A stretch of DNA of 64,000 nucleotides, taken from positions 1 to 64,000 of the forward strand of contig NZ_JAAEDL010000001.1 in assembly GCF_018129005.1 (NCBI RefSeq), written 5' to 3'. This document shows positions 1 to 64,000 of this stretch, piece by piece. Origin of the DNA: Neoroseomonas eburnea. GTDB lineage: Bacteria > Pseudomonadota > Alphaproteobacteria > Acetobacterales > Acetobacteraceae. Position numbers and translations under genes: made by a program. Each line of letters starts with the position of its first letter. Positions within the stretch are counted from its first letter, which is position 1. The notes under the pieces were generated by a model. It was given only the letters and a program-made list of their open reading frames with translations. It had not been told where the DNA came from and did no database searches.

Positions 1-2
1 CG

Positions 3-272
3 GCACCGACCGCTCAGCCGCCCGCTGCCCCGCCCGTGGCGGTCCTGCCGCCGCCACCGCCGCCGGCCCCGCCGCCGGTCACGGCGGACCCCGAGCCGCC
101 GGCAGCGTCACGCCCATCCCAGGCGGCGCAGTCGCCGCGCCCGCCGGTCACGCCGCCGCGCCAGCCTGCGCCGCCGCGGGAAGGCCCCGGGATCAGCGTG
201 AAGCCGCCGATCCAGCGCGGCACGCCGGCGCCGGGATGGGACCCGAGCGGCAAGCCGCCCGGCTTCCGCTGA
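3..272 (+). CDS. C-terminal end of a proline/alanine-rich protein (5' truncated by window)
   Basis: The reading frame is open from the first bases of the window to the TGA at 270-272, so the true start lies upstream. The visible 89 residues are almost entirely Pro, Ala, Arg and Gly, with runs of consecutive prolines near the beginning, and contain no recognisable domain. Such segments are usually periplasmic linkers or disordered tails, but the function cannot be told from this fragment. A GTG at 36 is in frame but there is no reason to prefer it, because coding continues before it. Its stop codon directly abuts the stop of the convergent SDR gene (TGATCA at 270-275). Compositional bias makes even its coding status less certain than that of its neighbours. 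Confidence 0.5.
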   Translation, partial: APTAQPPAAPPVAVLPPPPPPAPPPVTADPEPPAASRPSQAAQSPRPPVTPPRQPAPPREGPGISVKPPIQRGTPAPGWDPSGKPPGFR

Positions 273-1061
273 TCACTCCTCGTCGTCGGAGCGCGAGGGC
301 GGGCCAGCCAGCACGCCGCCATCGATCACGATGGTCTGCCCGGTCATGAAGGACCCGGCCGCGGAGGCGAGGAAGACCGCCGCGCCGGCGATCTCGTCGG
401 GCTCGCCGATGCGCTTCAGCGGCGTGTCCTTGGTGCGCTTCTTGTAGATGCCCGGGTCCTCCCACAGCGCGCGGGCGAAGTCGGTGCGGATCAGGCCCGG
501 GGCGATGGCGTTGGCGCGCACGTTCTTCGGGCCCCATTCGACCGCGAGGTTGCGCACGAGCTGCATGTCGGCCGCCTTGGAGATCGCGTAGGCGCCGAGC
601 ACCGGCGAACCGCGGAAGCCGCCGATCGAGGAGACGATGACGATGGAACCGCCGCCGCGCTCGGCCATGCCCGGCGCGGTCATGTGCGCGAGCCACAGGT
701 TCGACTTGATGTTGGACGCCATGATCTTGTCGAAGATCTCGTCGGGCATGGTCATCGCCGGCCCGAAATGCGGGTTGATCGCGGCGTTGCAGACCATGAT
801 GTCGACCTGGCCCCAGGCGGCGACGGCGGCATCGATCAGCGCCTGGCATTCGCTCTTGCGGCCGATGTTGCAGGCGACGGCCATGGCGGTGCCGCCCTTG
901 GCCGTGATGGCGTCCACCACTTCCTGGCAGGCCTCGACCTTGCGGGAGGAGACGACGACCTTGGCGCCGTGCTCGGCCAGGCGCTCGCAGATGGCGCGGC
1001 CGATGCCGCGGCTGCCGCCGGTGACGACGGCGACCTTGCCGGTGAGGTCGAAGAGGGACAT
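273..1061 (-). CDS. SDR family NAD(P)-dependent oxidoreductase
   Basis: This is a 262-aa classical short-chain dehydrogenase/reductase. The cofactor motif TGGSRGIG is at residues 14-21, the NAA motif near 92-94, and the catalytic triad is Ser145, Tyr158 and Lys162 (YAISK), followed by the usual proline-glycine motif after the active site. The ATG at 1061 was chosen because GGGAG lies just upstream and the protein then starts at the family's normal N-terminus; a longer frame to 1121 adds only a non-conserved leader. It is divergent from the beta-oxidation operon starting at 1217, which suggests a 3-oxoacyl or hydroxyacyl-CoA type substrate. That is inference from context, since substrate cannot be read from the fold. 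Confidence 0.9.
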   Translation of the reverse strand: MSLFDLTGKVAVVTGGSRGIGRAICERLAEHGAKVVVSSRKVEACQEVVDAITAKGGTAMAVACNIGRKSECQALIDAAVAAWGQVDIMVCNAAINPHFGPAMTMPDEIFDKIMASNIKSNLWLAHMTAPGMAERGGGSIVIVSSIGGFRGSPVLGAYAISKAADMQLVRNLAVEWGPKNVRANAIAPGLIRTDFARALWEDPGIYKKRTKDTPLKRIGEPDEIAGAAVFLASAAGSFMTGQTIVIDGGVLAGPPSRSDDEE

Positions 1062-1216
1062 GCGTTTCGCTCCCGTGACTGAGGATGCTGCAAGCGCAGC
1101 ATGCGCGGCGCGGTTGGGCAACAGGGCGCGGCCCGCTTGCCGTCCGGGCGGTTCTGCCGGACACTTGCGCCAAGAGGGGCCGAAGTGGCCCGCATGCTTG
1201 CGAGGGAGTGACGCCC

Positions 1217-3304
1217 GTGTCCGGCTCTGCCGAATTCGTCCAGCACGTCCAGAATGGGGACGTGCATGTGCTGCGCCTTGCCAATCCGCCGGTGAACACG
1301 CTGCGGACGGAGATCCGGGCCGGGCTTCTCGCCGGCGTGAACGCGGCGAAGGCGGCGGGCGCCAAGGCAGTGGTGCTGATCGGCAGCGGCCGGATGTTCT
1401 GCGCCGGTGCCGAGATGACCGAGTTCGGCAAGCCGCGGCAGCCTCCCTCGCTGACCGAGGTGTTCGACGCCATCGAGGGCTATCCGGGCATCGTGGTGGC
1501 GGCGATCCATGGCTCCGCCCTCGGTGGCGGGCTGGAGCTCGCGCTTGCCTGCCATGCGCGCCTTGCCCTGGCGAATGCTCAGCTCGGCCTGCCCGAGGTG
1601 AAGCGCGGCTTCGTGCCCGGCGCCGGCGGCACGCAGCGCCTGCCGCGCATGATCGGTCCCGAGGAAGCGGCGAAGATCATCGTCTCCGGCGATCCCATCC
1701 CGGCGACCAAGGCGCAGAAGCTCGGCTTCGTCGATGCGATCATCGACGGCGACCTCGAAGAAGGTGCCGTCGCCTGGGCGCGCGCGAACATCGGCAAGAC
1801 CTTCACCCTTGCGCGCAACCGCACGGACAGGATCGGCGGGCAGGACCCCGCGGCCTATGATGCGGTGGTCGCCGGGCTGCTGAAGCGCAGCCGCGGGCAG
1901 GAAAGCCCGAAGGGCTGCGCGGAGGCGGTGCGCGCCTCCTTCACCATGCCCTTCGAGAAGGGGCTGGAGAAGGAGCGCGAGCTGTTCCAGGCGCTGGTCT
2001 CCGGCGAGCAGTCCAAGGCGCTGCGCCACATCTTCTTCGGCGAGCGCGAGGTGCTGCGCATCCCCGGCCAGCCGGCCGATGCGAAGCCCCTGCCGGTCGA
2101 GCGCCTGGTGGTGATCGGCGGCGGCACCATGGGCGGCGGCATCGCCATGAGCGCGGCCAACCACGGCGTGCCCGTGACCATCGTCGAGATGACCGAGGAG
2201 GCGCTGCAGAAGGGCCTCGCGCGCTGCGACGCGAACTGGCAGCGCACCGTCTCGACCGGACGCCTGTCGCAGGCGGACTACGAGAAGCGCCGCGCGCTGC
2301 TGACCGGCAGCACGGATTTCGAGGGCACCGTCGCGAAGGCCGACCTGGTGATCGAGGCGGTCTTCGAGAACATGGAGGTGAAGAAGCAGGTCTTCGCGCG
2401 CCTCGACAAGGCGGCGCGGCCGGGGATCGTGCTCGCCACCAACACCTCGACGCTGGATGTGGACCAGATCGCGGGCGCGACCAGCCGGCCGGAACTCGTG
2501 GTCGGCATGCACTTCTTCTCGCCGGCGAACGTGATGCGCCTGCTTGAGAATGTGCGTGGGTCGAAGTCCTCCTGGGTGGCGATCGCGACGGCGACGGAAT
2601 TCGGCAAGCGCATCGGCAAGCTGCCGGTCCTCGTCGGCAATTGCGACGGTTTCGTCGGCAACCGCATGACCGGCAAGCGCGGCCCGCAGGTGGAGAAGCT
2701 GCTGCTGGAAGGCTGCCTGCCGCAGGACATCGACCGCGTGATGGAAGGCTACGGCATGGCGATGGGGCCGCTGGCGGTGGGTGATCTCGCCGGGCTCGAC
2801 ATCGGTGCGGCGGTGCGCAAGGCGCGCGGCACTGTCGCTCCGGTGGCGGATGCGATCGTCGCCCTCGGGCGGTTCGGCCAGAAGACCGGCAAGGGCTGGT
2901 ACATGTACGATGAGAAGCGCACCCGCATGCCGGACCCGGAGGTGGAGCGCATCATCCTCGAGGTCGCGGAGAAGATGCAGGTACGGCGCCGGAAGATCGA
3001 GGACCAGGAGATCCTCGAACGGCTGATGCTGCCGATGGTCAACGAGGGCGCGCGCATCCTCGAGGAAGGCGTCGCCTATCGCCCGGTGGATATCGACGTG
3101 ATCTTCGCCAACGGCTTTGGCTGGCCGGCCTGGCGCGGCGGGCCGATGTTCTGGGCCGACACGCAGGGACTGAAGAACGTCCGCGACAAGCTGGCGCACT
3201 ACGCCGCGGCGACGGGCGATGCGAACCTGAAGCCCGCGGCGCTGATCGAGAAACTGGCCGCCGAAGGCGGGTCCTTCGCCGGCATGGGCAGCAAGGCGGC
3301 CTGA
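1217..3304 (+). CDS. fadJ: 3-hydroxyacyl-CoA dehydrogenase / enoyl-CoA hydratase, FadJ/FadB type
   Basis: This 695-aa bifunctional beta-oxidation enzyme has an N-terminal crotonase domain (about 5-190) with both catalytic glutamates, Glu107 in GGGLELAL and Glu127 in GLPEVKRG. A Rossmann domain begins at 298 (VIGGGTMGGG), with the catalytic His431 in GMHFFSP, and two 3HCDH C-terminal domains follow. It hydrates enoyl-CoA and oxidises the L-3-hydroxyacyl-CoA with NAD. GTG at 1217 was preferred over GTG 1208 and ATG 1085 because GAGGGAG (1202-1208) sits 8 nt ahead of it. It heads an operon with two acyl-CoA dehydrogenases. No thiolase is present in the window, so the final step must be encoded elsewhere. 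Confidence 0.93.
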   Translation: MSGSAEFVQHVQNGDVHVLRLANPPVNTLRTEIRAGLLAGVNAAKAAGAKAVVLIGSGRMFCAGAEMTEFGKPRQPPSLTEVFDAIEGYPGIVVAAIHGSALGGGLELALACHARLALANAQLGLPEVKRGFVPGAGGTQRLPRMIGPEEAAKIIVSGDPIPATKAQKLGFVDAIIDGDLEEGAVAWARANIGKTFTLARNRTDRIGGQDPAAYDAVVAGLLKRSRGQESPKGCAEAVRASFTMPFEKGLEKERELFQALVSGEQSKALRHIFFGEREVLRIPGQPADAKPLPVERLVVIGGGTMGGGIAMSAANHGVPVTIVEMTEEALQKGLARCDANWQRTVSTGRLSQADYEKRRALLTGSTDFEGTVAKADLVIEAVFENMEVKKQVFARLDKAARPGIVLATNTSTLDVDQIAGATSRPELVVGMHFFSPANVMRLLENVRGSKSSWVAIATATEFGKRIGKLPVLVGNCDGFVGNRMTGKRGPQVEKLLLEGCLPQDIDRVMEGYGMAMGPLAVGDLAGLDIGAAVRKARGTVAPVADAIVALGRFGQKTGKGWYMYDEKRTRMPDPEVERIILEVAEKMQVRRRKIEDQEILERLMLPMVNEGARILEEGVAYRPVDIDVIFANGFGWPAWRGGPMFWADTQGLKNVRDKLAHYAAATGDANLKPAALIEKLAAEGGSFAGMGSKAA

Positions 3305-3328
3305 CGGAATCCAACGGGAGCAACGAGC

Positions 3329-4537
3329 ATGGACCTCCGCTTCACCGACGAGGAACGCGCCTTCCGCGAGGAAGTGCGCGCCTGGATCGACGCGAACCTG
3401 CCCGCGGACACGCGGGAGCGCATGGCCTCCGGCCGCACGCCGACCAAGGCGATGCAGGTCGACTGGCAGCGGCGCCTGTACGACAAGGGCTGGGCGGTGC
3501 CGCATTGGCCCGTCGAGTGGGGCGGCCAGCCCTGGAGCGCGATCAAGCGCTTCATCCTGAGCGAGGAGATCCAGTCGACGCCCGCGCCCTCGCCGCTCGG
3601 CTTCAACTGCAACATGCTCGGGCCGGTGCTCGTCGCCTTCGGGACGGAGGAGCAGAAGAAGCATTTCCTGCCGAAGCTCGCCAGCCTCGACCTGTGGTTC
3701 TGCCAGGGCTTCTCGGAACCCGGCGCGGGGTCGGACCTCGCCAGCCTGAAATGCGCGGCGAAGAGGGACGGCGACCACTACATCGTCAACGGCCAGAAGA
3801 CCTGGACGACGCTGGCGCAGCACGCCGACTGGATCTTCCTGCTGGTGCGGACCGACCCGGGTGCGGCGAAGCAGCAGGAGGGCATCTCCTTCCTGCTGGT
3901 GGACATGAAGACGCCGGGCATCACCGTGCGGCCGATCATCACCATCGACGGCGCGCATGAGGTGAACGAGGTCTTCTTCGACGATGTGAAGGTGCCCGTC
4001 GCCAACCTGGTCGGCACCGAGAATCGCGGCTGGGACTGCGCGAAGTTCCTGCTGTCCAACGAGCGCACCGGCCAGGCGCGCGTCGGGGCCTCGAAGGAGC
4101 GCATCCGCCGGCTGAAGCTGATCGCCAAGGAAGCCCCGGGTGGCGCGCGGCCGGTGATGGAAGACCCGCGCTTCCGGTCCCGCCTGACGGATGTGGAAGT
4201 CCAGCTCAAGGCGCTGGAGATGACGACGCTGCGCGTGCTGGCGGATGAGAACCGGCAGCTCAGCCGCGGCAAGCCGAACCCGGCATCGTCGGTGCTGAAG
4301 ATCCGCGGGACGGAGCTGCAGCAGGCGATTTCCGAACTCTATGTCATGGCGGCGGGGCCGTATGGCCTCGCGGCGCCGAACGATCCCGAAGCGGATGGGC
4401 GGAACGAGCCGGACATCGCGCAGGATTGGCAGACGCTCGCCCAGGCGACCTACTTCAACTGGCGCAAGCAGAGCATCTACGGCGGATCCACCGAGATCCA
4501 GAAGAACATCATGGCCAAAGCATTCCTGGGGCTCTGA
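3329..4537 (+). CDS. acyl-CoA dehydrogenase family protein
   Basis: This 402-aa FAD enzyme has the three-part acyl-CoA dehydrogenase fold: N-terminal helical domain (MDLRFTDEERAFREEVRAW), a middle beta domain with the FAD/substrate segments FCQGFSEPGAGSDLA and GQKTWTT, and a C-terminal helical domain ending in the YGGSTEIQKNIMAK segment typical of the family. It would introduce the alpha-beta double bond into an acyl-CoA and pass electrons to ETF. It lies 24 nt after fadJ and 5 nt before a second acyl-CoA dehydrogenase. Such adjacent pairs often work as a heteromeric or coupled enzyme (as FadE26/27-type or CaiA-like pairs do), which is possible here but not shown. Confidence 0.93.
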   Translation: MDLRFTDEERAFREEVRAWIDANLPADTRERMASGRTPTKAMQVDWQRRLYDKGWAVPHWPVEWGGQPWSAIKRFILSEEIQSTPAPSPLGFNCNMLGPVLVAFGTEEQKKHFLPKLASLDLWFCQGFSEPGAGSDLASLKCAAKRDGDHYIVNGQKTWTTLAQHADWIFLLVRTDPGAAKQQEGISFLLVDMKTPGITVRPIITIDGAHEVNEVFFDDVKVPVANLVGTENRGWDCAKFLLSNERTGQARVGASKERIRRLKLIAKEAPGGARPVMEDPRFRSRLTDVEVQLKALEMTTLRVLADENRQLSRGKPNPASSVLKIRGTELQQAISELYVMAAGPYGLAAPNDPEADGRNEPDIAQDWQTLAQATYFNWRKQSIYGGSTEIQKNIMAKAFLGL

Positions 4538-4542
4538 GACAC

Positions 4543-5694
4543 ATGGATTTCGATCTTTCCGAAGACCAGCGCCTGCTGCAGGACAGCCTGTCCAAGCTGC
4601 TGAAGGACAAGTACGGCTTCGAGCAGCGCAAGGGCTACATGGCCTCCGAGACCGGCTGGTCGCGCGAGGTCTGGGCCGCCTATGCCGAACTCGGCCTGCT
4701 CGGCATGCCCTTCGCCGAGGAGGATGGCGGCCTCGGCTACGGCGCCGTCGAGACCATGATCGTGACCGAGCAGATGGGACGCTCCCTGACGCTCGAACCC
4801 TTCATGTCCACGGTGGTGATGGGCGGCGGCTTCCTGCGCCATGGCGCGACGGCCGAGCAGCGCGCGGCGATGGTGCCGGAGATCGCGGCCGGCACCCTGC
4901 TGCTCGCCTTCGCGCATACCGAACCGCAGTCGCGCTTCGACCTGCACGACGTCGCGACGACGGCGAAGAAGGACGGTGCAGGCTGGGTGATCGATGGGCG
5001 CAAGGGTGTCGTCGTGCATGGCGACACGGCGGACCGGCTCATCGTCACGGCGCGCATCTCAGGCGCGCGTCGGGATCGCGATGGCATCGGCGTGTTCCTG
5101 GTGCCGGCGGATGCGCAGGGCGTGACGCGGCGGGGCTTCGGCACCGCGGACGGGCAGCGCGCGGCCGACATCACCTTCGACGGTGTGAAGGTCGGGGCCG
5201 AGGCGCTGCTGACCGGATCCGGCGGCGGCATCGCGCTGGTCGAGCGCGTGGCGGACGAGACCATCGCGGCGATGGCGGCCGAGGCCGTCGGCTGCATGGA
5301 AGCGGCGAAGGACCTGACGGTCGACTACCTGAAGACGCGCAAGCAGTTCGGGCGGCCGATCGGGTCCTTCCAGGCGCTGCAGCACCGCGCGGCGGAGATG
5401 ATGGTCTGCCTCGAACAGGCGCGCTCGATGGCGATGCTCGCCGCGATGATGGCGAGCGAACCGGATGCCGCGGAGCGCCGCCGCCAGATGCGGGCCGTGA
5501 AGGTGGAGGTGGGCCGCAACGCCCGCTTCGTCGGCCAGCAGACGGTGCAGATGCATGGCGGCATCGCCATGACGATGGAGTATGCGGGCGGGCACTACCT
5601 GAAGCGGCTGACCGTCATCGAGAACATGTTCGGCGACATGGACCACCATCTCGCCGCGCTGAGCGAGGAAGGCGGCGTCTTCCTCGCGGCGTAG
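4543..5694 (+). CDS. acyl-CoA dehydrogenase family protein (second of pair)
   Basis: This 383-aa acyl-CoA dehydrogenase homologue is more diverged than its upstream neighbour. The N-terminus MDFDLSEDQRLLQDSL is the conserved family start and fixes ATG 4543; an in-frame ATG at 4426 would overlap the previous gene by over 100 nt. The C-terminal helical domain has the conserved KQFGRPIGSFQALQH and QMHGGIAMTMEY motifs. No clear Shine-Dalgarno is present, so translation probably depends on coupling to the gene ending 5 nt upstream. It is the last gene of the fadJ operon and is followed at once by a repeat/terminator element. Confidence 0.92.
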   Translation: MDFDLSEDQRLLQDSLSKLLKDKYGFEQRKGYMASETGWSREVWAAYAELGLLGMPFAEEDGGLGYGAVETMIVTEQMGRSLTLEPFMSTVVMGGGFLRHGATAEQRAAMVPEIAAGTLLLAFAHTEPQSRFDLHDVATTAKKDGAGWVIDGRKGVVVHGDTADRLIVTARISGARRDRDGIGVFLVPADAQGVTRRGFGTADGQRAADITFDGVKVGAEALLTGSGGGIALVERVADETIAAMAAEAVGCMEAAKDLTVDYLKTRKQFGRPIGSFQALQHRAAEMMVCLEQARSMAMLAAMMASEPDAAERRRQMRAVKVEVGRNARFVGQQTVQMHGGIAMTMEYAGGHYLKRLTVIENMFGDMDHHLAALSEEGGVFLAA

Positions 5695-5697
5695 TCA

Positions 5698-5830
5698 AGG
5701 CCGGGGGAGAAGAACCTCCCCCGAACCCCCTCCCTTCTTTGTCACTTGGAGACTGACCTCCGAAGAAAGGTTCCCAAGTGCCAAAGAAGGTTGAGGGGGG
5801 CCCGGGGGGAGAAGTTCGCTTCTCCCCCCG
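5698..5830. repeat. Family-1 nested inverted repeat at a convergent junction, likely bidirectional terminator
   Basis: This roughly 130-bp element fills the gap between the operon ending at 5694 and the convergent molybdoenzyme gene ending at 5835. It is palindromic as a whole: the segment around 5726-5749 is the imperfect reverse complement of 5774-5800. Each arm carries its own hairpin. One is 5702-5709 paired with 5716-5723; the other is a perfect 12-bp stem, 5803-5814 with 5819-5830, closed by a TTCG loop. The reverse complement of 21444-21577 matches it along its length. There is no T-tract, as is common in GC-rich genomes. Termination on both strands is inferred. Confidence 0.8.
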
Positions 5831-5834
5831 TTCT

Positions 5835-8171
5835 TCACTTCATTCGCTGCACGGCTTCCCACACGCGTTCCGGCGTCGCCGGCATGTCGATGTGCATCCC
5901 GCCCAGCGCGTCCGACACTGCGTTCATCACCGCCGGCAGCGATCCGGCGCAGCCGGCCTCGCCGCACCCCTTGGCGCCGAGCGGGTTGGTCCTGCACGGG
6001 CTGGGCTGGCTCTCGAACCCGAAGGAGGGCAGGTCGTCCGCCCGCGGCAGCCCGTAATCCATGTAGGACCCGGTCAGGAGCTGCCCGTCCTCGGAATAGG
6101 CCACACGCTCGATCAGCGCCTGGCCGATGCCCTGCACGATGCCGCCATGCGCCTGGCCTTCGACCAGCAGCGGATTCACGATGACGCCGAAATCGTTCAC
6201 TGACACATAGCGGTCAATCTTCACCGTGCCGATCTCCGGGTCGATCTCGACCTCGCAGATGTGGCAGCCGTTCGGGTAGGCCATCGGCGCCTGGTCGAAG
6301 ACCGTGCGGCTGTCGAGCGCGTTCGGCACGTCCTGCGGCAGCGGGCCGATCTCCCGCAGCTTCGCGGCGAGCTCCATGATGCCGATGCCGCGGTCGGTGC
6401 CCATGATGGTGAAGCGGCCGGCGGCGAACTCGATGTCCTCGGCGGCTGCTTCCAGCACGTAGCCGGCGGCCTTGCGGCCCTTCTCGATGACCAGCTCGGC
6501 GGCTTCGAGGATGGCGGCGCCGGAGGCCATCAGCGACTTCGACCCGCCGGTGCCGCCGCCGGCGATCAGCCGGTCGGAATCACCCTGCACCAGCCTGATA
6601 CTGTCGAAGGGCACGCCGAGCTTCTGGTGCAACACCTGGGCGAAGGGAGTCCAGTGACCCTGGCCGTAGTCGAGCGTGCCGGTGACGATGGTAACGGTGC
6701 CGTCCGGCTCGAAGACCAGCTCGCCCTGTTCCTTCATCGGCGGCGCGGTGCATTCGAGGAAATTGCCGACGCCACGCCCGCGCAGCATGCCGCGCGCCTC
6801 GCTTGCTGCCTTGCGCGCCGCGTAGCCGTCCCAGTCGGCGGCTTCCAGCGCCTTGTCGAGCAGCGCCGTGAAATCTCCCGAGTCGTAGACCGAGCCGTTG
6901 GTGGAGGTGAAGGGGAACTGCTCCGGCCTGATGTGGTTCAGCCTGCGCAGGGCGATCGGGTCCTTGCCCATCTCGCGCGCTGCCGTCTCGATCAGGCGCT
7001 CCATGAAGTAGTTGCCTTCCGGGCGGCCGGCGCCGCGGTAGGCGGAGATGGGCGTGGTGTTGGTCACCACGCAGCGCGTGTCCACCTGGAGCAGTGGCGT
7101 CTGGTAGTTCGTCTGGATGTTGCGGACGAAGTTGCCGGTGCCCATCAGCGGCGCGACGGTGGCGAGGTAGCCGCCCATGTTGCCGAAGGCGGTCAGGCGC
7201 ACCGCGAGGAACCTGCCCTCGGCGTCCAGCGCCAGTTCCGCATCCACCTCGTGGTCGCGGCCGTGGCAGTCGGACAGGAAGGACCCGGTGCGCTCATCCG
7301 TCCACTTCACCGGCCGGCCGAGCACCTTCGCCGCGTGCAGCACGCAGGCATATTCCGGATAGGCGCTGGCCTTCATGCCGAAGGACCCGCCGACATTGCC
7401 GGTCAGGATGCGGACCTTCTCGACCGGAACCTTGAGGATGTCGTTCGCCATCTGGTTGCGCAGGCCGAAGACGCCCTGGCTGCCGACGCGCAGCACGTAG
7501 CGACCCTTGGCGGTATCCCATTCGCCGATCGCGGAACGCGGCTCCATGGCGCAGACGACGATGCGGCTGTTGCGGATGGACAGCCTGGTGACATGGGCGG
7601 CGCCGGCGAAGGCTTCCGCCACCTTGTCGGCGTCACCGAAATGGAAGTCGAGCACCACGTTCCCGGGAATGTGGTCGTAGAGCTGCGGCGCGCCGGGCGC
7701 GGCGGCGGCGGAGGCATCGGTCACCGCGTCGAGCGCGTCGATGTCCATCTCCACCGCCTCGGCGGCGTCCTTGGCCTGCGCCTTGGTCTCGGCGACCACG
7801 AAGGCGACCGGGTCGCCGACGAAGCGCACCTTGTCGGCGGCGAGCGGCCCGCGCTCGATGTTGATCAGCGGGCTGCCGTCGCGGTTCTTGAGCGGCAGCA
7901 GGCAACGCATCGGCCCGTATTCGGCCATGTCGGCCGCGGTGAAGACGCCGAGCACGCCCGGCATGGCCTTCGCCGCCTCGGTGCCGATGGCGTTGATGAC
8001 GCCGTGCGCATAGGGGCTGCGCACCATGACGCACCAGACCTGGCCTTCGACGGCCAGGTCGTCCGTGTAGCGGCCCTGGCCGCGGAGAAGCGTGGGATCC
8101 TCCTGCCGCGGCACGGGCTGGCCGATCCCGAATTTGAGCATGGTGGGATCAGCCAGGATCGTATCGGGCAT
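5835..8171 (-). CDS. xanthine dehydrogenase family protein, molybdopterin-binding subunit (form II CoxL-like)
   Basis: This 778-aa protein is the large molybdenum-cofactor subunit of the xanthine oxidase/CO dehydrogenase family. It has the aldehyde-oxidase a/b hammerhead (about 25-150), the molybdopterin segment GGSFGMK at 261-267, the active-site loop AYRGAGR at 377-383, and the catalytic glutamate near 738 in KGCGEAGCAGS. The AYRGAGR loop is the form II signature; true CO dehydrogenases (form I) have AYxCSFR, so CO oxidation should not be assumed. The 2Fe-2S small subunit and FAD subunit that normally complete the enzyme are not adjacent. ATG 8171 has GAGG upstream; ATG 8141, giving an N-terminus closer to relatives, is an alternative. 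Confidence 0.9.
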   Translation of the reverse strand: MPDTILADPTMLKFGIGQPVPRQEDPTLLRGQGRYTDDLAVEGQVWCVMVRSPYAHGVINAIGTEAAKAMPGVLGVFTAADMAEYGPMRCLLPLKNRDGSPLINIERGPLAADKVRFVGDPVAFVVAETKAQAKDAAEAVEMDIDALDAVTDASAAAAPGAPQLYDHIPGNVVLDFHFGDADKVAEAFAGAAHVTRLSIRNSRIVVCAMEPRSAIGEWDTAKGRYVLRVGSQGVFGLRNQMANDILKVPVEKVRILTGNVGGSFGMKASAYPEYACVLHAAKVLGRPVKWTDERTGSFLSDCHGRDHEVDAELALDAEGRFLAVRLTAFGNMGGYLATVAPLMGTGNFVRNIQTNYQTPLLQVDTRCVVTNTTPISAYRGAGRPEGNYFMERLIETAAREMGKDPIALRRLNHIRPEQFPFTSTNGSVYDSGDFTALLDKALEAADWDGYAARKAASEARGMLRGRGVGNFLECTAPPMKEQGELVFEPDGTVTIVTGTLDYGQGHWTPFAQVLHQKLGVPFDSIRLVQGDSDRLIAGGGTGGSKSLMASGAAILEAAELVIEKGRKAAGYVLEAAAEDIEFAAGRFTIMGTDRGIGIMELAAKLREIGPLPQDVPNALDSRTVFDQAPMAYPNGCHICEVEIDPEIGTVKIDRYVSVNDFGVIVNPLLVEGQAHGGIVQGIGQALIERVAYSEDGQLLTGSYMDYGLPRADDLPSFGFESQPSPCRTNPLGAKGCGEAGCAGSLPAVMNAVSDALGGMHIDMPATPERVWEAVQRMK

Positions 8172-8245
8172 AGGGGCCTCGGGGCGCTGTGTCGGGATGC
8201 CCTACAGGTTAGGTCGAGTTTGCTGCAGCGCAACCCGGGGCCGCA

Positions 8246-8683
8246 TCACGTGGCGGATTGGCGCGCCCAGGCGACGATCTGCTTCGCCGGCATGGCGCCG
8301 GCGCGCCGCGCCACTTCCCGCCCGCCGCGGAACAGGGCCAGGGTCGGGATGCTGCGGATCGCGAGTTCCTGCGCCAGCGCCGGCGCTTCCTCGGTCGACA
8401 CCTTCACCAGGCGGACCATGGGTTCGAGAGTCGTGGCCGCGGCCTCGAATTCCGGCGCCATGGCGCGACACGGGCCGCACCAGGAGGCCCAGAAATCCAC
8501 CAGCAGGGGCAGGGAGGAAGCCTGGAGGTGCCGCCGGAAGCGGGCCTCGTCCAAGGCGAGGGGGCGGCCTTCGAACAGCGGACGGCGGCAGGCACCGCAG
8601 ACCGGGCGGTCGCCGAGCCGCGCCGCGGGCACGCGGTTCACCGCATCGCAATGGGGGCAGACGACCTGAAGAGGGTCGGACAT
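8246..8683 (-). CDS. trxC: thioredoxin TrxC (zinc-binding thioredoxin 2)
   Basis: This 145-aa protein has two domains: an N-terminal zinc ribbon with Cys9/Cys12 (CPHC) and Cys29/Cys32 (CGAC), then a thioredoxin fold with the WCGPC active site (Cys69, Cys72) and the cis-proline motif IRSIPTLALF. This arrangement is diagnostic of TrxC, a cytosolic disulfide reductase often induced by oxidative stress. ATG 8683 gives the conserved start just before the zinc ribbon; a longer frame to 8836 would run into the ribokinase gene on the other strand. It is divergent from ribokinase across 133 bp. Confidence 0.93.
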   Translation of the reverse strand: MSDPLQVVCPHCDAVNRVPAARLGDRPVCGACRRPLFEGRPLALDEARFRRHLQASSLPLLVDFWASWCGPCRAMAPEFEAAATTLEPMVRLVKVSTEEAPALAQELAIRSIPTLALFRGGREVARRAGAMPAKQIVAWARQSAT

Positions 8684-8816
8684 GGCGCAACTCCGGATCG
8701 GATCGATAAGATCTTCGCCGGCCGCCGCCGGGCCTGCCTTGCGGCTGCGCAAGCGGCGGCTTGACCCGCGGGGCGGCCCCGCCCCAGCGTCCGCGGCCAC
8801 CAGCGGGGGGAGTGCC

Positions 8817-9713
8817 ATGGGCCGGGTTCTCGTCATCGGTTCCTACAATCGGGACACGGTGCTGCGCGTGGCGCGCTTTCCGCAACCTGGCGAAACCTTG
8901 GCGGCGTCGGGCATCGACCGCTTCCACGGCGGCAAGGGCAGCAACCAGGCGGTCGCCGCCGCGCGCGCCGGGGCCCAGGTCGCCATGGTCGCCGCCCTGG
9001 GGCAGGACGCTGCCGGCGATGCGGCAATGGAGCTCTGGGTTGCCGAGGGCGTCGATGCCGGGGCTGTCGCCCGCCTGGTCGGCCTGCCGACCGGGGAGGC
9101 GCTGATCCTCGTCGACGCCGAGGGCGAGAACGAGATCGTCGTCGTCGCCGGCGCCAATGCCATGCTCGATCCGGCGACGGCAGCCAGGGCGGCGGGCGGC
9201 GGGCCGATGCTGGTGGTGGCGCAACTCGAGACACCCCTGCCTGCGACCGAGGCTGCCTTTCGCGCGGCCCGCGCCGCCGGGGCGGTGACGCTGCTCAATG
9301 CCGCCCCGGCCCGGCCGCTGCCGGACTCGCTGCTGGCCGCGACCGACATCCTGGTGGTGAACGAGACGGAGGCCGCAATTCTGCTCGGCGGTGACGGCCC
9401 ACGGGCCGAAGCGGCCGCCGCGCTGGCCTGGCGCAGCGGGCGGGGCGTGGTCCTGACGGCCGGCGCTGCCGGCGCCTACTGGGCGCCGCGCGGCGCGGGG
9501 CCGCTGCACCTGCCGGCTCCGGCGGTGACGGTGGTGGACAGCACCGGCGCCGGCGACGCCTTCATCGGGGCCTTCGCCGCCGCCCTTGCCGGCGGCCTGC
9601 CGGAGGCGGCGGCGCTGCGCCGCGGCGTGGTCGCCGGCGCCCTGGCCTGCGGCCGGCCGGGCGCGGTGCCGTCCCTGCCGCGACTCGAGGAGATCCTCGC
9701 GGCCGGCGGCTGA
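8817..9713 (+). CDS. rbsK: ribokinase / PfkB-family carbohydrate kinase
   Basis: This 298-aa PfkB sugar kinase would phosphorylate a pentose such as ribose at O5 with ATP. The N-terminal substrate motif GSYNRD, the GGKGSNQA signature, and the C-terminal anion-hole/catalytic motif DSTGAGDAF are all present, as is the NETEA segment typical of ribokinases. ATG 8817 is preceded by a strong purine-rich site (GGGGGGAG). No ribose transporter, RbsD or nucleosidase is nearby, so ribose specificity rests on sequence resemblance only; a nucleoside or other sugar substrate is possible. The stop lies 9 bp from the convergent lipoprotein gene. Confidence 0.85.
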   Translation: MGRVLVIGSYNRDTVLRVARFPQPGETLAASGIDRFHGGKGSNQAVAAARAGAQVAMVAALGQDAAGDAAMELWVAEGVDAGAVARLVGLPTGEALILVDAEGENEIVVVAGANAMLDPATAARAAGGGPMLVVAQLETPLPATEAAFRAARAAGAVTLLNAAPARPLPDSLLAATDILVVNETEAAILLGGDGPRAEAAAALAWRSGRGVVLTAGAAGAYWAPRGAGPLHLPAPAVTVVDSTGAGDAFIGAFAAALAGGLPEAAALRRGVVAGALACGRPGAVPSLPRLEEILAAGG

Positions 9714-9722
9714 TCCCTCGCG

Positions 9723-10193
9723 TCAGTAGCCGTAATATCCGTGGGGGTCGGGCTGCGCGTAATAGGGCTGCGGCTGCCAATAGGACCCCGGCGGCGGCTG
9801 GTAGGCCTGCGGCGGCGGGGGCGGCGGCTGGTAGTAGGGTGCGCTCACGTAGCCCGGCCCCGGCGAGGGGTAGTAGGTGGTCGCGCCAACCGGCGCCGGC
9901 GTGGCCATGTAGCTGGACTGCTGCTGCGGATAGCCCTGCCCGTAGCCGCCCTGGTAGGGCGCGGGCTGCTGGGGGGTGGTCGCGGCGCCGATCGCGGCTC
10001 CGCCGAGCCCGCCCGCCAGCGCGCCGATCGCCGCACCGCGGCCGCCGCCGGCCATGCCGCCGATCGCCGCGCCGGTGCCGGCGCCGATCAGCCCGCCGCC
10101 GACCGCGCGCTGGGTCGGATCGTAGGGGTTGGTGCAGGCTGCGGCGACCAGCGCCAGCAGCCCCAACGGGACAAGTCCTGGAATTCTCTTCAT
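9723..10193 (-). CDS. glycine-zipper lipoprotein with Pro/Tyr/Gln-rich tail
   Basis: This 156-aa protein starts with a lipoprotein-type signal ending in LVAAAC, so Cys20 is the likely lipidated residue. A glycine-zipper segment follows (about 32-70, repeated GGxxGAxxG patterns of the YMGG/SmpA-like kind that form paired membrane helices), then a disordered tail rich in Pro, Tyr and Gln. ATG 10193 was chosen because it starts exactly at the signal peptide; upstream in-frame codons give an unlikely charged extension. Glycine-zipper lipoproteins are usually outer-membrane or periplasm-facing and linked to envelope integrity. The exact role here is unknown. Confidence 0.8.
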   Translation of the reverse strand: MKRIPGLVPLGLLALVAAACTNPYDPTQRAVGGGLIGAGTGAAIGGMAGGGRGAAIGALAGGLGGAAIGAATTPQQPAPYQGGYGQGYPQQQSSYMATPAPVGATTYYPSPGPGYVSAPYYQPPPPPPQAYQPPPGSYWQPQPYYAQPDPHGYYGY

Positions 10194-10287
10194 GGCTGCA
10201 TCCTTGGCGAGCGCCGTGCCCTTGCGCCTGCAATCTGCGGTGGCGACATGGCGGGGATATGGCGACGCGGCGTGCCTCATGGCGCGT

Positions 10288-10731
10288 TCAGCGCCGCGGC
10301 CTCTCGAAGCCCCAGCGAGGCTCCGGCGGCGCGGAGGGCGGCCGGCCGACATAGCTGCCGGGCGGCTGCGGCGGCTCGTAGTAGCCGCCGCGTGCCGGGG
10401 GAACCGAAACCTCGGGGCGAGGACGGATCGGTCGCGGCGGCCGGTCCCAGTGTGGCGGCGGGGCCCAGTAGCCCAGGGGTGGCACGTAGGCGGGGCCCCA
10501 GCCATAGGTGAGGCTGCCCTGGGGTGCTGGTGCGGGCGGCGTGGCCGGGCGGGCGACGGGGGGCGCGGCGGGGGGCGCGCGTTCGGGCTCCGCCGAGGAC
10601 GGACCGTAGATGACGTTCGGCTCGGGCGCTCCGTAGATCACGCGGGGCAGTGGCAGCGGCGCGTTGGGCTCCTGCGCTCCGGCCCCGGCCGCGAGGAGAA
10701 GCATCGGCAGCAAGGGGGACGCGCGTCGCAT
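10288..10731 (-). CDS. secreted proline-rich hypothetical protein
   Basis: This 147-aa protein has a clear N-terminal signal peptide (positive MRR, hydrophobic core, cleavage likely after AGAGA at residue 19). The mature part is nearly all Pro/Ala/Arg/Tyr, with the short motif VIYG occurring twice (near residues 31 and 40) and WGPAYVPPLGYWAPPPHW in the middle. No enzymatic domain is seen. It lies 94 bp upstream of the glycine-zipper lipoprotein on the same strand and shares its Pro/Tyr-rich style, so both may be envelope proteins expressed together. Function is not recognised. Confidence 0.65.
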   Translation of the reverse strand: MRRASPLLPMLLLAAGAGAQEPNAPLPLPRVIYGAPEPNVIYGPSSAEPERAPPAAPPVARPATPPAPAPQGSLTYGWGPAYVPPLGYWAPPPHWDRPPRPIRPRPEVSVPPARGGYYEPPQPPGSYVGRPPSAPPEPRWGFERPRR

Positions 10732-11011
10732 GGCAAAGGGTCCGTGGCGGTTCAGAACCGTCAGGGCGGAGGATAGCGCGGATCCGCACGATTCCGCAGC
10801 TTTGCCTACGCCGCTGTCCTACGGGCTATCGAGCACCCTCGCCATCGGCCCGGCGACCCTCCCGTGCGCGCCCCGCGCATCCGCTCCGCCGGACAGTCCA
10901 GGCCCGGAGAGCCGGAGCCGACGGGAGGGAGGTCCAGGGGGCCCGGCCCCCTGGCGGGGGTCTCGGGGGCGGCGCCCCCGAGCGGAGCGCGAGGCGGAGC
11001 CTCGCTGTCGC
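10732..11011. other. 280-bp intergenic region
   Basis: No convincing gene is seen between the start of the secreted protein (10731, minus strand) and the stop of the TPP enzyme (11012, minus strand). It holds the family-2 hairpin pair at 10934-10982 close to the TPP-gene stop. The remainder must contain the promoter of the two envelope genes, but no consensus could be identified with confidence. Confidence 0.6.
10934..10982. terminator. Family-2 half element: two GC hairpins downstream of the TPP gene
   Basis: Two perfect hairpins follow one another. The first pairs 10934-10943 with 10945-10954, so its practical loop is only a few bases larger than the single unpaired base. The second pairs 10962-10970 with 10974-10982. 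The order and spacing match the right half of the larger elements at 31274-31413 and 41733-41867, where the two stems likewise flank a short G-run. It sits 30 bp beyond the stop of the minus-strand TPP gene, so a transcription terminator is the likely role. Confidence 0.7.
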
Positions 11012-12760
11012 CTAGACCGGCCGGTCGCCCTTCTCGACGCGCAGGGTGCGGTTGTCGACGCCCGGCAACATGCGCGACGGGTCGCGGGTGACGATGACGT
11101 CGAGGATGGTCGGCGTGTCGGTGTTCGCCAACCCTTCGCGGATCGCCGCGCCCAGCCTGCCGGGGTCTTCCACGCGGATGCCGCGGCAGCCGAAGGCGCG
11201 GGCGGCGGCGGCGTAGTCGGTCTCGGCGAGTTCCGAGGACTGGTACTTTCCGGGCCCGTAGACGGCGTGCTGCAACGCCTTCACGTAGCCCGAGGCGCCA
11301 TTGTTGAAGACGCAGAGGATGAAGTTGGCGCCGACGCGGCGCGCGGTCTCGATCTCGCCGATCGTCATGTTGAAGCCGCCGTCGCCGGTCAGGCCCACCA
11401 CGCGCCGCCCAGGCCCGGCGGCAAGCTGCGCGCCGAGCGCCCCCGGCGCACCGTAGCCGATGGAGGCGAAGCCGCGATCGGCGATGAAGTGCCGCCCGGC
11501 CTTCCTGGTGTCGAACAGCAGTCCGCCCCAGTGGCCGGCGAAGCCGCCATCGGCGACGAGGATGTCCTCCTCCCCCATGGCCGCGTTCAGCTCGTTGATC
11601 AGGCGGCCGACATTGATCGGCGTCTCGTTCGATTCCAGCCGGTCGGCGGCGCCGACGCGCCAGGCGGCCATGCGCGGCGCGACGGCGCCGGCGAACTCCG
11701 CGCGGCCGTCGGGCAGCGGGCCGGAGGGCAGCGCCGCGAGCAGGTCTTCCAGCGCCAGCCGCGCATCGGCCGCCAGCGCGACATCGGCGCGGGTGGTGCG
11801 GCCGATCTCCTCCGGCACGATCTCGATGTGCACCACCGGCACGCCGGCCGGCATCAGCGAGAAGCGCTTCGTCGCGATCTCGCCGAGCTTGCAGCCGACG
11901 ACGATGAGCAGGTCGGCTTCCGCGACGAAGTCGTTGGCGATGCGGCTGTAGCGCCCGAAGACACCGAGCGAGAGCGGGTGCGTGCAGGCGATCGCGCCCT
12001 TGCCCGACATGGTGTGCGCGACCGGGATGCGCCCGGCCTCGGCAAGCGCGAGCAGCGCGTCGTAGGCGGCGCTGACATGGATGCCGCCGCCGACCAGCAG
12101 CAGCGGGCGCTTCGCCCTGGCGAGCAGCGCGGCCGCACGGTTCAGCTCGTGCGGGTCGGGCCGCGTGCGGCGCGCCTGGGCCTGCAGCGTGCCGGGATCG
12201 GCCCAGATCTCGTCAGCGCCGAATTCGTGTTCGCCGTGGCAGACATCCTCCGGCACGTCGAGCACCACCGGGCCGGGGCGGCCGGAGGTGGCGACGGCGA
12301 AGGCGCGGCGCACCATCTCCGGGATGCGCTTCGTGCTCTCGACGCGGATGAGTTCCTTGCAGGCGGGGCGCAGGATCTCCACCTGCCGCGCCTCCTGCGT
12401 CATGTTCTTCCAGGCGTGGTCGCGATTGGCGTCGCCGGTGATGGCCACCAGCGGAATGCCGGCGTTGAGGCTTTCCACCAGGCCGGTCACGAGGTTCGTC
12501 GCCCCCGGCCCGAGCGTCGCGTCGACCACCCCGGGGCGGTTCGTCACCCGTGCCCAGGCGTCGGCGGCGAAGGTGCCGCAGCGTTCGTCGTTGATGAGGT
12601 AGTGCTTCAGGCCGAGCGCGCGCACCGCCTCGTAGAAGGGCAGCAACTGGAAGCCACCCATGCCGAACATCGGGCCCACATGATGGGCCTGGAGCATGCG
12701 CGCCAGCGCCTCCCCGCCCGTGATGGTCAGCGTCGCATTGGAGGGCGGGGCGTCGGTCAC
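11012..12760 (-). CDS. thiamine-pyrophosphate-binding protein, acetolactate-synthase-like
   Basis: This 582-aa protein has the three domains of the acetolactate synthase/benzoylformate decarboxylase family: an N-terminal pyrimidine-binding domain with the catalytic Glu59 (NDERCGTFAADA), a central Rossmann-like domain, and a C-terminal PP domain with GDG at 459-461 and NN at 486-487. The segment that makes real acetolactate synthases FAD-dependent is not obvious. The substrate is therefore an unknown 2-oxoacid or aldehyde. GTG 12760 overlaps the upstream gene's stop by 4 nt (GTGA), so the two are translationally coupled, which ties its function to the duplicated unknown protein before it. Confidence 0.85.
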   Translation of the reverse strand: MTDAPPSNATLTITGGEALARMLQAHHVGPMFGMGGFQLLPFYEAVRALGLKHYLINDERCGTFAADAWARVTNRPGVVDATLGPGATNLVTGLVESLNAGIPLVAITGDANRDHAWKNMTQEARQVEILRPACKELIRVESTKRIPEMVRRAFAVATSGRPGPVVLDVPEDVCHGEHEFGADEIWADPGTLQAQARRTRPDPHELNRAAALLARAKRPLLLVGGGIHVSAAYDALLALAEAGRIPVAHTMSGKGAIACTHPLSLGVFGRYSRIANDFVAEADLLIVVGCKLGEIATKRFSLMPAGVPVVHIEIVPEEIGRTTRADVALAADARLALEDLLAALPSGPLPDGRAEFAGAVAPRMAAWRVGAADRLESNETPINVGRLINELNAAMGEEDILVADGGFAGHWGGLLFDTRKAGRHFIADRGFASIGYGAPGALGAQLAAGPGRRVVGLTGDGGFNMTIGEIETARRVGANFILCVFNNGASGYVKALQHAVYGPGKYQSSELAETDYAAAARAFGCRGIRVEDPGRLGAAIREGLANTDTPTILDVIVTRDPSRMLPGVDNRTLRVEKGDRPV

Positions 12761-13584
12761 GCGCGGTGGTCCTTCTCGATCGCTTCGGCAAGCAGTGTGA
12801 CGGCGTCGCGCACCCGCATGCCGGGCTTCAACCCAAGCGAGGCCGCGCATGCATTGACGCAGGAGATGATGCCGGTTTCGACGGCGGAGCGGCCATCGCC
12901 GATGCGCGCCGTCCAGGCGGAGTAGGTCGCGGCCGCGATGCCGCGCGCATCGAGCGCCGGCAGGCGCGTGAATCCCGCACCGTCGATGCCGCCATCGGCA
13001 TCGTTGTAGAGCGCGGCGAAGACGGCGGCGCGGGCGGCGCTTTCGGGGCGACCGCCGAGCAGCCCGCCATGGCTGCCGGTGACGACGACCGTGCCGTCAT
13101 CATCCGCCGTCATCAGCGAATTGGAGTCCATCGCGCAGGCGCGCGCGCGGTGCAGCCCGGGCAGGTCCACGGGAAAGCGGGACTCGACGCTGTCCGGGGC
13201 ATCCATCACCGGCACCGGTGCGGCGGCGAGGCGGCGGGCGGCTTCCCGGCACCACATGCCGGGCTCGACGCCGAGTGCCGCGGCGGCGCGGTTCACATGG
13301 CTGACGACGCCGCGGCCGAGCAGATCGAAGCCGTCCCCGATGCGCGCGCTGCGGTGGGAACAGCAGGCGGCGGGAATGCCGAGCGGATCGAGATAGGCGA
13401 GCCCCGCGATGCCGGCGCCGTCGAGGCCGAGCCCCGCATCGTTCAGCACCACCCCGGCGGTGCGGGCCTTCGCCGCCAGGTAGGCGGCGTAGATCCCGCC
13501 ATGGGAGCCGCCGACGATGACGCGCCCTTGCGCCTCCGGCCCCAGCCGGGTGACGCTGTCCACGACAATGAGCCGCTCCAGCAT
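12757..13584 (-). CDS. unrecognised protein made of two tandem homologous halves
   Basis: This 275-aa protein has no family I can name. It consists of two related halves (about 5-118 and 150-268). Each has, in the same order, a beta-strand then GSHGG (27-30; 171-174), an NDA/GGxxxDGAG segment (48-58; 194-204), ARIGDG (80-85; 226-231), a G-x-V/I-S-x-V-N motif ending at 98 and 244, and an LGLKPGM-like segment (104-110; 250-256). Offsets between matching motifs are a constant 144-146 residues, the sign of a gene duplication. The conserved SHGG, DAG and ARIGDG motifs suggest a ligand- or metal-binding site in each half. It is coupled (4-nt overlap) to the TPP enzyme and divergent from E1 alpha/beta. 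Confidence 0.85.
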   Translation of the reverse strand: MLERLIVVDSVTRLGPEAQGRVIVGGSHGGIYAAYLAAKARTAGVVLNDAGLGLDGAGIAGLAYLDPLGIPAACCSHRSARIGDGFDLLGRGVVSHVNRAAAALGVEPGMWCREAARRLAAAPVPVMDAPDSVESRFPVDLPGLHRARACAMDSNSLMTADDDGTVVVTGSHGGLLGGRPESAARAAVFAALYNDADGGIDGAGFTRLPALDARGIAAATYSAWTARIGDGRSAVETGIISCVNACAASLGLKPGMRVRDAVTLLAEAIEKDHRA

Positions 13585-13652
13585 GGCGCTTGTCCTCCCT
13601 GCCCGGGAGTAGAGCGCGTTGCTTGCCGCGGCAAAAGGGGGAGGGGGTTCGC

Positions 13653-14786
13653 ATGGTGGGGTCCGATGACCGGAGTGCGCAGGCGGCTGCGCCGCCGGGC
13701 GGCGGAGATCCGAGCCGGTCCCCGCATCGTCAGGGCTCCGCCTCCAACGAGACGGCACGGCGGCTCGCGATGCTGCGCGACATGGCGCGCATCCGCGCCT
13801 TCGAGCACGAGGCGGTTGCCGCGATGCGCAGCGGCCAGGCGCCGGGCGTGGTGCATCCCTCCATCGGGCAGGAGGGCGTGGCGGTCGGCGTCTGCGCCAA
13901 CCTGCGCCGCGCGGACCGCATCACCAGCACTCATCGCGGCCACGGCCACGCCATCGCCAAGGGCGCGGACGCACGGGCGATGATGCTGGAACTGCATGGC
14001 CGCGCCGGCGGGTCGTGCGGCGGCAAGGGCGGGTCGATGCACATCGCCGATTTCGCGGTCGGCATGCTCGGCGCGAACGGCGTGGTCGGCGCCGGCATCC
14101 CGATCGCCTGCGGCGCGGCACAGGCCATCCGGCTGCGGCGCGCCGTCCGGTCGGCGGAAGCCGCAGCCCGCTTGGCCGGCGGGCAGCGGAACCGCGAACC
14201 GGCAGGCGCGGAGGAAGACGACGCGATCGTCGCCTGCTTCTTCGGCGATGGCGCGGTCAACCGCGGTCCCTTCCTGGAAGGGATGAACTGGGCGGCATTG
14301 TACCGCCTGCCGGTGCTCTTCGTCTGCGAGGACAATGGCTTCGCCGCCTTCACCCGCAACAGCGCGGTGACGGCGGGCGGCGGGCCGGCTGTCCGCGCCG
14401 AGGCCTGCGGCGTGCCGGCGATCGCCGTGGACGGGGAGGACGCGCTGGCGGTGGACGCGGTGGCGGCGGAACTCGTCGCGCGCATCCGCGGCGGCGCGGG
14501 GCCGCAGTTCCTGCACGCCAGGTGCTACCGTTGGGAGGGCCACACCGGCACCGACGCCGCCGCCTATCGCCCGGCGGAGGAAGCCGCCGCGGCGCGCGAC
14601 CGCGACTGCATCCGGCGGCTCGCCGCGGCGCTGGCGACGGCGGGCGTCGCGGCGGAGGAGATCGCCGCCATCGAGGCCGAGGCAGCCGAGGAGATGGCCA
14701 GCCACCGTGCGGCCGCCATGGCCGCCCCCTGGCCCGACCCTGGCGCCGCCTTCAGCGACGTGCAGGATGCGGGGGCGCCGGCATGA
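13653..14786 (+). CDS. acoA: 2-oxoacid/acetoin dehydrogenase E1 component, alpha subunit
   Basis: This 377-aa TPP-dependent E1 alpha subunit resembles AcoA/PdhA. Diagnostic segments are THRGHGHAIAKG (93-104), GGKGGSMH (123-130), the TPP-Mg motif beginning GDG at 198-200 and closing at Asn228 in EDNGF, and YRWEGHTGTD near the C-terminus. It would decarboxylate the 2-oxoacid or cleave acetoin, transferring the acyl group to a lipoyl E2. About 28 residues (162-189), rich in Ala, Arg and Glu, appear inserted just before the GDG motif compared with typical AcoA. ATG 13653 has a strong GGGGGAGGGGG site 5 nt away. No E2 or E3 gene follows. The symbol is by resemblance. Confidence 0.85.
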   Translation: MVGSDDRSAQAAAPPGGGDPSRSPHRQGSASNETARRLAMLRDMARIRAFEHEAVAAMRSGQAPGVVHPSIGQEGVAVGVCANLRRADRITSTHRGHGHAIAKGADARAMMLELHGRAGGSCGGKGGSMHIADFAVGMLGANGVVGAGIPIACGAAQAIRLRRAVRSAEAAARLAGGQRNREPAGAEEDDAIVACFFGDGAVNRGPFLEGMNWAALYRLPVLFVCEDNGFAAFTRNSAVTAGGGPAVRAEACGVPAIAVDGEDALAVDAVAAELVARIRGGAGPQFLHARCYRWEGHTGTDAAAYRPAEEAAAARDRDCIRRLAAALATAGVAAEEIAAIEAEAAEEMASHRAAAMAAPWPDPGAAFSDVQDAGAPA

Positions 14787-15754
14787 CCCGCATGAGCTTC
14801 GCCGAGGCCGCGCGCACCGCACTCGCCGAGGAGATGCGCCGCGACCCGTTGGTCTGGGCGCTGGGCGAGGACCTCGCGCAAGGCGGCATCTTCGGCCAGT
14901 ACAAGGGCCTCGCGGAGGAGTTCGGCCCCGACCGCATCGTCTCCACCCCGATCAGCGAGAGCGCCATCATGGGCGCGGGCCTCGGCGCCGCGCTGTGCGG
15001 CACGCGTCCGGTGATCGAGATGCGCATCGCCGACTTCACCCTCTGCGCGATGGACGAGCTGGTCAGCCAGATCGCCAAGGTGCGCTACATGTTCGGCGGG
15101 CAGGGGCGCGCCGCGCTCGTGGTGCGCATGCCGCAGGGCATGTGGCGCAATTCGGCGGCGCAGCACAGCCAATGCCTGGAGGCCTGGCTGACGCATATCC
15201 CGGGCCTGGTCGTTGCCGCGCCCGGCACGCCGGCGGATGCCGCGGGGCTGTTGAAGGCCGCGATCCGCAGCGACGATCCGGTGGTGCTGATGGAGCCGAA
15301 GAACCTGTGGACCGCGGAAGGCGAGGTGCCCGAGGCGGTCGAGCCCGTCGCCCTCGGCGTCGCCCGCCAGGTGGCGCAGGGCGACGCTGCGACCGTCGTC
15401 ACCTGGTCCGCCTGCGTGCCCGTGGTGGAGCAGGGCGCGCGCGACAGCGGCGTCGCCTGCGACGTCTTCGACCTGCGCAGCCTCTGGCCGTGGGACGAGG
15501 CGGCGGTGATCGCCTCGGCGCGCCGCACGGGCCGCTTGCTGGTGGTGCATGAGGCGGTGACCGTCTCCGGCTTCGGGGCGGAGGTGGTCGCGCGGGTGGT
15601 GGAAGCACTCGGGCCGGGCGGCCTGCGCGCGGTGGAACGGCTCGGTGCCCCGCGTGCGCCGGTGCCATTCAGCCCGCCGCTCGAGGACGCGATGCGCATG
15701 ACGCCGGCGCGCGTCGTGCAGGCGATCCGGCGCGTCGCGTCGGCGAGGCATTGA
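14783..15754 (+). CDS. acoB: 2-oxoacid/acetoin dehydrogenase E1 component, beta subunit
   Basis: This 323-aa protein is the transketolase-like beta half of the E1 heterotetramer. It begins with MSFAEAARTALAEEM and GEDLAQGGIFGQYKGL, has the STPISESAIMGAGLGAAL segment carrying the conserved TPP-activating glutamate, and ends with the transketolase C-terminal domain (FDLRSLWPWDE, HEAVTVSGFGAEV). ATG 14783 overlaps the alpha gene's stop by 4 nt, giving 1:1 coupling. The expected E2/E3 genes are missing, and the next gene is an unrelated peroxiredoxin after a hairpin, so the complex must borrow its lipoyl component from elsewhere or works differently. Confidence 0.88.
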   Translation: MTRMSFAEAARTALAEEMRRDPLVWALGEDLAQGGIFGQYKGLAEEFGPDRIVSTPISESAIMGAGLGAALCGTRPVIEMRIADFTLCAMDELVSQIAKVRYMFGGQGRAALVVRMPQGMWRNSAAQHSQCLEAWLTHIPGLVVAAPGTPADAAGLLKAAIRSDDPVVLMEPKNLWTAEGEVPEAVEPVALGVARQVAQGDAATVVTWSACVPVVEQGARDSGVACDVFDLRSLWPWDEAAVIASARRTGRLLVVHEAVTVSGFGAEVVARVVEALGPGGLRAVERLGAPRAPVPFSPPLEDAMRMTPARVVQAIRRVASARH

Positions 15755-15773
15755 AGAGTAAGCTTGCACGCAC

Positions 15774-15808
15774 CGCGCGCGGGAGAGAAGGACGATCTCC
15801 CGCGCGCG
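15774..15808. terminator. 13-bp perfect GC hairpin after the E1 beta gene
   Basis: Bases 15774-15786 pair perfectly with 15796-15808 (13 bp, almost all G:C, 9-nt loop), 20 bp after the E1 beta stop codon. No T-tract follows. It is placed to end the acoAB-like transcript before the peroxiredoxin gene. The alternative is an upstream leader structure for the peroxiredoxin mRNA. Confidence 0.6.
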
Positions 15809-15896
15809 TGCGCTGCGAAACAGGAACATTTCACTTGAGCGATGCGCTGCTGCGTGGTGCCTTCCGCGCCCACACGCGCAGCAGAGGGAGTGCGCC

Positions 15897-16559
15897 ATGA
15901 GCATTGCCATTGGCCAGACGGCCCCGGATTTCGAAGCCGACACGACACAGGGACGCATCCGCTTCCACGAGTGGATCGGCGATTCCTGGGCCATCCTGTT
16001 CAGCCATCCTAAGGACTTCACGCCGGTCTGCACGACCGAGCTCGGCACCATGGCCGGGCTGAAGCCGGAGTTCGACAAGCGCAACACCAAGATCATCGGC
16101 CTCAGCGTCGATCCGGTGGGCGAGCACAGCCGCTGGGCCGACGACATCCGCGAGGTGACGGGCCATGCCGTGACCTATCCGATGATCGGCGACCCGACGC
16201 TGCATGTCTCCAAGCTCTACGGCATGCTGCCGGCGGATGCAGGGACCACATCGGAAGGGCGCACGGCCGCCAACAACCAGACCGTGCGCGTCGTCGTTAT
16301 CATCGGGCCGGACAAGCAGGTGAAGTCCTACCTGGCCTATCCGATGACGGCCGGCCGCAACTTCGACGAGATCCTGCGGCTGCTCGACAGCCTGCAACTC
16401 ACGGCGAAGCACAAGGTCGCGACGCCGGCCAACTGGAAGCACGGCGAGGATGTGATCATCGCCGGCTCGGTCTCGAACGAGGACGCGAAGAAGCTGTGGC
16501 CGCAGGGCTGGCGTGAGCCGAAGCCCTATATCCGCATCGTGCCGCAGCCGCAGGGCTGA
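15897..16559 (+). CDS. peroxiredoxin, 1-Cys (Prx6/AhpC-TSA) type
   Basis: This 220-aa peroxidase reduces hydrogen peroxide and organic hydroperoxides. The peroxidatic cysteine is Cys45 in FTPVCTTELG, and the conserved Arg and Thr of the active site are in place. The extended C-terminal domain (residues about 150-220, including NWKHGEDVIIAGSV and the final YIRIVPQP) is typical of the Prx6 class. No resolving cysteine is evident after Cys45, in keeping with a 1-Cys mechanism. GAGGGAG stands before the ATG. It appears to be a single-gene unit, between the E1 hairpin and a convergent repeat. Confidence 0.93.
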   Translation: MSIAIGQTAPDFEADTTQGRIRFHEWIGDSWAILFSHPKDFTPVCTTELGTMAGLKPEFDKRNTKIIGLSVDPVGEHSRWADDIREVTGHAVTYPMIGDPTLHVSKLYGMLPADAGTTSEGRTAANNQTVRVVVIIGPDKQVKSYLAYPMTAGRNFDEILRLLDSLQLTAKHKVATPANWKHGEDVIIAGSVSNEDAKKLWPQGWREPKPYIRIVPQPQG

Positions 16560-16865
16560 TCCTGGCGGCATGGGTCCATGGCCCGTGCCGAAGCCGTGAA
16601 TGCGGCCCGCCGGTGGGCCGGCGACGCCGGGCAAGCCGCAGGTTTGCACTCGGCGCCCGAGGGCAGGAAATGGTGGATACCGGCGGCCGCTGGTTTGAAT
16701 CCGCCGGGCCTTGCTGCCGACCTGTCGGCGGCGAGGCGCGGCGGTGTCGCGCGAAGGGTTGCTGTGGCGGCGGCGCGCGAAACAAGGCACGCATGGCGAG
16801 TCGGCCGAAAGGCTGGCCGGTTTGAGGCACCGGAAGGGGCGGATGCGATGCCCGCCTCTTCCCCA
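16560..16865. other. 306-bp convergent intergenic region
   Basis: No gene is supported here; longer open frames are antisense shadows of the TRAP permease. The region contains the family-3 repeat (16596-16700) and further GC-rich sequence without clear structure, between the peroxiredoxin and the convergent TRAP operon. Confidence 0.6.
16596..16700. repeat. Family-3 intergenic repeat, copy 1
   Basis: About 100 bp here match the reverse complement of 62092-62192 at the other end of the window. The best block, 16598-16616, is identical over 19 bases. A small hairpin at 16631-16647 is retained in both copies: the stem here contains a G-T pair where the other copy has a Watson-Crick pair, which favours a structured RNA or DNA element. 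It lies between convergent genes. Function unknown; termination or spacing of convergent transcripts is the simplest guess. Confidence 0.75.
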
Positions 16866-18152
16866 CTACCCGAGCCCCATCGCCCGCGGCAGCCAGAGCG
16901 CGATATCCGGAAACACCACCACCAGCGCCAGCGCGACGAACATCGCGAGGATCATCCAGACCACCCAGGGGATGGTGGATTCCATGCTCACGCCGGCGAT
17001 CCGGCAGGAGACCATGAGGTTCACCGCCATCGGCGGGGTGAACTGGCCGATCGCGATCTTCATGGTCAGGATCACGCCGAACCAGGTCAGGTCCCAGTGG
17101 AAGGTATTGGCGATCGGGATCAGCACCGGCAGCAGGATCAGGAAGGTGGAGACACCGTCGAGGAACATGCCGATGACGATCAGCACCAGCATGAGCAGCC
17201 CGATGGTGCCGTATTCGCCGAGGCCGAGCCCGACCACCCAGGTCGCGATCGGCTGCACGATGCCGAGCGTCGAGGTGGACCATGCGAAGACGCTCGCCAG
17301 CGCCACGACGATGAGGATGACGGCCGAGAGCTCGCCCGCCTCCACCAGCATCTCGTAAAGGTCGCGCAGGGTGAGGCTGCGGTAGACCACGAAGCCGACG
17401 AACAGGCCGTAGGCGACGGCCAGCACCGCCGCCTCGGTCGGCGTGACGAAGCCGGAGCGCATGGCGCCGAGGATGACGACCGGCGCCATCAGGCCCCAGA
17501 TCGCCTCCTTGAAGGTGGTCCAGACGCGCAGGCGCTCCTCGGTGCGCGCCTTGCCGCCGAAATCCTTGACCATCGAGATGATCACGATCGGGACGATGAT
17601 GGCGAAGCCGGCCAGGATCCCGGGGAACATGCCGGCCATGAAGATGGCTGGCACCGAGACGCCGGGCACCAGCACCGCGTAGATGATGAAGGCGATGGAG
17701 GGCGGGATGAGGATGTCCGTCGCCGCCGCCGCGCCGACCGTGCTGGCGATGAAGGATCGCGGGTAGCCATCCTTCACCATGCTGCGCGTGACCACCTGGC
17801 CGACCGCGGCCGAGGTGGCAGGCCCCGAGCCGGAGATGCCGCCGATCACCATGGCGACCAGCACGGCGACCGAGGCGAGCGCGCCGCGCCCCGCGCCGAC
17901 CAGGGCGGTCGCGAAGCGCACGAGCCGCAGCGCCACGCCCGTCCGGTCGAAGACGCTGCCGACCAGCACGAACATCGGGATGGCCATGAGCGGGTATTTC
18001 GCGATGCCGGCATAGACATTGGTCGGCATGGCAAAGATGGACTGATCCGCCAGCACGATGGCGGTCGCGCCCGCCAGGCCCAGGGCGACGGCGATCGGCA
18101 CGCCGCCGAGCAGCATGATGGTGAACAGCGCGAAGAGGGTGACGCCGATCAT
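16866..18152 (-). CDS. dctM: TRAP transporter large permease, DctM subunit (system 1)
   Basis: This 428-aa integral membrane protein has about 12 hydrophobic segments and is the sodium-coupled transport channel of a tripartite ATP-independent periplasmic transporter. Family features include the N-terminal GGVPIAVALGLAG, the GGISGSGPATSAAVG loop, PPSIAFIIYAV, and the C-terminal TPPMAVNLMVSC. It is the last gene of the operon DctP-DctQ-DctM; its ATG is 5 nt after the DctQ stop. Substrate is set by the DctP protein and is likely an organic acid. Confidence 0.92.
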   Translation of the reverse strand: MIGVTLFALFTIMLLGGVPIAVALGLAGATAIVLADQSIFAMPTNVYAGIAKYPLMAIPMFVLVGSVFDRTGVALRLVRFATALVGAGRGALASVAVLVAMVIGGISGSGPATSAAVGQVVTRSMVKDGYPRSFIASTVGAAAATDILIPPSIAFIIYAVLVPGVSVPAIFMAGMFPGILAGFAIIVPIVIISMVKDFGGKARTEERLRVWTTFKEAIWGLMAPVVILGAMRSGFVTPTEAAVLAVAYGLFVGFVVYRSLTLRDLYEMLVEAGELSAVILIVVALASVFAWSTSTLGIVQPIATWVVGLGLGEYGTIGLLMLVLIVIGMFLDGVSTFLILLPVLIPIANTFHWDLTWFGVILTMKIAIGQFTPPMAVNLMVSCRIAGVSMESTIPWVVWMILAMFVALALVVVFPDIALWLPRAMGLG

Positions 18153-18156
18153 CGGA

Positions 18157-18666
18157 TCAGCCCTCCGCCCCGCGCAGAACGCGCATCAGCCGCCCGGCGG
18201 CACGACCGATGACGACAAGCGAGAGCAGCGGCAGCCACCCGGTATAGAGCCAGTTCGGGTGGCCGAGGCCGTTCGACAGCACCTCGAAGCGGTATTCGTC
18301 GTAGGCGAGGCGGGCGCCGTACCAGGCCAGCAGGGCGAAGCAGGCGATCGTCAGGACCATCGCGGCCGCCTCGGCCCAGCGCCGGTAGGCCGGTGGCCCT
18401 TCGTCGATCAGCACGCCGATGCGGATATGCCGGCCCGTCGCCGTGGCCAGTGCGGTCCCGAGCAAGGCCACGACGACCATCAGCGCGACCGAGTATTCCT
18501 CGGTGAAGGCGAGGGAGACGTTGGTCAGGTAGCGCGTGACGACGTTGGCGGCGGTGATCAGCGCCATCGCGGCCATGGCGGCGGCAATGAGGACTTCCTC
18601 GATACGCAGCGGGACCCGCGTATGCGGGCCGGTCCGCTCGGCGGTCGGGTCGGGCTCGGCGCTCAC
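18157..18666 (-). CDS. dctQ: TRAP transporter small permease, DctQ subunit (system 1)
   Basis: This 169-aa protein has four predicted transmembrane helices and the DctQ-type pattern NVVTRYLTNVSLAFTEEYSV followed by GRHIRIGVLIDEGP. It couples to DctM to form the membrane part of the transporter. GTG 18666 was chosen because it starts 3 nt after the DctP stop and gives the usual cytosolic N-terminus; no in-frame ATG lies before the first helix. Gene order P-Q-M is the normal one. Confidence 0.88.
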   Translation of the reverse strand: MSAEPDPTAERTGPHTRVPLRIEEVLIAAAMAAMALITAANVVTRYLTNVSLAFTEEYSVALMVVVALLGTALATATGRHIRIGVLIDEGPPAYRRWAEAAAMVLTIACFALLAWYGARLAYDEYRFEVLSNGLGHPNWLYTGWLPLLSLVVIGRAAGRLMRVLRGAEG

Positions 18667-18668
18667 AC

Positions 18669-19724
18669 TCAGGCCGTCGCGGCGCGGATGGCGGCCTCGG
18701 CCTTGCGGACCAGCTCGGCGCCGACGGTCTGCGACCACTTCTCGTAGACCGGACGCGTGGCGCGGGCGAATTCCGCCTTTTCCTGCGCGGTGAGGACGGT
18801 GACCTCCACCCCGCGGCGCCGCAGTTCCTGCATCGAGGAATCGTCGCCGCCGTCGAGGCCGAGGCCGCGCCGCGTCAGCGCGATCTGGTTGCGGCCGGCT
18901 TCCTCGGCGCATTCGCGCACGAGCTGCTTGTCGGCGTCGGTGAAGCTGTTCCAGACGCTGCGGGAGAGGCAGAAGATCAGCGGGTCGTTGACGTAGTTCC
19001 ACACCGTCAGGTGCTTCTGCGCCAGCGTGTCCATGCGGAAGGCGAGGAAGAGATTGATCGGGTTCTCCTGCCCGTCCACCGCGCCGGTGGACAGCGCCGG
19101 CTGCAGGTCGGCGAAGGACATCTGCACCGGATTGGCGCCGAGGGTGTTGTAGATGTCGCTGAAGATCGCCCCCGCCGCGAAGCGGATCTTCATGCCGCGC
19201 AGGTCGGCCGGCGTGCGGATGGCGCGCTTGGAGTTGGAGATCTCGCGGAAGCCGTTCTCGCCCCAGGCGAGGGGCACCACTTCCCGCCGCTCCATCACGC
19301 CGAAGATGTCGCGGCCGACCTCGCCGCCGATCAGCGCGTCGAGCGCCTTGTGGTTCGGCATCAGGAACGGGAGCTGGAACAGCCCGACCTCCCGCACCTG
19401 CGGGGCGATGTTGATGGTGCTGAACACCGAGAAGTCGATCACGCCCTGGCGCATCGCCACCAGCTCGCGCGTCTGGTCGCCGCCGACGAGCTGGCTGCCG
19501 GGATAGACCTTCACGTTGATGCGGCCGCCGGAACGCTGGGTGACCAGCTCGGCCCACTGGAAGGCGCCTTCGGCGAAGGGAATGGGCCGGTTGCCGACCA
19601 CCGAGAGCTTGTATTCCGGCCGGTACTGCGCCTGCGCGCGGGCGAGGCCGGGCAGGGCGAGCCCCGCCCCGGCGGCGCCCAGAAGCAGGCTGCGGCGCGA
19701 TGCGCCGGTCATGGTCTCGGTCAT
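18669..19724 (-). CDS. dctP: TRAP transporter substrate-binding protein, DctP family (system 1)
   Basis: This 351-aa periplasmic solute receptor has a twin-arginine style signal (ASRRSLLLGAAGAG, cleavage around ALARAQA) and the DctP pattern: KVYPGSQLVGGDQTRELVAMRQG, LPFLMP, the conserved arginine in the ADLRGMKIRF segment that binds the substrate carboxylate, and VDGQENPINL. That arginine argues for an organic-acid ligand. ATG 19724 is preceded by GAGGGAG; ATG 19712 is an in-frame alternative. It is divergent from an acyl-CoA synthetase 154 bp away, a hint that the imported acid is activated to a CoA ester. Confidence 0.9.
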   Translation of the reverse strand: MTETMTGASRRSLLLGAAGAGLALPGLARAQAQYRPEYKLSVVGNRPIPFAEGAFQWAELVTQRSGGRINVKVYPGSQLVGGDQTRELVAMRQGVIDFSVFSTINIAPQVREVGLFQLPFLMPNHKALDALIGGEVGRDIFGVMERREVVPLAWGENGFREISNSKRAIRTPADLRGMKIRFAAGAIFSDIYNTLGANPVQMSFADLQPALSTGAVDGQENPINLFLAFRMDTLAQKHLTVWNYVNDPLIFCLSRSVWNSFTDADKQLVRECAEEAGRNQIALTRRGLGLDGGDDSSMQELRRRGVEVTVLTAQEKAEFARATRPVYEKWSQTVGAELVRKAEAAIRAATA

Positions 19725-19878
19725 CTGGCGTTGCTCCCTCGATGATTCTTCGGCTGCGACGGTGTTCGGCGCTTGGCTGCAAGACTTGCCCGGCCGGGGC
19801 GGCGACCGCAAGCGGCGACCCGTTCTTGCGACCCGCGCCGCGGCGCGGCAGACCAAGGGGGATGGGAGGAAGAACGGC

Positions 19879-21441
19879 ATGATACCCACCTCGAACCTTG
19901 CCAGCCTGCTCTTGCAGACGGCGCGGCGGCTGCCGGACCACCCGGCCCTGGTCTGGCGCGACCGGCGCTGGAACTGGGGCGAGTTGGCGGCCCGCGTGAC
20001 GGCCGCGGCGGCGGCGCTGCGGGCGCGCGGCGTGGCGAAGGGCGACCGGGTGCTGGTCCATGCCCGCAATGGCAACGCCATCTTCGAGTCCGGCTGGGCC
20101 TGCTGGCTGATCGGCGCCGTCTGGGTGCCGACGAATTTCCGCCTGAGTCCGCCGGAGGTGGCCTTCCTCGCCGCCAACGCCGGCTGCCGTGCGCAAGTCT
20201 TCGACACCGGCTTCCCGGAGCACCGTGCCGCCGCACAGGCCGGCAATCCGCACTGCATGCTGGACGTCGCGATCGGGGAGGGGGAGGGCCTCACCTGGGA
20301 TGATCTGGTGGCCGAGGGCAGCGGCGCGCCTGTCACTCTCACCGAGGCGGTCGATCGCGACCATCCGGCCTGGCTGTTCTACACCTCGGGCACGACCGGC
20401 CGGCCGAAGGGCGGCACGCTGACGCATGGCCAGCTCGCCTTCGTCGTGACGAACCACATCGCGGACCTGATGCCCGGGCTGACGCATCGCGACGCGTCGC
20501 TGGTGGTGGCCCCTCTATCCCACGGCGCGGGCATCCACGCGATGGCGCAGGTGGCGCGCGGCGCGGTGTCCGTGCTGCTGCCGGGCGAGCGCCTCGACGT
20601 GCCGGAGGCCTGGCGCCTGGTGGAGAAGCATCGCGTCAGCAACATGTTCACCGTGCCGACGATCCTGAACGAGCTGTGCCGCGATGCCAGCGTCGATGCG
20701 CACGACCATTCCTCGCTGCGCCACGTGATCTACGCCGGCGCGCCGATGTACCGGGAGGACCAGAAGCACGCGCTGCGCAAGCTGGGGTCCTGCCTGGTGC
20801 AGTATTTCGGCCTCGGCGAGGTGACGGGCAACATCACTGTCCTGCCGCCGGAGTGGCACAGCCTGGAGGATGATCCGGCTTTCCCGATCGGTTCCTGCGG
20901 CTATGCGCGCACCGGGATCGAGATCGCGATCCTCGATGGCGGGAACCGGCCGCTGCCGGCGAACGAGACCGGCGAGATCTGCGTGCGCGGCCCCGCGGTC
21001 ATGGCGGGCTACTTCGGCAACGAGGAAGCGACGGCGAAGGCCTTCGCCGGCGGCTGGTTCCACACCGGAGACCTCGGCCATCTCGATGCGCGCGGCTTCC
21101 TCACCATCACCGGGCGGCAATCGGACATGTACATCTCCGGCGGGTCCAACGTGTATCCGCGGGAGGTGGAGGAAGCCCTGCTGACACATCCGGCCGTGGC
21201 GGAAGCCTGCGTCGTCGGCGTGCCGCATGAGAAATGGGGAGAGACGGGCGTCGCGGTGCTGGTGGCGCAACCGGACGCGACGATCGACCCCGCCGCGGTG
21301 ATGGCGCATCTCGACGGACGGCTCGGGCGGTACAAATGGCCGTCGCGCATCGTGGTGTGGGATGCGCTGCCGCGGTCAGGCTACGGCAAGGTGCCGAAGA
21401 ACGAGGTGAAGCGGCTGCTGGCGGAGCGGGGGGAAGATTGA
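19879..21441 (+). CDS. AMP-dependent acyl-CoA synthetase/ligase
   Basis: This 520-aa ANL-superfamily enzyme activates a carboxylic acid as an acyl-adenylate and then thioesterifies it to CoA. The P-loop motif YTSGTTGRPKG is at 168-178, the aromatic/Gly motif YFGLGEVTGN follows in the middle, the hinge region is GWFHTGDLGHLD, and the C-terminal lysine is in GYGKVPKNEVK. The size and motif order resemble medium/long-chain or benzoate-type ligases; the substrate cannot be assigned. ATG 19879 has GGGAGGA 8 nt upstream. The shared divergent region with a TRAP receptor and the convergent SDR pair suggest one acid-degradation locus. Confidence 0.9.
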   Translation: MIPTSNLASLLLQTARRLPDHPALVWRDRRWNWGELAARVTAAAAALRARGVAKGDRVLVHARNGNAIFESGWACWLIGAVWVPTNFRLSPPEVAFLAANAGCRAQVFDTGFPEHRAAAQAGNPHCMLDVAIGEGEGLTWDDLVAEGSGAPVTLTEAVDRDHPAWLFYTSGTTGRPKGGTLTHGQLAFVVTNHIADLMPGLTHRDASLVVAPLSHGAGIHAMAQVARGAVSVLLPGERLDVPEAWRLVEKHRVSNMFTVPTILNELCRDASVDAHDHSSLRHVIYAGAPMYREDQKHALRKLGSCLVQYFGLGEVTGNITVLPPEWHSLEDDPAFPIGSCGYARTGIEIAILDGGNRPLPANETGEICVRGPAVMAGYFGNEEATAKAFAGGWFHTGDLGHLDARGFLTITGRQSDMYISGGSNVYPREVEEALLTHPAVAEACVVGVPHEKWGETGVAVLVAQPDATIDPAAVMAHLDGRLGRYKWPSRIVVWDALPRSGYGKVPKNEVKRLLAERGED

Positions 21442-21443
21442 AA

Positions 21444-21577
21444 AGGTCGGGGGAGAAGAGAACTTCTCCCCCGAACCCCCTCAACCTTCTTCGGCACCTT
21501 GGCGCTGACCTCGGCTGTCAGTCCCCAAACGACAAGGAAGGGAGGGGGATCGGGGGAGGTTCTCCTCCCCCGACCTT
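21444..21577. repeat. Family-1 nested inverted repeat, second copy in opposite orientation
   Basis: Read on the reverse strand, this element follows 5698-5830 base for base over most of its length, including the end hairpins and the internal CCTTCTTTG/CAAAGAAGG-type arms. Hairpins here are 21448-21458 with 21463-21473 (11 bp, loop AGAA) and 21551-21559 with 21564-21572 (9 bp). It starts 2 bp after the acyl-CoA synthetase stop and runs up to the convergent SDR stop at 21584. A bidirectional terminator role is inferred from the placement at both sites. Confidence 0.8.
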
Positions 21578-21583
21578 CCTCCG

Positions 21584-22342
21584 TCAGCCGCGCCCTTCGA
21601 ACGGCATCTTCGTCGCCTTGATCGTCAGCGTGAAGATGTTCGACTCCAGCGGCAGGTTCGCCATGTGCAGGATCGCCTGGCCGACATGGTTCACGTCCAT
21701 GGTCGGCTCCACCGCGACGCTGCCGTCGGCCTGCTTCACGCCCTTCGACATGCGCGCCGTCATCGGCGTCGCGGCGTTGCCGATGTCGATCTGCCCGGCG
21801 CAGATGTCGTACTTGCGCCCGTCGAGCATCAGCGACTTGGTGAGCCCCGTGATGGAGTGCTTCGTCGCCGTATAGGGCGCGCTGTCCGGCCGCGGCGTAT
21901 GCGCGCTGATCGAGCCGTTGTTGATGATGCGCCCGCCCTGCGGCGACTGGTCCTTCATGATGCGGAACGCGGCCTGGGCGCAGAGGAAGGACCCGGTCAG
22001 GTTCACCGCCACCACGCGCGACCAGTCGGCGTAGGTCAGGTCCTCGAAGGGCGTGCCGGGCACGTTCTGGCCGGCATTGTTGAACAGCAGGTCGAGCCGC
22101 CCGAAGCGCTGCTTCACCGTGCCGAACAGCGCATCGACCGAAGCCGGGTCGGCGACATCCGTGGCAACGGGAATGGCGCGCGGCGCATCGCCGCCGGCGA
22201 GTGCGGCGGTCTCCTGCAGCGCCTCGGTCCGCCGCCCGGCGAGGAAGACGGTCCAGCCGCCCCCCAGCAGGGCGAGCGCGGCGGCGCGGCCGACGCCCGT
22301 ACCGGCCCCCGTGACGACGGCGATCTTGCTGGACGTGCTCAT
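21584..22342 (-). CDS. SDR family oxidoreductase
   Basis: This 252-aa classical short-chain dehydrogenase has cofactor motif TGAGTGVG (11-18), the NNAG motif, and an active site with Ser in NNGSIS followed by YTATK (Tyr, Lys). An Asp after the second strand is replaced by Arg-Arg (AGRRTEAL), which in this family usually favours NADP(H). The C-terminal part ([22 protein letters not shown]) is typical of a subgroup of uncharacterised oxidoreductases. It is downstream of a second SDR on the same strand (70-bp gap), and both are divergent from TRAP system 2. Substrate unknown. Confidence 0.9.
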
Positions 22343-22411
22343 CTGCGTTTCCTCATCGGCAGCTTCGGGTCGGCGGCAATGTGCGCGGGCGGCGCGGGGC
22401 TGGCAACGCCG

Positions 22412-23155
22412 TCAGTAGACGGCACGGCCGCCGGAGATGTCGAAGACGCCGCCGGTCGAGAAGGAGCATTCCTCCGAGGCCAGCCAGCAGGCCATCGCCG
22501 CGATCTCCTCCACCTTCACGAAGCGGTCCATCGGGATCTTCCCCCGCATCCAGGCGACCTGCTCGGCCGTCATCTGCTTGAACAGGTCGGTCTCGGCCGC
22601 CGCCGGGGTGATGCAGTTGGCGAGCACGCCGGTCTTCGCCAATTCCTTGCCGAGCGACTTGGTGAAGCCGATCAGCCCGGCCTTGGATGCGCTGTAGTGC
22701 GACGCATTCGGATTGCCTTCCTTGCCGGCGATGGAGGCGATGTTCACCACGCGCCCATAGCCCGCCGCGATCATCCCCGGCACGACGGCGCGGGTGACGA
22801 GATAGGGCGCGATCAGGTTCACCTCGACCACGCGCTTCCATTCGGCCACCGGCAATTCCCAGGACGGGGCATTGCCGCCGGTGATGCCGGCGTTGTTGAC
22901 CAGGATGTCCACCCGGCCATGCGCGGCGAGCGTCGCCTGCAGCGCGGCGCCGATCGCGGCCTCATCCGTCAGGTCGAGCGCATGGGCGCTGGCGCGGCCG
23001 AGCGAGGCGGCGGCCTCGGCGCCGGTGGCCGCATCCATGTCCCACACCGCCACCGCCGCGCCCGAATCAACCGCGCGCCGGGCGATGGCGAGCCCTATGC
23101 CGCGTGCCGCACCGGTGACGATCGCCACGCGGCCCGAAAGATCCAGACGGTTCAT
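22412..23155 (-). CDS. SDR family oxidoreductase, 3-oxoacyl-ACP reductase/3-hydroxybutyrate dehydrogenase-like
   Basis: This 247-aa classical SDR has TGAARGIG as cofactor motif, an acidic residue in VWDMDAATG pointing to NAD(H), NNAGITGGN, the catalytic Ser in NIASIAG and Tyr/Lys in YSASK, and the C-terminal FSTGGVFDISGGRAVY segment. It resembles FabG/BDH-type enzymes acting on hydroxyacids or their CoA esters. ATG 23155 begins at the conserved RLDLSGRVAIVTG; an upstream in-frame ATG at 23236 only adds an unlikely basic leader. It is divergent from the DctP gene of TRAP system 2 (152 bp). Confidence 0.9.
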   Translation of the reverse strand: MNRLDLSGRVAIVTGAARGIGLAIARRAVDSGAAVAVWDMDAATGAEAAASLGRASAHALDLTDEAAIGAALQATLAAHGRVDILVNNAGITGGNAPSWELPVAEWKRVVEVNLIAPYLVTRAVVPGMIAAGYGRVVNIASIAGKEGNPNASHYSASKAGLIGFTKSLGKELAKTGVLANCITPAAAETDLFKQMTAEQVAWMRGKIPMDRFVKVEEIAAMACWLASEECSFSTGGVFDISGGRAVY

Positions 23156-23307
23156 GGCGTTCCCCCGCGATGCCGTGCGCAGTCTCGACCAGTGAGCGTG
23201 CGACGGGAAGGGGGGCAGTAACCGGACGGTTCCCATGGCGCGCCTTCCCCCCCTATAGTCCGGCCAGAGCCGGCACCAAGCCGGCCTGGCAAAGGGAGAG
23301 TGCGTTC

Positions 23308-24312
23308 ATGAAGCGACGGGACCTGGCGCGCGGCCTCGCGGCCGGCACGGTCCTGCTGGCGGCCCCGCGTGTCGCGCGGGCGCAGCAGGCCATCACCCTG
23401 AACGGCGCCGTGCAGTTCAACGACGACCACGTCTTCACCCGCGCCCTGGTGCGGTTCGAGGAGCTGGTGAAGCAGTACTACACCGCCCAGCCGGTGAACT
23501 TCGTGCTGCACAAGAACTCCAGCCTTGGGCTCGAGAAGCAGTATTTCGAATACATGTCGGCCGGGCGCGGCGCGGTGGATTACGGCATCGTCTCCCCGGC
23601 GCACATGTCCACCTTCAGCCGCGCCGCACCCTTCGTCGACGCGCCCTTCCTGTTCCGCGACCTGGCGCACTGGAACCAGGTGCTGGACCAGGACCTGTTC
23701 GCGCCGGTGGCTCAGGAGATCGAGCGCCGCGCCCGCGTCGCGCTGATCGGCTATGCCGGCGGCGGCGTGCGCAACATCTTCGCCAACAAGCGCGTCACCA
23801 ACATGGCGGAACTCCGCGGCCTCAAGGTCCGCGTACAGGGCGCGCCGATCTGGTCGCGGACCTTCCAGGCGGCAGGGATGGCGCCCACGGTCATCGCCTA
23901 CAACGAGGTCTACAACGGCATCCAGAACAACGTCATCGAGGCCGGCGAGAACGAGGCCGCGGGCGTCGAGGCGATGCGCTTCTACGAGGTGGCGCCGAAC
24001 CTCATCATGACGCAGCACGCCATCACCATCCGGCCGCTGTGCTTTTCGACCCAGACCCTGTCGCGCCTGCCCGCACCGCTGCAGGAGGCGATCCGCCGCG
24101 CCGGCAAGGAAGCCGGCACCTTCGGCCGCCAGGCCGAGAGCAGCGAGGATGGCCAGAAGCTCGACCAGCTCGAACGCGCCGGCCGCCTGCGCCGCGTCGA
24201 GTTCACCGAACGCGCCGAGCTGAAGCGCGCGGTCGATCCGGTGATGGCCGCCTATGCGCGCGAGGTCGATGCGGAGACCATCTTCACCCGCATCAACGCC
24301 ATCGCCTCCTGA
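23308..24312 (+). CDS. dctP: TRAP transporter substrate-binding protein, DctP family (system 2)
   Basis: This 334-aa solute receptor has a cleavable signal peptide (MKRRDLARGLAAG..., cleavage around residues 25-26, ARAQQ). DctP hallmarks are the segment TNMAELRGLKVRVQG containing the ligand-binding arginine, then YNEVYNGIQNNVIEAGENE. It differs clearly in sequence from the system-1 receptor, so the two transporters probably import different acids. AAGGGAGAG stands 6-7 nt before ATG 23308. It is the first gene of a P-Q-M operon. Confidence 0.9.
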   Translation: MKRRDLARGLAAGTVLLAAPRVARAQQAITLNGAVQFNDDHVFTRALVRFEELVKQYYTAQPVNFVLHKNSSLGLEKQYFEYMSAGRGAVDYGIVSPAHMSTFSRAAPFVDAPFLFRDLAHWNQVLDQDLFAPVAQEIERRARVALIGYAGGGVRNIFANKRVTNMAELRGLKVRVQGAPIWSRTFQAAGMAPTVIAYNEVYNGIQNNVIEAGENEAAGVEAMRFYEVAPNLIMTQHAITIRPLCFSTQTLSRLPAPLQEAIRRAGKEAGTFGRQAESSEDGQKLDQLERAGRLRRVEFTERAELKRAVDPVMAAYAREVDAETIFTRINAIAS

Positions 24313-24376
24313 TACGCAGCCGGCCGGGGGCGATGCGCGCCGCCCGGCCGGCCCTTCCCGACAACCGGAGCGACCC

Positions 24377-24886
24377 ATGTCCCAGCCCGGCCTGCGCGGC
24401 CTGGTGCGGTGTGCCGCTGGCTTCTATGCCCGGCTGCTCTCCGCGCTGCTTGCGATCTCCGTCCTGATCCTCGTCTTCCCGGTCACGCTGCAGGTGGTCT
24501 CGCGCCAGACATCCTGGCTGCCGCACTATATCTGGACGGAGGAGATGGCGCGCTTCCTGCTCGTCTGGACCGTCATGATCGGCGCCATCGTCGGCCAGAA
24601 GGAAGGCATCCACTTCATCGTCGATCTCTGGCCCGAGTTGAAGGGCCGCAGGCGCGCCTTCATGGACATCGTCTCGGGCCTCTTCGTGCTGGTCTTCGGC
24701 GGGATCTTCCTTTGGTTCGGGATCGAGTTCGTCGACTTCGCCTGGTTCCGCATCAGCGAGCTCGCGGAACTGCCGCTCTGGCTGATCCACCTGCCCTGGC
24801 CGATCCTGGGCTTCTCCTGGCTGCTCTTCGCCGGCGAGAAGTTCGCCGACGACCTGCGCATGCTGGTCCACGGGGAGGCCGCCTGA
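24377..24886 (+). CDS. dctQ: TRAP transporter small permease, DctQ subunit (system 2)
   Basis: This 169-aa protein has four hydrophobic helices and the family pattern LQVVSRQTSWLPHYIWTEEMARFLLVW and GQKEGIHFIVD. ATG 24377 begins just before the first helix and follows the CGGAGCG site. The stop codon shares bases with the DctM start (TGATG), so the two membrane subunits are translationally coupled. Confidence 0.9.
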   Translation: MSQPGLRGLVRCAAGFYARLLSALLAISVLILVFPVTLQVVSRQTSWLPHYIWTEEMARFLLVWTVMIGAIVGQKEGIHFIVDLWPELKGRRRAFMDIVSGLFVLVFGGIFLWFGIEFVDFAWFRISELAELPLWLIHLPWPILGFSWLLFAGEKFADDLRMLVHGEAA

Positions 24887-26205
24887 TGGGGGGCAATGCG
24901 CTCGCCGCCGGGGAGGCGGCCTGGATCCTGTTCGGGGTCTTCTTCGTCCTGCTCGCCCTGCGCGTGCCGGTCGCCGTCGCGCTCGGCCTCGCCTGCCTGC
25001 CGGTGCTGTGGATGGAGCCGCGGCTCGGGCCGATGGTGCTGATGCAGGAGACGTTCAACGCGTACAACTCCTTCATCCTGCTCGCGGTGCCGTTCTTCCT
25101 GCTGACGGCCAACCTGATGAACGTCGGTGGCATCACCGACCGGCTGATGACGCTGTCGCGCACCATGGTCGGGCACTTCCCGGGCGGGCTCGCGCAGATC
25201 AACGTCGTGCTGTCGATCTTCTTCGCGGGCATCTCCGGCTCCTCGACCGCCGATGCCGCGTCGCAGTCGAAGATCTTCATCGATGCCCAGCGGAAGGAGG
25301 GCTACGACGACGGCTTCTCCGTCGCCATCACCGCGGTCTCGGCGGTGCTCGCGGTCATCATCCCACCCTCGATCCTGATGATCGTCTGGGGCGGCGTGCT
25401 GACCGTCTCGATCGGCGCGCTGTTCCTCGCCGGCATCCTGCCGGGGCTGCTCATCGGCCTGGTGCAGATGGCGACCGTGCATGCCTATGCGAAGGCACGC
25501 GGCTACCCGACCTATCCGCGCGCCGGCTGGGGCGAGTTCCTGCGCGCGATGGCGATCTCGATCCCCGCGCTGATGACGCCGGCCATCATCATCGGCGGCA
25601 AGGTCTTCGGCTGGTTCACTGCGACGGAAAGCGCCTGCATCGCTGTGCTCTACGCCGGCGCGCTGTCGCTGCTCTACTACCGCGAGATGGGGATGAAGGA
25701 GCTGTGGGAGGCGCTCGGCGAAACCGGAAGGCTCGCCTCGGTGGCGCTGTTCTGCGTCGGCACCGCCTCCGCCTTCGGCTGGCTGCTCGCCTATTACGAG
25801 ATCCCGAAGGCGATCCTCGCCGGCGTCTCCGCCTGGGGCATGGGAAAGATCGCGACGGGCTTCTTCATCGCCGGCGTCTTCCTGGTGGTGGGATGCTTCC
25901 TCGATGCCATCCCGGCGATCATCATCGTAGGCGCCATCCTGCAGCCGCTCGCCGTCGGCGTCGGCATGGACCCGGTGCATTTCGCCATGATCGGCATCGT
26001 CAGCCTGGCCTTCGGGCTGGTGACGCCGCCCTACGGGCTCTGCCTGATGATCGCCTGCCACGTGGCCGGAATGCGCATGGCCGATGCGCTCAAGGACACG
26101 ATGATCATGCTGCTGCCGATGCTCGGCGTGCTGGTGCTGGTGATCATCTGGCCGGAGGTGGTATTGTTCCTGCCGCGTCTCGTCTCGCCCGAATTCCTCG
26201 ATTGA
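24886..26205 (+). CDS. dctM: TRAP transporter large permease, DctM subunit (system 2)
   Basis: This 439-aa polytopic protein, the transport subunit of TRAP system 2, shows LRVPVAVALGLAC near the N-terminus, FFAGISGSSTADAASQSKIF in the conserved loop, PPSILMIVWG, and TPPYGLCLMIACHVAG towards the end. Start ATG 24886 overlaps the dctQ stop by one base. After it the DNA runs 152 bp to a glycosyltransferase gene without obvious connection. Confidence 0.92.
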   Translation: MGGNALAAGEAAWILFGVFFVLLALRVPVAVALGLACLPVLWMEPRLGPMVLMQETFNAYNSFILLAVPFFLLTANLMNVGGITDRLMTLSRTMVGHFPGGLAQINVVLSIFFAGISGSSTADAASQSKIFIDAQRKEGYDDGFSVAITAVSAVLAVIIPPSILMIVWGGVLTVSIGALFLAGILPGLLIGLVQMATVHAYAKARGYPTYPRAGWGEFLRAMAISIPALMTPAIIIGGKVFGWFTATESACIAVLYAGALSLLYYREMGMKELWEALGETGRLASVALFCVGTASAFGWLLAYYEIPKAILAGVSAWGMGKIATGFFIAGVFLVVGCFLDAIPAIIIVGAILQPLAVGVGMDPVHFAMIGIVSLAFGLVTPPYGLCLMIACHVAGMRMADALKDTMIMLLPMLGVLVLVIIWPEVVLFLPRLVSPEFLD

Positions 26206-26357
26206 CGATGCGGCCCCCCTCGGGCCGGTCTTCATGCCGGGTTGCTTGACCTCGCCCGTGCCTCGCCGCAGCTTGTCGGCGAGCAGGGGCGGGGGTTGCG
26301 GGCGATTCCGCCGGCGGTGTCCCGCGCCTGCACCGCTTCCGTACGGATCACCCGCCC

Positions 26358-27704
26358 ATGGCCGCCAGGCGCGCTCCGCGCATCTTCATCGACGGGTACA
26401 ACCTCTCGCTCGAACAGGGGACGGGCGTGGCCACCTACGCCCGCAACCTTTCCTTTTGCCTGCGTGACATCGGCGGGGAGGTCGGCGTGCTCTACGGCAC
26501 CAGGGGCTCGACCATCAGCACGAACGCGCTGATCCGCGAGATCGCCTTCTTCGACCCGCGCGTGGGGAAGCCCTCGAAGGTTTCGCAGGCGGCGCACTAC
26601 GTGCGCCGCGCCTTCACGACGCCGCTCGGTGAGATCGCGACCCAGGTGCCGATCACCGGGCGCGTCGTGCGCGATGCCTTCAGGAGCCGCCTGCCGTATT
26701 TCGACCACGTCTGGAACGTGCAGAACCTGTTCGAGGCGCAGCGCCAGCACTTCAACCTCTACCGCAACCGGATGACCGTCCATTTCCGTCATCCGCCGGA
26801 GGTGATGCATTGGACCTACCCGCTCGCGCTCAAGGTGCGCGGGGCGCGCAACGCCTATACGCTGCACGACCTGGTGCCTCTTCGGCTGCCCTACACGACG
26901 CTCGACAACAAGCGGCAGTACTTCCGCCTGACCCGCCAGCTCGCGCGGCGGGCCGACCACATCATCACGGTCAGCGAGGCATCGCGGCGCGACATCGTAA
27001 GCCTGCTCGGCGTGCCGGAGGACCGCGTCACCAACACCTACCAGGCGGTCGACATCCCCGCACGCCTGACCGACAAGCCGATCGCCGACGTGAAGACCGA
27101 GATCGAGGGCACCTTCGGCCTGCGCTTCCAGCGCTACTTCCTGTTCTTCGGCGCGATCGAGCCCAAGAAGAACGTCGGCCGCATGATCGAGGCCTACCTA
27201 GCCTCGGGCGTGCAGGATCCGCTGGTGATCGTCGGCAAGAAGGCCTGGAAGTCGGATGAGGAGCTGCGCCTGCTCTTCGAGAACGAACATGTGCGCTACC
27301 TGCTCACGCAGAACGGCATGACCCAGACCCGCTATCGTGTGCAGCAGGTGGACTACGCCTCCTTCCCGCTGCTGGTGAGCCTGATCCGCGGCGCAAAGGC
27401 GGTGCTCTTCCCATCGCTCTACGAGGGCTTCGGACTGCCGGCGCTGGAGGCGATGCTGCTCGGCACGCCGGTGATGACCTCCAACACCTCCTCCATGCCG
27501 GAGGTGGTGGGCGATGCCGCGATCAAGGTCGATCCCTACGACGTGCGCGCCATGGTGGAGGCGATCCGGGCCCTCGACACCGATGCCGACCTGCGCGGGC
27601 GCCTGTGCCAGGCCGGGCCCGGCCAGGCCGCGCTGTTCTCGATGGAGCGCTACCAGATGCGCCTGCGCGAGGCCTATGGCAGGATGGGCGTGAACATGGG
27701 CTGA
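26358..27704 (+). CDS. glycosyltransferase family 4 protein
   Basis: This 448-aa GT-B fold enzyme transfers a sugar from a nucleotide donor. It begins with [23 protein letters not shown], the usual acceptor-side start of GT4 enzymes. [11 protein letters not shown] (170-180) is in the N-terminal domain, and the C-terminal donor domain has [10 protein letters not shown] (263-272) and the E-x7-E motif EGFGLPALE (356-364). Followed 48 bp later by another GT4 gene, it likely takes part in surface polysaccharide or protein glycosylation. No Wzx/Wzy or sugar-nucleotide genes are nearby, so the product cannot be named. Confidence 0.9.
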
Positions 27705-27752
27705 CGCGCGCCGCGACTGCACGCGGCGGCCGGATCAGGGGTGAGGAGCAGC

Positions 27753-29963
27753 ATGGACCGTGTGGAGCAGGACGCCGGCGCGGCGAGCCCGGGTGACTGG
27801 CTGCGACAGGCGAATTCGCTCCGCGACCAGCGCATGTGGGACGCCGCCATCCTGGCCTACCGGGCCTATCTCGACCTGCGGCCGGACGACTGGCGGGCGC
27901 ATATCCAGCTTGGCCACAGCCTCAAGGAATCGGGAGACCCGTCGGACGCGCTGCTCGCCTACCGCGCCGCGGAGGCGCTGGCGCCCAACAGTGCCGACGT
28001 GCACCTGCAGATCGGCCACGCGCTGAAGCTGATGGGCGATGCCGCGCAGGCCTGGCGCGCCTATGCCCGGGCACTCGAGATCGACCCGGCGAGCGAGGAG
28101 GCGGCACGCGAGGCCTCCGCCCTGGCGCGCCTGGCCACGCCGCTGGCGCGGAGCGCACGCGCGCCGGGGCAGGCGGTGCAGATCGTCTTCGACACTTCCG
28201 ACCTGGTCGCCTTCCTGGCCGACAACCGCACGCCGACCGGCATCCAGCGCGTGCAGCTCAACGTCACGGCGCGGGCCCTGCTCGATCCGATCGACGATGT
28301 GGCGACCGCGGCCGTCGCCTTCGACGCCGCCGGCGGCGCGTGGCGGGAGATCGGGCGCGACCTGTTCCTGCGGCTGTGGCGCCTGTCGCGCACCGGCGGC
28401 GATCCCAAGGCCCCCGACTGGGCCGCGGTGCTGGCCGAGCTGCACGAGGCCCTGGCGGACGGCCCCGACTTCGTCTTCGCGCCGGGTGCGGCCCTCGTGA
28501 ACCTCGGCACCTCCTGGTGGATCAAGGACTACTTCCTGCATGTCCGGCACGTGGCGCGGCAATACGGCGTGCGCTACGTGCCGATGATCCACGACTGCAT
28601 CCCGCTGATGGCGCCCGAGCACTGCTCCCCCGCGCTGGTCGAGGAATTCGCCCAGTGGTTCTCGGGCATGCTCGCGCTGGCGGATTCGGCGCTGACCAAT
28701 TCCGAATGGTCGGCCGCGGATGCGCGTCGCATCGCGCAGGAGGTCCTGCCCGGCCTCGATCTGCCGATCGCCGTCGTGCCGCTCGATGCGGATCTGCGGA
28801 AGGAACTCGGCGCGCCGGCCGCGCCGGCCTGGACGGACCGCGCCGACCTGCCGCAGCCGGGCGAGCCCTTCGTGCTCTGCGTCGGCACCATCGAGAGCCG
28901 CAAGAACCACCTGATGCTGTTCCAGGCCTGGCTGACGCTGGTGCGCAAGCATGGCGCGGAGCGCGTGCCACGGCTGGTCTGCATCGGCAAGCCCGGCTGG
29001 CTGGCCGATGCGGCGATGACGCTCTGGCGCAACTCGCCGGTGCTGCAGGACCGCGTCTCGATCGCCCATGGCGTGCCGGACGTCACGCTCGCCGGCCTCT
29101 ACGGCGCGGCGCTCTTCACCGTCGCCAACAGCCACTACGAGGGCTGGGGCCTGCCGGTCACGGAGAGCCTGTCCTTCGGCCGCGTGCCGCTGGTGTCGCG
29201 CAATACCTCGCTCTCCGAGGCGGGCGGGGAGGCGGCGGTCTATTTCGAGCCGCGCAACGAACCGGACCTCGTCGCGAGGCTCGAGCAACTGATCTTCGAC
29301 GCCGAGGCACGCGCGCGCCACGAGCAGAGGATCCGCGAGACGACCAGGCTGCGGAGCTGGGGCGACATCGCCGACCAGGTGATGCGCGCCGCCGCCGCCC
29401 GACGCGACGCGCCGATGCAGGACAGCGGCGCGCGGCTGCCGGTCATGCCGGGCGTGACCTATCCGCTCTGCCTGGCCGGCGGCGGACGCGCAGAGCGCGG
29501 CAAGGCCGTGGCCGACATGGTGCGTGACGGGTTGAACTGGCTCGCGCTGGAGCGGTGGGGCGTCTGGACCCGCCCCGGGGTCGCGCGGATGCGGATCGCA
29601 TTGCCGCCAGGTGCGGCGGATCGTCCGCTTCGTCTCTATCTCGGCTGCGTCGCGCCGGGGGAGGAAACCACGGTGCGGCTGCGCGCCTACGGCGCCGGCA
29701 CGCCGCCGCCACGCTTCGTGGCGCTTACGGCGGAAGGCGCGGGAAGCCGCTTCACCTGCGTGCTCGACGTCGCGGCGCCGGCGCGCGAGGTGCTGGTCGA
29801 GATCGACGCCGGCGTCGGCGTGCAACTCGGCTCGCAGGCGAAGCCGGACCCGCGGCGGGCCGGAATCGGCCTCACCTCCTTCATGATCTGCGCGGAGGAC
29901 GATCTCGTGGGCCGGCTCGACTTCCTGGAGCGTCACGCCTTCCGCGTCCTGCGGCCGGACTGA
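27753..29963 (+). CDS. TPR-containing glycosyltransferase family 4 protein
   Basis: This 736-aa protein has three parts. Residues about 15-130 are tetratricopeptide repeats (AILAYRAYLDLRPDDW, ALLAYRAAEALAPNSADV, AWRAYARALEIDPAS). About 145-560 are a GT4 domain with GTIESRKNH and the ExxxxxxxE motif EGWGLPVTE. The remaining roughly 170 residues form an unassigned beta-rich C-terminal domain. TPR-glycosyltransferase fusions are known to modify proteins or assemble surface glycans, the TPR helping to bind the acceptor. ATG 27753 has GAGGAG immediately upstream and is preferred over GTG 27741. It is probably cotranscribed with the preceding GT4 gene. Confidence 0.88.
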   Translation: MDRVEQDAGAASPGDWLRQANSLRDQRMWDAAILAYRAYLDLRPDDWRAHIQLGHSLKESGDPSDALLAYRAAEALAPNSADVHLQIGHALKLMGDAAQAWRAYARALEIDPASEEAAREASALARLATPLARSARAPGQAVQIVFDTSDLVAFLADNRTPTGIQRVQLNVTARALLDPIDDVATAAVAFDAAGGAWREIGRDLFLRLWRLSRTGGDPKAPDWAAVLAELHEALADGPDFVFAPGAALVNLGTSWWIKDYFLHVRHVARQYGVRYVPMIHDCIPLMAPEHCSPALVEEFAQWFSGMLALADSALTNSEWSAADARRIAQEVLPGLDLPIAVVPLDADLRKELGAPAAPAWTDRADLPQPGEPFVLCVGTIESRKNHLMLFQAWLTLVRKHGAERVPRLVCIGKPGWLADAAMTLWRNSPVLQDRVSIAHGVPDVTLAGLYGAALFTVANSHYEGWGLPVTESLSFGRVPLVSRNTSLSEAGGEAAVYFEPRNEPDLVARLEQLIFDAEARARHEQRIRETTRLRSWGDIADQVMRAAAARRDAPMQDSGARLPVMPGVTYPLCLAGGGRAERGKAVADMVRDGLNWLALERWGVWTRPGVARMRIALPPGAADRPLRLYLGCVAPGEETTVRLRAYGAGTPPPRFVALTAEGAGSRFTCVLDVAAPAREVLVEIDAGVGVQLGSQAKPDPRRAGIGLTSFMICAEDDLVGRLDFLERHAFRVLRPD

Positions 29964-29991
29964 CCCGGCCGCGGGCCGCGGGAGGGGGCGC

Positions 29992-30013
29992 CGGCTGCCT
30001 CCGGCGGCAGCCG
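29992..30013. terminator. GC hairpin after the glycosyltransferase pair
   Basis: Bases 29992-29999 pair perfectly with 30006-30013 around a 6-nt loop, 29 bp after the stop of the TPR-glycosyltransferase. It lacks a T-tract, as do the other hairpins in this genome. A terminator separating the glycosyltransferases from the RraA-like gene is likely. Confidence 0.45.
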
Positions 30014-30119
30014 CCGTTGAACACTGCGCCGTGCGCCGGCGCCGGGCGCGGCCACCATCCCGCCCTTTGACCGATCGCGCCGGCCGGTCGATGCTGGCGC
30101 CACCGGAGGACACGACACC

Positions 30120-30827
30120 ATGCCGAACTATCCCTTTGCCGCCGCCGATCTGGAAGCTCTGCGCCAGTGGGACACGCCGACCATCTGCAACGCGCTGGAG
30201 CTCGTCGCGCCGCATCGCCGCGGCCATGGCTTCACCGTGCGGCCGATGACGGCGGTGGACCCGAAGCTGCCGCCGATCTGCGGCCTGGCCCGCACCGGCA
30301 CGCAGCGCGCGGCCTTTCCCTCGGGGCGGACCAAGGAGGCGGATCGCGCCATGCGGATCGCCTGGTACGAGTATGTCGCCGACGCGGCGATGCCGACCGT
30401 CGTCTGCCTGCAGGATCTCGACGACACGCCGGGCGTCGGTGCCTTCTGGGGCGAGGTGAACAGCGCCGTGCATCAGGGCCTTGGCGCGCAGGGCGTGGTG
30501 ACCAACGGCTCGGTGCGCGACCTCGACATGTTCGCGCCGGGGTTCCAGGGCATCGCCGGCGTGGTGAACCCGTCGCATGCCTATGTGCACATCGTCGCGC
30601 TGAACCTCGACGTCACCATCCACGGCATGCAGGTGAAGCATGACGAGGTGGTGCATGCGGACCGCCACGGCGCTGTCGTCATCCCGCACGACGTCGTCAC
30701 CAAGATCCCGGCGGCGATCGAGCTCGGCGCGCGGCGGGAGAAGGTGATCCTCGACATGGTGAAGGCGCCGGGCTTCAACGTCGCGAAGCTCAGGGAAGCG
30801 CTCTCCAAGGCGGACGACATCCACTGA
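30120..30827 (+). CDS. RraA family protein (4-hydroxy-4-methyl-2-oxoglutarate aldolase-like)
   Basis: This 235-aa RraA/HMG-aldolase fold protein has WDTPTICNALEL at its N-terminus, and the metal/oxaloacetate-site motif G-x(n)-R-D occurs as GVVTNGSVRDLDM. DRHGAVVIP near the C-terminus is also typical. Enzymes of this family cleave 4-hydroxy-4-methyl-2-oxoglutarate in protocatechuate/gallate meta cleavage or decarboxylate oxaloacetate; others bind RNase E. The enzymatic assignment is favoured because the gene is followed after 5 nt by a thioesterase, but it could be another aldolase or lyase. Confidence 0.85.
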   Translation: MPNYPFAAADLEALRQWDTPTICNALELVAPHRRGHGFTVRPMTAVDPKLPPICGLARTGTQRAAFPSGRTKEADRAMRIAWYEYVADAAMPTVVCLQDLDDTPGVGAFWGEVNSAVHQGLGAQGVVTNGSVRDLDMFAPGFQGIAGVVNPSHAYVHIVALNLDVTIHGMQVKHDEVVHADRHGAVVIPHDVVTKIPAAIELGARREKVILDMVKAPGFNVAKLREALSKADDIH

Positions 30828-30832
30828 AGGCG

Positions 30833-31273
30833 ATGCGCGCACCGCTTTGTCACGTGAAGCCCGGGTGGGTCGACCACTACGGGCATATGAACCTCGCCTA
30901 CTACCTCGTGGCCTTCGACCTGGCGACGGACGCGCTGTGGCCGTCGCTGGGGCTGGGCAAGGCGTTCCAGGCGAAGGGCCTCGGCACATTCGCGGCCGAA
31001 TCCTGGCAGGCCTATACGCGGGAAGTGACCGAGGGCGCGCCACTCGCCTTCGACAGTGAAGTGCTGGCGTATGACGCCAAGCGCCTGCTCTGCCGTCACG
31101 TGATGTTCCACGCGGCGGAAGGCTGGCAGGCGGCGGAGAACGAGGTGCTCTACCTCTGCGTCGACCTCGGCGCGCGGCGCGTGGGCGCCTGGCCCGAGGA
31201 GGTGCTGGAGCGCTTCGCGGCGCGGGCGAGCGGCGGGGCACCGAAGCGACTGTCGTTGAAGCGGGCGGGTTGA
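30833..31273 (+). CDS. thioesterase family protein (hotdog fold)
   Basis: This 146-aa protein belongs to the 4-hydroxybenzoyl-CoA thioesterase/YbgC-like hotdog group. The catalytic helix motif VDHYGHMNLAYYLVAFD, with Asp, the Gly-His-Met-Asn turn and a Tyr, sits at residues 13-29. It would hydrolyse an acyl-CoA, possibly of carnitine or betaine type, since similar short proteins accompany carnitine catabolism. ATG 30833 is 5 nt after the RraA-like stop, so the pair is an operon. The stop codon abuts the family-2 repeat. Confidence 0.82.
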   Translation: MRAPLCHVKPGWVDHYGHMNLAYYLVAFDLATDALWPSLGLGKAFQAKGLGTFAAESWQAYTREVTEGAPLAFDSEVLAYDAKRLLCRHVMFHAAEGWQAAENEVLYLCVDLGARRVGAWPEEVLERFAARASGGAPKRLSLKRAG

Positions 31274-31413
31274 GAGGGGCGCCGCCCCTCGCAAATTCTC
31301 CGCGCCAGGGGTCCCATTGCCGAAAGGCCTAGGAATCCGATGCCTTGAGCCTCCGCGGGTGCAGGGGACCGTGTCCCCCGCCGGGGGAGTTTGAGGGGGC
31401 AGCACCCCCTCAA
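31274..31413. repeat. Family-2 hairpin repeat at a convergent junction
   Basis: This 140-bp element exactly spans the gap between the convergent thioesterase and GlcG-like genes, and even overlaps the latter's stop codon. It has three parts: a first stem 31274-31280 with 31284-31290; a central GCCGAAAGGC hairpin; and an end stem 31391-31399 with 31405-31413. The same modules in the same order occur at 41733-41867, and the right-hand part recurs at 10934-10982. Location and paired stems favour a bidirectional terminator. Confidence 0.8.
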
Positions 31414-31895
31414 TTCAGCCTTTCGCGGATTCGAGCGATCCCGGCTTCGGCGCATTGATCGTCCAGATGTCCTCCCGGCGATCCGCCAACGCCGATCGCG
31501 CCGACCACCTCATCTCCCGCGCGAATCGGCAGCCCCCCTCCGATGACAAGGAAGCCCTCAGTGTCCGGCAGCCGTGCGGCGCCGGGGTTGGTCCGCACCA
31601 TCTCCAGGATCTGGCTCGTGCCGGTGCGCATGCTCGCGGCCGTGTAGGCCTTGGCCCGGGCCGAGGCGACCGTGTGCGGCCCGGCGCCATCGCCGCGCAG
31701 CAGGGCGCTCAGGACGCCGGCGCGGTCCACCACCGCGGCGGTGACGCGATGCCCGCGCGCCGCGCAGGCCTCGACCGCGGCCGCCGCGGCTTCGGCGGCG
31801 AGTGGCGCGCTGATCGTGCGCTCCACCACGAGACCCTGCGCGGCAAGGGGCAGGGGGGCAAGCAGGCAGGCGGCGATCAGGGCAATGGGGCGCAT
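31410..31895 (-). CDS. heme-binding protein, GlcG/HbpS family
   Basis: This 161-aa secreted protein has a signal peptide (MRPIALIAACLLAPLPLAAQG) followed by the GlcG/HbpS domain: LVVERTISAPLAAEAAAAAV, AAVVDRAGVL, a SARAKAYTAAS helix, GGGLPIRAGDEVVGAIGVGGSPGG and the closing QCAEAGIARI. Related proteins bind heme or cofactors in the periplasm; GlcG itself sits in the glycolate locus with unknown role. ATG 31895 begins the signal peptide; longer frames add a non-signal leader. The stop codon is inside the family-2 repeat. Confidence 0.87.
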   Translation of the reverse strand: MRPIALIAACLLAPLPLAAQGLVVERTISAPLAAEAAAAAVEACAARGHRVTAAVVDRAGVLSALLRGDGAGPHTVASARAKAYTAASMRTGTSQILEMVRTNPGAARLPDTEGFLVIGGGLPIRAGDEVVGAIGVGGSPGGHLDDQCAEAGIARIRERLN

Positions 31896-32038
31896 GGCGC
31901 ATCCTCGGGAAGGCAAGGGCGGAACGGACCGGCGCCGCAGGTTCCCATGCGGGCGCAGGGGTCGGAAGGGGTCTATGGCGCAGTTCACGGCCGTCGCGAA
32001 CCGGGGGAGGGGCGCGCCCGTCGCGGCTTCCGCCCACT

Positions 32039-33658
32039 TCAGGCGCGGAAGCGCTCCACCCCGCCCACCACCGTCGCGACCACGCCCGTGCCGCGGATCG
32101 CCGCCGGATCGCAGGTGAGAACGTCGGTGTCGAGCACCGCCAGGTCGGCGAGCTTGCCGGGTTCGAGGCTGCCTTTCTCACCTTCCTCCCGCTGCGCCCA
32201 GGCACCCAGGGTCGTGTAGGCGGCGAGCGCCTGTGCCGGCGTCACCGCCTCCGACGCGTCGAGATCCGCGCCGGTCTGGCTGCGGCGCGTCACCATGGCG
32301 CCGATGGCGGTGAAGGGATTCACCCGGCACACCGCGAAGTCGGAATGGCCGGGCGCGGGGATGCCGGCGGCGATCAGGCTGCGGTGCGGCCACATGTGGC
32401 GCATCGCCGCCTGGCCGCGATTGGCGACATAGGCCTCGCCGAGCTCGTCCATGAAGCCGGTCGCCGAGGAATCGACGAAGCCGCCGCGCTTCAGCCGTTC
32501 GAGGATGGGCGGCGTGACGTAGCAGCAGTGTTCCACCCGCATGCGATGATCCGCCACCGGATGCGCGGCGAGCGCCGCCTCCATGACATCGAGCGCGAAG
32601 TCGATGCCGCGGTCGCCGACGCCCTCGATCATCACCTGCAGCCCGGCCTTGTGCGCGGCGGTGGCGCGCGCCGTCAGGTCGTCCCGGTCGTAGAGCAGCA
32701 TGCCGGTGTTCGGCACCGGCTCGCCCGGGACCGGCGTGCCGAGATAGGGGTCCCAATAGGCGGCGGTGCGGCCGGAGGTCGAACAATCCGGACACCATTC
32801 CACGCCGATCAGCCGCAGCCACTCGTCGCCGAAGCCGGAGCGGATGCCGGCGCCGATCAGGTGCGGGATCAGCGGTTCGTCGCGCCCGCTGGCGATGATG
32901 CCCATGCGCATCCGCCAGCGGCCTTCGCGGCGCATCGTCTGGTAGGCGCGGATGGCGTGGGTCGGCGTCAGGGAATTCGCCACCGAGGTGATGCCGTGGC
33001 GCAGGCATTCGTCCTGCACCATCTCCATGCCCTCGGCGATGTCCGATTCGCTGTCGGCGCCATGCACGGCATTGAGGAAGACATGCGCCGCCGTCTCCCG
33101 CACCAGGCCGGTGAAGGCGCCGGTTGCGGGGTCGCGGTCGAAGGCGCCGAAGGGCGGGTCCGGCGCCTCCTGCCCGATGCCGCAGGCGGCGAAGGCGGCG
33201 CGATTCGCGAGGCCGAGATGCCCGTCCGTGCGCAGGATGAAGACCGGCCGGCCGCCGGAAGCGGCATCCAGCTCGTCGAGCGTCGGGTAGCCGCCGGAGG
33301 CACGCTCGTTCAGCCGGTAGAAGGCGCCCCAGCGGCCGCGCGGCAGGCCGGCGCAGACGCGGGCGATGGTCGCCAGCACCTCCTCCCGCGTCGTGACGCG
33401 GTCGGGCGAGAGCAGCGTCCAGCTCCGCAGCCGCACCGCATAGGCGTCCGGATGGGCGTGGCTGTCGACGATGCCGGGGATGACGCGGCGGCCTTCCGCG
33501 TCCAGCACGCGCGTGCGGGGACCGATATGGTCGCGCATGGCCTCGCTGCTGCCGAGCGCCACGATGCGCCCGCCGAAGGCGGCAAGTGCCTGCGCTTCCG
33601 TGCCCGCCGCATCCATCGTGGCGATGCGGCCGTTGAGCAGGACGAAATCGGCGTTCAT
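32039..33658 (-). CDS. amidohydrolase family protein (YtcJ-like, Amidohydro_3)
   Basis: This 539-aa metal-dependent hydrolase has, after a small beta-sandwich (FVLLNGRIATMD), the HxH metal motif His67-Ala-His69 followed by Asp71 (IVDSHAHPD), and a long TIM-barrel ending in SLEPGKLADLAVLD. It would cleave an amide or similar C-N bond of an unknown substrate. Its ATG overlaps the stop of the upstream FAD oxidoreductase by 4 nt, so the two are coupled. Both are divergent from the PotABCD-type importer, suggesting that they process the imported compound. Confidence 0.9.
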   Translation of the reverse strand: MNADFVLLNGRIATMDAAGTEAQALAAFGGRIVALGSSEAMRDHIGPRTRVLDAEGRRVIPGIVDSHAHPDAYAVRLRSWTLLSPDRVTTREEVLATIARVCAGLPRGRWGAFYRLNERASGGYPTLDELDAASGGRPVFILRTDGHLGLANRAAFAACGIGQEAPDPPFGAFDRDPATGAFTGLVRETAAHVFLNAVHGADSESDIAEGMEMVQDECLRHGITSVANSLTPTHAIRAYQTMRREGRWRMRMGIIASGRDEPLIPHLIGAGIRSGFGDEWLRLIGVEWCPDCSTSGRTAAYWDPYLGTPVPGEPVPNTGMLLYDRDDLTARATAAHKAGLQVMIEGVGDRGIDFALDVMEAALAAHPVADHRMRVEHCCYVTPPILERLKRGGFVDSSATGFMDELGEAYVANRGQAAMRHMWPHRSLIAAGIPAPGHSDFAVCRVNPFTAIGAMVTRRSQTGADLDASEAVTPAQALAAYTTLGAWAQREEGEKGSLEPGKLADLAVLDTDVLTCDPAAIRGTGVVATVVGGVERFRA

Positions 33659-34983
33659 GCCGCCACCCGGTCGATATGGTCGCGCAGCCGGTACCAGCCG
33701 CCGACGATCGGCAGGAACCAGTTCGGGTTGCCCTTGTAGAACGGCACCGTCGGGAAGCTGAGGCCATCCAGCGCGAAGGACGCGTTCTGCGCCCCGGCGA
33801 TCTTCAGCGCCGCGTTGTGGCCGAGCCAGGTCGCCATGGCGACGCCCGACCCCTGGCAGCCCGCCGCGTAGTGGATGCCGTCCTGCACGCCGATATGCGG
33901 CAGGAAGTCGAAGGTGAAGGCGACGTTGCCCGTCCAGGCGTGGGTGACCCGCACGTCCTTCAACTCGGGGAAGACGCCGGTCATGAAGCGATGCAGCACC
34001 GGTGCGGCGGCGGCAGGCTCGGTCGGGCCGAAGCTCGCGCGGCCGCCCCAGAGGATGCGGTTGCCGTAGGGGGAGGGGCGGAAATAGTTCAACACCCGCT
34101 TGGTGTCGCTGATCATGCGCCGGCCGGGAAAGAGCCGGTCGATGACCTCCTGCGGCAATTCCTCCGTCGCGATGATGTAGGAGCCGACCGGGATCATCCG
34201 CCGCGCGAGCCAGGGCATGGCGGAATTGCCATGGCCATCGCGCGAGTAGCCGTTGGTGGCCACCAGCACCGCATCGGCACGCATCTGCCCGCGATCGGTC
34301 GTCAGGCGGAAGCCGGTGCCGTCCTCACGGATGCCGGCCACGCGCACGCCGTCCACCAGGCGGGCGCCGGCACGCTCCACCGCCTGCGAGAGGCCGCGCG
34401 CATACTTGCCGGGATGCAGGCTGCCCGAGGCTTCGGCGATCATGCCGCCATGGTAGTGGTCGCTGCCGAGCGCCTCGCGCTGGCGCTCGCGCGGGACCAT
34501 GCGCGTCGGCAGCCCGGTCACCTCGGCGATGAAAGCGGCCTTGGCGGCGAGCGCGTCGTAGTGCCTGCGCGTCCAGGCCGGCACGAAGCGGCCGCAGCGC
34601 AGGTAGTCGCAGTCGATCCCCTCCCGCGCGATGGTTTCCTCGATGAAGGGGAATGAAGCGGCGGCGGCATCGGCGATGGCGCGCGCCTTCTCCTTGCCAT
34701 GCGCCTGTTCGAGCGCGCCGGAGGCGACCTTCAGCCCGCCGGAGACCATGCCGCCGTTGCGGGAGGAAGCGCCCCAGCCGATCCGCTCCGCATCCAGCAC
34801 GGCGACGTCGTGGCCGAGCCGGCGCAGCGTGAGCGCCGCCGACATTCCCGCATAGCCGCCGCCGACCACGGCCACGCCGGCATGGTCGGGCAGCACGCTG
34901 TCGCGTGTCGGCGGTTCCGCCGCTTCCCACCACCAGGGTGACGTCCTGAAGCCCGGTGCGAGCACCGCATTCGCAAGAGACAT
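33655..34983 (-). CDS. FAD-dependent oxidoreductase (DAO family, PuuB-like)
   Basis: This 442-aa flavoprotein of the D-amino-acid oxidase superfamily has the dinucleotide motif GGGYAG (41-46) with the following DAERIGWGASSRNGGMVSGG, which matches gamma-glutamylputrescine oxidase and related amine oxidases (WWWE near residue 17 is another shared feature). The C-terminal ILWGGRASFG and HAWTGNVAFTFDFLPHIG segments are also typical. It would oxidise an amine or N-methyl group to an imine. It is coupled to the amidohydrolase and divergent from a polyamine-type ABC importer, so an amine substrate is a reasonable inference. Confidence 0.9.
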   Translation of the reverse strand: MSLANAVLAPGFRTSPWWWEAAEPPTRDSVLPDHAGVAVVGGGYAGMSAALTLRRLGHDVAVLDAERIGWGASSRNGGMVSGGLKVASGALEQAHGKEKARAIADAAAASFPFIEETIAREGIDCDYLRCGRFVPAWTRRHYDALAAKAAFIAEVTGLPTRMVPRERQREALGSDHYHGGMIAEASGSLHPGKYARGLSQAVERAGARLVDGVRVAGIREDGTGFRLTTDRGQMRADAVLVATNGYSRDGHGNSAMPWLARRMIPVGSYIIATEELPQEVIDRLFPGRRMISDTKRVLNYFRPSPYGNRILWGGRASFGPTEPAAAAPVLHRFMTGVFPELKDVRVTHAWTGNVAFTFDFLPHIGVQDGIHYAAGCQGSGVAMATWLGHNAALKIAGAQNASFALDGLSFPTVPFYKGNPNWFLPIVGGWYRLRDHIDRVAA

Positions 34984-35121
34984 TGCCGGATGAGCCCACT
35001 CATGGTGAGAATTGCGCGGGAGACTTCACGCCAGCACTCAGGCAACCGCAAGTGGCATGACGCGGCTACGTTGCGCAGGCGGCTGCATGCCCGCCGCGCA
35101 TGGGCCCGTCGAGGAGACAAG

Positions 35122-36234
35122 ATGATGCAGACCTTCCAGCAGGATTGCGTGGAGCTGGCCTTTCGCCGGTATCGCCGCGGGGAAGTCGATCGGCGGACGC
35201 TGCTGGCCGGGCTTGGTGCGCTCGGCGTGCTGCCGCTGGCCGGCGGCAAGGCCGCCGCGCAGGAGGCGCGCCGCCTGGTGATGGTGAACTGGGGCGGCAT
35301 CGCCAACCAGGGCTTCGGCCGCTTCTACGGCGACCCCTTCGTCGCCGACAATCCGGGCTGGACCGTGGTGCAGGACAGCACGGGCCCCTCCGCCGGGCGC
35401 ATCCGCTCGATGGTCGAAAGCGGCCGCGTCACCTGGGACCTGTGCGATTCCTCGGCCGCCTCCTCGGTGCTGCTCGGGCGGCAGAACCTGGTGGCCAAGA
35501 TCGACTATTCGATCGTCGGCCGCGACAACGTCATCGCGCCGGGCTTCGTGCTGGAATACGGGGCCGCGCCGTATTCCTTCAGTTCCGTCCTCGCCTATGA
35601 CAGCGCGAAATTCCCCGATGGGGGGCCGACCTCCTGGGCGGATTTCTGGGACACGCGCAAATTCCCCGGCACCCGCCTGCTGCGCCGCGACGCGACGGCC
35701 ATGCTCGACGCGGCGCAGATGGCGCTCGGCAAGGACCCGGCCAATCTCTATCCGCTCGACGTGCGCGCCGCCCTGCGCAAGGTGCAGGAACTCCGGCGCA
35801 ACGCGGTGTTCTGGAGCAGCGGCAGCGAGAGCGAGCAGTTCCTGCGCACCGGCGAGGCGGTGATGGGCATCGTCTGGCACACCCGCGCCACCGTGCTCGA
35901 CAAGGAGACGAACGGCCGCATCAAGTTCATCTGGAACCAGGGCCTGCTGCAGCCGGGCATCATGGTGATCCCGCGCGGCAATCCGGGCGGCGAGATGGCG
36001 CAACGGCTGCTCGCCTCCATGCTGGCCAAGCCCGAACCGCAGGTCGGCCTGCTCGGCCTGCTCGGCAACGGCCCGACCAATCCGCGCGCGGCGGCGATGG
36101 TCCCGCAGGACCTGCGCCGCTTCAACCCGACCGATCCGGACAATGCCCGCCTGCAGGTCGTGATGGACGGCAACTGGTGGGGCGACAACTACCAGCGGGT
36201 GAATGCCGACTACATCGACACCATCACCGGCTGA
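35122..36234 (+). CDS. ABC transporter substrate-binding protein, polyamine (PotD) type
   Basis: This 370-aa periplasmic binding protein has a twin-arginine-like signal (DRRTLLAGLGALGVLPL, cleavage near GGKAAAQ at 42-47) and PotD-like lobes: VMVNWGGIANQGFGRFY, WDLCDSSAAS, TSWADFWDTRKFPGTRLL, and VMGIVWHTR. Ligands of this group include putrescine, spermidine and related cationic amines. ATG 35122 follows GAGGAGACAAG directly; ATG 35125 is equivalent. It is the first gene of a seven-gene operon to 41726. Confidence 0.88.
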   Translation: MMQTFQQDCVELAFRRYRRGEVDRRTLLAGLGALGVLPLAGGKAAAQEARRLVMVNWGGIANQGFGRFYGDPFVADNPGWTVVQDSTGPSAGRIRSMVESGRVTWDLCDSSAASSVLLGRQNLVAKIDYSIVGRDNVIAPGFVLEYGAAPYSFSSVLAYDSAKFPDGGPTSWADFWDTRKFPGTRLLRRDATAMLDAAQMALGKDPANLYPLDVRAALRKVQELRRNAVFWSSGSESEQFLRTGEAVMGIVWHTRATVLDKETNGRIKFIWNQGLLQPGIMVIPRGNPGGEMAQRLLASMLAKPEPQVGLLGLLGNGPTNPRAAAMVPQDLRRFNPTDPDNARLQVVMDGNWWGDNYQRVNADYIDTITG

Positions 36235-36243
36235 TCCGGCATC

Positions 36244-37182
36244 GTGATCCTGGTCGTGAAGTCGGGGGGCGAGAAGGCCCTCCCGGAATGGAAGGCGTGC
36301 TTCGCCGAGTTCGCCCCCGGTCTCGAGGTCCGCTGGTGGGACGATCCGGCGGTGGATCCCGCGCAGGTGGACTACGCCCTGGTGTGGGAGCCGGAGCCCG
36401 GGCGGCTCGCGCGCATGCCGAAGCTGCGCGCGATCTTCGGCTCCGGCGCCGGGGTGGATTCGATCGTCGCCGATCCGCACCTGCCGAAGGGCCTTCCGCT
36501 GGTCCGCTGCGTGCCGGAGGAGGCGACGCAGCGCATGGCGGAATTCGTCTGCTGGTCGGTGCTCGCCCTGAACAAGGGCGCGCGCCGGCTGGCTCTCGCC
36601 CAGGCACGCGCCGCCTGGGATTATTTCGAGCCGCCCTATGCTGCGGCCGAGCGCACTGTCGGCATCATGGGCCTCGGCGCGATGGGGATGCGCTCGGCGG
36701 AGGTGCTGCGCGCCGTCGGCATCCCGGTGGTCGGCTGGTCGCGCACGCGCAAATCCGTGGCCGGCGTCGAGTGCTTCGCCGGCGCCGACGAATTGCCGGC
36801 CTTCCTCGCCCGCAGCGAGGTGCTGGTGTGCCTGCTGCCGGCGACGCCGGAGACGCGCGGCCTGATCGCCGCGCCGCTGCTCGCGCGCCTGCCGCGCGGC
36901 GCGGGCCTGGTGCAGGTCGGGCGCGGCGTGCAGCAGGTGCTGCCCGACATCCTCGCCGCGCTGGATGACGGGCAACTGTCCGGCGCCGTGCTCGACGTCT
37001 TCGAGCAGGAGCCGCTGCCGGCCGACAGCCCCGCCTGGGCGCATCCCAAGGTCATCGTCACGCCGCATGTCGCGAGCCTGCCGAGCCGCCGCGAACGCGC
37101 CCGCTACGTCGCCGGCTGCATCGCGCGCTTCGAGCGCGGCGAACCCCTGCCCAATCTCTACGATCCCGAGAGAGGCTACTGA
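36244..37182 (+). CDS. 2-hydroxyacid dehydrogenase, glyoxylate/hydroxypyruvate reductase A-like
   Basis: This 312-aa D-isomer 2-hydroxyacid dehydrogenase has a GhrA-like N-terminus, a Rossmann motif MGLGAMGMRSAEVL in the nucleotide-binding domain, the catalytic Arg in VQVGRGVQQV, Glu in FEQEPLP and His in TPHVAS. It reduces glyoxylate, hydroxypyruvate or another 2-oxoacid with NAD(P)H. It starts with GTG 9 nt after the binding-protein stop and overlaps the next gene by one base (TGATG). Its presence inside a transporter operon implies that the imported compound yields a 2-oxoacid or hydroxyacid. Confidence 0.88.
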   Translation: MILVVKSGGEKALPEWKACFAEFAPGLEVRWWDDPAVDPAQVDYALVWEPEPGRLARMPKLRAIFGSGAGVDSIVADPHLPKGLPLVRCVPEEATQRMAEFVCWSVLALNKGARRLALAQARAAWDYFEPPYAAAERTVGIMGLGAMGMRSAEVLRAVGIPVVGWSRTRKSVAGVECFAGADELPAFLARSEVLVCLLPATPETRGLIAAPLLARLPRGAGLVQVGRGVQQVLPDILAALDDGQLSGAVLDVFEQEPLPADSPAWAHPKVIVTPHVASLPSRRERARYVAGCIARFERGEPLPNLYDPERGY

Positions 37183-37952
37183 TGCCGCTGCCGCCGCCCC
37201 CGGTGAAGCCGGACCCGAGCCGCATCCCGACCGAGCAGGAGGTGCGCGAGGATCTCGCCGCCGCCTATCGCCTGATCGCCCTGTTCGGCATGACGGACCT
37301 GGTCTTCACCCATCTCTCGGCGCGCCTGCCCGGCGAGGGCCACCGCTTCCTGGTCAACCCCTACGGCCTGCTGTTCGAGGAGATCACCGCCAGCAGCCTG
37401 GTGGTGGTCGATGCGGAGGGCGAGCCGATGCAGGAGACCTCCTGGCCGGTGAACCCGGCCGGCTTCGTCATCCATTCAGCCGTGCATCGCGAACGCGACG
37501 ACGCGATGTGCGTCATGCACACCCATACCCTCGCCGGCATGGCGGTGGCGGCGCAGTCCGGCGGGCTGCTGCCGCTCAACCAGATGAGCATGGAGTTCGA
37601 CGGCCGCGTCGCGCTGCACGACTATGAGGGAATCGCGGCGGACGACAACCTGTCGGAGCGCGAGCGCCTGGTCCGCGACCTCGGCGACCGGCCCTGCATG
37701 ATCCTGCGCCACCACGGGTTGCTGACCGTCGGTGCCACGGTCGCCGAGGCCTTCTACTGGATGTACTACCTGGAACAGGCCTGCCGCATCCAACTGGCGG
37801 CGCAATCCTCCGGCGCGCCGCTTGCGGTGCCGCCGGAAGCCGTGGTGCGCCGGGCGCGCGACCAGTTCGGCGACAGCCCGATCAAGGGCTGGCTGCCCTG
37901 GCAGGCGCTGAAACGGAAGCTCGACCGCGAGCAGCCGGACTACCGTTCGTGA
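37182..37952 (+). CDS. class II aldolase/adducin family protein
   Basis: This 256-aa protein has the zinc-dependent class II aldolase/adducin fold. The metal-binding histidines appear in CVMHTHTLAGMA and ILRHHGLLTVG, and the N-terminal ALFGMTDLVFTHLSAR motif is standard. Family members cleave sugar phosphates or act as decarboxylases; the substrate here is not evident. It overlaps its neighbours on both sides (TGATG before, 4-nt overlap after), a tightly coupled position between GhrA-like and PotA-like genes. Confidence 0.88.
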   Translation: MPLPPPPVKPDPSRIPTEQEVREDLAAAYRLIALFGMTDLVFTHLSARLPGEGHRFLVNPYGLLFEEITASSLVVVDAEGEPMQETSWPVNPAGFVIHSAVHRERDDAMCVMHTHTLAGMAVAAQSGGLLPLNQMSMEFDGRVALHDYEGIAADDNLSERERLVRDLGDRPCMILRHHGLLTVGATVAEAFYWMYYLEQACRIQLAAQSSGAPLAVPPEAVVRRARDQFGDSPIKGWLPWQALKRKLDREQPDYRS

Positions 37953-39052
37953 GCGACACCAAGGGACACGCGCTCGCGCTGCGCGGGCTGAGCAAGCGCT
38001 ACGGCGACTTCGTCGCGGTGAACGACGTGTCGCTCGAAGTGGGCAAGGGCGAGTTCCTCACCCTGCTCGGGCCGAGCGGTTCGGGCAAGACGACGATCCT
38101 GATGGCGATCGCCGGCTTCGTCGCGCCGTCCGACGGCGCCATCCTGCTCGACGGGCGGGACATCACGCCGCTGCCGCCGGAAAAGCGCGACTTCGGCATG
38201 GTCTTCCAGGGCTATGCGCTGTTCCCGCACATGACGGTGGCGGAGAACGTCGCCTTCCCGCTGCGCGTGCGCGGCATGTCGAAGGCGGATCGCGACGCCA
38301 AGGTGCGCGGGGCGCTGGATCTGGTGCAGCTCGCCGCCTTCGCGGACCGGCTGCCGAAGCAGCTCTCGGGCGGGCAGCAGCAGCGGGTGGCGCTCGCCCG
38401 CGCGCTGGTCTTCGATCCTGCGCTGCTGCTGCTGGATGAGCCGCTCTCGGCGCTCGACAAGAAGCTGCGCGCCGAGCTGCAGGAGGAGCTGAAGGCGCTG
38501 CATCAGCGCGTCGGGCGCACCTTCGTCAACGTGACGCATGACCAGGAGGAGGCGCTCTCCCTCTCCGACCGCATCGCCATCCTCAACCACGGACGGCTGG
38601 TGCAGGCGGGTGCTCCGGGGGAACTCTACGAGCGGCCGCGCACCCGCTTCGTCGCCGACTTCCTCGGCAAGTCGAACTTCCTCGAAGGCACGGTGCGCGG
38701 CGCGGCGCCGGGCGGCTTCGCGCTGGAGGCCGGGGCGGCGCGCCTGGCGGTCCGCCTGCCGGACGGTGCCGCGCCGCTGGCCGAGGGCAGCCGCAGCCTG
38801 CTCTCGCTGCGTCCCGAGAAGATCGCCCTGCTGGCCGAAGGCGACGCGGCGGAGAACGTGGCGGAGGGTCGCATCCTTGCCTTCGCCTATCTCGGCGCCG
38901 GCTTCTCGCTGCGCGTCGCGACGGAGCACCTGGGCGAGATCCGCGCCACCCTGCCCGCCTGGAAATCCCCGATCGCGCCGACCGAGGGGCTGCCCGTGCG
39001 GCTTGGCTGGTCGGCCGATGCCGCCGCGCCGGTCGAGGAGGACGCGGCATGA
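37949..39052 (+). CDS. ABC transporter ATP-binding protein, PotA type
   Basis: This 367-aa ATPase drives the importer. The Walker A is GPSGSGKTT (41-49), the Q-loop VFQGYALFPHMTV, the signature LSGGQQQR (139-146), and the Walker B LLLLDEP (159-165) is followed by the D-loop SALD. The C-terminal TOBE domain (about 240-360), typical of PotA/FbpC/CysA-like ATPases, may bind regulatory ligands. It starts with GTG overlapping the aldolase stop by 4 nt and overlaps the permease start by 4 nt. Confidence 0.93.
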   Translation: MSDTKGHALALRGLSKRYGDFVAVNDVSLEVGKGEFLTLLGPSGSGKTTILMAIAGFVAPSDGAILLDGRDITPLPPEKRDFGMVFQGYALFPHMTVAENVAFPLRVRGMSKADRDAKVRGALDLVQLAAFADRLPKQLSGGQQQRVALARALVFDPALLLLDEPLSALDKKLRAELQEELKALHQRVGRTFVNVTHDQEEALSLSDRIAILNHGRLVQAGAPGELYERPRTRFVADFLGKSNFLEGTVRGAAPGGFALEAGAARLAVRLPDGAAPLAEGSRSLLSLRPEKIALLAEGDAAENVAEGRILAFAYLGAGFSLRVATEHLGEIRATLPAWKSPIAPTEGLPVRLGWSADAAAPVEEDAA

Positions 39053-39894
39053 GCGCCGCCGGGCGGCCGGGTGCCGGCTGGTGGCTGCTGATCCTGCCGG
39101 CCTTCCTGCTGCTGGTGGTCTTCTACCTCGCGCCGATCGTGCAGGTACTGGCCATCAGCGTGACCGAGCCCGAGTTCGGCCTGGAGAACTATGAGCGGCT
39201 GCTCACCTCGTCGGCGGTGCAGCGGGTGATCTTCACCACCCTGCGCATCTGCATCATCACCACGGCGCTGGCATTGCTGCTCGGCTATGCCATTGCCTAT
39301 GCCATCACCCTGGCAAGCCCACGCGCGCGCGGCTGGTGGATCCTGGCGGTGCTGGTGCCGCTCTGGATCTCCGTGCTCGTGCGCGCCTTCGCCTGGGTGA
39401 CGCTGCTGCGCCGCCAGGGCCTGGTGAACAACACGCTGATGGAAGCGGGGCTGATCGGCGAGCCGCTGCCCCTGGTGTGGAACGAGTTCGGCATCGTCGT
39501 CGGCATGGTGCACTACATGGTGCCCTTCGCGGTGCTGCCGATGTTGTCGAGCATGCGGGAGATCGACCCGCGCCTGCTCGCTGCCGCACGCGGCCTCGGT
39601 GCGTCGCGCGGGGAGGTGTTCCGCCGCGTCTTCCTGCCGCTGTCGCTGCCGGGGGTGATCGCCTCCGGCGTGCTGGTCTTCATCTTCTCGCTCGGCTTCT
39701 ACATCACGCCGGCGATCCTTGGCGGCGGCAAGACGCTGATGGTCGCGGAGTGGATCAGCCTGCAGATCCTCGACCTGATCCGCTGGGGGCTCGGCACGAT
39801 GATGGCGACGGTGCTGGTGGTTGCCATCCTGGTCACGCTCGCGGTCTTCTCCCGCATCGTCGACCTGCGGCGCATCTTCGGGGCGGGGGCCTGA
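39049..39894 (+). CDS. ABC transporter permease, PotB type
   Basis: This 281-aa inner-membrane permease has about six transmembrane helices and the EAA-type coupling loop around LAAARGLGASRGEVFRRVFLP, which docks on the PotA-like ATPase. It is the first of two permeases, the PotB position of a polyamine-type importer. It starts by a 4-nt overlap with the ATPase gene and is followed 4 nt later by the second permease. Confidence 0.92.
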   Translation: MSAAGRPGAGWWLLILPAFLLLVVFYLAPIVQVLAISVTEPEFGLENYERLLTSSAVQRVIFTTLRICIITTALALLLGYAIAYAITLASPRARGWWILAVLVPLWISVLVRAFAWVTLLRRQGLVNNTLMEAGLIGEPLPLVWNEFGIVVGMVHYMVPFAVLPMLSSMREIDPRLLAAARGLGASRGEVFRRVFLPLSLPGVIASGVLVFIFSLGFYITPAILGGGKTLMVAEWISLQILDLIRWGLGTMMATVLVVAILVTLAVFSRIVDLRRIFGAGA

Positions 39895-39898
39895 TCCG

Positions 39899-40687
39899 AT
39901 GGATGGCGCCTATCGTCCCGGACCGTTTGGCCGTGGCCTCGCCTGGGCCACCGCGCTCTACCTGGTGCTGCCGATCCTGATCGTCGTGCCGGTGGCACTG
40001 ACCGATCAGCGCTATCTGTCGCTGCCGGAGGACGGGCTGTCGCTGCGGCATTTCGAGACGGTGCTGGCCTCGCCGGAATGGCTCGGCTCGATCTGGCAGT
40101 CCTTCACCATCGCGGTCGCAGCCACGATGCTGTCCGTCACGGCGGGGACGCTCTGCGCCATCGGCTGCTGGCGCATCTCCCGCCGCGCGACCGAGTTCGT
40201 GCGCGTGCTGATGCTGCTGCCGCTGATCATCCCGTCGATCGTCTACGCCATCGGGCTGTATCGCTACTTCGGTCCGCTCGGGTTGCTGGACCGCTTCCTC
40301 GGCGTGGTGCTCGCGCATGGGGTGACGGGGATCCCCTATGTGGTCATCACCGTCTCCACCGCGCTCGCCGCCTTCGACCCGCGCCTGGAGCAGGCGGCGC
40401 GCGGCATGGGGGCCTCGCTGTCGCAGACCCTGCGCTGGGTGATCCTGCCGCGCATCGCGCCGGGGATCTTCTCGGGCGCGATCTTCGCCTTCATCCACTC
40501 CTGGGATGAACTGGTGATGGTGCTGTTCATCGCCTCCCGCGACGTCTTCACGCTGCCGCGCCGGATCTGGGACGGCATCAACGAGAACCTCGATCCCGCC
40601 ATGGCGGCTGTTGCCGTGCTGCTGATCCTCTTCACCCTGCTGCTGCTGATGGCCGACCGCGCCCTGCGCCGGCGCAGCGAAGGCTGA
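39899..40687 (+). CDS. ABC transporter permease, PotC type
   Basis: This 262-aa permease also has six predicted helices; its EAA loop is LEQAARGMGASLSQTLRWVILP. Towards the end FIHSWDELVMVLFI is the conserved PotC segment. ATG 39899 is 4 nt after the PotB-like stop. With PotA-, PotB- and PotD-like genes it completes one importer. Confidence 0.92.
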   Translation: MDGAYRPGPFGRGLAWATALYLVLPILIVVPVALTDQRYLSLPEDGLSLRHFETVLASPEWLGSIWQSFTIAVAATMLSVTAGTLCAIGCWRISRRATEFVRVLMLLPLIIPSIVYAIGLYRYFGPLGLLDRFLGVVLAHGVTGIPYVVITVSTALAAFDPRLEQAARGMGASLSQTLRWVILPRIAPGIFSGAIFAFIHSWDELVMVLFIASRDVFTLPRRIWDGINENLDPAMAAVAVLLILFTLLLLMADRALRRRSEG

Positions 40688-40715
40688 CTGCAACCAACAA
40701 CGGGAGGAACGCGCC

Positions 40716-41726
40716 GTGTCCCGCGCGATGTCCGAGTTCGACCATCGCTACAACATGCTGATCGAGCGCTTCGCCTCGGAGCCTGAGCCCGCCTTCCACA
40801 GCACGAGCGAACAGGAGTTCGGCTGGGGCCGTCGCTGGGGCTGCAATTCCGACATCGGCCGCCTGCGCGTCGTGCTGATGCATCGTCCCGGCGAGGAGCT
40901 GAAGGTCCTCGACGGCCTGCCGCTGATCCCCGAACTCGGTGCCTTTGGCGACCCGAAGACGGGTGCCTATTGGCGTGGCGAATTCATCCCCCCGCTCGCC
41001 GAGCAGCAGGCCCAGCACGACGCCCTGGCTGCCGCCCTGCGGGAGGAAGGCGCCGAGGTGGTGATGCTGAACCGTGTCGCGCCGGGCCGGCACAAATCCG
41101 TCTACACGCGCGATTCCTGCATTGCGCTCGATGGCGGCGCCGTCGTCACCCGCATGGGCCCGCGCATCCGGCGGGGCGAGGAACGGCCGGTGACGGAAAC
41201 CCTCGCCGGGATCGGCATGCCCATCCTGCGCACCATCCACGGCACCGGGCTGATGGAGGGCGGGTCCTTCGCCTATGTCCGGCCGGACGTCGCGGTGATC
41301 GGCGTCTCCTCCCGCGTCAACGAGGAAGGGGCGCGGCAGATGGAGGAGGTGCTCGCCGTCCAGGGCACCCGCCTGATCCGCGTGCAGATCCCGGGCTACA
41401 GGCTGCATATCGACGGTGCCTTCGTGATGATCGACCACGACGTCGCGCTGGTGAACCCGGTGATCCTGCCCTTCGTCTTCATGGAGGAGCTGAAGCGCCT
41501 CGGCATCCGCATGATCCCGCTGAACAACGAGGATCCGTCCTGGGCGATCAACTGCCTGGCCGTCGCTCCGGGCCGCGTGCTGATGAGCGACCAGGTCGGC
41601 CCGCGCACGCAGGAGGCGCTGGACAAGGCCGGCATCAGCGTGCGGCTGGTGGCCTACGACAAGGTGTATCTCGGCGGGGGTGGCATCCATTGCTCGACGT
41701 CGCCGCTGGTGCGGGATCCGATCTGA
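40716..41726 (+). CDS. dimethylargininase/amidinotransferase-superfamily hydrolase
   Basis: This 336-aa guanidino-group modifying enzyme (arginine deiminase/DDAH/amidinotransferase superfamily) has the expected active-site set: Asp133 (YTRDSC), Glu181 (LMEGGSF), His231 with Asp233 (YRLHIDGAF) and the nucleophile Cys326 (GGGGIHCSTSP). It would hydrolyse a guanidine such as N,N-dimethylarginine, arginine or agmatine, or transfer its amidino group. GTG 40716 is preceded by GGGAGGA. As the last gene of the PotABCD-type operon it suggests that the imported solute carries a guanidino group, an inference that fits the cationic-amine transporter type. Confidence 0.85.
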   Translation: MSRAMSEFDHRYNMLIERFASEPEPAFHSTSEQEFGWGRRWGCNSDIGRLRVVLMHRPGEELKVLDGLPLIPELGAFGDPKTGAYWRGEFIPPLAEQQAQHDALAAALREEGAEVVMLNRVAPGRHKSVYTRDSCIALDGGAVVTRMGPRIRRGEERPVTETLAGIGMPILRTIHGTGLMEGGSFAYVRPDVAVIGVSSRVNEEGARQMEEVLAVQGTRLIRVQIPGYRLHIDGAFVMIDHDVALVNPVILPFVFMEELKRLGIRMIPLNNEDPSWAINCLAVAPGRVLMSDQVGPRTQEALDKAGISVRLVAYDKVYLGGGGIHCSTSPLVRDPI

Positions 41727-41732
41727 TGCCTT

Positions 41733-41867
41733 GAGAGGGGCGCTGCCCCTCTCAAACTCACCCCGCCAAAGGCCGAAAGGCCTTTGGAAACCACAACTTC
41801 GATCTCCGCGGGTCCAGGGGACCGCAGTCCCCTGGTGGGGGTGCTCGAGGGGGCAAAGCCCCCTCGA
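41733..41867. repeat. Family-2 hairpin repeat, most complete copy
   Basis: This element fills the convergent junction between the dimethylargininase-like gene and the RidA-like gene. In order it has a long first stem at 41733-41753, a central stem around 41766-41787 (CCAAAGGCC paired with GGCCTTTGG), a third stem around 41814-41835, and a last stem 41845-41854 with 41858-41867 (loop AAA). Order, spacing and parts of the sequence are the same as at 31274-31413, in the same orientation. A bidirectional terminator is the likely role. Confidence 0.82.
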
Positions 41868-41881
41868 TCCGGGCACCGAGG

Positions 41882-42637
41882 CTAGGCCGGCAGCACTCGC
41901 TCCACCGCAATGCCGCGGCAATCCATCTCGTAGTCCAATCCTTCGACCGGCGGCCGGCAATCCTGCCAGGTCAGCCCATGCCTGGCGGCGCCGCGGATGA
42001 CGATCTCCGCCGTCAGCGCCGGCGGCAGCGGATGCACGGTATAGGCCTGCACCCCACTGGTCTGCGCCCAGCCGAAGCCGAGCAGCCCCATCCGCCGCTC
42101 CATCTCTCCCAGCACCCAGTGCCCCTTGCGCAGCATCCCCTCGGGCGAGGTGTCGCCATGGGCGATGGTGTTCTCGCGATAGCTCCCCTTGCCCTCGGCG
42201 GACTCGCCGCTGCCGGCGACCGCGAAGGACGGCGCCGCATCCGGGTCCGGCACGGTGTAGCAGAAGGCGTGAAAGCTCGGCTCCACCGGCGGCGCGTGGC
42301 GCGGGCAGACATTGCTCCGTGCGACCGGGTTGCGCCCGTCGTGCAGCACCGCCCATTCGCCGAGCGTGCCGGCATAGCCGGTATTGAACTGCGCGAAGCC
42401 TTCCTCGGTGAAGGGCGCGGGGGAACGCAGTTCGCAGGCCGCGAAGGCGATGCGCGGCCGACCGATCGAATCCAGGAACGCCGCGATCCGCCGCCAGCCT
42501 TCGGCGAGCGGCACGGGATCGGCGAAGCGCGCGCGTTCCAGCCGGTAGCCGGGCAGGGCGGCAACGCCGGCGGAATACTGCATCACCGCGGGAATGAAGC
42601 GGTATCCCGCCGCCGGGATCGCGATCGTGTCCATCAC
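41882..42637 (-). CDS. RidA-like protein with two tandem domains (tentative)
   Basis: This 251-aa protein has no certain assignment. Both halves show RidA/YjgF-like patterns: the first has a helix EGWRRIAAFLDSIGRPRIAFAACELRS followed by EEGFAQFNTGY; the second has a sheet around FAVAGSGES, then MLRKGHWVLGEMERRMGLLGFGW and VQAYTVHPL. RidA proteins deaminate reactive enamines or imines, and some relatives are deaminases in aromatic breakdown. ATG 42637 overlaps the stop of the peptide-binding protein by 4 nt, so the pair is coupled. The RidA call is by pattern only. Confidence 0.55.
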   Translation of the reverse strand: MMDTIAIPAAGYRFIPAVMQYSAGVAALPGYRLERARFADPVPLAEGWRRIAAFLDSIGRPRIAFAACELRSPAPFTEEGFAQFNTGYAGTLGEWAVLHDGRNPVARSNVCPRHAPPVEPSFHAFCYTVPDPDAAPSFAVAGSGESAEGKGSYRENTIAHGDTSPEGMLRKGHWVLGEMERRMGLLGFGWAQTSGVQAYTVHPLPPALTAEIVIRGAARHGLTWQDCRPPVEGLDYEMDCRGIAVERVLPA

Positions 42638-44226
42638 TGGCGCTTCGTCACACCCCAGAAGACCGGGATGGTGGTCTGGCGCAGGCCCTCGATATTGGCG
42701 CGATAGGCCGCCAGCACGCGGAACTGCCCGCCATTGATGTAGGGCAGCACCTCATAGGCACGTGCGTGCACGCGCTCCAGGATCTCGCGCCGCTTCGCCG
42801 GATCGGCTTCCTCCCACCAGGAGGCGCGCAGCCGTTCGAGCTCCGCGTCGCAAGGCCAGCCGGCGGGCGCCGTCTCGCAGGGCGCGCCGAGATAGAGGTT
42901 CACCAGCGGGTTCTGCGCATCGAGCACATTGGCGATGGTGACGAAGAGGTTCCAGCCGCCCTGCTCGACCGGCTCGCGCCGGTTGCGCCGCTGGGTCACC
43001 GTCGCCCAGTCCATGGCGACAACGTCCATGTTCAGCCCGGCACGGCGCATGTTCTCCGCCATGGTCAGCGTCACGGCGTTGTTGATCGGCGAATCCGTCG
43101 CGTTGAGGAACACCACGCGCTGGCCGTTGTAGCCGGCCTCCCGCAGCAGGGCGCGGGCGCGGTCGAGGTTGATCTCCCGCAGCCCTTCCGCGCCGGCGGC
43201 GCTCTCCAGCGGCGTGCCGCAGAGGAAATAGGCCGGGCAATAGGGCACCTGCTCGGAGGGCGCGACGCCGATCGCCTGCAGGTTCTCGTGCTGGTTCACC
43301 AGGTACAGCAGCGCCCGCCGCGCGCGCGCGTCGTTGAACGGCGGGACGGCGTGGTTCGGCCGCAGCCACACCACCGAGCCCACCGGGTTCAGCGCGAAGG
43401 TGCGGATGTTGCGGTTGCGCTGCAACACCGGCAGCACGTCCGGCGTCGGCTGCTCGATGAAGTCGATCTCGCCCGATTGCAGCGCCGCGGCCGCCGTCGC
43501 CGGATCGGAGATGCCGAGCCATTCGACGCGCTCGACCTGCACGACCTTGCCGCCGGCGAGCCCGTCCGCCGGTTCCGGCCGCGGGCGGTAGGCGGGGTTG
43601 CGGACATAGACGGCACGCTCGCCCGGCAGGAAGTCCTGCGCGCGGAAGATGAAGGGTCCGGAGCCCGTCGCATCGGTGAAGGCGACATTGGCCGGCGTGT
43701 TCGCGATCCGCTCCGGCATGACGAACAGCGCGCTGGCGGTCGAGCGCGCCAGCGCCTCCGTCACCAGGCCGAAGGGGCGGGAGAGCCGCAGCGTGAAGCT
43801 GCGGTCGTCCACCACCTCCAGTGCGCCGGTCGCCGCCAGCAGCGCGCGGCCGGCGATGTCGCGCTGGCCCCAGCGGCGGATCGAGGCGACGGCATCGGCC
43901 GCGCGCACCGGCTGGCCGTCATGGAAGGCGAGGCCCTCGCGCAGGGTGAAGCGCCAGGTCATGCGGTCGGGCGAGACCTCGAACCGCTCGACCATCTGCG
44001 GCTGCGCCTCGCCCCGGCTGTCGAGGCCGAAGAGCTGATCGTAGACGAAGAAGCCGTGGTTGCGCACGAAGGCGGCGGTCGAGACCACCGGGTCGACGCT
44101 CGCCAGCGGATTGACGAGCACCACGCGCAGCGTCCCCGAGGGCGCCGGCTGCGCCGGGGCGGGACGGGGTGCCGCCAGCAGGGCGAGCACCGCCACTGCC
44201 AGCATGGTGAACCTGCGCCTGGCCAT
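42634..44226 (-). CDS. ABC transporter substrate-binding protein, peptide/nickel (SBP_bac_5) family
   Basis: This 530-aa periplasmic receptor of the DppA/OppA family has a signal peptide (MARRRFTMLAVAVLALLAAP, cleavage around RPAPAQ) and SBP_bac_5 patterns: MTWRFTLREGLAFHDGQPV, GSGPFIF, and FNDARARRALLYLVNQ. ATG 44226 is preceded by GGAGG and gives a normal signal; in-frame ATGs upstream do not. No permease or ATPase genes are adjacent, so it must share membrane parts encoded elsewhere. It is coupled to a RidA-like gene and divergent from DUF1028. Confidence 0.88.
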   Translation of the reverse strand: MARRRFTMLAVAVLALLAAPRPAPAQPAPSGTLRVVLVNPLASVDPVVSTAAFVRNHGFFVYDQLFGLDSRGEAQPQMVERFEVSPDRMTWRFTLREGLAFHDGQPVRAADAVASIRRWGQRDIAGRALLAATGALEVVDDRSFTLRLSRPFGLVTEALARSTASALFVMPERIANTPANVAFTDATGSGPFIFRAQDFLPGERAVYVRNPAYRPRPEPADGLAGGKVVQVERVEWLGISDPATAAAALQSGEIDFIEQPTPDVLPVLQRNRNIRTFALNPVGSVVWLRPNHAVPPFNDARARRALLYLVNQHENLQAIGVAPSEQVPYCPAYFLCGTPLESAAGAEGLREINLDRARALLREAGYNGQRVVFLNATDSPINNAVTLTMAENMRRAGLNMDVVAMDWATVTQRRNRREPVEQGGWNLFVTIANVLDAQNPLVNLYLGAPCETAPAGWPCDAELERLRASWWEEADPAKRREILERVHARAYEVLPYINGGQFRVLAAYRANIEGLRQTTIPVFWGVTKRQ

Positions 44227-44347
44227 CTCTGCCTCCGTGATGCCGTCCCGCGCCATCATGCCAGCCCTGTGAGGCTTGTCCAACGGGCGCCCTGGACGCC
44301 GCGCACGCCCGGGCCTTGAATGCGACGCTTTCGCCAAAGGGGCCGGC

Positions 44348-45004
44348 ATGACTTTCTCCCTGCTCGGGCGTTGCGCGCGGACCGGACAGTTCGGCGCGGC
44401 GGTGACGACATCCTCCATCGCGGTCGGCACCCGCGTGCCGTTCCTCGCCGCCGGGCTGGGCGGCGTGCTGACGCAGCACCGCACCGACCCGCGGCTCGGG
44501 CCGCGCGGGCTCGACCTGCTGCGCTCCGGCTGCTCGGCGGAGGAGGCGGTGGCGGCGCTGGTCGCCTCGACGCCTGACCACCGTTGGCGGCAGATCGCGG
44601 TGATGGACCGCGAAGGCCGCACCGCGCATTTCCATGGCGAGCGCGTGAAGCCCGCGCGCGGCGTCGCGCATGGCAAGGACGTGGTCGCCATCGGCAATAT
44701 CCTCGCCAATGACCGCGTGCCGGCGGCGATGGCCGAGGCCTTCCTCGCCGCCGCAGACCAGCCGCTCGCCGAGCGCCTGGTGCGCGCCCTCGAAGCCGGC
44801 GAAGCGGCCGGCGGCGAGCATGGCGAGGTCACCTCCGCCAGCCTGCTCGTCGTGCACCGCGAGGTCTTCCCATACGTCGACCTGCGCGTGGACAAGGCGG
44901 TCGGCCCGATCCCGGCGCTGCGCGCGCTGTGGGAGGAGTACGCGCCGCTCGCCGACGGCTTCGTCGCGCGCGCCGTGGCCCCCGAAGACGCGCCGATCAT
45001 CTGA
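44348..45004 (+). CDS. DUF1028 domain-containing protein (Ntn-hydrolase-like)
   Basis: This 218-aa protein matches the DUF1028 pattern along its whole length: MTFSLLGR start, GAAVTTSSIAVGTRVPFLAAGLGGVLTQ, LDLLRSGCSAEEAVAAL, WRQIAVMDREG, VAIGNILAND, GEVTSASLLVVH and VDLRVDKAVGPI. The family is uncharacterised and is thought to resemble Ntn hydrolases. ATG 44348 is the family's normal start. The gene is followed 9 nt later by a class V aminotransferase. Confidence 0.88.
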   Translation: MTFSLLGRCARTGQFGAAVTTSSIAVGTRVPFLAAGLGGVLTQHRTDPRLGPRGLDLLRSGCSAEEAVAALVASTPDHRWRQIAVMDREGRTAHFHGERVKPARGVAHGKDVVAIGNILANDRVPAAMAEAFLAAADQPLAERLVRALEAGEAAGGEHGEVTSASLLVVHREVFPYVDLRVDKAVGPIPALRALWEEYAPLADGFVARAVAPEDAPII

Positions 45005-45013
45005 GGCGGCGAG

Positions 45014-46144
45014 GTGACGCTGGCGCCGCTCTTCGACCCCGCGGAGTTCCGCATCCCGCCCGGTGTCGCGCATGTCTGCGCGGCGGGGGAGACGCCCTTC
45101 CTCCGCCGCCACGACGCCGCCTTCGCCGCCTATGCGGAGGACAAGTCGGCCGGCTCCCCGGGACGCACGCGGCAGGAGGCGCGGCTGGCCTCCGCGCGCG
45201 CCGGCGCGGCCCGGCTGTTCGGGGTGCAGCCGGGCGACATCGGCTTCGTCTCCAGCGTCGCGGAAGGCGTCTCCATGGTGGTGGAGAGCCTCGACTGGCG
45301 CCCCGGCGACGAGGTCGTGGTCGACCCGGATGAGTACCCCTCCGTCGTCGCGCCGCTGGCGCAGCGCGAGCGGCCAGCTATCACGCTGCGCTTCGCGCCG
45401 ATGAGCGACCCGGCCGCCGTCGCCGCCGCGATCACCGAACGCACGCGGATGATCGCGGTCAGTGCCGTCTCCTTCCTCAGTGCCGCGCGCTACGACCTGA
45501 GCGCGCTGCGCGCGGCGGCGGACCGCGTCGGCGCGCTGCTGGTGGTGGACTTCACGCAAGGGGCCGGTTGGCTGCCGATCCGGGCGGAGGTCGCCGACTT
45601 CGCCTTCTCCGCCACCTACAAATGGGTGCTCGGCACCACCGGCACCGCCATCGCCTATTGGAACCGGGCGCGGCAACCCGATTGGGCGCCGAGCACGGCG
45701 GGCTGGCATTCCATCGCCTCGATGGCGCGGCCGGACTGGTCGCAGGCTCCGGCGCTGCTGCCCGATGCGGCGCGCTTCACGCGCGGCAATCCGGCGCATC
45801 TCGCGCTCTACGTGCTGGATGGCGCGCTCGGCTATCTGGAGCGCTTCGGCGCCCCGGCGATCGAACGCCACGTGCAGGCGCTGACGGTGGAGATGCTGGC
45901 GCGGCTCACCGCCGCCGGCATCCCGTCCACCACGCCGCCCGATCCGCGGCAGCACGGCGCGAGCGTCTGCGTGCAGAGCCCGCACGCCGCGGCGATCGTC
46001 GCCGGGATGGAGCGGCGCGGCGTCTTCGCCTGGAACGGGCGCGGCCGTGTCCGCGTCTCCTTCCACGGCTACAACGGCGGCGAGGACATGGCGCGCGCAA
46101 CGGATGCGCTGATCGCCGAATGGCGTGCCGCCACCACGACCTAG
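45014..46144 (+). CDS. aminotransferase class V-fold PLP-dependent enzyme
   Basis: This 376-aa fold-type I PLP enzyme resembles cysteine desulfurases, kynureninases and isopenicillin-N epimerases. The PLP-contacting aspartate is Asp179 (LLVVDFTQGAGW) and the Schiff-base lysine Lys203 (SATYKWVLGTTG). Substrate is unknown; the KW-LGTTG version of the motif is more like epimerase/lyase relatives than NifS. GTG 45014 is taken as start because it lies 9 nt after the DUF1028 stop and precedes the conserved N-terminus. It is followed closely by a zinc alcohol dehydrogenase. Confidence 0.88.
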   Translation: MTLAPLFDPAEFRIPPGVAHVCAAGETPFLRRHDAAFAAYAEDKSAGSPGRTRQEARLASARAGAARLFGVQPGDIGFVSSVAEGVSMVVESLDWRPGDEVVVDPDEYPSVVAPLAQRERPAITLRFAPMSDPAAVAAAITERTRMIAVSAVSFLSAARYDLSALRAAADRVGALLVVDFTQGAGWLPIRAEVADFAFSATYKWVLGTTGTAIAYWNRARQPDWAPSTAGWHSIASMARPDWSQAPALLPDAARFTRGNPAHLALYVLDGALGYLERFGAPAIERHVQALTVEMLARLTAAGIPSTTPPDPRQHGASVCVQSPHAAAIVAGMERRGVFAWNGRGRVRVSFHGYNGGEDMARATDALIAEWRAATTT

Positions 46145-46157
46145 GAGGAAACCAAGC

Positions 46158-47291
46158 ATGCGCATGAAGGCCGCCGTCCTGTTCGAGCAGGGGCTTCCCC
46201 GACCCTATGCGACGTCCCGCCCCATGGTGGTGGAGGAGGTCGAGCTCGACCCGCCCGGTCCCGGCGAGATGCTGATCGAGGTGGCCGCGGCCGGCCTGTG
46301 CCATTCGGACCTTTCGACCATCGAAAACCAGCGTCCGCGCCCGCTGCCGATCGTGATCGGCCATGAGGGTGCCGGCATCGTGCGCGAGGTCGGCCCCGGC
46401 GTCACCGACGTGAAGGAAGGGGACCACGTCGTCACCGTCTTCGCGCCGTCCTGCGGCAATTGCCGCTACTGCGTGCGCGGCCGGCCCAATATCTGCCCGA
46501 CCGGCAATGCCTTCCGCGCGGCGGGGCAATTGCCGACCGGCACGCGGCGCCTGAAGCGCCTGGATGGCACGCCGATCAACCACAACAGCGGGTTGTCGCT
46601 CTATGCGCAGTATGCCGTGGTGGCGCGGCGCTCGGCGGTGAAGATCGGCAAGGACATCCCGCTCGACGATGCGGCGATCTTCGGTTGCGCGGTGATGACC
46701 GGCGCCGGCGCGGTGCTCAACACCGCCGGGCTGCGGGCTGGCGAGGCGGTCGCCGTGGTCGGCCTCGGCGGAGTCGGCATGAATGCGCTGTTCGGCGCGG
46801 TCGCGGCGGGGGCAGAGCGCATCGTCGCCATCGACACCAATCCGCAGAAGCTCGAACTGGCGAAGCAATGGGGTGCGACCGACGTCTTCCTCGCCGGCAA
46901 CGAGGATTGCGCGGCGGCAGTGCGGGATGCGACCGACGGCGGCCTCGACACGGTGATCGAGACGGCGGGCAGCGTGCCCGCGATGCAGCTCGCCATCGCC
47001 ATCACCGCGCGCGGCGGGGAGACGATCAGCGCCGGGCTGCCGAACATCAACGCGCAGGTCTCCTACCTGCACGCCAGCATGGTCAGCGAGGAGCGCAGCA
47101 TCCGCGGCTCCTACATGGGATCCTGCGTGCCGGAGCGCGACCTGCCGCGGCTGCTCGGCCTCTATCGCCGCGGCAAGCTGCCGGTGGACAAGCTCAAGAC
47201 CAGCCACATCACCTTCGATCAGATCAACGAGGGCTTCGACCTGCTGTCCGACGGCGCGGTGCTGCGGCAGATGCTGCGGCCGAACGCCTGA
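46158..47291 (+). CDS. zinc-dependent alcohol dehydrogenase (class III-like)
   Basis: This 377-aa medium-chain dehydrogenase has the catalytic zinc ligands Cys48 (GLCHSD) and the GHE motif at His69-Glu70, the structural zinc cysteines Cys99, 102, 105 and 113, and the Rossmann motif VVGLGGVGMNALFGA. It oxidises an alcohol or reduces an aldehyde with NAD(P). A perfect AGGAGG-type site lies before ATG 46158. It is the last gene of the DUF1028-aminotransferase operon; a gap of 95 bp separates it from ureD. Confidence 0.92.
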   Translation: MRMKAAVLFEQGLPRPYATSRPMVVEEVELDPPGPGEMLIEVAAAGLCHSDLSTIENQRPRPLPIVIGHEGAGIVREVGPGVTDVKEGDHVVTVFAPSCGNCRYCVRGRPNICPTGNAFRAAGQLPTGTRRLKRLDGTPINHNSGLSLYAQYAVVARRSAVKIGKDIPLDDAAIFGCAVMTGAGAVLNTAGLRAGEAVAVVGLGGVGMNALFGAVAAGAERIVAIDTNPQKLELAKQWGATDVFLAGNEDCAAAVRDATDGGLDTVIETAGSVPAMQLAIAITARGGETISAGLPNINAQVSYLHASMVSEERSIRGSYMGSCVPERDLPRLLGLYRRGKLPVDKLKTSHITFDQINEGFDLLSDGAVLRQMLRPNA

Positions 47292-47386
47292 CCTCCGGCC
47301 TGCCGGCGGCATGGGCGCATCCTGCCCATGTCGCGGGCAGAGGTGCCGCGCTTGCAACATCGTGGCGGCGTGGCAGGGTGGCGCGG

Positions 47387-48220
47387 ATGCCGCGCCGCGC
47401 CGCCGCCTTTCCGACCCATCAGCGTTCGCGTGGCGGTGCCGCGCTGCGCTTCGCCGTCGCGCGCGGAGAGACGCGGCTTGCCGACCTCCATCAGGCGGCG
47501 CCGATGCGCGTCCTTTTCCCCACGCCGGAGCCCGGGGAACCGCCGCTGGCCGCGCTGGTGAACACGGCGGGCGGCCTCGCCGGCGGGGATGAGGTGAGGG
47601 TGGACGTCGCCCTCGGGCCGGGCGCGCATGGTTGCGTCAGCACGCCGGCGGCCGAGAAGGTCTATCGGAGCCTCGGGCCGGAGACGCGCATCGCCGCCCG
47701 GCTGGAGGTCGGCGAAGGCGCCACGCTCGAATGGCTGCCGCAGGAGACGATCCTGTTCGACGGTGCGCGCCTCACGCGGCGGCTCGATGTCGAACTCGCC
47801 CCCGGCGCGACGCTGCTGCTGGCGGAGATGCTCGTCTTCGGCCGCCACGCGCGCGGGGAGGCGTTGCGGGAGGGCAGCCTGCTCGACACCTGGCGCCTCC
47901 GCCGCGGCGGGTCGCTGGCCTGGGCGGATGGGCTGGCATTGGGGGAGGGGATGCGCGAACGGCTCGATGCCCCCTTCGGCTTCGCCGGGGCGGAGGCCTG
48001 CGCGACGCTGCTGGTCACCTCCGATGCCCCGCTCCAGGCGGCCCGCGATGCGGCGCGCAAGGCCGGCGCCGCCGCCACCCTGCCGCGTCCCGGCCTGATG
48101 GTGCTGCGCTGGCTGGGCGGTTCGGCGGAGGTGCGGGACGGTATGGCCGGCGCCATCCGTCTGCTGCGGGCGCGTGTCCTGGGCGCCGCGCCGGTGCTGC
48201 CGCGGCTGTGGACGTGTTGA
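47387..48220 (+). CDS. ureD: urease accessory protein UreD
   Basis: This 277-aa urease maturation factor, with UreF and UreG, forms the scaffold that delivers nickel to apo-urease. UreD marks are the N-terminal GGAALRFAVARGETRL, PEPGEPPLAALVNTAGGLAGGD, the STPAAEKVYRS segment, LEWLPQETILFDGARL and LLAEMLVFGR. ATG 47387 is assigned by comparison with the usual N-terminus; no strong ribosome site is seen, and GTG 47378 is an alternative. It starts the urease cluster, 69 bp ahead of ureA. Confidence 0.92.
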   Translation: MPRRAAAFPTHQRSRGGAALRFAVARGETRLADLHQAAPMRVLFPTPEPGEPPLAALVNTAGGLAGGDEVRVDVALGPGAHGCVSTPAAEKVYRSLGPETRIAARLEVGEGATLEWLPQETILFDGARLTRRLDVELAPGATLLLAEMLVFGRHARGEALREGSLLDTWRLRRGGSLAWADGLALGEGMRERLDAPFGFAGAEACATLLVTSDAPLQAARDAARKAGAAATLPRPGLMVLRWLGGSAEVRDGMAGAIRLLRARVLGAAPVLPRLWTC

Positions 48221-48289
48221 GCAGAGGGCGGCCATGATGGCGCGCGGCTTGCAGCGCCGCGCGCCGGGTCGGCGGAGGAGCGGAAGCGG

Positions 48290-48787
48290 ATGAACCTGAC
48301 GCCTCGGGAAAAGGACAAGCTGCTCGTGGCGATGGCGGCGATCGTCGCGCGCCGGCGGCTGGAGCGTGGCCTCAAGCTGAACTTCCCCGAGGCGGTGGCG
48401 CTGATCACCGATTTCGTCGTGGAAGGCGCGCGCGACGGGCGCAGCGTGGCCGAGCTGATGCGCGACGGCGCCAGGGTGCTGTCGCGCGACCAGGTGATGG
48501 ACGGCATCGCCGAGATGATCCACGAGATCCAGGCCGAAGCGACCTTCCCCGACGGCACGAAGCTGGTCACGGTGCATCAGCCGATCCGTGACGCGGAACC
48601 CGTCGCGGCCCAGGCCAAGGCTGCGGCGAAGAAGCCCGCCCGGCGTGCCGCCGCGAAGCCCGCGGCGAAGAAGCCCGCGAAGCGCGCCGCGGCGAAGCCG
48701 AAGCCCAAGGCGAAGCCCGCACCCGGGGCAAAGCGGCTCGCCGCGAAGGCGAAGCCCGCGGGCAAGGCGAAGGGAGCGCGCCGATGA
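48290..48787 (+). CDS. ureA: urease subunit gamma with a lysine/alanine/proline-rich C-terminal tail
   Basis: Residues 1-100 are a normal, complete UreA ([32 protein letters not shown], the [12 protein letters not shown] ending), the 11-kDa gamma subunit of the urease complex. The protein then runs on for 65 more residues with 16 Lys, 6 Arg and 26 Ala, in repeated AAKKPA/AAAKPK units like the tail of histone H1 or AlgP-type proteins. The tail has no stop or frameshift before it, and its stop overlaps ureB by 4 nt, so it is real coding sequence. Such basic tails bind nucleic acid or polyanions in known proteins; any role in urease is unknown. Confidence 0.93.
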
Positions 48788-49089
48788 TCCCCGGCGAGAT
48801 CCTCCCCGCCGCCGGTGAGATCGAGCTCAACGCCGATCGCATCGCCGTCGAGATCGAGGTTGCGAACACCGGCGACCGCCCCGTGCAGGTCGGCAGCCAC
48901 TACCACTTCGCGGAGACCAACCCGCAATTGCGCTTCGACCGCGCGGTCGCGCGCGGGAAGCGGCTCGACATCGCCGCCGGCACCGCCGTGCGCTTCGAGC
49001 CCGGCCAGACCCGCAAGGTGCGGCTGATCCCCTTCGCCGGCGCGCGCATCGTGCACGGCTTCCGCGGCGAGACGGAAGGAGCGGTGTAG
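48784..49089 (+). CDS. ureB: urease subunit beta
   Basis: This 101-aa protein is a complete Ure[18 protein letters not shown] at the start, [16 protein letters not shown] (conserved histidines of the beta-gamma interface), and [17 protein letters not shown] towards the end. With UreA and UreC it forms the (abc)3 enzyme. ATG 48784 overlaps the ureA stop by 4 nt and the stop is 2 nt before the ureC ATG. Confidence 0.95.
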
Positions 49090-49091
49090 AG

Positions 49092-50807
<1,716 letters not shown>

Positions 50808-50817
50808 GGAGCACGCC

Positions 50818-51165
50818 ATGCCGCAGGTCAGGCTGCCGCTGTCGGGCGACGTCACCCAGGTCATCAACCCGTGGACCTGGATCCTCCAGGGCAACCGGCT
50901 CAACCTGCTCACGGTGAATGTCGGCTATTCCGTCGATCCGGACCTCGAACAGGAGATCCTGGAAGGCGTGGGGAGCTACGGCCGGCAGATCGGCCACATC
51001 ACCGAGGCATTGGAGGTCATCATTCGTCGCTCCGGATTGATCGAGAATCCCGACCTCCCGCGGGAGGAGAAGGATGCGCTGCTGTTGCTCCTGCAACAGG
51101 CCGCGGCGGTGCGCGAGGTGAAGAGGGGCGTCCGCGCAGGTGCCGCGCGGCGCGCCGCGGCATGA
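50818..51165 (+). CDS. unrecognised 115-aa protein encoded between ureC and ureE
   Basis: I do not recognise this family. The N-terminal 40 residues look beta-rich (MPQVRLPLSGDVTQVI, NPWTWILQGNRLNLLTV), while the rest looks helical with acidic and leucine-rich faces (DLEQEILEGVGSYGRQIG, EALEVII, EEKDALLLLLQQAAAVREV), and it ends in a basic Ala/Arg stretch. There is no signal peptide, membrane segment or cysteine pair. It starts after GAGGAG with 10-nt spacing to ureC and its stop overlaps ureE by 4 nt, so it is coexpressed with the maturation genes. A structural or accessory role in urease is possible but only from position. Confidence 0.88.
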   Translation: MPQVRLPLSGDVTQVINPWTWILQGNRLNLLTVNVGYSVDPDLEQEILEGVGSYGRQIGHITEALEVIIRRSGLIENPDLPREEKDALLLLLQQAAAVREVKRGVRAGAARRAAA

Positions 51166-51704
51166 GCGAGAACATCCCCCGCGCGACGCGCGTCGCGCGT
51201 GCCGGAAGCTGGCCCGAGGCCGAAGCGCGCGACGCCGTGCTGGTCGATTTCGACGACCGCTATCGCCGCCGCAGGCTCTATACGGGGGATGGCGGCCTCG
51301 CCTTCCTGCTCGACCTGCCGGAAGCGACGGTGCTGCGCGACGGCGACGGGCTGGCGCTCGCCACCGGCGGCTTCGTGCGCGTGAAGGCGGCGCCCGAGCC
51401 GCTGGTCGAGATCACCGCCGACAGCCACGAGCATTTCGCGCGCCTCGCCTGGCACCTCGGCAACCGGCACCTGCCGACGCAGATCGCCGGCGACCGGCTG
51501 CTGATCCGCGACGACCATGTCATCGTCCACATGCTGGAAGGCCTCGGCGCGACGCTGCGCAAGGTGGACGCGCCCTTCGACCCGGAAGGCGGCGCCTATG
51601 GCGAGCACAACCACAACCCCGGCCACCAGCATCACCACCACCACCACGATCACGGCGACCACGACCATCACCACGACCACGAGCACTGCGACCACCACCA
51701 CTGA
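51162..51704 (+). CDS. ureE: urease accessory protein UreE with histidine-rich tail
   Basis: This 180-aa nickel metallochaperone has an N-terminal domain (about 1-75, DAVLVDFDDRYRRRRLYTG), the metal-binding C-terminal domain with LAWHLGNRHLPTQI, and the conserved nickel histidine in IRDDHVIVHMLEGLGA. The last 35 or so residues carry 19 histidines and one cysteine, mixed with Asp, which is typical of nickel-storing UreE versions. ATG 51162 overlaps the stop of the preceding small gene by 4 nt. The His-tail DNA is also read in another frame at the start of ureF. Confidence 0.94.
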   Translation: MSENIPRATRVARAGSWPEAEARDAVLVDFDDRYRRRRLYTGDGGLAFLLDLPEATVLRDGDGLALATGGFVRVKAAPEPLVEITADSHEHFARLAWHLGNRHLPTQIAGDRLLIRDDHVIVHMLEGLGATLRKVDAPFDPEGGAYGEHNHNPGHQHHHHHHDHGDHDHHHDHEHCDHHH

Positions 51705-52370
51705 GGCGCTTTACCGCCTGCTGGCCTGGCTCTCGCCGGCCTATCCGGTCGGCGCCTACACCTACAGCCACGGTCTGGAGGCGGCGGTGGAGGACGGCGC
51801 GGTGCGCAACCGCGACGACCTCGTCGCCTATGTGACGGCGGCGCTGCGCGACGGGGCAGGGCGGGTGGATGGCGCGCTGCTCGCCGCCGCGCACCGCGCC
51901 ATGGCGGCGGGCAGGCCGCGCGCGCTGGATGCGGCGGCGGAACTCGGCGCCGCCTGGCGCGGCACGGCGGAGACGGCTCTCGAAGCCGAGGCGCAGGGCA
52001 CCGCCTTCCTGTCGGTGACGCTCGCCGCCTGGCCGGAGCCGCGCCTCGCCGCCTTCGCCGCGCGGCATCCGCGTCGCATCGTCCATGCCGTCGCCTTCGG
52101 CGCGGCGGCGGCGGCGCATGGGGTGGATCTTCGTGCCGCGGGTTTCGGCTATCTTTCGGCCTTCGCGGCGAACCTCGTCTCGGCGGGCGTGCGGCTGGTG
52201 CCGCTCGGCCAGACCGACGGGCAGATGGCGACCGCCGCGCTGCTGCCGGTCGTCGCCGCGGCGACGGAGGCCGCGCTCGCCGCCGATCTCGACCGCCTGG
52301 GCACTGCCAGCCCGGCGCTCGACCTCTTCTCCATCCGTCACGAGACGCAATACACGAGGCTCTTCCGCTC

Positions 52371-52374
<4 letters not shown>
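51598..52374 (+). CDS. ureF: urease accessory protein UreF (start uncertain, overlaps ureE tail)
   Basis: The conserved UreF domain starts at about 51706 ([25 protein letters not shown]) and runs to the stop, with the usual [20 protein letters not shown] and [17 protein letters not shown] ending. It regulates UreG GTPase in the UreDFG complex. The nearest in-frame ATG is 51598, within ureE, and no ATG or GTG is found between it and the conserved domain. Translation from 51598 gives a 258-aa protein with about 37 extra residues, mostly Thr with some Ala, Ser and Ile, read from the CAC/CAT-rich ureE tail. A rare non-standard start (for example CTG 51718) is the alternative. Confidence 0.85.
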
Positions 52375-53038
<664 letters not shown>

Positions 53039-53042
<4 letters not shown>

Positions 53043-53968
53043 ACGACACGACGCGCCGCCATGCCGTCATCCTTGGCATGGGGCTGATGGGCTGCGACAT
53101 CGCGGCGATCTTCCTCGCCGGCGGCTGGCGGGTGACGGCGGTCGAGACGGCGAAGGCGCGCTGGCCGGAGGCAGAGGCGCGTGTGCGGTCCTCGATCGCG
53201 CAGTTGGACGGCGACCCGGCGGAAGCGGCGCGGCTGACGCTGGTCGAGACCACGGAGGCGCCCGACTACGCCTCGGCCGAGATCGTCGTGGAGGCAGTGC
53301 CCGAGCGCCTGGCGCTGAAGCAGGACGTCTTCGCCCGCCTCGACACGCTGGTGCCGCCGCACATCCCGGTCGTCTCCAATGCTTCCGGCTACCGCATCAC
53401 CGACATCGCCGGCCACATCGCGACCCGCGCGCGCTGCGCCAACCTGCACTTCTTCCTGCCGGCGCATCTGGTGCCGGGCGTCGAGGTCGTGCGTGGCGAA
53501 CACACCGACCCTGCCATCTGCGACGCGGTCGCCGCCATCATGGACGGGCTCGGCCGCAAGGTGATCCGTGTGGCGAAGGACGTGCCGGGCTTCCTCGCCA
53601 ACCGCATCCAGCACGCGCTGATGCGGGAGGCCTTCGCCGTCATCGACCAGGGCCTCGCCACCGCCGAGGACGTCGACAACGCTGTCCGCTATTGCTTCGG
53701 CTTCCGCTACGTCGCCGCCGGGCCGATCACGCAGAAGGAACTCGCCGGGCTGGAGACGCAGCTCGAGGCGGGCCGCACCATCTATCCCTCCCTCTGCAAC
53801 AGCCCCGATCCCAGCCCCACCCTGGCGCGCCTGGTCGCCGAGAACCGGCTTGGCCCCAAGACCGGCCGCGGCTTCCGCGACTGGCCGGCGGACGTGACGG
53901 CAAAGGAACGAGCGCGTTACGAAAAGGCGCTGCTCGCCGCCGTCCGCATCCTGCGCGAGGAGGATTGA
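53039..53968 (+). CDS. 3-hydroxyacyl-CoA dehydrogenase family protein
   Basis: This 309-aa single-function dehydrogenase has an N-terminal NAD domain (GMGLMG at 13-18), the conserved [12 protein letters not shown] and [17 protein letters not shown] catalytic region, and a C-terminal 3HCDH helical domain. The size resembles carnitine dehydrogenase or lambda-crystallin/L-gulonate-type relatives as well as fatty-acid enzymes, so the substrate is open. Its ATG overlaps the ureG stop by 4 nt, which ties it to the urease operon though no functional link is known. A protocatechuate dioxygenase gene follows after 65 bp. Confidence 0.88.
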
Positions 53969-54033
53969 ACGCGGCGCTTGACGGGCGCCCCGGCTGCCAT
54001 GGACCCTCCGCTCCAAACCGAGGAGGCAACGCC

Positions 54034-54738
54034 ATGGCTGATCCGATCCCGTATCGGCCGCTCGCGGAAGGCAGCCAGCCGCCCTACGACCTGCCCGCCT
54101 ACGGCAGCACCCATGCCCGCCATCCGAAGGCGGCGCCGCTGCGCATCCCGCAGACGCTGACCGAGGTCTCGGCGCCGCGCTTCGCGCCCACCTGGTATGC
54201 GCCGCATGAGGACCTCTCGACCGTCGACGGCAAGGCGGCGCTGGGGGAGCGCATCATCGTCGCCGGCCGCGTGCTGGACGAGAACGGCCGCCCGGTGCCG
54301 GACGCCATGGTGGAGATCTGGCAGGCCAATGCCGCCGGCCGCTACCACCACCCGCGCGACCAGCACGATGCGCCGCTCGACCCGAATTTCCTCGGCCGCG
54401 GCCGCGTCTTCACGGATGCGGAGGGCAACTACCGCTTCACCACCGTGAAGCCGGGCGCCTATCCCTGGCGCAACCACTGGAACGCCTGGCGGCCGATCCA
54501 CATCCATTTCGGCCTGCACGGCGCCGGCTTCGCGCAGCGCCTGGTGACGCAGATGTATTTTCCCGGCGACCCGCTGCTGGACCTCGACCCGATCTACCAG
54601 GGCAGCGGGGATGCGGAGGCGCGCAGCCGCCTCGTCGCCGCCTTCGACCTGCAGGTCACGCAGCCCGAATGGGCGCTCGGCTACCGCTTCGACATCGTGC
54701 TGCGCGGCCGTGCCGCCACGCCCTTCGAGAATGCCTGA
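54034..54738 (+). CDS. pcaH: protocatechuate 3,4-dioxygenase subunit beta
   Basis: This 234-aa iron(III)-dependent intradiol dioxygenase subunit provides the metal site. The expected Fe ligands are visible: a Tyr in AAGRYHHPRDQHD, a Tyr in KPGAYPWRNHW, and two His in the RPIHIHFGLHG motif. The pre-domain PAYGSTHARHPKAAP is the PcaH-specific N-terminus. The enzyme opens protocatechuate to beta-carboxymuconate. ATG 54034 is preceded by AGGAGG. No pcaBCD or regulator is nearby. Confidence 0.93.
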   Translation: MADPIPYRPLAEGSQPPYDLPAYGSTHARHPKAAPLRIPQTLTEVSAPRFAPTWYAPHEDLSTVDGKAALGERIIVAGRVLDENGRPVPDAMVEIWQANAAGRYHHPRDQHDAPLDPNFLGRGRVFTDAEGNYRFTTVKPGAYPWRNHWNAWRPIHIHFGLHGAGFAQRLVTQMYFPGDPLLDLDPIYQGSGDAEARSRLVAAFDLQVTQPEWALGYRFDIVLRGRAATPFENA

Positions 54739-54739
54739 T

Positions 54740-55279
54740 ATGATGCACGCCACCGCCAGCCAGACCGCCGGCCCCTACTGGCACATGATCGACTTCCCCG
54801 AATGGGCCGACCTGCTGCGCGCGGACGGCCCCAATGCCGGCGCGGCGGGGGAGCGCATCGTGCTCGCCGGCCGCATCACCGACGGCACCGGTGCGGCCGT
54901 CTCCGATGCCATGGTGGAGCTCTGGCAGGCCGATCCGGAGGGTCGCTACGACGCAGGCTTCCACGGCTTCGGCCGCTGCGCCACCGATCTTCAGGGTGGC
55001 TTCCGCTTCACCACGCTGAAGCCGGGCGCCGTGCCGGGCCCCGGCAACAGCACCCAGGCACCGCACATCGTGATTTCGATCTTCGCCCGCGGCCTGATGC
55101 GCGCGCTGGTGACGCGTGCCTATTTCGCCGGCGACGTGCTGCTGGCGCAGGATCCGATCCTCGCCCTGGTGCCCGAGGCCCGTCGCGATACGCTGATCGC
55201 ACGCCCGGCGGGCAATGGCGAATGGCGCCTCGACATACGGTTGCAGGGGGAAGGGGAAACCGTCTTCCTGGACGTCTGA
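54740..55279 (+). CDS. pcaG: protocatechuate 3,4-dioxygenase subunit alpha
   Basis: This 179-aa partner subunit of PcaH shares the intradiol fold (AGRITDGTGAAVSDAMVELWQAD) but lacks the full set of iron ligands, as expected for PcaG. The N-terminal TASQTAGPYWH segment is typical. ATG 54731, 54740 and 54743 are all possible starts; 54740 is reported because it lies just after the pcaH stop, though 54731 would give translational coupling. The two subunits form an operon. Confidence 0.9.
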   Translation: MMHATASQTAGPYWHMIDFPEWADLLRADGPNAGAAGERIVLAGRITDGTGAAVSDAMVELWQADPEGRYDAGFHGFGRCATDLQGGFRFTTLKPGAVPGPGNSTQAPHIVISIFARGLMRALVTRAYFAGDVLLAQDPILALVPEARRDTLIARPAGNGEWRLDIRLQGEGETVFLDV

Positions 55280-55492
55280 CCGCGTTGCGGCGCAGCACGA
55301 ATCTGCACATTGCCGTTGCCCGCGCCATGGTGCAGCATTCCCTGAGCCGCGAAACAGCGGCGGGGAGTGGACGAACAGGAATGACGACGGCGCTTGCATG
55401 GCGACCGAACCCTGATCGCGTGGAGCGCCCGGTGGAATGATCCCGGGCGCGTGCCTCTCCTTTCGACACTCATCGTCATGGAGGCCGCCCGC

Positions 55493-57286
55493 GTGAAGCC
55501 GACGGACATTGCGTCCCCGGAGTATTTCCACAAGGTCGTAGATTGCCAGTGGGCCTGCCCGGCCCATACGCCGGTCCCGGAATACATCCGCATGATCGCG
55601 GCGGGGCGCTACGCCGACGCCTACATGGTCAACTGGCATTCCAACGTCTTCCCCGGTATCCTCGGCCGCACCTGCGACCGCCCGTGCGAGCCCGCCTGCC
55701 GCCGCGGCCGGGTGGAGGAGGAACCGGTCGCCATCTGCCGCCTCAAGCGCGTCGCCGCCGACAACAAGGGCGATGTGAGCGGGCGGATGCCCGTGATACC
55801 CGAGGCGCGGAACGGCAGGCGGATCGCCTGCGTCGGCGCCGGGCCGGCGAGCCTGACGGTCGCGCGCGACCTTGCGCCGCTGGGGTACGAGATCCACATC
55901 TTCGACGGCGAAGCGAAGGCCGGCGGCTTTATCCGCCAGCAGATCCCGCGCTTCCGCCTGCCGGAGGAAGTGATCGACGAGGAATGCGGCTACATCCTCG
56001 ATCGCGGCGGCGTGGTCAGCCACATGAACCGCCGCGTGGACAGCCTGAAGGCGCTGCTGGCGGAAGGCTACGACGCGGTCTTCGTCGGCTCCGGAGCGCC
56101 GCGCGGGCGTGAGCTGGACGTGCCCGGCCGCAAGGAGGCCGCGGCGAACATCCATCTCGGCATCGACTGGCTGGCCTCGGTCTCCTTCGGGCATGTCAGC
56201 TCGGTCGGCAGGCGCGTCATCGTGCTCGGCGGCGGCAACACGGCGATGGATTGCTGCCGTTCCGCCCGCCGCCTCGGCGGGGAGGAGGTCAAGGTCGTCG
56301 TCCGTTCCGGCTTCGAGGAAATGAAGGCGTCCCCCTGGGAGAAGGAGGACGCGATGAACGAAGGCATCCCGATCCTCAACTTCCTCGTGCCGAAGCAGGT
56401 GCTGCACGACAATGGCCGCCTCACCGGCATGGTGTTCGAGAAGGTCGCCGCGCAATACGACGACAAGGGCCGCCGCTCGCTGCTGCCGACCGGCGAGCCG
56501 GATGTCACCATCGACTGCGACACCGTGCTGGTCGCCATCGGGCAGGAGAACGCCTTCCCCTGGATCGAGCGCGACGCCGGCGTCGAATTCGACCGCTGGG
56601 GCCTGCCGAAGCTCGACGAAGCGAGCCTGCAATCCACCCATCCGCAGGTCTTCTTCGGCGGCGATGCCGCCTTCGGCCCGAAGAACATCATCTGGGCCGT
56701 GGCGCATGGGCACCAGGCGGCGGTCTCGATCGACCTGCTCTGCAAGGGCGAGGACGTCACGCGGCGTCCGCCGCCCGAGACGCACCTCGCCAGCCAGAAG
56801 ATGGGCATCCACGAATGGGCCTATGACAACGAGGTCTCGCTCGACCTGCGCTTCAAGGTGCCGCATCTGCCGGCGGACAAGGCGCTGCGCGACATCGCCG
56901 CGGAGGTCGAGCTCGGCTTCGACCGGGAGATGGCCTATCACGAGACGCAGCGCTGCCTGAACTGCGACGTGCAGACGGTGTTCACGGCCAAGCTCTGCAT
57001 CGAGTGCGACGCCTGCGTGGACATCTGCCCGACCGACTGCATCACCTTCACCGAGAACGGCGAGGAGGAGGAGCTGCGCACGCGGCTCAAGGCGCCGGCG
57101 GTGAACACCTACCAGGATCTCTACGTCCAGGATGGCCTCAAGACGGGCCGTGTCATGGTCAAGGACGAGGACGTCTGCCTGCACTGCGGCATGTGCGCCG
57201 AGCGCTGCCCGACCGGTGCCTGGGACATGCAGAAGTTCCTGCTCGAGACCGCGAAGCCGAAGGCGCACGCATGCCACAGCCGATAA
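55493..57286 (+). CDS. FAD-dependent pyridine-nucleotide oxidoreductase with 4Fe-4S domains (GltD-like)
   Basis: This 597-aa protein resembles the small subunit of glutamate synthase with extra ferredoxin domains. In order it has an N-terminal cysteine cluster (CQWACPAHTP, then GRTCDRPCEPACRRG), a FAD motif VGAGPASL, an NAD(P) motif VLGGGNTAMDC, and a C-terminal part with two 4Fe-4S sets (CIECDACVDICPTDC and CLHCGMCAERCPTG). It would move electrons between NAD(P)H and the oxidoreductase encoded next. GTG 55493 is favoured because TGGAGG precedes it by 8 nt; ATG 55478 lacks such a site. It overlaps the next gene by 16 nt. Confidence 0.88.
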   Translation: MKPTDIASPEYFHKVVDCQWACPAHTPVPEYIRMIAAGRYADAYMVNWHSNVFPGILGRTCDRPCEPACRRGRVEEEPVAICRLKRVAADNKGDVSGRMPVIPEARNGRRIACVGAGPASLTVARDLAPLGYEIHIFDGEAKAGGFIRQQIPRFRLPEEVIDEECGYILDRGGVVSHMNRRVDSLKALLAEGYDAVFVGSGAPRGRELDVPGRKEAAANIHLGIDWLASVSFGHVSSVGRRVIVLGGGNTAMDCCRSARRLGGEEVKVVVRSGFEEMKASPWEKEDAMNEGIPILNFLVPKQVLHDNGRLTGMVFEKVAAQYDDKGRRSLLPTGEPDVTIDCDTVLVAIGQENAFPWIERDAGVEFDRWGLPKLDEASLQSTHPQVFFGGDAAFGPKNIIWAVAHGHQAAVSIDLLCKGEDVTRRPPPETHLASQKMGIHEWAYDNEVSLDLRFKVPHLPADKALRDIAAEVELGFDREMAYHETQRCLNCDVQTVFTAKLCIECDACVDICPTDCITFTENGEEEELRTRLKAPAVNTYQDLYVQDGLKTGRVMVKDEDVCLHCGMCAERCPTGAWDMQKFLLETAKPKAHACHSR

Positions 57287-59112
57287 CCGCGACGAACGAC
57301 TTCGTCGTCAAGTTCGCCAACGTCAACGGGTCCGGTTCCGCTTCCGCCAACGGGCTCTTCGCGAAATCGATCATGCGCATGGGCGTGCCCATCGCATCGC
57401 GCAACATCTTCCCGTCCAACATCCAGGGCCTGCCGACCTGGTTCGAGGTCCGCGTCAGCGAAGCCGGCCACATGGGCCGGCGCGGCGGCGTGGACATGAT
57501 GGTCGCGATGAACCCGCAGACCTGGGACCGCGACGTCGCGGAGATCGAACCCGGCGGCTACCTCTTCTATGACTCGACGCGGCCGATGCCGAAGTCGAGG
57601 TTCCGCGACGACATCACCGTCATCGGCGTGCCGCTGACGGAGATCACCAACGCCGCCTATTCCGATCCGCGGCAGCGGCAGCTCTTCAAGAACATCGTCT
57701 ATCTCGGCGCCCTCTCCGCCCTGCTCGACATGGAGGTGGAGGCGGTGCAGCAATCCATCGCCGCGCAGTTCAAGGGCAAGGAGAAGCTGATCCCGGCGAA
57801 CTTCGCCGCGCTGGAGATGGGCCGCGACTGGGCGCAGCAGAACCTCGCCTGCCCGATCGGGCTGAGGCTGAAGCGCGCCGATGCCGTCGGCGACCGCATC
57901 TTCGTGGACGGCAACCAGGCCGCCGCGCTCGGCGCCGTCTATGGCGGTGCGACGGTCTGCGCCTGGTATCCGATCACTCCCTCGACCTCGCTCGCCGAGG
58001 CCTTCGAGAAGCATTGCGGCCGCCTGCGCAAGGACCCCGAGACGGGTGCGAAGCGCTACGCCATCGTGCAGGCGGAGGACGAGCTCGCCTCCATCGGCAT
58101 GGTGGTCGGCGCGGCGTGGAACGGCGCGCGCGCCTTCACCGCGACCTCGGGCCCCGGCGTTTCGCTGATGCAGGAATTCCTCGGCCTCGCCTATTTCGCC
58201 GAGATCCCCGCGGTGCTCTTCGACGTGCAGCGCGCCGGACCCTCCACCGGCATGCCGACGCGCACGCAGCAGTCGGACGTACTCTCCGCCGCCTATGCGA
58301 GCCACGGCGACACCAAGCATGTGCTCCTCTTTCCCGAGGATCCGAACGAGTGCTTCGCCTTCGGCGCCGATGCCTTCGACCTCGCGGACCGGCTGCAGAC
58401 ACCGATCTTCGTCATGCTCGATCTCGACATCGGCATGAATGACTGGCTCTGCGCGCCCTTCGCCTGGGATCCCGATCGCAGGATGGATCGCGGCAAGGTG
58501 CTGACCGCGGCCGACCTCGAGATGGTGGCGGGCTTCGGACGATACCGCGACGTGGACGGGGACGGCATTCCCTACCGCACCTGGCCGGGCACGCACCCGG
58601 AGAAGGGCGCCTTCTTCACGCGCGGCACATCGCGCGACCGGGAAGCGCGGTACACCGAGGACGGCGGCCCCTATGTGGACAACATGCAGCGCCTGCTGAA
58701 GAAGCTGCGCACGGCGCGATCCCTGGTACCGCGGCCGATCGCGACACCGGCGAAGGAAAAGGCGCGCGACGGCGTGATCTTCTACGGCTCCACCTCCGCC
58801 GCGATGCGGGAGGCGCTGGCGGCGCTCGATGCGCAGGGCATCCATCTCGATGCCATGCGCATCCGGGCGTTCCCCTTCCATGACGACGTCGCCGAGTTCA
58901 TCGCCGCGCATGACCGCGTCTTCGTGGTGGAGCAGAATCGCGACGCCCAGTTGCGCACCCTCCTCATCAACGAGGAGGAGATCGACCCCGCGCGGCTGGT
59001 GCCGGTGCTGCACTACGACGGCACGCCGATCACGGCGCGCTTCATCCGGGCCGCCATCGCCGACCGCGCATCGACGGCCAATGTCCTGCCCTTCCGCAAG
59101 GCCACGCCATGA
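57271..59112 (+). CDS. 2-oxoacid:acceptor oxidoreductase subunit alpha (fused gamma-alpha)
   Basis: This 613-aa protein fuses the gamma domain (about 1-200, with NGSGSASANGLFAKSIMRMG and SEAGHMGRRGG) to the alpha domain (WYPITPSTSLAEAF with the TPP-pyrimidine site, TSGPGVSLMQEF, and the C-terminal transketolase-like FYGSTSAAMREAL). The architecture is that of KorA-type 2-oxoglutarate and related oxidoreductases. With the beta subunit it decarboxylates a 2-oxoacid to an acyl-CoA, or the reverse. The substrate is not fixed by sequence. It overlaps the flavoprotein gene (16 nt) and the beta subunit (4 nt), a tight three-gene module. Confidence 0.9.
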   Translation: MPQPITATNDFVVKFANVNGSGSASANGLFAKSIMRMGVPIASRNIFPSNIQGLPTWFEVRVSEAGHMGRRGGVDMMVAMNPQTWDRDVAEIEPGGYLFYDSTRPMPKSRFRDDITVIGVPLTEITNAAYSDPRQRQLFKNIVYLGALSALLDMEVEAVQQSIAAQFKGKEKLIPANFAALEMGRDWAQQNLACPIGLRLKRADAVGDRIFVDGNQAAALGAVYGGATVCAWYPITPSTSLAEAFEKHCGRLRKDPETGAKRYAIVQAEDELASIGMVVGAAWNGARAFTATSGPGVSLMQEFLGLAYFAEIPAVLFDVQRAGPSTGMPTRTQQSDVLSAAYASHGDTKHVLLFPEDPNECFAFGADAFDLADRLQTPIFVMLDLDIGMNDWLCAPFAWDPDRRMDRGKVLTAADLEMVAGFGRYRDVDGDGIPYRTWPGTHPEKGAFFTRGTSRDREARYTEDGGPYVDNMQRLLKKLRTARSLVPRPIATPAKEKARDGVIFYGSTSAAMREALAALDAQGIHLDAMRIRAFPFHDDVAEFIAAHDRVFVVEQNRDAQLRTLLINEEEIDPARLVPVLHYDGTPITARFIRAAIADRASTANVLPFRKATP

Positions 59113-60164
59113 GCTACCTGCCGAAGCCGAAGCTCCACCACCCGAAGCTGCCGACCAACGCGATCGGCCTGACGCGGCGCGACTACGAAGGCGCGATCAG
59201 CACGCTTTGCGCCGGCTGCGGGCATGATTCGATCAGCGCGGCGATCATCCAGGCCTGCTTCAACCTGTCGCTGCCGCCGCACCGCATCGCCAAGCTCTCC
59301 GGCATCGGCTGTTCGTCCAAGACGCCGACCTACTTCCTCGGCGCGGCGCACGGCTTCAACTCGGTGCATGGACGCATGCCCTCGGTGCTGACCGGCGCCT
59401 ATCTCGCCAACCGGGAGCTCATCTATCTCGGCGTCTCCGGCGACGGCGACAGCGCCTCGATCGGCTTCGGCCAGTTCGCGCACAGCATCCGCCGCGGCGT
59501 GAACATGACCTACATCGTCGAGAACAACGGCGTGTACGGGCTGACCAAGGGGCAGTTCTCCGCCACCTCCGACCTCGGCTCGGTGGCGAAGAAGGGGGCG
59601 GTGAACACCGACCAGCCGATCGACCTCGCCGCCATCGCGGTGCAGCTCGGCGCCACCTTCGTCGCGCGTTCCTTCTCCGGCGACAAGGAACAGCTCGTGC
59701 CGCTGATCGAGGCCGCGCTGCTGCACGAGGGCGCCGCCTTCCTCGACGTCATCAGCCCCTGCGTCGCCTTCAACAACCACCCGGGCAGCACGAAGTCCTA
59801 CGACTACGTGCGCGAGCACAATGACGCGCTGAACCGGCTCGACGTCATGCTGCCGCGGCAGGAGATCACCGCCTCCTACGCGCCGGGCGAGGTGACCGAG
59901 GTGACGCAGCACGACGGTTCCGTGCTCCGCCTGCGCAAGCTGCACGCGGACCACGACCCGACGGACCGCGCCTCCGCCATGCACCAGATCATGGAGCGCA
60001 AGGCGGCCGGCGAGATCCTGACCGGCCTGATCTATGTCGATCCGAACCCCACCGCACTGCATGAGCACCTCGGCACCATCCCCGCGCCGCTGAACGCGCT
60101 GGGCGATGCGGAGCTCTGCCCGGGCGTCGAGGCGTTGGACCGCATCAACGCCTCGCTGCGCTGA
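59109..60164 (+). CDS. 2-oxoacid:acceptor oxidoreductase subunit beta
   Basis: This 351-aa TPP-binding subunit has the four cysteines expected for a 4Fe-4S cluster: two in CAGCGHDSI, one in SGIGCSSKTP and one in ISPCVAF. The TPP-Mg motif begins GVSGDGDSASIGFGQF and continues to VENNGVYGLTKG. It reads as a full KorB/PorB-like protein, longer than many because of a roughly 60-residue C-terminal extension. It starts by a 4-nt overlap with the alpha gene and is followed 10 nt later by a phosphoribosyltransferase. Confidence 0.92.
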   Translation: MSYLPKPKLHHPKLPTNAIGLTRRDYEGAISTLCAGCGHDSISAAIIQACFNLSLPPHRIAKLSGIGCSSKTPTYFLGAAHGFNSVHGRMPSVLTGAYLANRELIYLGVSGDGDSASIGFGQFAHSIRRGVNMTYIVENNGVYGLTKGQFSATSDLGSVAKKGAVNTDQPIDLAAIAVQLGATFVARSFSGDKEQLVPLIEAALLHEGAAFLDVISPCVAFNNHPGSTKSYDYVREHNDALNRLDVMLPRQEITASYAPGEVTEVTQHDGSVLRLRKLHADHDPTDRASAMHQIMERKAAGEILTGLIYVDPNPTALHEHLGTIPAPLNALGDAELCPGVEALDRINASLR

Positions 60165-60174
60165 GCGGCGCGTC

Positions 60175-60840
60175 ATGGCCTGGCGGTCCACGCTGTTCCG
60201 GGACCGGCAGGAGGCCGGCGAACGGCTGGTGCCCCTGCTGCGGGACCTCGGGCTGGACCGGCCCATCGTCTATGGCCTGCTGCGCGGCGGTGCGGCGGTC
60301 GCCGCCCCCATCGCCGCGGCGCTCGGTGCGCCCTTGCAGCCCTTCCTGGTGCGCAAGCTGGGCGTGCCCTGGCAGCCCGAGCTCGCCTTCGGCGCCCTCG
60401 CCGAAGGCGCGGCGGAACCGGTGCTGAACCAGGATGTCGTCACCCTCTGCGGCCTGACGCCCGCCCAGATGTCCCGCATCCAGGCGGAGCAGGCGCAGGA
60501 GCTCGCGCGCCGCCAGGCGGTCTATCTGCATGGCCGCGAACGGCTCGATCCGCGCGGCCGCGCCGCCATCCTGGTGGATGACGGGCTCGCCACCGGCGCC
60601 TCCGCCCGCGCCGCCCTGCGCGCGCTGCGCGGGCGGGGCGCGGCGCCGCTCATCCTCGCCATCCCGGTCGCGCCGCGCGAGAGCATCGATTCGCTCTCCG
60701 CCGAAGCCGACCGCATCGTCTGCGCCGAGGTCTCCTCCATCCCCTTCGGCATCGGTGGCTGCTACGGCGACTTCCACCAGCTCGAGGACGAGGAGGTGCT
60801 CGCCCTGCTCGCCGCCGCGGAAGGACCGCCCCAGCCATGA
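60175..60840 (+). CDS. phosphoribosyltransferase family protein
   Basis: This 221-aa type I phosphoribosyltransferase-like protein has the PRPP-loop motif AAILVDDGLATGASARAAL at about 130-148, and the N-terminal RDRQEAGERLVPLL and YGLLRGGAAVAAPIAAAL segments (the PPi loop). Similar proteins are annotated as predicted phosphoribosyltransferases, some fused to hydrolases, without known substrate. ATG 60175 begins the conserved domain. It overlaps the next gene by 4 nt, so it is in one operon with the oxidoreductase module and the PLP enzyme. Confidence 0.88.
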   Translation: MAWRSTLFRDRQEAGERLVPLLRDLGLDRPIVYGLLRGGAAVAAPIAAALGAPLQPFLVRKLGVPWQPELAFGALAEGAAEPVLNQDVVTLCGLTPAQMSRIQAEQAQELARRQAVYLHGRERLDPRGRAAILVDDGLATGASARAALRALRGRGAAPLILAIPVAPRESIDSLSAEADRIVCAEVSSIPFGIGGCYGDFHQLEDEEVLALLAAAEGPPQP

Positions 60841-62081
60841 CGACCATTCCGGCGCGCGGCTTGCCGCGCCAGGCGATCCTCGCCGAACTCGAGGAGCGCA
60901 AGCGCGGCGACCGCTCCTGGCGGCAAGGGAAGCTCGCCGTCTACTTCTACTGGCTCGACGAGGAGCTGGAGCGCGTCCAGCAGGAAGCCTATCTCGCCTT
61001 CTGGACGGAGAACAACCTCGGCCAGCGCGCCTTTCCCAGCCTGAAGTCGCTGGAGGAGGAGGTGATCGCCATGGCGCTCTCGCTGTTGGGCGGCGGCGCG
61101 GCATCGGGCGGCACCTTCACCTCGGGCGGGTCGGAGAGCATCTTCCTCGCCCTGATGGCGGCACGGAACCGGGCGCGATCGCGGCGTCGCGTCACCCGGC
61201 CGAACATCGTCCTGCCTGACAGCGCGCACCTCACCTTCGACCGCGCGGCCGAGGCGCTCGGCATCGAGGCACGCCGCGTGCCCGTCGGCCCCGCCCTGCG
61301 CGCCGGCGTTGCCGCGATGGCCGCGCGCATGGATGCCGACACCGTGGCGCTGGTCGGCTCGGCGCCGAACTACCCCTTCGGCACCTTCGACCCGATACCG
61401 GAGCTCGCGGCGCTCGCCGCCGCGCGCGGCGTGTGGATGCATGTCGATGCCTGCGTCGGCGGATTCCTCGCACCCTATGTCCGGCGTCTCGGGCACGACA
61501 TCCCGCCGTTCGAACTCTCCGTGCCGGGCGTGACCTCGCTCTCGGCCGACATCCACAAGCACGGCATGGCGCCGAAGGGTGCTTCCCTGCTGCTGGTTGC
61601 GGATGCCGCCGACCGCGAATGGCACAAGTTCGAAAGCCGTGCCTGGCAGCGCGGACCCTACGCCGCCTACACGACGCAGGGCACCCGGCCCGGCGGCGCG
61701 GTGGCCGCCGCCTGGGCGGCGATGAGCCACCTCGGGGAGGAAGGCTATCTCCGCTGCGCCCGCCTCATCATGGAGGCGAAGACGATCATGACCGCCGGCA
61801 TCTCAGCGATCCCGGGGCTCGAGATCCTGGCGCCGAGCGATCTCGGCATCTTCGTCTGGCGCTCGGTCGATCCGGCGCTCGACATCGGCAAGGTCGCCGC
61901 GGCGATGGATGCCGAAGGCTGGCTGGTCGGCCGCCAGCAGGAGCCCGATGGCATCCACCTGCACCTCAACCCGATCCATCGCCGCTTCGCCGAGGACTAC
62001 GTCGCCGCCGTCTCCCGCGCCGTCGGCGCCGCACGGGCGGGGGAGGGCGCGCGCATGGGCGCGAACGAGCGGACCTACTGA
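60837..62081 (+). CDS. PLP-dependent group II decarboxylase/sphingosine-phosphate lyase-like enzyme
   Basis: This 414-aa fold-type I PLP enzyme is from the group II decarboxylase family. The cofactor lysine is Lys241 in SADIHKHGMAPKG, the Asp contacting the pyridine nitrogen is Asp204 (WMHVDACVGG), and TSGGSESIFLAL at 95-106 binds phosphate. The SADIHKxGxAPKG motif is closest to sphingosine-1-phosphate lyases and related decarboxylases. The substrate in this bacterium is not known. It starts by a 4-nt overlap with the phosphoribosyltransferase and ends the operon before a repeat-rich junction. Confidence 0.88.
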   Translation: MTTIPARGLPRQAILAELEERKRGDRSWRQGKLAVYFYWLDEELERVQQEAYLAFWTENNLGQRAFPSLKSLEEEVIAMALSLLGGGAASGGTFTSGGSESIFLALMAARNRARSRRRVTRPNIVLPDSAHLTFDRAAEALGIEARRVPVGPALRAGVAAMAARMDADTVALVGSAPNYPFGTFDPIPELAALAAARGVWMHVDACVGGFLAPYVRRLGHDIPPFELSVPGVTSLSADIHKHGMAPKGASLLLVADAADREWHKFESRAWQRGPYAAYTTQGTRPGGAVAAAWAAMSHLGEEGYLRCARLIMEAKTIMTAGISAIPGLEILAPSDLGIFVWRSVDPALDIGKVAAAMDAEGWLVGRQQEPDGIHLHLNPIHRRFAEDYVAAVSRAVGAARAGEGARMGANERTY

Positions 62082-62091
62082 TGCCAACGGC

Positions 62092-62192
62092 GGCTATTCG
62101 CGACCGCTGATATCCGCCTTTTCGTGCCCTCGGAAGCCGGGCGCAAACCTCCGGTTTGCTCGGCTTCGCCGGACCACCGGCGGGCCGCATTC
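62092..62192. repeat. Family-3 intergenic repeat, copy 2 (reverse orientation)
   Basis: The reverse complement of this segment matches 16596-16700; the 19 bases 62174-62192 are identical to 16598-16616. The conserved small hairpin is 62143-62149 with 62153-62159. It begins 11 bp after the PLP enzyme stop, in the 278-bp gap before the convergent patatin gene. The rest of the gap holds two more hairpins and no gene. Confidence 0.75.
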
Positions 62193-62198
62193 CGGATG

Positions 62199-62229
62199 CC
62201 CAGTCACGTTGCAAGGCAACGTGACTGGG
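62199..62229. terminator. 14-bp perfect hairpin in convergent junction
   Basis: Bases 62199-62212 pair perfectly with 62216-62229 around a 3-nt loop (AAG). It directly follows the family-3 repeat. Without a T-tract it is only a probable terminator, acting on either strand. Confidence 0.6.
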
Positions 62230-62245
62230 TGCCCGTCGCGGCCTC

Positions 62246-62268
62246 GGCACGAGTGAAGAACTCGTGCC
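62246..62268. terminator. 9-bp perfect hairpin in the same junction
   Basis: Bases 62246-62254 pair with 62260-62268 around the loop GAAGA, 17 bp after the 14-bp hairpin. Together they give this convergent junction two stable stems; a tandem terminator is likely. Confidence 0.5.
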
Positions 62269-62359
62269 GCTCGTATGATACCGGCCAGCCATTCGGCTGA
62301 CCCGGCATCAGCGACTTGGCCTCGCGCTCGGCCGCCCACCAGCCCCGCGCGCCATGCCG

Positions 62360-63382
62360 CTACAGGAACTTGTGGACGATATCGGTCGAGGATCTCTCGC
62401 CGATCGCGTCGAAATGCGCGGCGAGGAACTGCTCCGCCCGCTGCACGCCCAATTCACGCAGATGATGCAGGAAGCCGCGGCTGGCATTCATCTTGGACGA
62501 TGCGTTCAGCGACGCCAGCTCCTCCTCCGCGTCGATCGTGTGGATGAAGCAGCGCAGATGACGGTCCTTCGGCAGCTCGCCCTTGTCGATCAGGTCGGTC
62601 ACGAAGCGGATCATGCGCATCTCGCGCATCAGGGAGGAGTTGAAGGCGAGCGTGTTCATCCGGTCGACGATGTCGCGGATGTCGCGCGGCACCTCGGGGA
62701 TGTTGATCGGGTTGAGCTGCACGATGAGGATATCCGGCGCCCCGCCCATGTAGATCACCGGAAAGATCGGCGGATTGCCGCAATAGCCGCCGTCCCAGTA
62801 GTGCTGGCCCTCCACCTCGACCGCCTGGAACAGCAGCGGCACGCAGGCCGAGGCCATCACCGCGTTGGCGCTCATCTCGCTGCGCTCGAACACCCGCAGC
62901 CGCCCGGTCAGCACGTTGGTCGCGCAGACGAAGAGGGCCGGGCCCGGCGCGCTGCGCAGCCGGGCGAAATCCACCACCTTCTCGATCAGCTCGTGCAGCC
63001 CGTTGCGGTTCCCGGGGTTCAGCTCATAGGGCGAGAACTGCCGCATCAGCACGTCGGCCATCCGCCAGGCCGGCGAGAAATCCATGTTGCCGGGACTGAA
63101 CATCAGGTCGATCGGCGTCGGCTGCACCGGCGACAGGGTGAACATGTCGGCGACACCCTCCCAGAAGGCGTCGAGCATGCGGCGCGCTTCCGCCGGGCCG
63201 CCGGCGATCAGCCCGTCGGCGACGATCGCCGCGTTCATCGCACCGGCGCTGGTGCCGACCAGCGCCTCGACCTCCAGCCGGTCGTCCGCGAGCAGCCGGT
63301 CGAGCACGCCCCAGGTGAAGGCACCGTGCGACCCGCCGCCCTGCAGCGCGAGCTTGATCCTCTTGCGGTTCCCCTGCGTCAT
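62360..63382 (-). CDS. patatin-like phospholipase family protein
   Basis: This 340-aa lipid acyl hydrolase has the oxyanion-hole motif GGGSHGAF at 15-22, the nucleophile Ser45 in GTSAG, and the catalytic Asp197 in the DGG motif (HYWDGGYCGN), i.e. the full Ser-Asp dyad. The family includes RssA-type bacterial proteins. No signal peptide is seen, so it probably acts in the cytoplasm or at the inner membrane. The stop faces the repeat-rich junction. The start ATG at 63382 is 8 bp after the stop of a nucleotide cyclase on the same strand. Confidence 0.92.
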   Translation of the reverse strand: MTQGNRKRIKLALQGGGSHGAFTWGVLDRLLADDRLEVEALVGTSAGAMNAAIVADGLIAGGPAEARRMLDAFWEGVADMFTLSPVQPTPIDLMFSPGNMDFSPAWRMADVLMRQFSPYELNPGNRNGLHELIEKVVDFARLRSAPGPALFVCATNVLTGRLRVFERSEMSANAVMASACVPLLFQAVEVEGQHYWDGGYCGNPPIFPVIYMGGAPDILIVQLNPINIPEVPRDIRDIVDRMNTLAFNSSLMREMRMIRFVTDLIDKGELPKDRHLRCFIHTIDAEEELASLNASSKMNASRGFLHHLRELGVQRAEQFLAAHFDAIGERSSTDIVHKFL

Positions 63383-63389
63383 GCGGGTC

Positions 63390-64000
63390 CTACTTGCTGT
63401 CGAGCCGCGTCACCGGCGACCAGTCGTCCGGCCGGCCGCCGGGATAGCGGGCGAGCCGCGCGGCATAGGCCGCGACCAGCGGATCCTTCGCCGGGTCGCC
63501 GGCCTCGCGCAGAGCCGCGGCGGCGGCGTCGAACTGCCCGGCCCGCCAGCGGCGGATCGCCTCGCCCCAGGCCGGCAGCCGCGCCACCAGCGCGGGGTCG
63601 GCGAGCAGCGGCGCATCCTTCGGATCGGCGGCGACCGACAGACCGACCAGCTCATGCACCTCGACCGGGTCCTGCGTGCCCTTGGCCAGCACCAGGTCCA
63701 CCGGGCGGAAGACGAAGCCGCTGCCGGCGCCGAGCCGCGTCTGCTCCGAGACGAGGATCTGCGTGCCGTACATCTTGTTCATGCCCTCGAGCCGCGAGGC
63801 GAGGTTCACCATCGACCCGATCGCCGTATAGGCCATGCGGTCGGAGGAGCCGACATTGCCCACCACCGCCTCCCCGGTGTGCAGCCCGAAGCGGGTGTGC
63901 AGCCGCGGCCAGCCGCGGGCCGCGAATTCCTCCTCCAGCCGCTGCGTCAGCAGCCGGGCGCGCAGCGCGGCCCGGCAGCCGTGCAGGGCATGCGCGAGGT
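63390..64000 (-). CDS. class III adenylate/guanylate cyclase, C-terminal part (truncated by window end)
   Basis: The frame is open to the window edge, so the N-terminal part lies beyond it. Visible are the end of the class III cyclase catalytic domain, with RFGLHTGEAVVGNVG, YTAIGSMVNLASRLEGMN (the conserved Asn-x3-Arg of the transition-state site) and YGTQILVSEQT, then a C-terminal tail of about 100 residues with helical patterns (AIRRWRAGQFDAAAAALREA). Proteins with this ending often have CHASE2 or other sensor domains upstream. It would make cAMP or cGMP. It lies just upstream of the patatin gene and may be cotranscribed with it. Confidence 0.88.
   Translation of the reverse strand, partial: LAHALHGCRAALRARLLTQRLEEEFAARGWPRLHTRFGLHTGEAVVGNVGSSDRMAYTAIGSMVNLASRLEGMNKMYGTQILVSEQTRLGAGSGFVFRPVDLVLAKGTQDPVEVHELVGLSVAADPKDAPLLADPALVARLPAWGEAIRRWRAGQFDAAAAALREAGDPAKDPLVAAYAARLARYPGGRPDDWSPVTRLDSK

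Follow-up and report, generated by a model that had tools for sequence, protein, structure and literature searches.

Two putative TPP enzymes, an acetolactate-synthase-like (ALS-like) protein and an E1 alpha/beta pair, flank a protein with two DUF1805-like domains in tandem (DUP) in Neoroseomonas eburnea (Acetobacteraceae), which raises the question of whether these genes serve one pathway and, if so, on which substrate. The window analysed here is a stretch of 64,000 nucleotides (assembly GCF_018129005.1, contig NZ_JAAEDL010000001.1, positions 1 to 64,000), and its relevant features are collected in Table 1. Judged from comparative sequence evidence, ALS, DUP, E1 alpha/beta and the TRAP transporter DctPQM very likely constitute one functional unit, which is probably devoted to the breakdown of a small branched keto-acid by a chemistry that has apparently not been described before.

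Organisation of the locus

All four genes named in the first-pass annotation are present as described: an ALS-like TPP enzyme, confirmed by its Pfam matches, an unknown protein called duplicated, and an E1 pair separated from them by a divergent gap, which measures exactly 68 bp between the starts. The two halves of DUP share 43% identity across 121 aa (E 3e-27), and the term duplicated is therefore correct. Describing the ALS-like gene as translationally coupled to DUP is reasonable because its GTG start codon at 12760 overlaps the DUP stop codon by 4 bp (GTGA); the overlap stands as observed, and coupling itself is presumed. E1 alpha and E1 beta also overlap by 4 bp (ATGA), and a GGGGGAGGGGG stretch precedes the ATG of E1 alpha at 13653. 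The 68-bp region held no match to the sigma-70 consensus, and scans for sigma-70 promoters and terminators returned nothing above chance.

A 1-Cys peroxiredoxin gene adjoins the locus in 12 cases, none of them outside the genus, and is probably a passenger. DctPQM (16866-19724) comprises a binding protein, a small permease and a large permease in order. This transporter had been overlooked in the first reading, as had the IclR and SDR partners and the link of DUP to the apionate pathway.

Table 1. Position, strand and diagnostic characters of the features discussed.
Feature	Coordinates	Strand	Characters
ALS-like TPP-dependent enzyme	11012..12760	-	582 aa, GTG start, Pfam TPP_enzyme_N/M/C
DUP, two DUF1805-like domains in tandem	12757..13584	-	275 aa, PF08827
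Divergent intergenic region	13585..13652		68 bp
E1 alpha, AcoA-like	13653..14786	+	ATG 13653, E1_dh PF00676 E 2.7e-63
E1 beta, AcoB-like	14783..15754	+	Transket_pyr PF02779 and Transketolase_C PF02780
1-Cys peroxiredoxin	15897..16559	+	beside locus within genus
TRAP large permease DctM	16866..18152	-	PF06808 E 1.2e-91
TRAP small permease DctQ	18157..18666	-	between DctM and DctP
TRAP solute-binding protein DctP	18669..19724	-	best PDB match 4P8B

Conservation and linkage

The gene arrangement is kept throughout the genus and well beyond it, and on this conservation it is far beyond what chance would produce. Among the 80 DUP loci, ALS is close by in 62 and E1 in about 40. Among the 299 genomes of the family, DUP occurs in 32/34 of those with ALS versus 12/265 of those without it (Fisher p ~1e-30, on counts tallied by hand). 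ALS and E1 are directly adjacent and co-directional at 10 loci. In distant genomes, E1/ALS have TRAP genes next to them, DctP orthologues are neighbours of E1 in both Alpha- and Betaproteobacteria, and one genome carries the contiguous single operon IclR-E1a-E1b-DctPQM-ALS-DUP. An IclR regulator is often part of the set, as is one particular SDR dehydrogenase. Some ALS-E1 sets (L240, L250) have no nearby DUP, and a plasmid collection contained DUP relatives and no close ALS. At other DUP-ALS loci, from Xanthobacteraceae, Acetobacteraceae and Poribacteria, the neighbouring E1 was recruited from a second clade, unrelated to the first.

The single shared pathway proposed in the first-pass annotation is well supported because ALS, DUP and E1 are found linked repeatedly, in several different arrangements, with the genes lying apart in a minority of genomes. 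Its interpretation holds in part overall, for the shared pathway and for the relationship of the E1 to AcoAB. The latter is apparent in the nearest paralogue within the genome, an Aco-like E1 that has a lipoyl E2 of its own (44%/49% identity), while the window E1 belongs to a separate clade, the locus-linked E1 beta proteins grouping together with support of 100/99. An AcoABC-like operon does exist elsewhere, with a different E1; as formulated, neither of the two refuting findings named in the annotation was obtained. The reported lack of E2 and E3 was borne out: with the E2s and the E3 of this genome as queries, tblastn found neither in the window nor in 229 fetched records, and acoX and acoR were absent from all of the loci. 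A complete acetoin dehydrogenase operon was rejected because E2/E3 turned up at no locus.

The TPP enzymes

Orthologues of the ALS-like protein occur once per genome, at 58-94% identity, in 34/299 family and 35/385 class genomes. The catalytic Glu (NDERCG) and the TPP motif GDG...NN are conserved across 90 of them. An invariant SGYVKALQH occupies the position of GMVTQWQ in acetolactate synthases, the Trp of that region being missing, and the score against TIGR00118, the model of the biosynthetic enzyme, is below the cut-off (375.7 versus 538.35 bits). On score and motif together we reject a biosynthetic acetolactate synthase. In the E1 pair, the alpha subunit conserves the TPP motif GDGAVNRG and THRGHGHAIAKG, and the beta subunit the motifs ISES and AAQHSQ.

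DUP and its relatives

DUP matches PF08827 at E 1.3e-7, above the gathering cut-off (32.2 versus 29.5 bits), and some of its relatives score below it. The AlphaFold2 model (pLDDT 94.7) has TA1206 (1QW2) as its best structural match, with 93/102 residues aligned at an rmsd of 2.9 and a Z of 8.1 that ranks first yet borders the tool's stated noise range; a profile of single-domain and half DUP sequences searched against the PDB did not retrieve TA1206. SHGG, DAG and ARIGD motifs are conserved in both halves. To our knowledge, DUF1805 has no known function, its structure having been solved since 2004, and a literature search on DUF1805/YunC returned nothing useful. The relationship of DUP to DUF1805 had not been noticed in the first reading. 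Short local resemblances to Y-family polymerases (Pfam IMS, Foldseek Pol eta) and to RecA, the latter with no passing stretch among the matches, were taken as chance.

Single- and double-domain relatives of DUP, in bacteria and haloarchaea, adjoin OiaK-, OiaX- and ApnO-like genes. Next to single-domain relatives lie an OiaK-like kinase (NF042436, E 4e-171) and an OiaX-like RuBisCO-like protein (NF042437, E 1e-138), both scoring below the NCBIfam cut-offs, together with an ApnO-like reductoisomerase. A haloarchaeal cluster with a tandem DUP reads TRAP-aldolase-SDR-DUP-OiaX(57%)-OiaK(44%)-ApnO(48%), its DctP being only about 25% identical. The substrate of the OiaK/OiaX/ApnO set, 3-oxo-isoapionate, is a hydroxylated acetolactate; D-apiose pathways were reportedly described by Carter in 2018. 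ApnO had no match at E 1e-25 in this genome or in 34 other genomes of the genus; the locus is therefore not the D-apionate pathway itself, which is ruled out for N. eburnea. Other neighbours include SDR, SMP-30 lactonase, BKACE, HpaI aldolase, LtnD, a UxaA-like dehydratase, a barbiturase-like protein and an acyl-CoA ligase with citryl-CoA lyase. Given this wide variation, DUP may have more than one substrate, and a general role in repair, or as an accessory protein, would also be consistent.

A candidate route and its alternatives

The best PDB match of DctP, 4P8B (H16_A1328, an EFI target; 54% identity, E 1.6e-115), is a structure that we take to hold acetolactate, and TRAP ligands were reportedly treated by Vetting in 2015. 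It is this homology to 4P8B that suggests a candidate acetolactate-type ligand for the window DctP. Among the TRAP ligands reported from the EFI screen is 2-acetolactate (PMC5812351). Transporter, IclR and SDR genes, together with the apionate link of DUP, point to a substrate class, tentatively, and with odds below even, that of branched 2-hydroxy-3-oxo (acetolactate-type) ketol-acids.

The reading that we prefer, TRAP-fed catabolism of a small hydroxy-oxo acid through DUP, ALS and E1 steps, falls somewhat short of an even chance. DctPQM would import the acid, and the substrate, or an SDR-made intermediate, would be a branched 2-hydroxy-3-oxo acid, R-CO-C(OH)(R')-COO-. DUP would isomerise, racemise or decarboxylate this ketol-acid, and the ALS-like enzyme would catalyse the reverse of the acetolactate synthase reaction, cleaving the bond between C2 and C3 to give a 2-oxoacid together with an acyl group or aldehyde bound to TPP. 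The AcoAB-like E1 would then receive the 2-oxoacid or an acyloin, and the acyl group would be either transferred to a lipoyl E2 whose gene lies elsewhere or released by carboligation. Transfer of an aldehyde or 2-oxoacid between the two putative TPP enzymes is plausible; the reactions assigned to DUP, the ALS-like enzyme and E1 are each less likely than the ketol-acid class.

A pathway for sugar acids or hydroxy acids that involves no ketol-acid is a somewhat unlikely alternative. In it, a dehydratase, aldolase or dehydrogenase would supply the substrate of the ALS-like enzyme, which would be a plain decarboxylase or carboligase of 2-oxoacids, E1 would oxidise a different 2-oxoacid, and DUP would be a lactonase, hydrolase or isomerase for an upstream sugar acid. 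Sugar acids make up many TRAP substrates (PMC5812351), and UxaA/galactarate-dehydratase-like, HpaI aldolase, LtnD-like dehydrogenase, SMP-30 lactonase and cyclase genes do occur at other loci, but they vary, are absent from the window and are less constant than SDR, TRAP and IclR; the presence of DUP with the OiaK/OiaX/ApnO set would also be left unexplained. DUP could instead serve many unrelated catabolic clusters as a general accessory or metabolite-repair protein, one that tautomerises reactive oxo-acids or detoxifies them, for instance, and be no obligatory step of a pathway formed by ALS and E1. Its occurrence beside such different partners as ALS/E1, OiaK/OiaX/ApnO, ligase with citryl-CoA lyase and barbiturase-like genes, and its absence near some ALS-E1 sets, would agree with this. 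We nevertheless hold it to be unlikely, given how regularly DUP accompanies ALS in the family, usually adjacent or overlapping, and given neighbourhoods that are not random and have oxo-acid chemistry in common. Degradation of the acetoin/diacetyl type, with a true acetoin dehydrogenase E1 that borrows lipoyl E2/E3 from another complex and a catabolic acetolactate synthase, is very improbable: the AcoA/AcoB-type motifs and the nearest paralogue in an Aco-like operon speak for it, but acoX/acoR and E2/E3 are missing from all loci, the ALS-like protein, which has no QWQ stretch, scores under the cut-offs of the acetolactate synthase models, and the Aco-like paralogue already supplies the function.

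The strongest form of the preferred reading, an undescribed catabolic route for acetolactate-type acids with an ALS-like C-C lyase and with DUF1805 as a new ketol-acid enzyme family, is rather doubtful. If true, bacteria and archaea would use the DUF1805 family, with one or two domains, both in this route and in that for 3-oxo-isoapionate. The analysis defines a conserved transporter-regulator-enzyme set, and a tie to a defined substrate class gives DUF1805 a testable role. Family names alone would yield acetolactate synthase, pyruvate dehydrogenase E1 and hypothetical protein, readings that would lead models of metabolism in many Alphaproteobacteria astray.

Comparison with known systems

Like acetohydroxyacid/acetolactate synthases, the ALS-like protein has the three-domain TPP fold, the NDERCG Glu and the GDG-x-NN motif, and matches a solved AHAS at E 1e-65; unlike them, its gene has no adjoining IlvN subunit and is linked to uptake and catabolic genes. 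The window E1 resembles AcoA/AcoB in its alpha/beta organisation with THRGHGHAIAKG, GDGAVN and AAQHSQ, and is sister to the Aco-like E1 of its own genome, whereas it differs from acetoin dehydrogenase in standing without E2, E3, AcoX or AcoR, in a separate clade, and in its pairing with ALS, DUP and TRAP genes. DctP resembles the EFI-screened 4P8B in sequence, at 54% identity. With DUF1805 (PF08827; TA1206, YunC), DUP shares the Pfam match and the predicted fold of TA1206, but it carries two copies per chain and the additional conserved SHGG and DAG motifs. Relatives of DUP sit within clusters of the D-apionate/3-oxo-isoapionate pathway (ApnO, OiaK, OiaX), whereas in the window the TPP enzymes stand in place of the kinase and the RuBisCO-like protein.

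Results

Organisation of the locus

The locus lies in the window, which is the beginning of contig C1 of the genome G000 (5.86 Mb). It comprises DUP, a tandem-repeat protein with two DUF1805-like domains, an acetolactate-synthase-like TPP enzyme (ALS), and an AcoAB-like E1 alpha/beta pair that diverges from DUP-ALS across 68 bp. The four-gene TPP locus described in the first-pass annotation was confirmed in its genes, overlap and intergenic gap, and the domain search agreed with the domain assignments proposed there; a lipoyl E2 or E3 was found neither within the window nor in any of the 229 fetched records. A peroxiredoxin separates E1 from the DctPQM TRAP transporter genes, a placement found only within the genus, and a second gene set reading as a TRAP transporter lies near the first. 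Elsewhere in the window, an antisense match to the Rfam family 5_ureB_sRNA may merely mirror conserved urease coding sequence.

Coordinates of the locus and of other features in the window
Feature	Position	Strand	Remark
ALS-like gene	11012-12760	-	starts with GTG; overlap with the stop codon of DUP reads GTGA
DUP	12757-13584	-	upstream of the ALS-like gene
E1 alpha	13653-14786	divergent to DUP-ALS	ATG start
E1 beta	14783-15754	divergent to DUP-ALS	
DctPQM	16866-19724		first TRAP transporter genes
Second TRAP-like set	23308-26205	+	
5_ureB_sRNA (RF02514) match	49244-49536	-	110.9 bits, antisense to urease gene
Urease gene	49092-50807		

The two halves of DUP share 43% identity, and each conserves SHGG, DAG, ARIGD and a downstream Asn. 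DUP scores above the Pfam cut-off for DUF1805, and its AF2 model is confident (pLDDT 94.7). In a second-look structural alignment, the best match was the DUF1805 structure TA1206 (1QW2; 93/102 residues) with a Z of 8.1, a value near which the aligner itself warns of noise, and the next-ranked match fell well below it (Z 5.4). Because of that warning, and because a sequence-profile search with the DUP family missed TA1206, kinship with DUF1805 is considered likely rather than proven.

Conservation and gene order

With the genome of the window excluded, full DUP was present in 15 of 34 genus genomes, and all four genes were adjacent in 14 of these 15. In one genus member (G013, L010), DUP-ALS directly adjoins the peroxiredoxin and the E1 pair is absent, as if it had been deleted. 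Beyond the genus, 84,980 species genomes were scanned and yielded 80 DUP loci; 62 of these carried ALS, and 42 carried E1 beta, no more than 5 kb from the anchor genes, and a tblastn check was concordant. An ALS orthologue, always single-copy, occurred in 34 of 299 family genomes; tandem DUP was found in 32 of these 34 versus 12 of the 265 lacking ALS (Fisher p about 1e-30, on counts compiled by hand, taking G039 as DUP-positive and excluding genomes holding only the single-domain form). Since ALS appeared in just 2 of 398 genomes of a phylum-wide sample, both Alphaproteobacteria, the DUP/ALS/E1 set is mainly alphaproteobacterial.

Parts of the set are held together in several independent arrangements. 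The divergent order of the window recurs in many genera; 10 loci have E1a-E1b-ALS running in the same direction, in some cases with an SDR dehydrogenase gene after it. DctPQM adjoins E1 in L099, L238 and L263, and sits between E1 and ALS in L072 and L252; L242 carries one contiguous co-directional run, IclR-E1a-E1b-DctP-DctQ-DctM-ALS-DUP. In Burkholderiales, a DctPQM-cyclase-DUP-ALS run was found (L301), as was an E1a-E1b-DctQ-DctM-DctP operon with a gene for single-domain DUP some 2 kb away (L316). As the recurring orders include a transporter and often a regulator in addition to DUP and the pair of TPP enzymes, the unit extends beyond the four genes initially proposed.

In a PMSF tree, all but four ALS/DUP-linked E1 beta proteins formed one clade (100/99), neighbouring the genome's own Aco-like E1 beta, though the deep branching is less trustworthy because of long branches. 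The remaining four (Xanthobacteraceae, Acetobacteraceae and two Poribacteria), also beside DUP-ALS, formed a distinct clade (100/100). That two separate E1 lineages became associated with the same genes favours a functional explanation over synteny by descent. The genome also encodes an Aco-like operon (contig C12) that includes E1, E2, acyl-CoA dehydrogenase and AMP-ligase genes of its own. A further E1 that lacks an E2, an orphan alpha-beta fusion of 710 aa, lies on contig C20 (L171 6107-8239) and adjoins an SDR and a branched-chain amino-acid type ABC transporter.

Other neighbourhoods of DUP relatives

Single-domain relatives (117-132 aa) in Acetobacteraceae adjoin an ApnO-like reductoisomerase close to PDB 5T57, together with an OiaK-like kinase and an OiaX-like RuBisCO-like protein, both under curated cut-offs; SDR, SMP-30 lactonase, OiaX, OiaK, ApnO and DUP are consecutive in L163. 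On haloarchaeal plasmids, tandem DUP lies within three TRAP-aldolase-SDR-VOC-DUP-OiaX-OiaK clusters, with ApnO nearby in two and an IclR regulator in all three; the proteins of one cluster share 57% (OiaX), 44% (OiaK) and 48% (ApnO) identity with bacterial ones. A different conserved set, made up of an AMP-ligase (acyl-CoA ligase), citryl-CoA lyase and tandem DUP, occurs in seven loci from Burkholderiales and one Gammaproteobacterium (L048, L082, L075, L299, L300, L302, L303); an SDR and a Bug binding protein accompany it in most cases, and an IclR regulator often does. Further neighbours include a UxaA-like dehydratase, a barbiturase-like protein and an HpaI aldolase. In Phreatobacter (L084, L085, L098, L102), a barbiturase/cyanuric-acid-hydrolase-like gene faces tandem DUP in convergent orientation, with E1 and acyl-CoA dehydrogenase nearby. 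Distant tandem relatives (about 34% identity) on Rhodococcus and Aminobacter plasmids (L326, L325), surrounded by beta-oxidation, CoA-transferase and HMG-CoA-lyase genes, extend the family into Actinomycetota.

Discussion

Recurrent linkage in several gene orders, together with genome co-occurrence, lends good support to the earlier proposal that the two TPP enzymes and DUP serve one pathway. Both the linkage of the gene set and its cofactor class are demonstrated, and conserved motifs support TPP competence of ALS and E1. E1, which may borrow a lipoyl E2, retains its His motif AAQHSQ.

In the established chemistry of the D-apiose pathways, 3-oxo-isoapionate is 2,4-dihydroxy-2-(hydroxymethyl)-3-oxobutanoate, or acetolactate hydroxylated on both methyls, and acetolactate in turn is what the ALS family classically makes. 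DUP thus accompanies two enzyme sets, the substrates of which would have a common skeleton. Because DUP has other neighbourhoods too, this is a lead, not proof. PDB 4P8B, a Ralstonia eutropha protein targeted by the EFI, shares 54% identity with the window's DctP and may be the EFI TRAP structure with acetolactate as ligand. In a review of the EFI screen, 2-acetolactate is among the new TRAP ligands (PMC5812351).

We infer the pathway substrate, reaction direction and DUP action as follows. A branched 2-hydroxy-3-oxo acid would most likely be imported by the TRAP transporter or made by an SDR, and DUP would then isomerise, racemise or decarboxylate it. Next, the ALS-like enzyme would split the bond which acetolactate synthase forms, and the 2-oxoacid or acyloin so produced would be handled by E1.

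Above all, the analysis yields a specific hypothesis on the class of substrate used by DUF1805 and by the ALS/DUP/E1/TRAP gene set, which consists of known enzyme families and one uncharacterised family, DUP. Within this ALS family, an invariant SGYVKALQH replaces GMVTQWQ, which, judged from sequence, suggests a different acceptor pocket.
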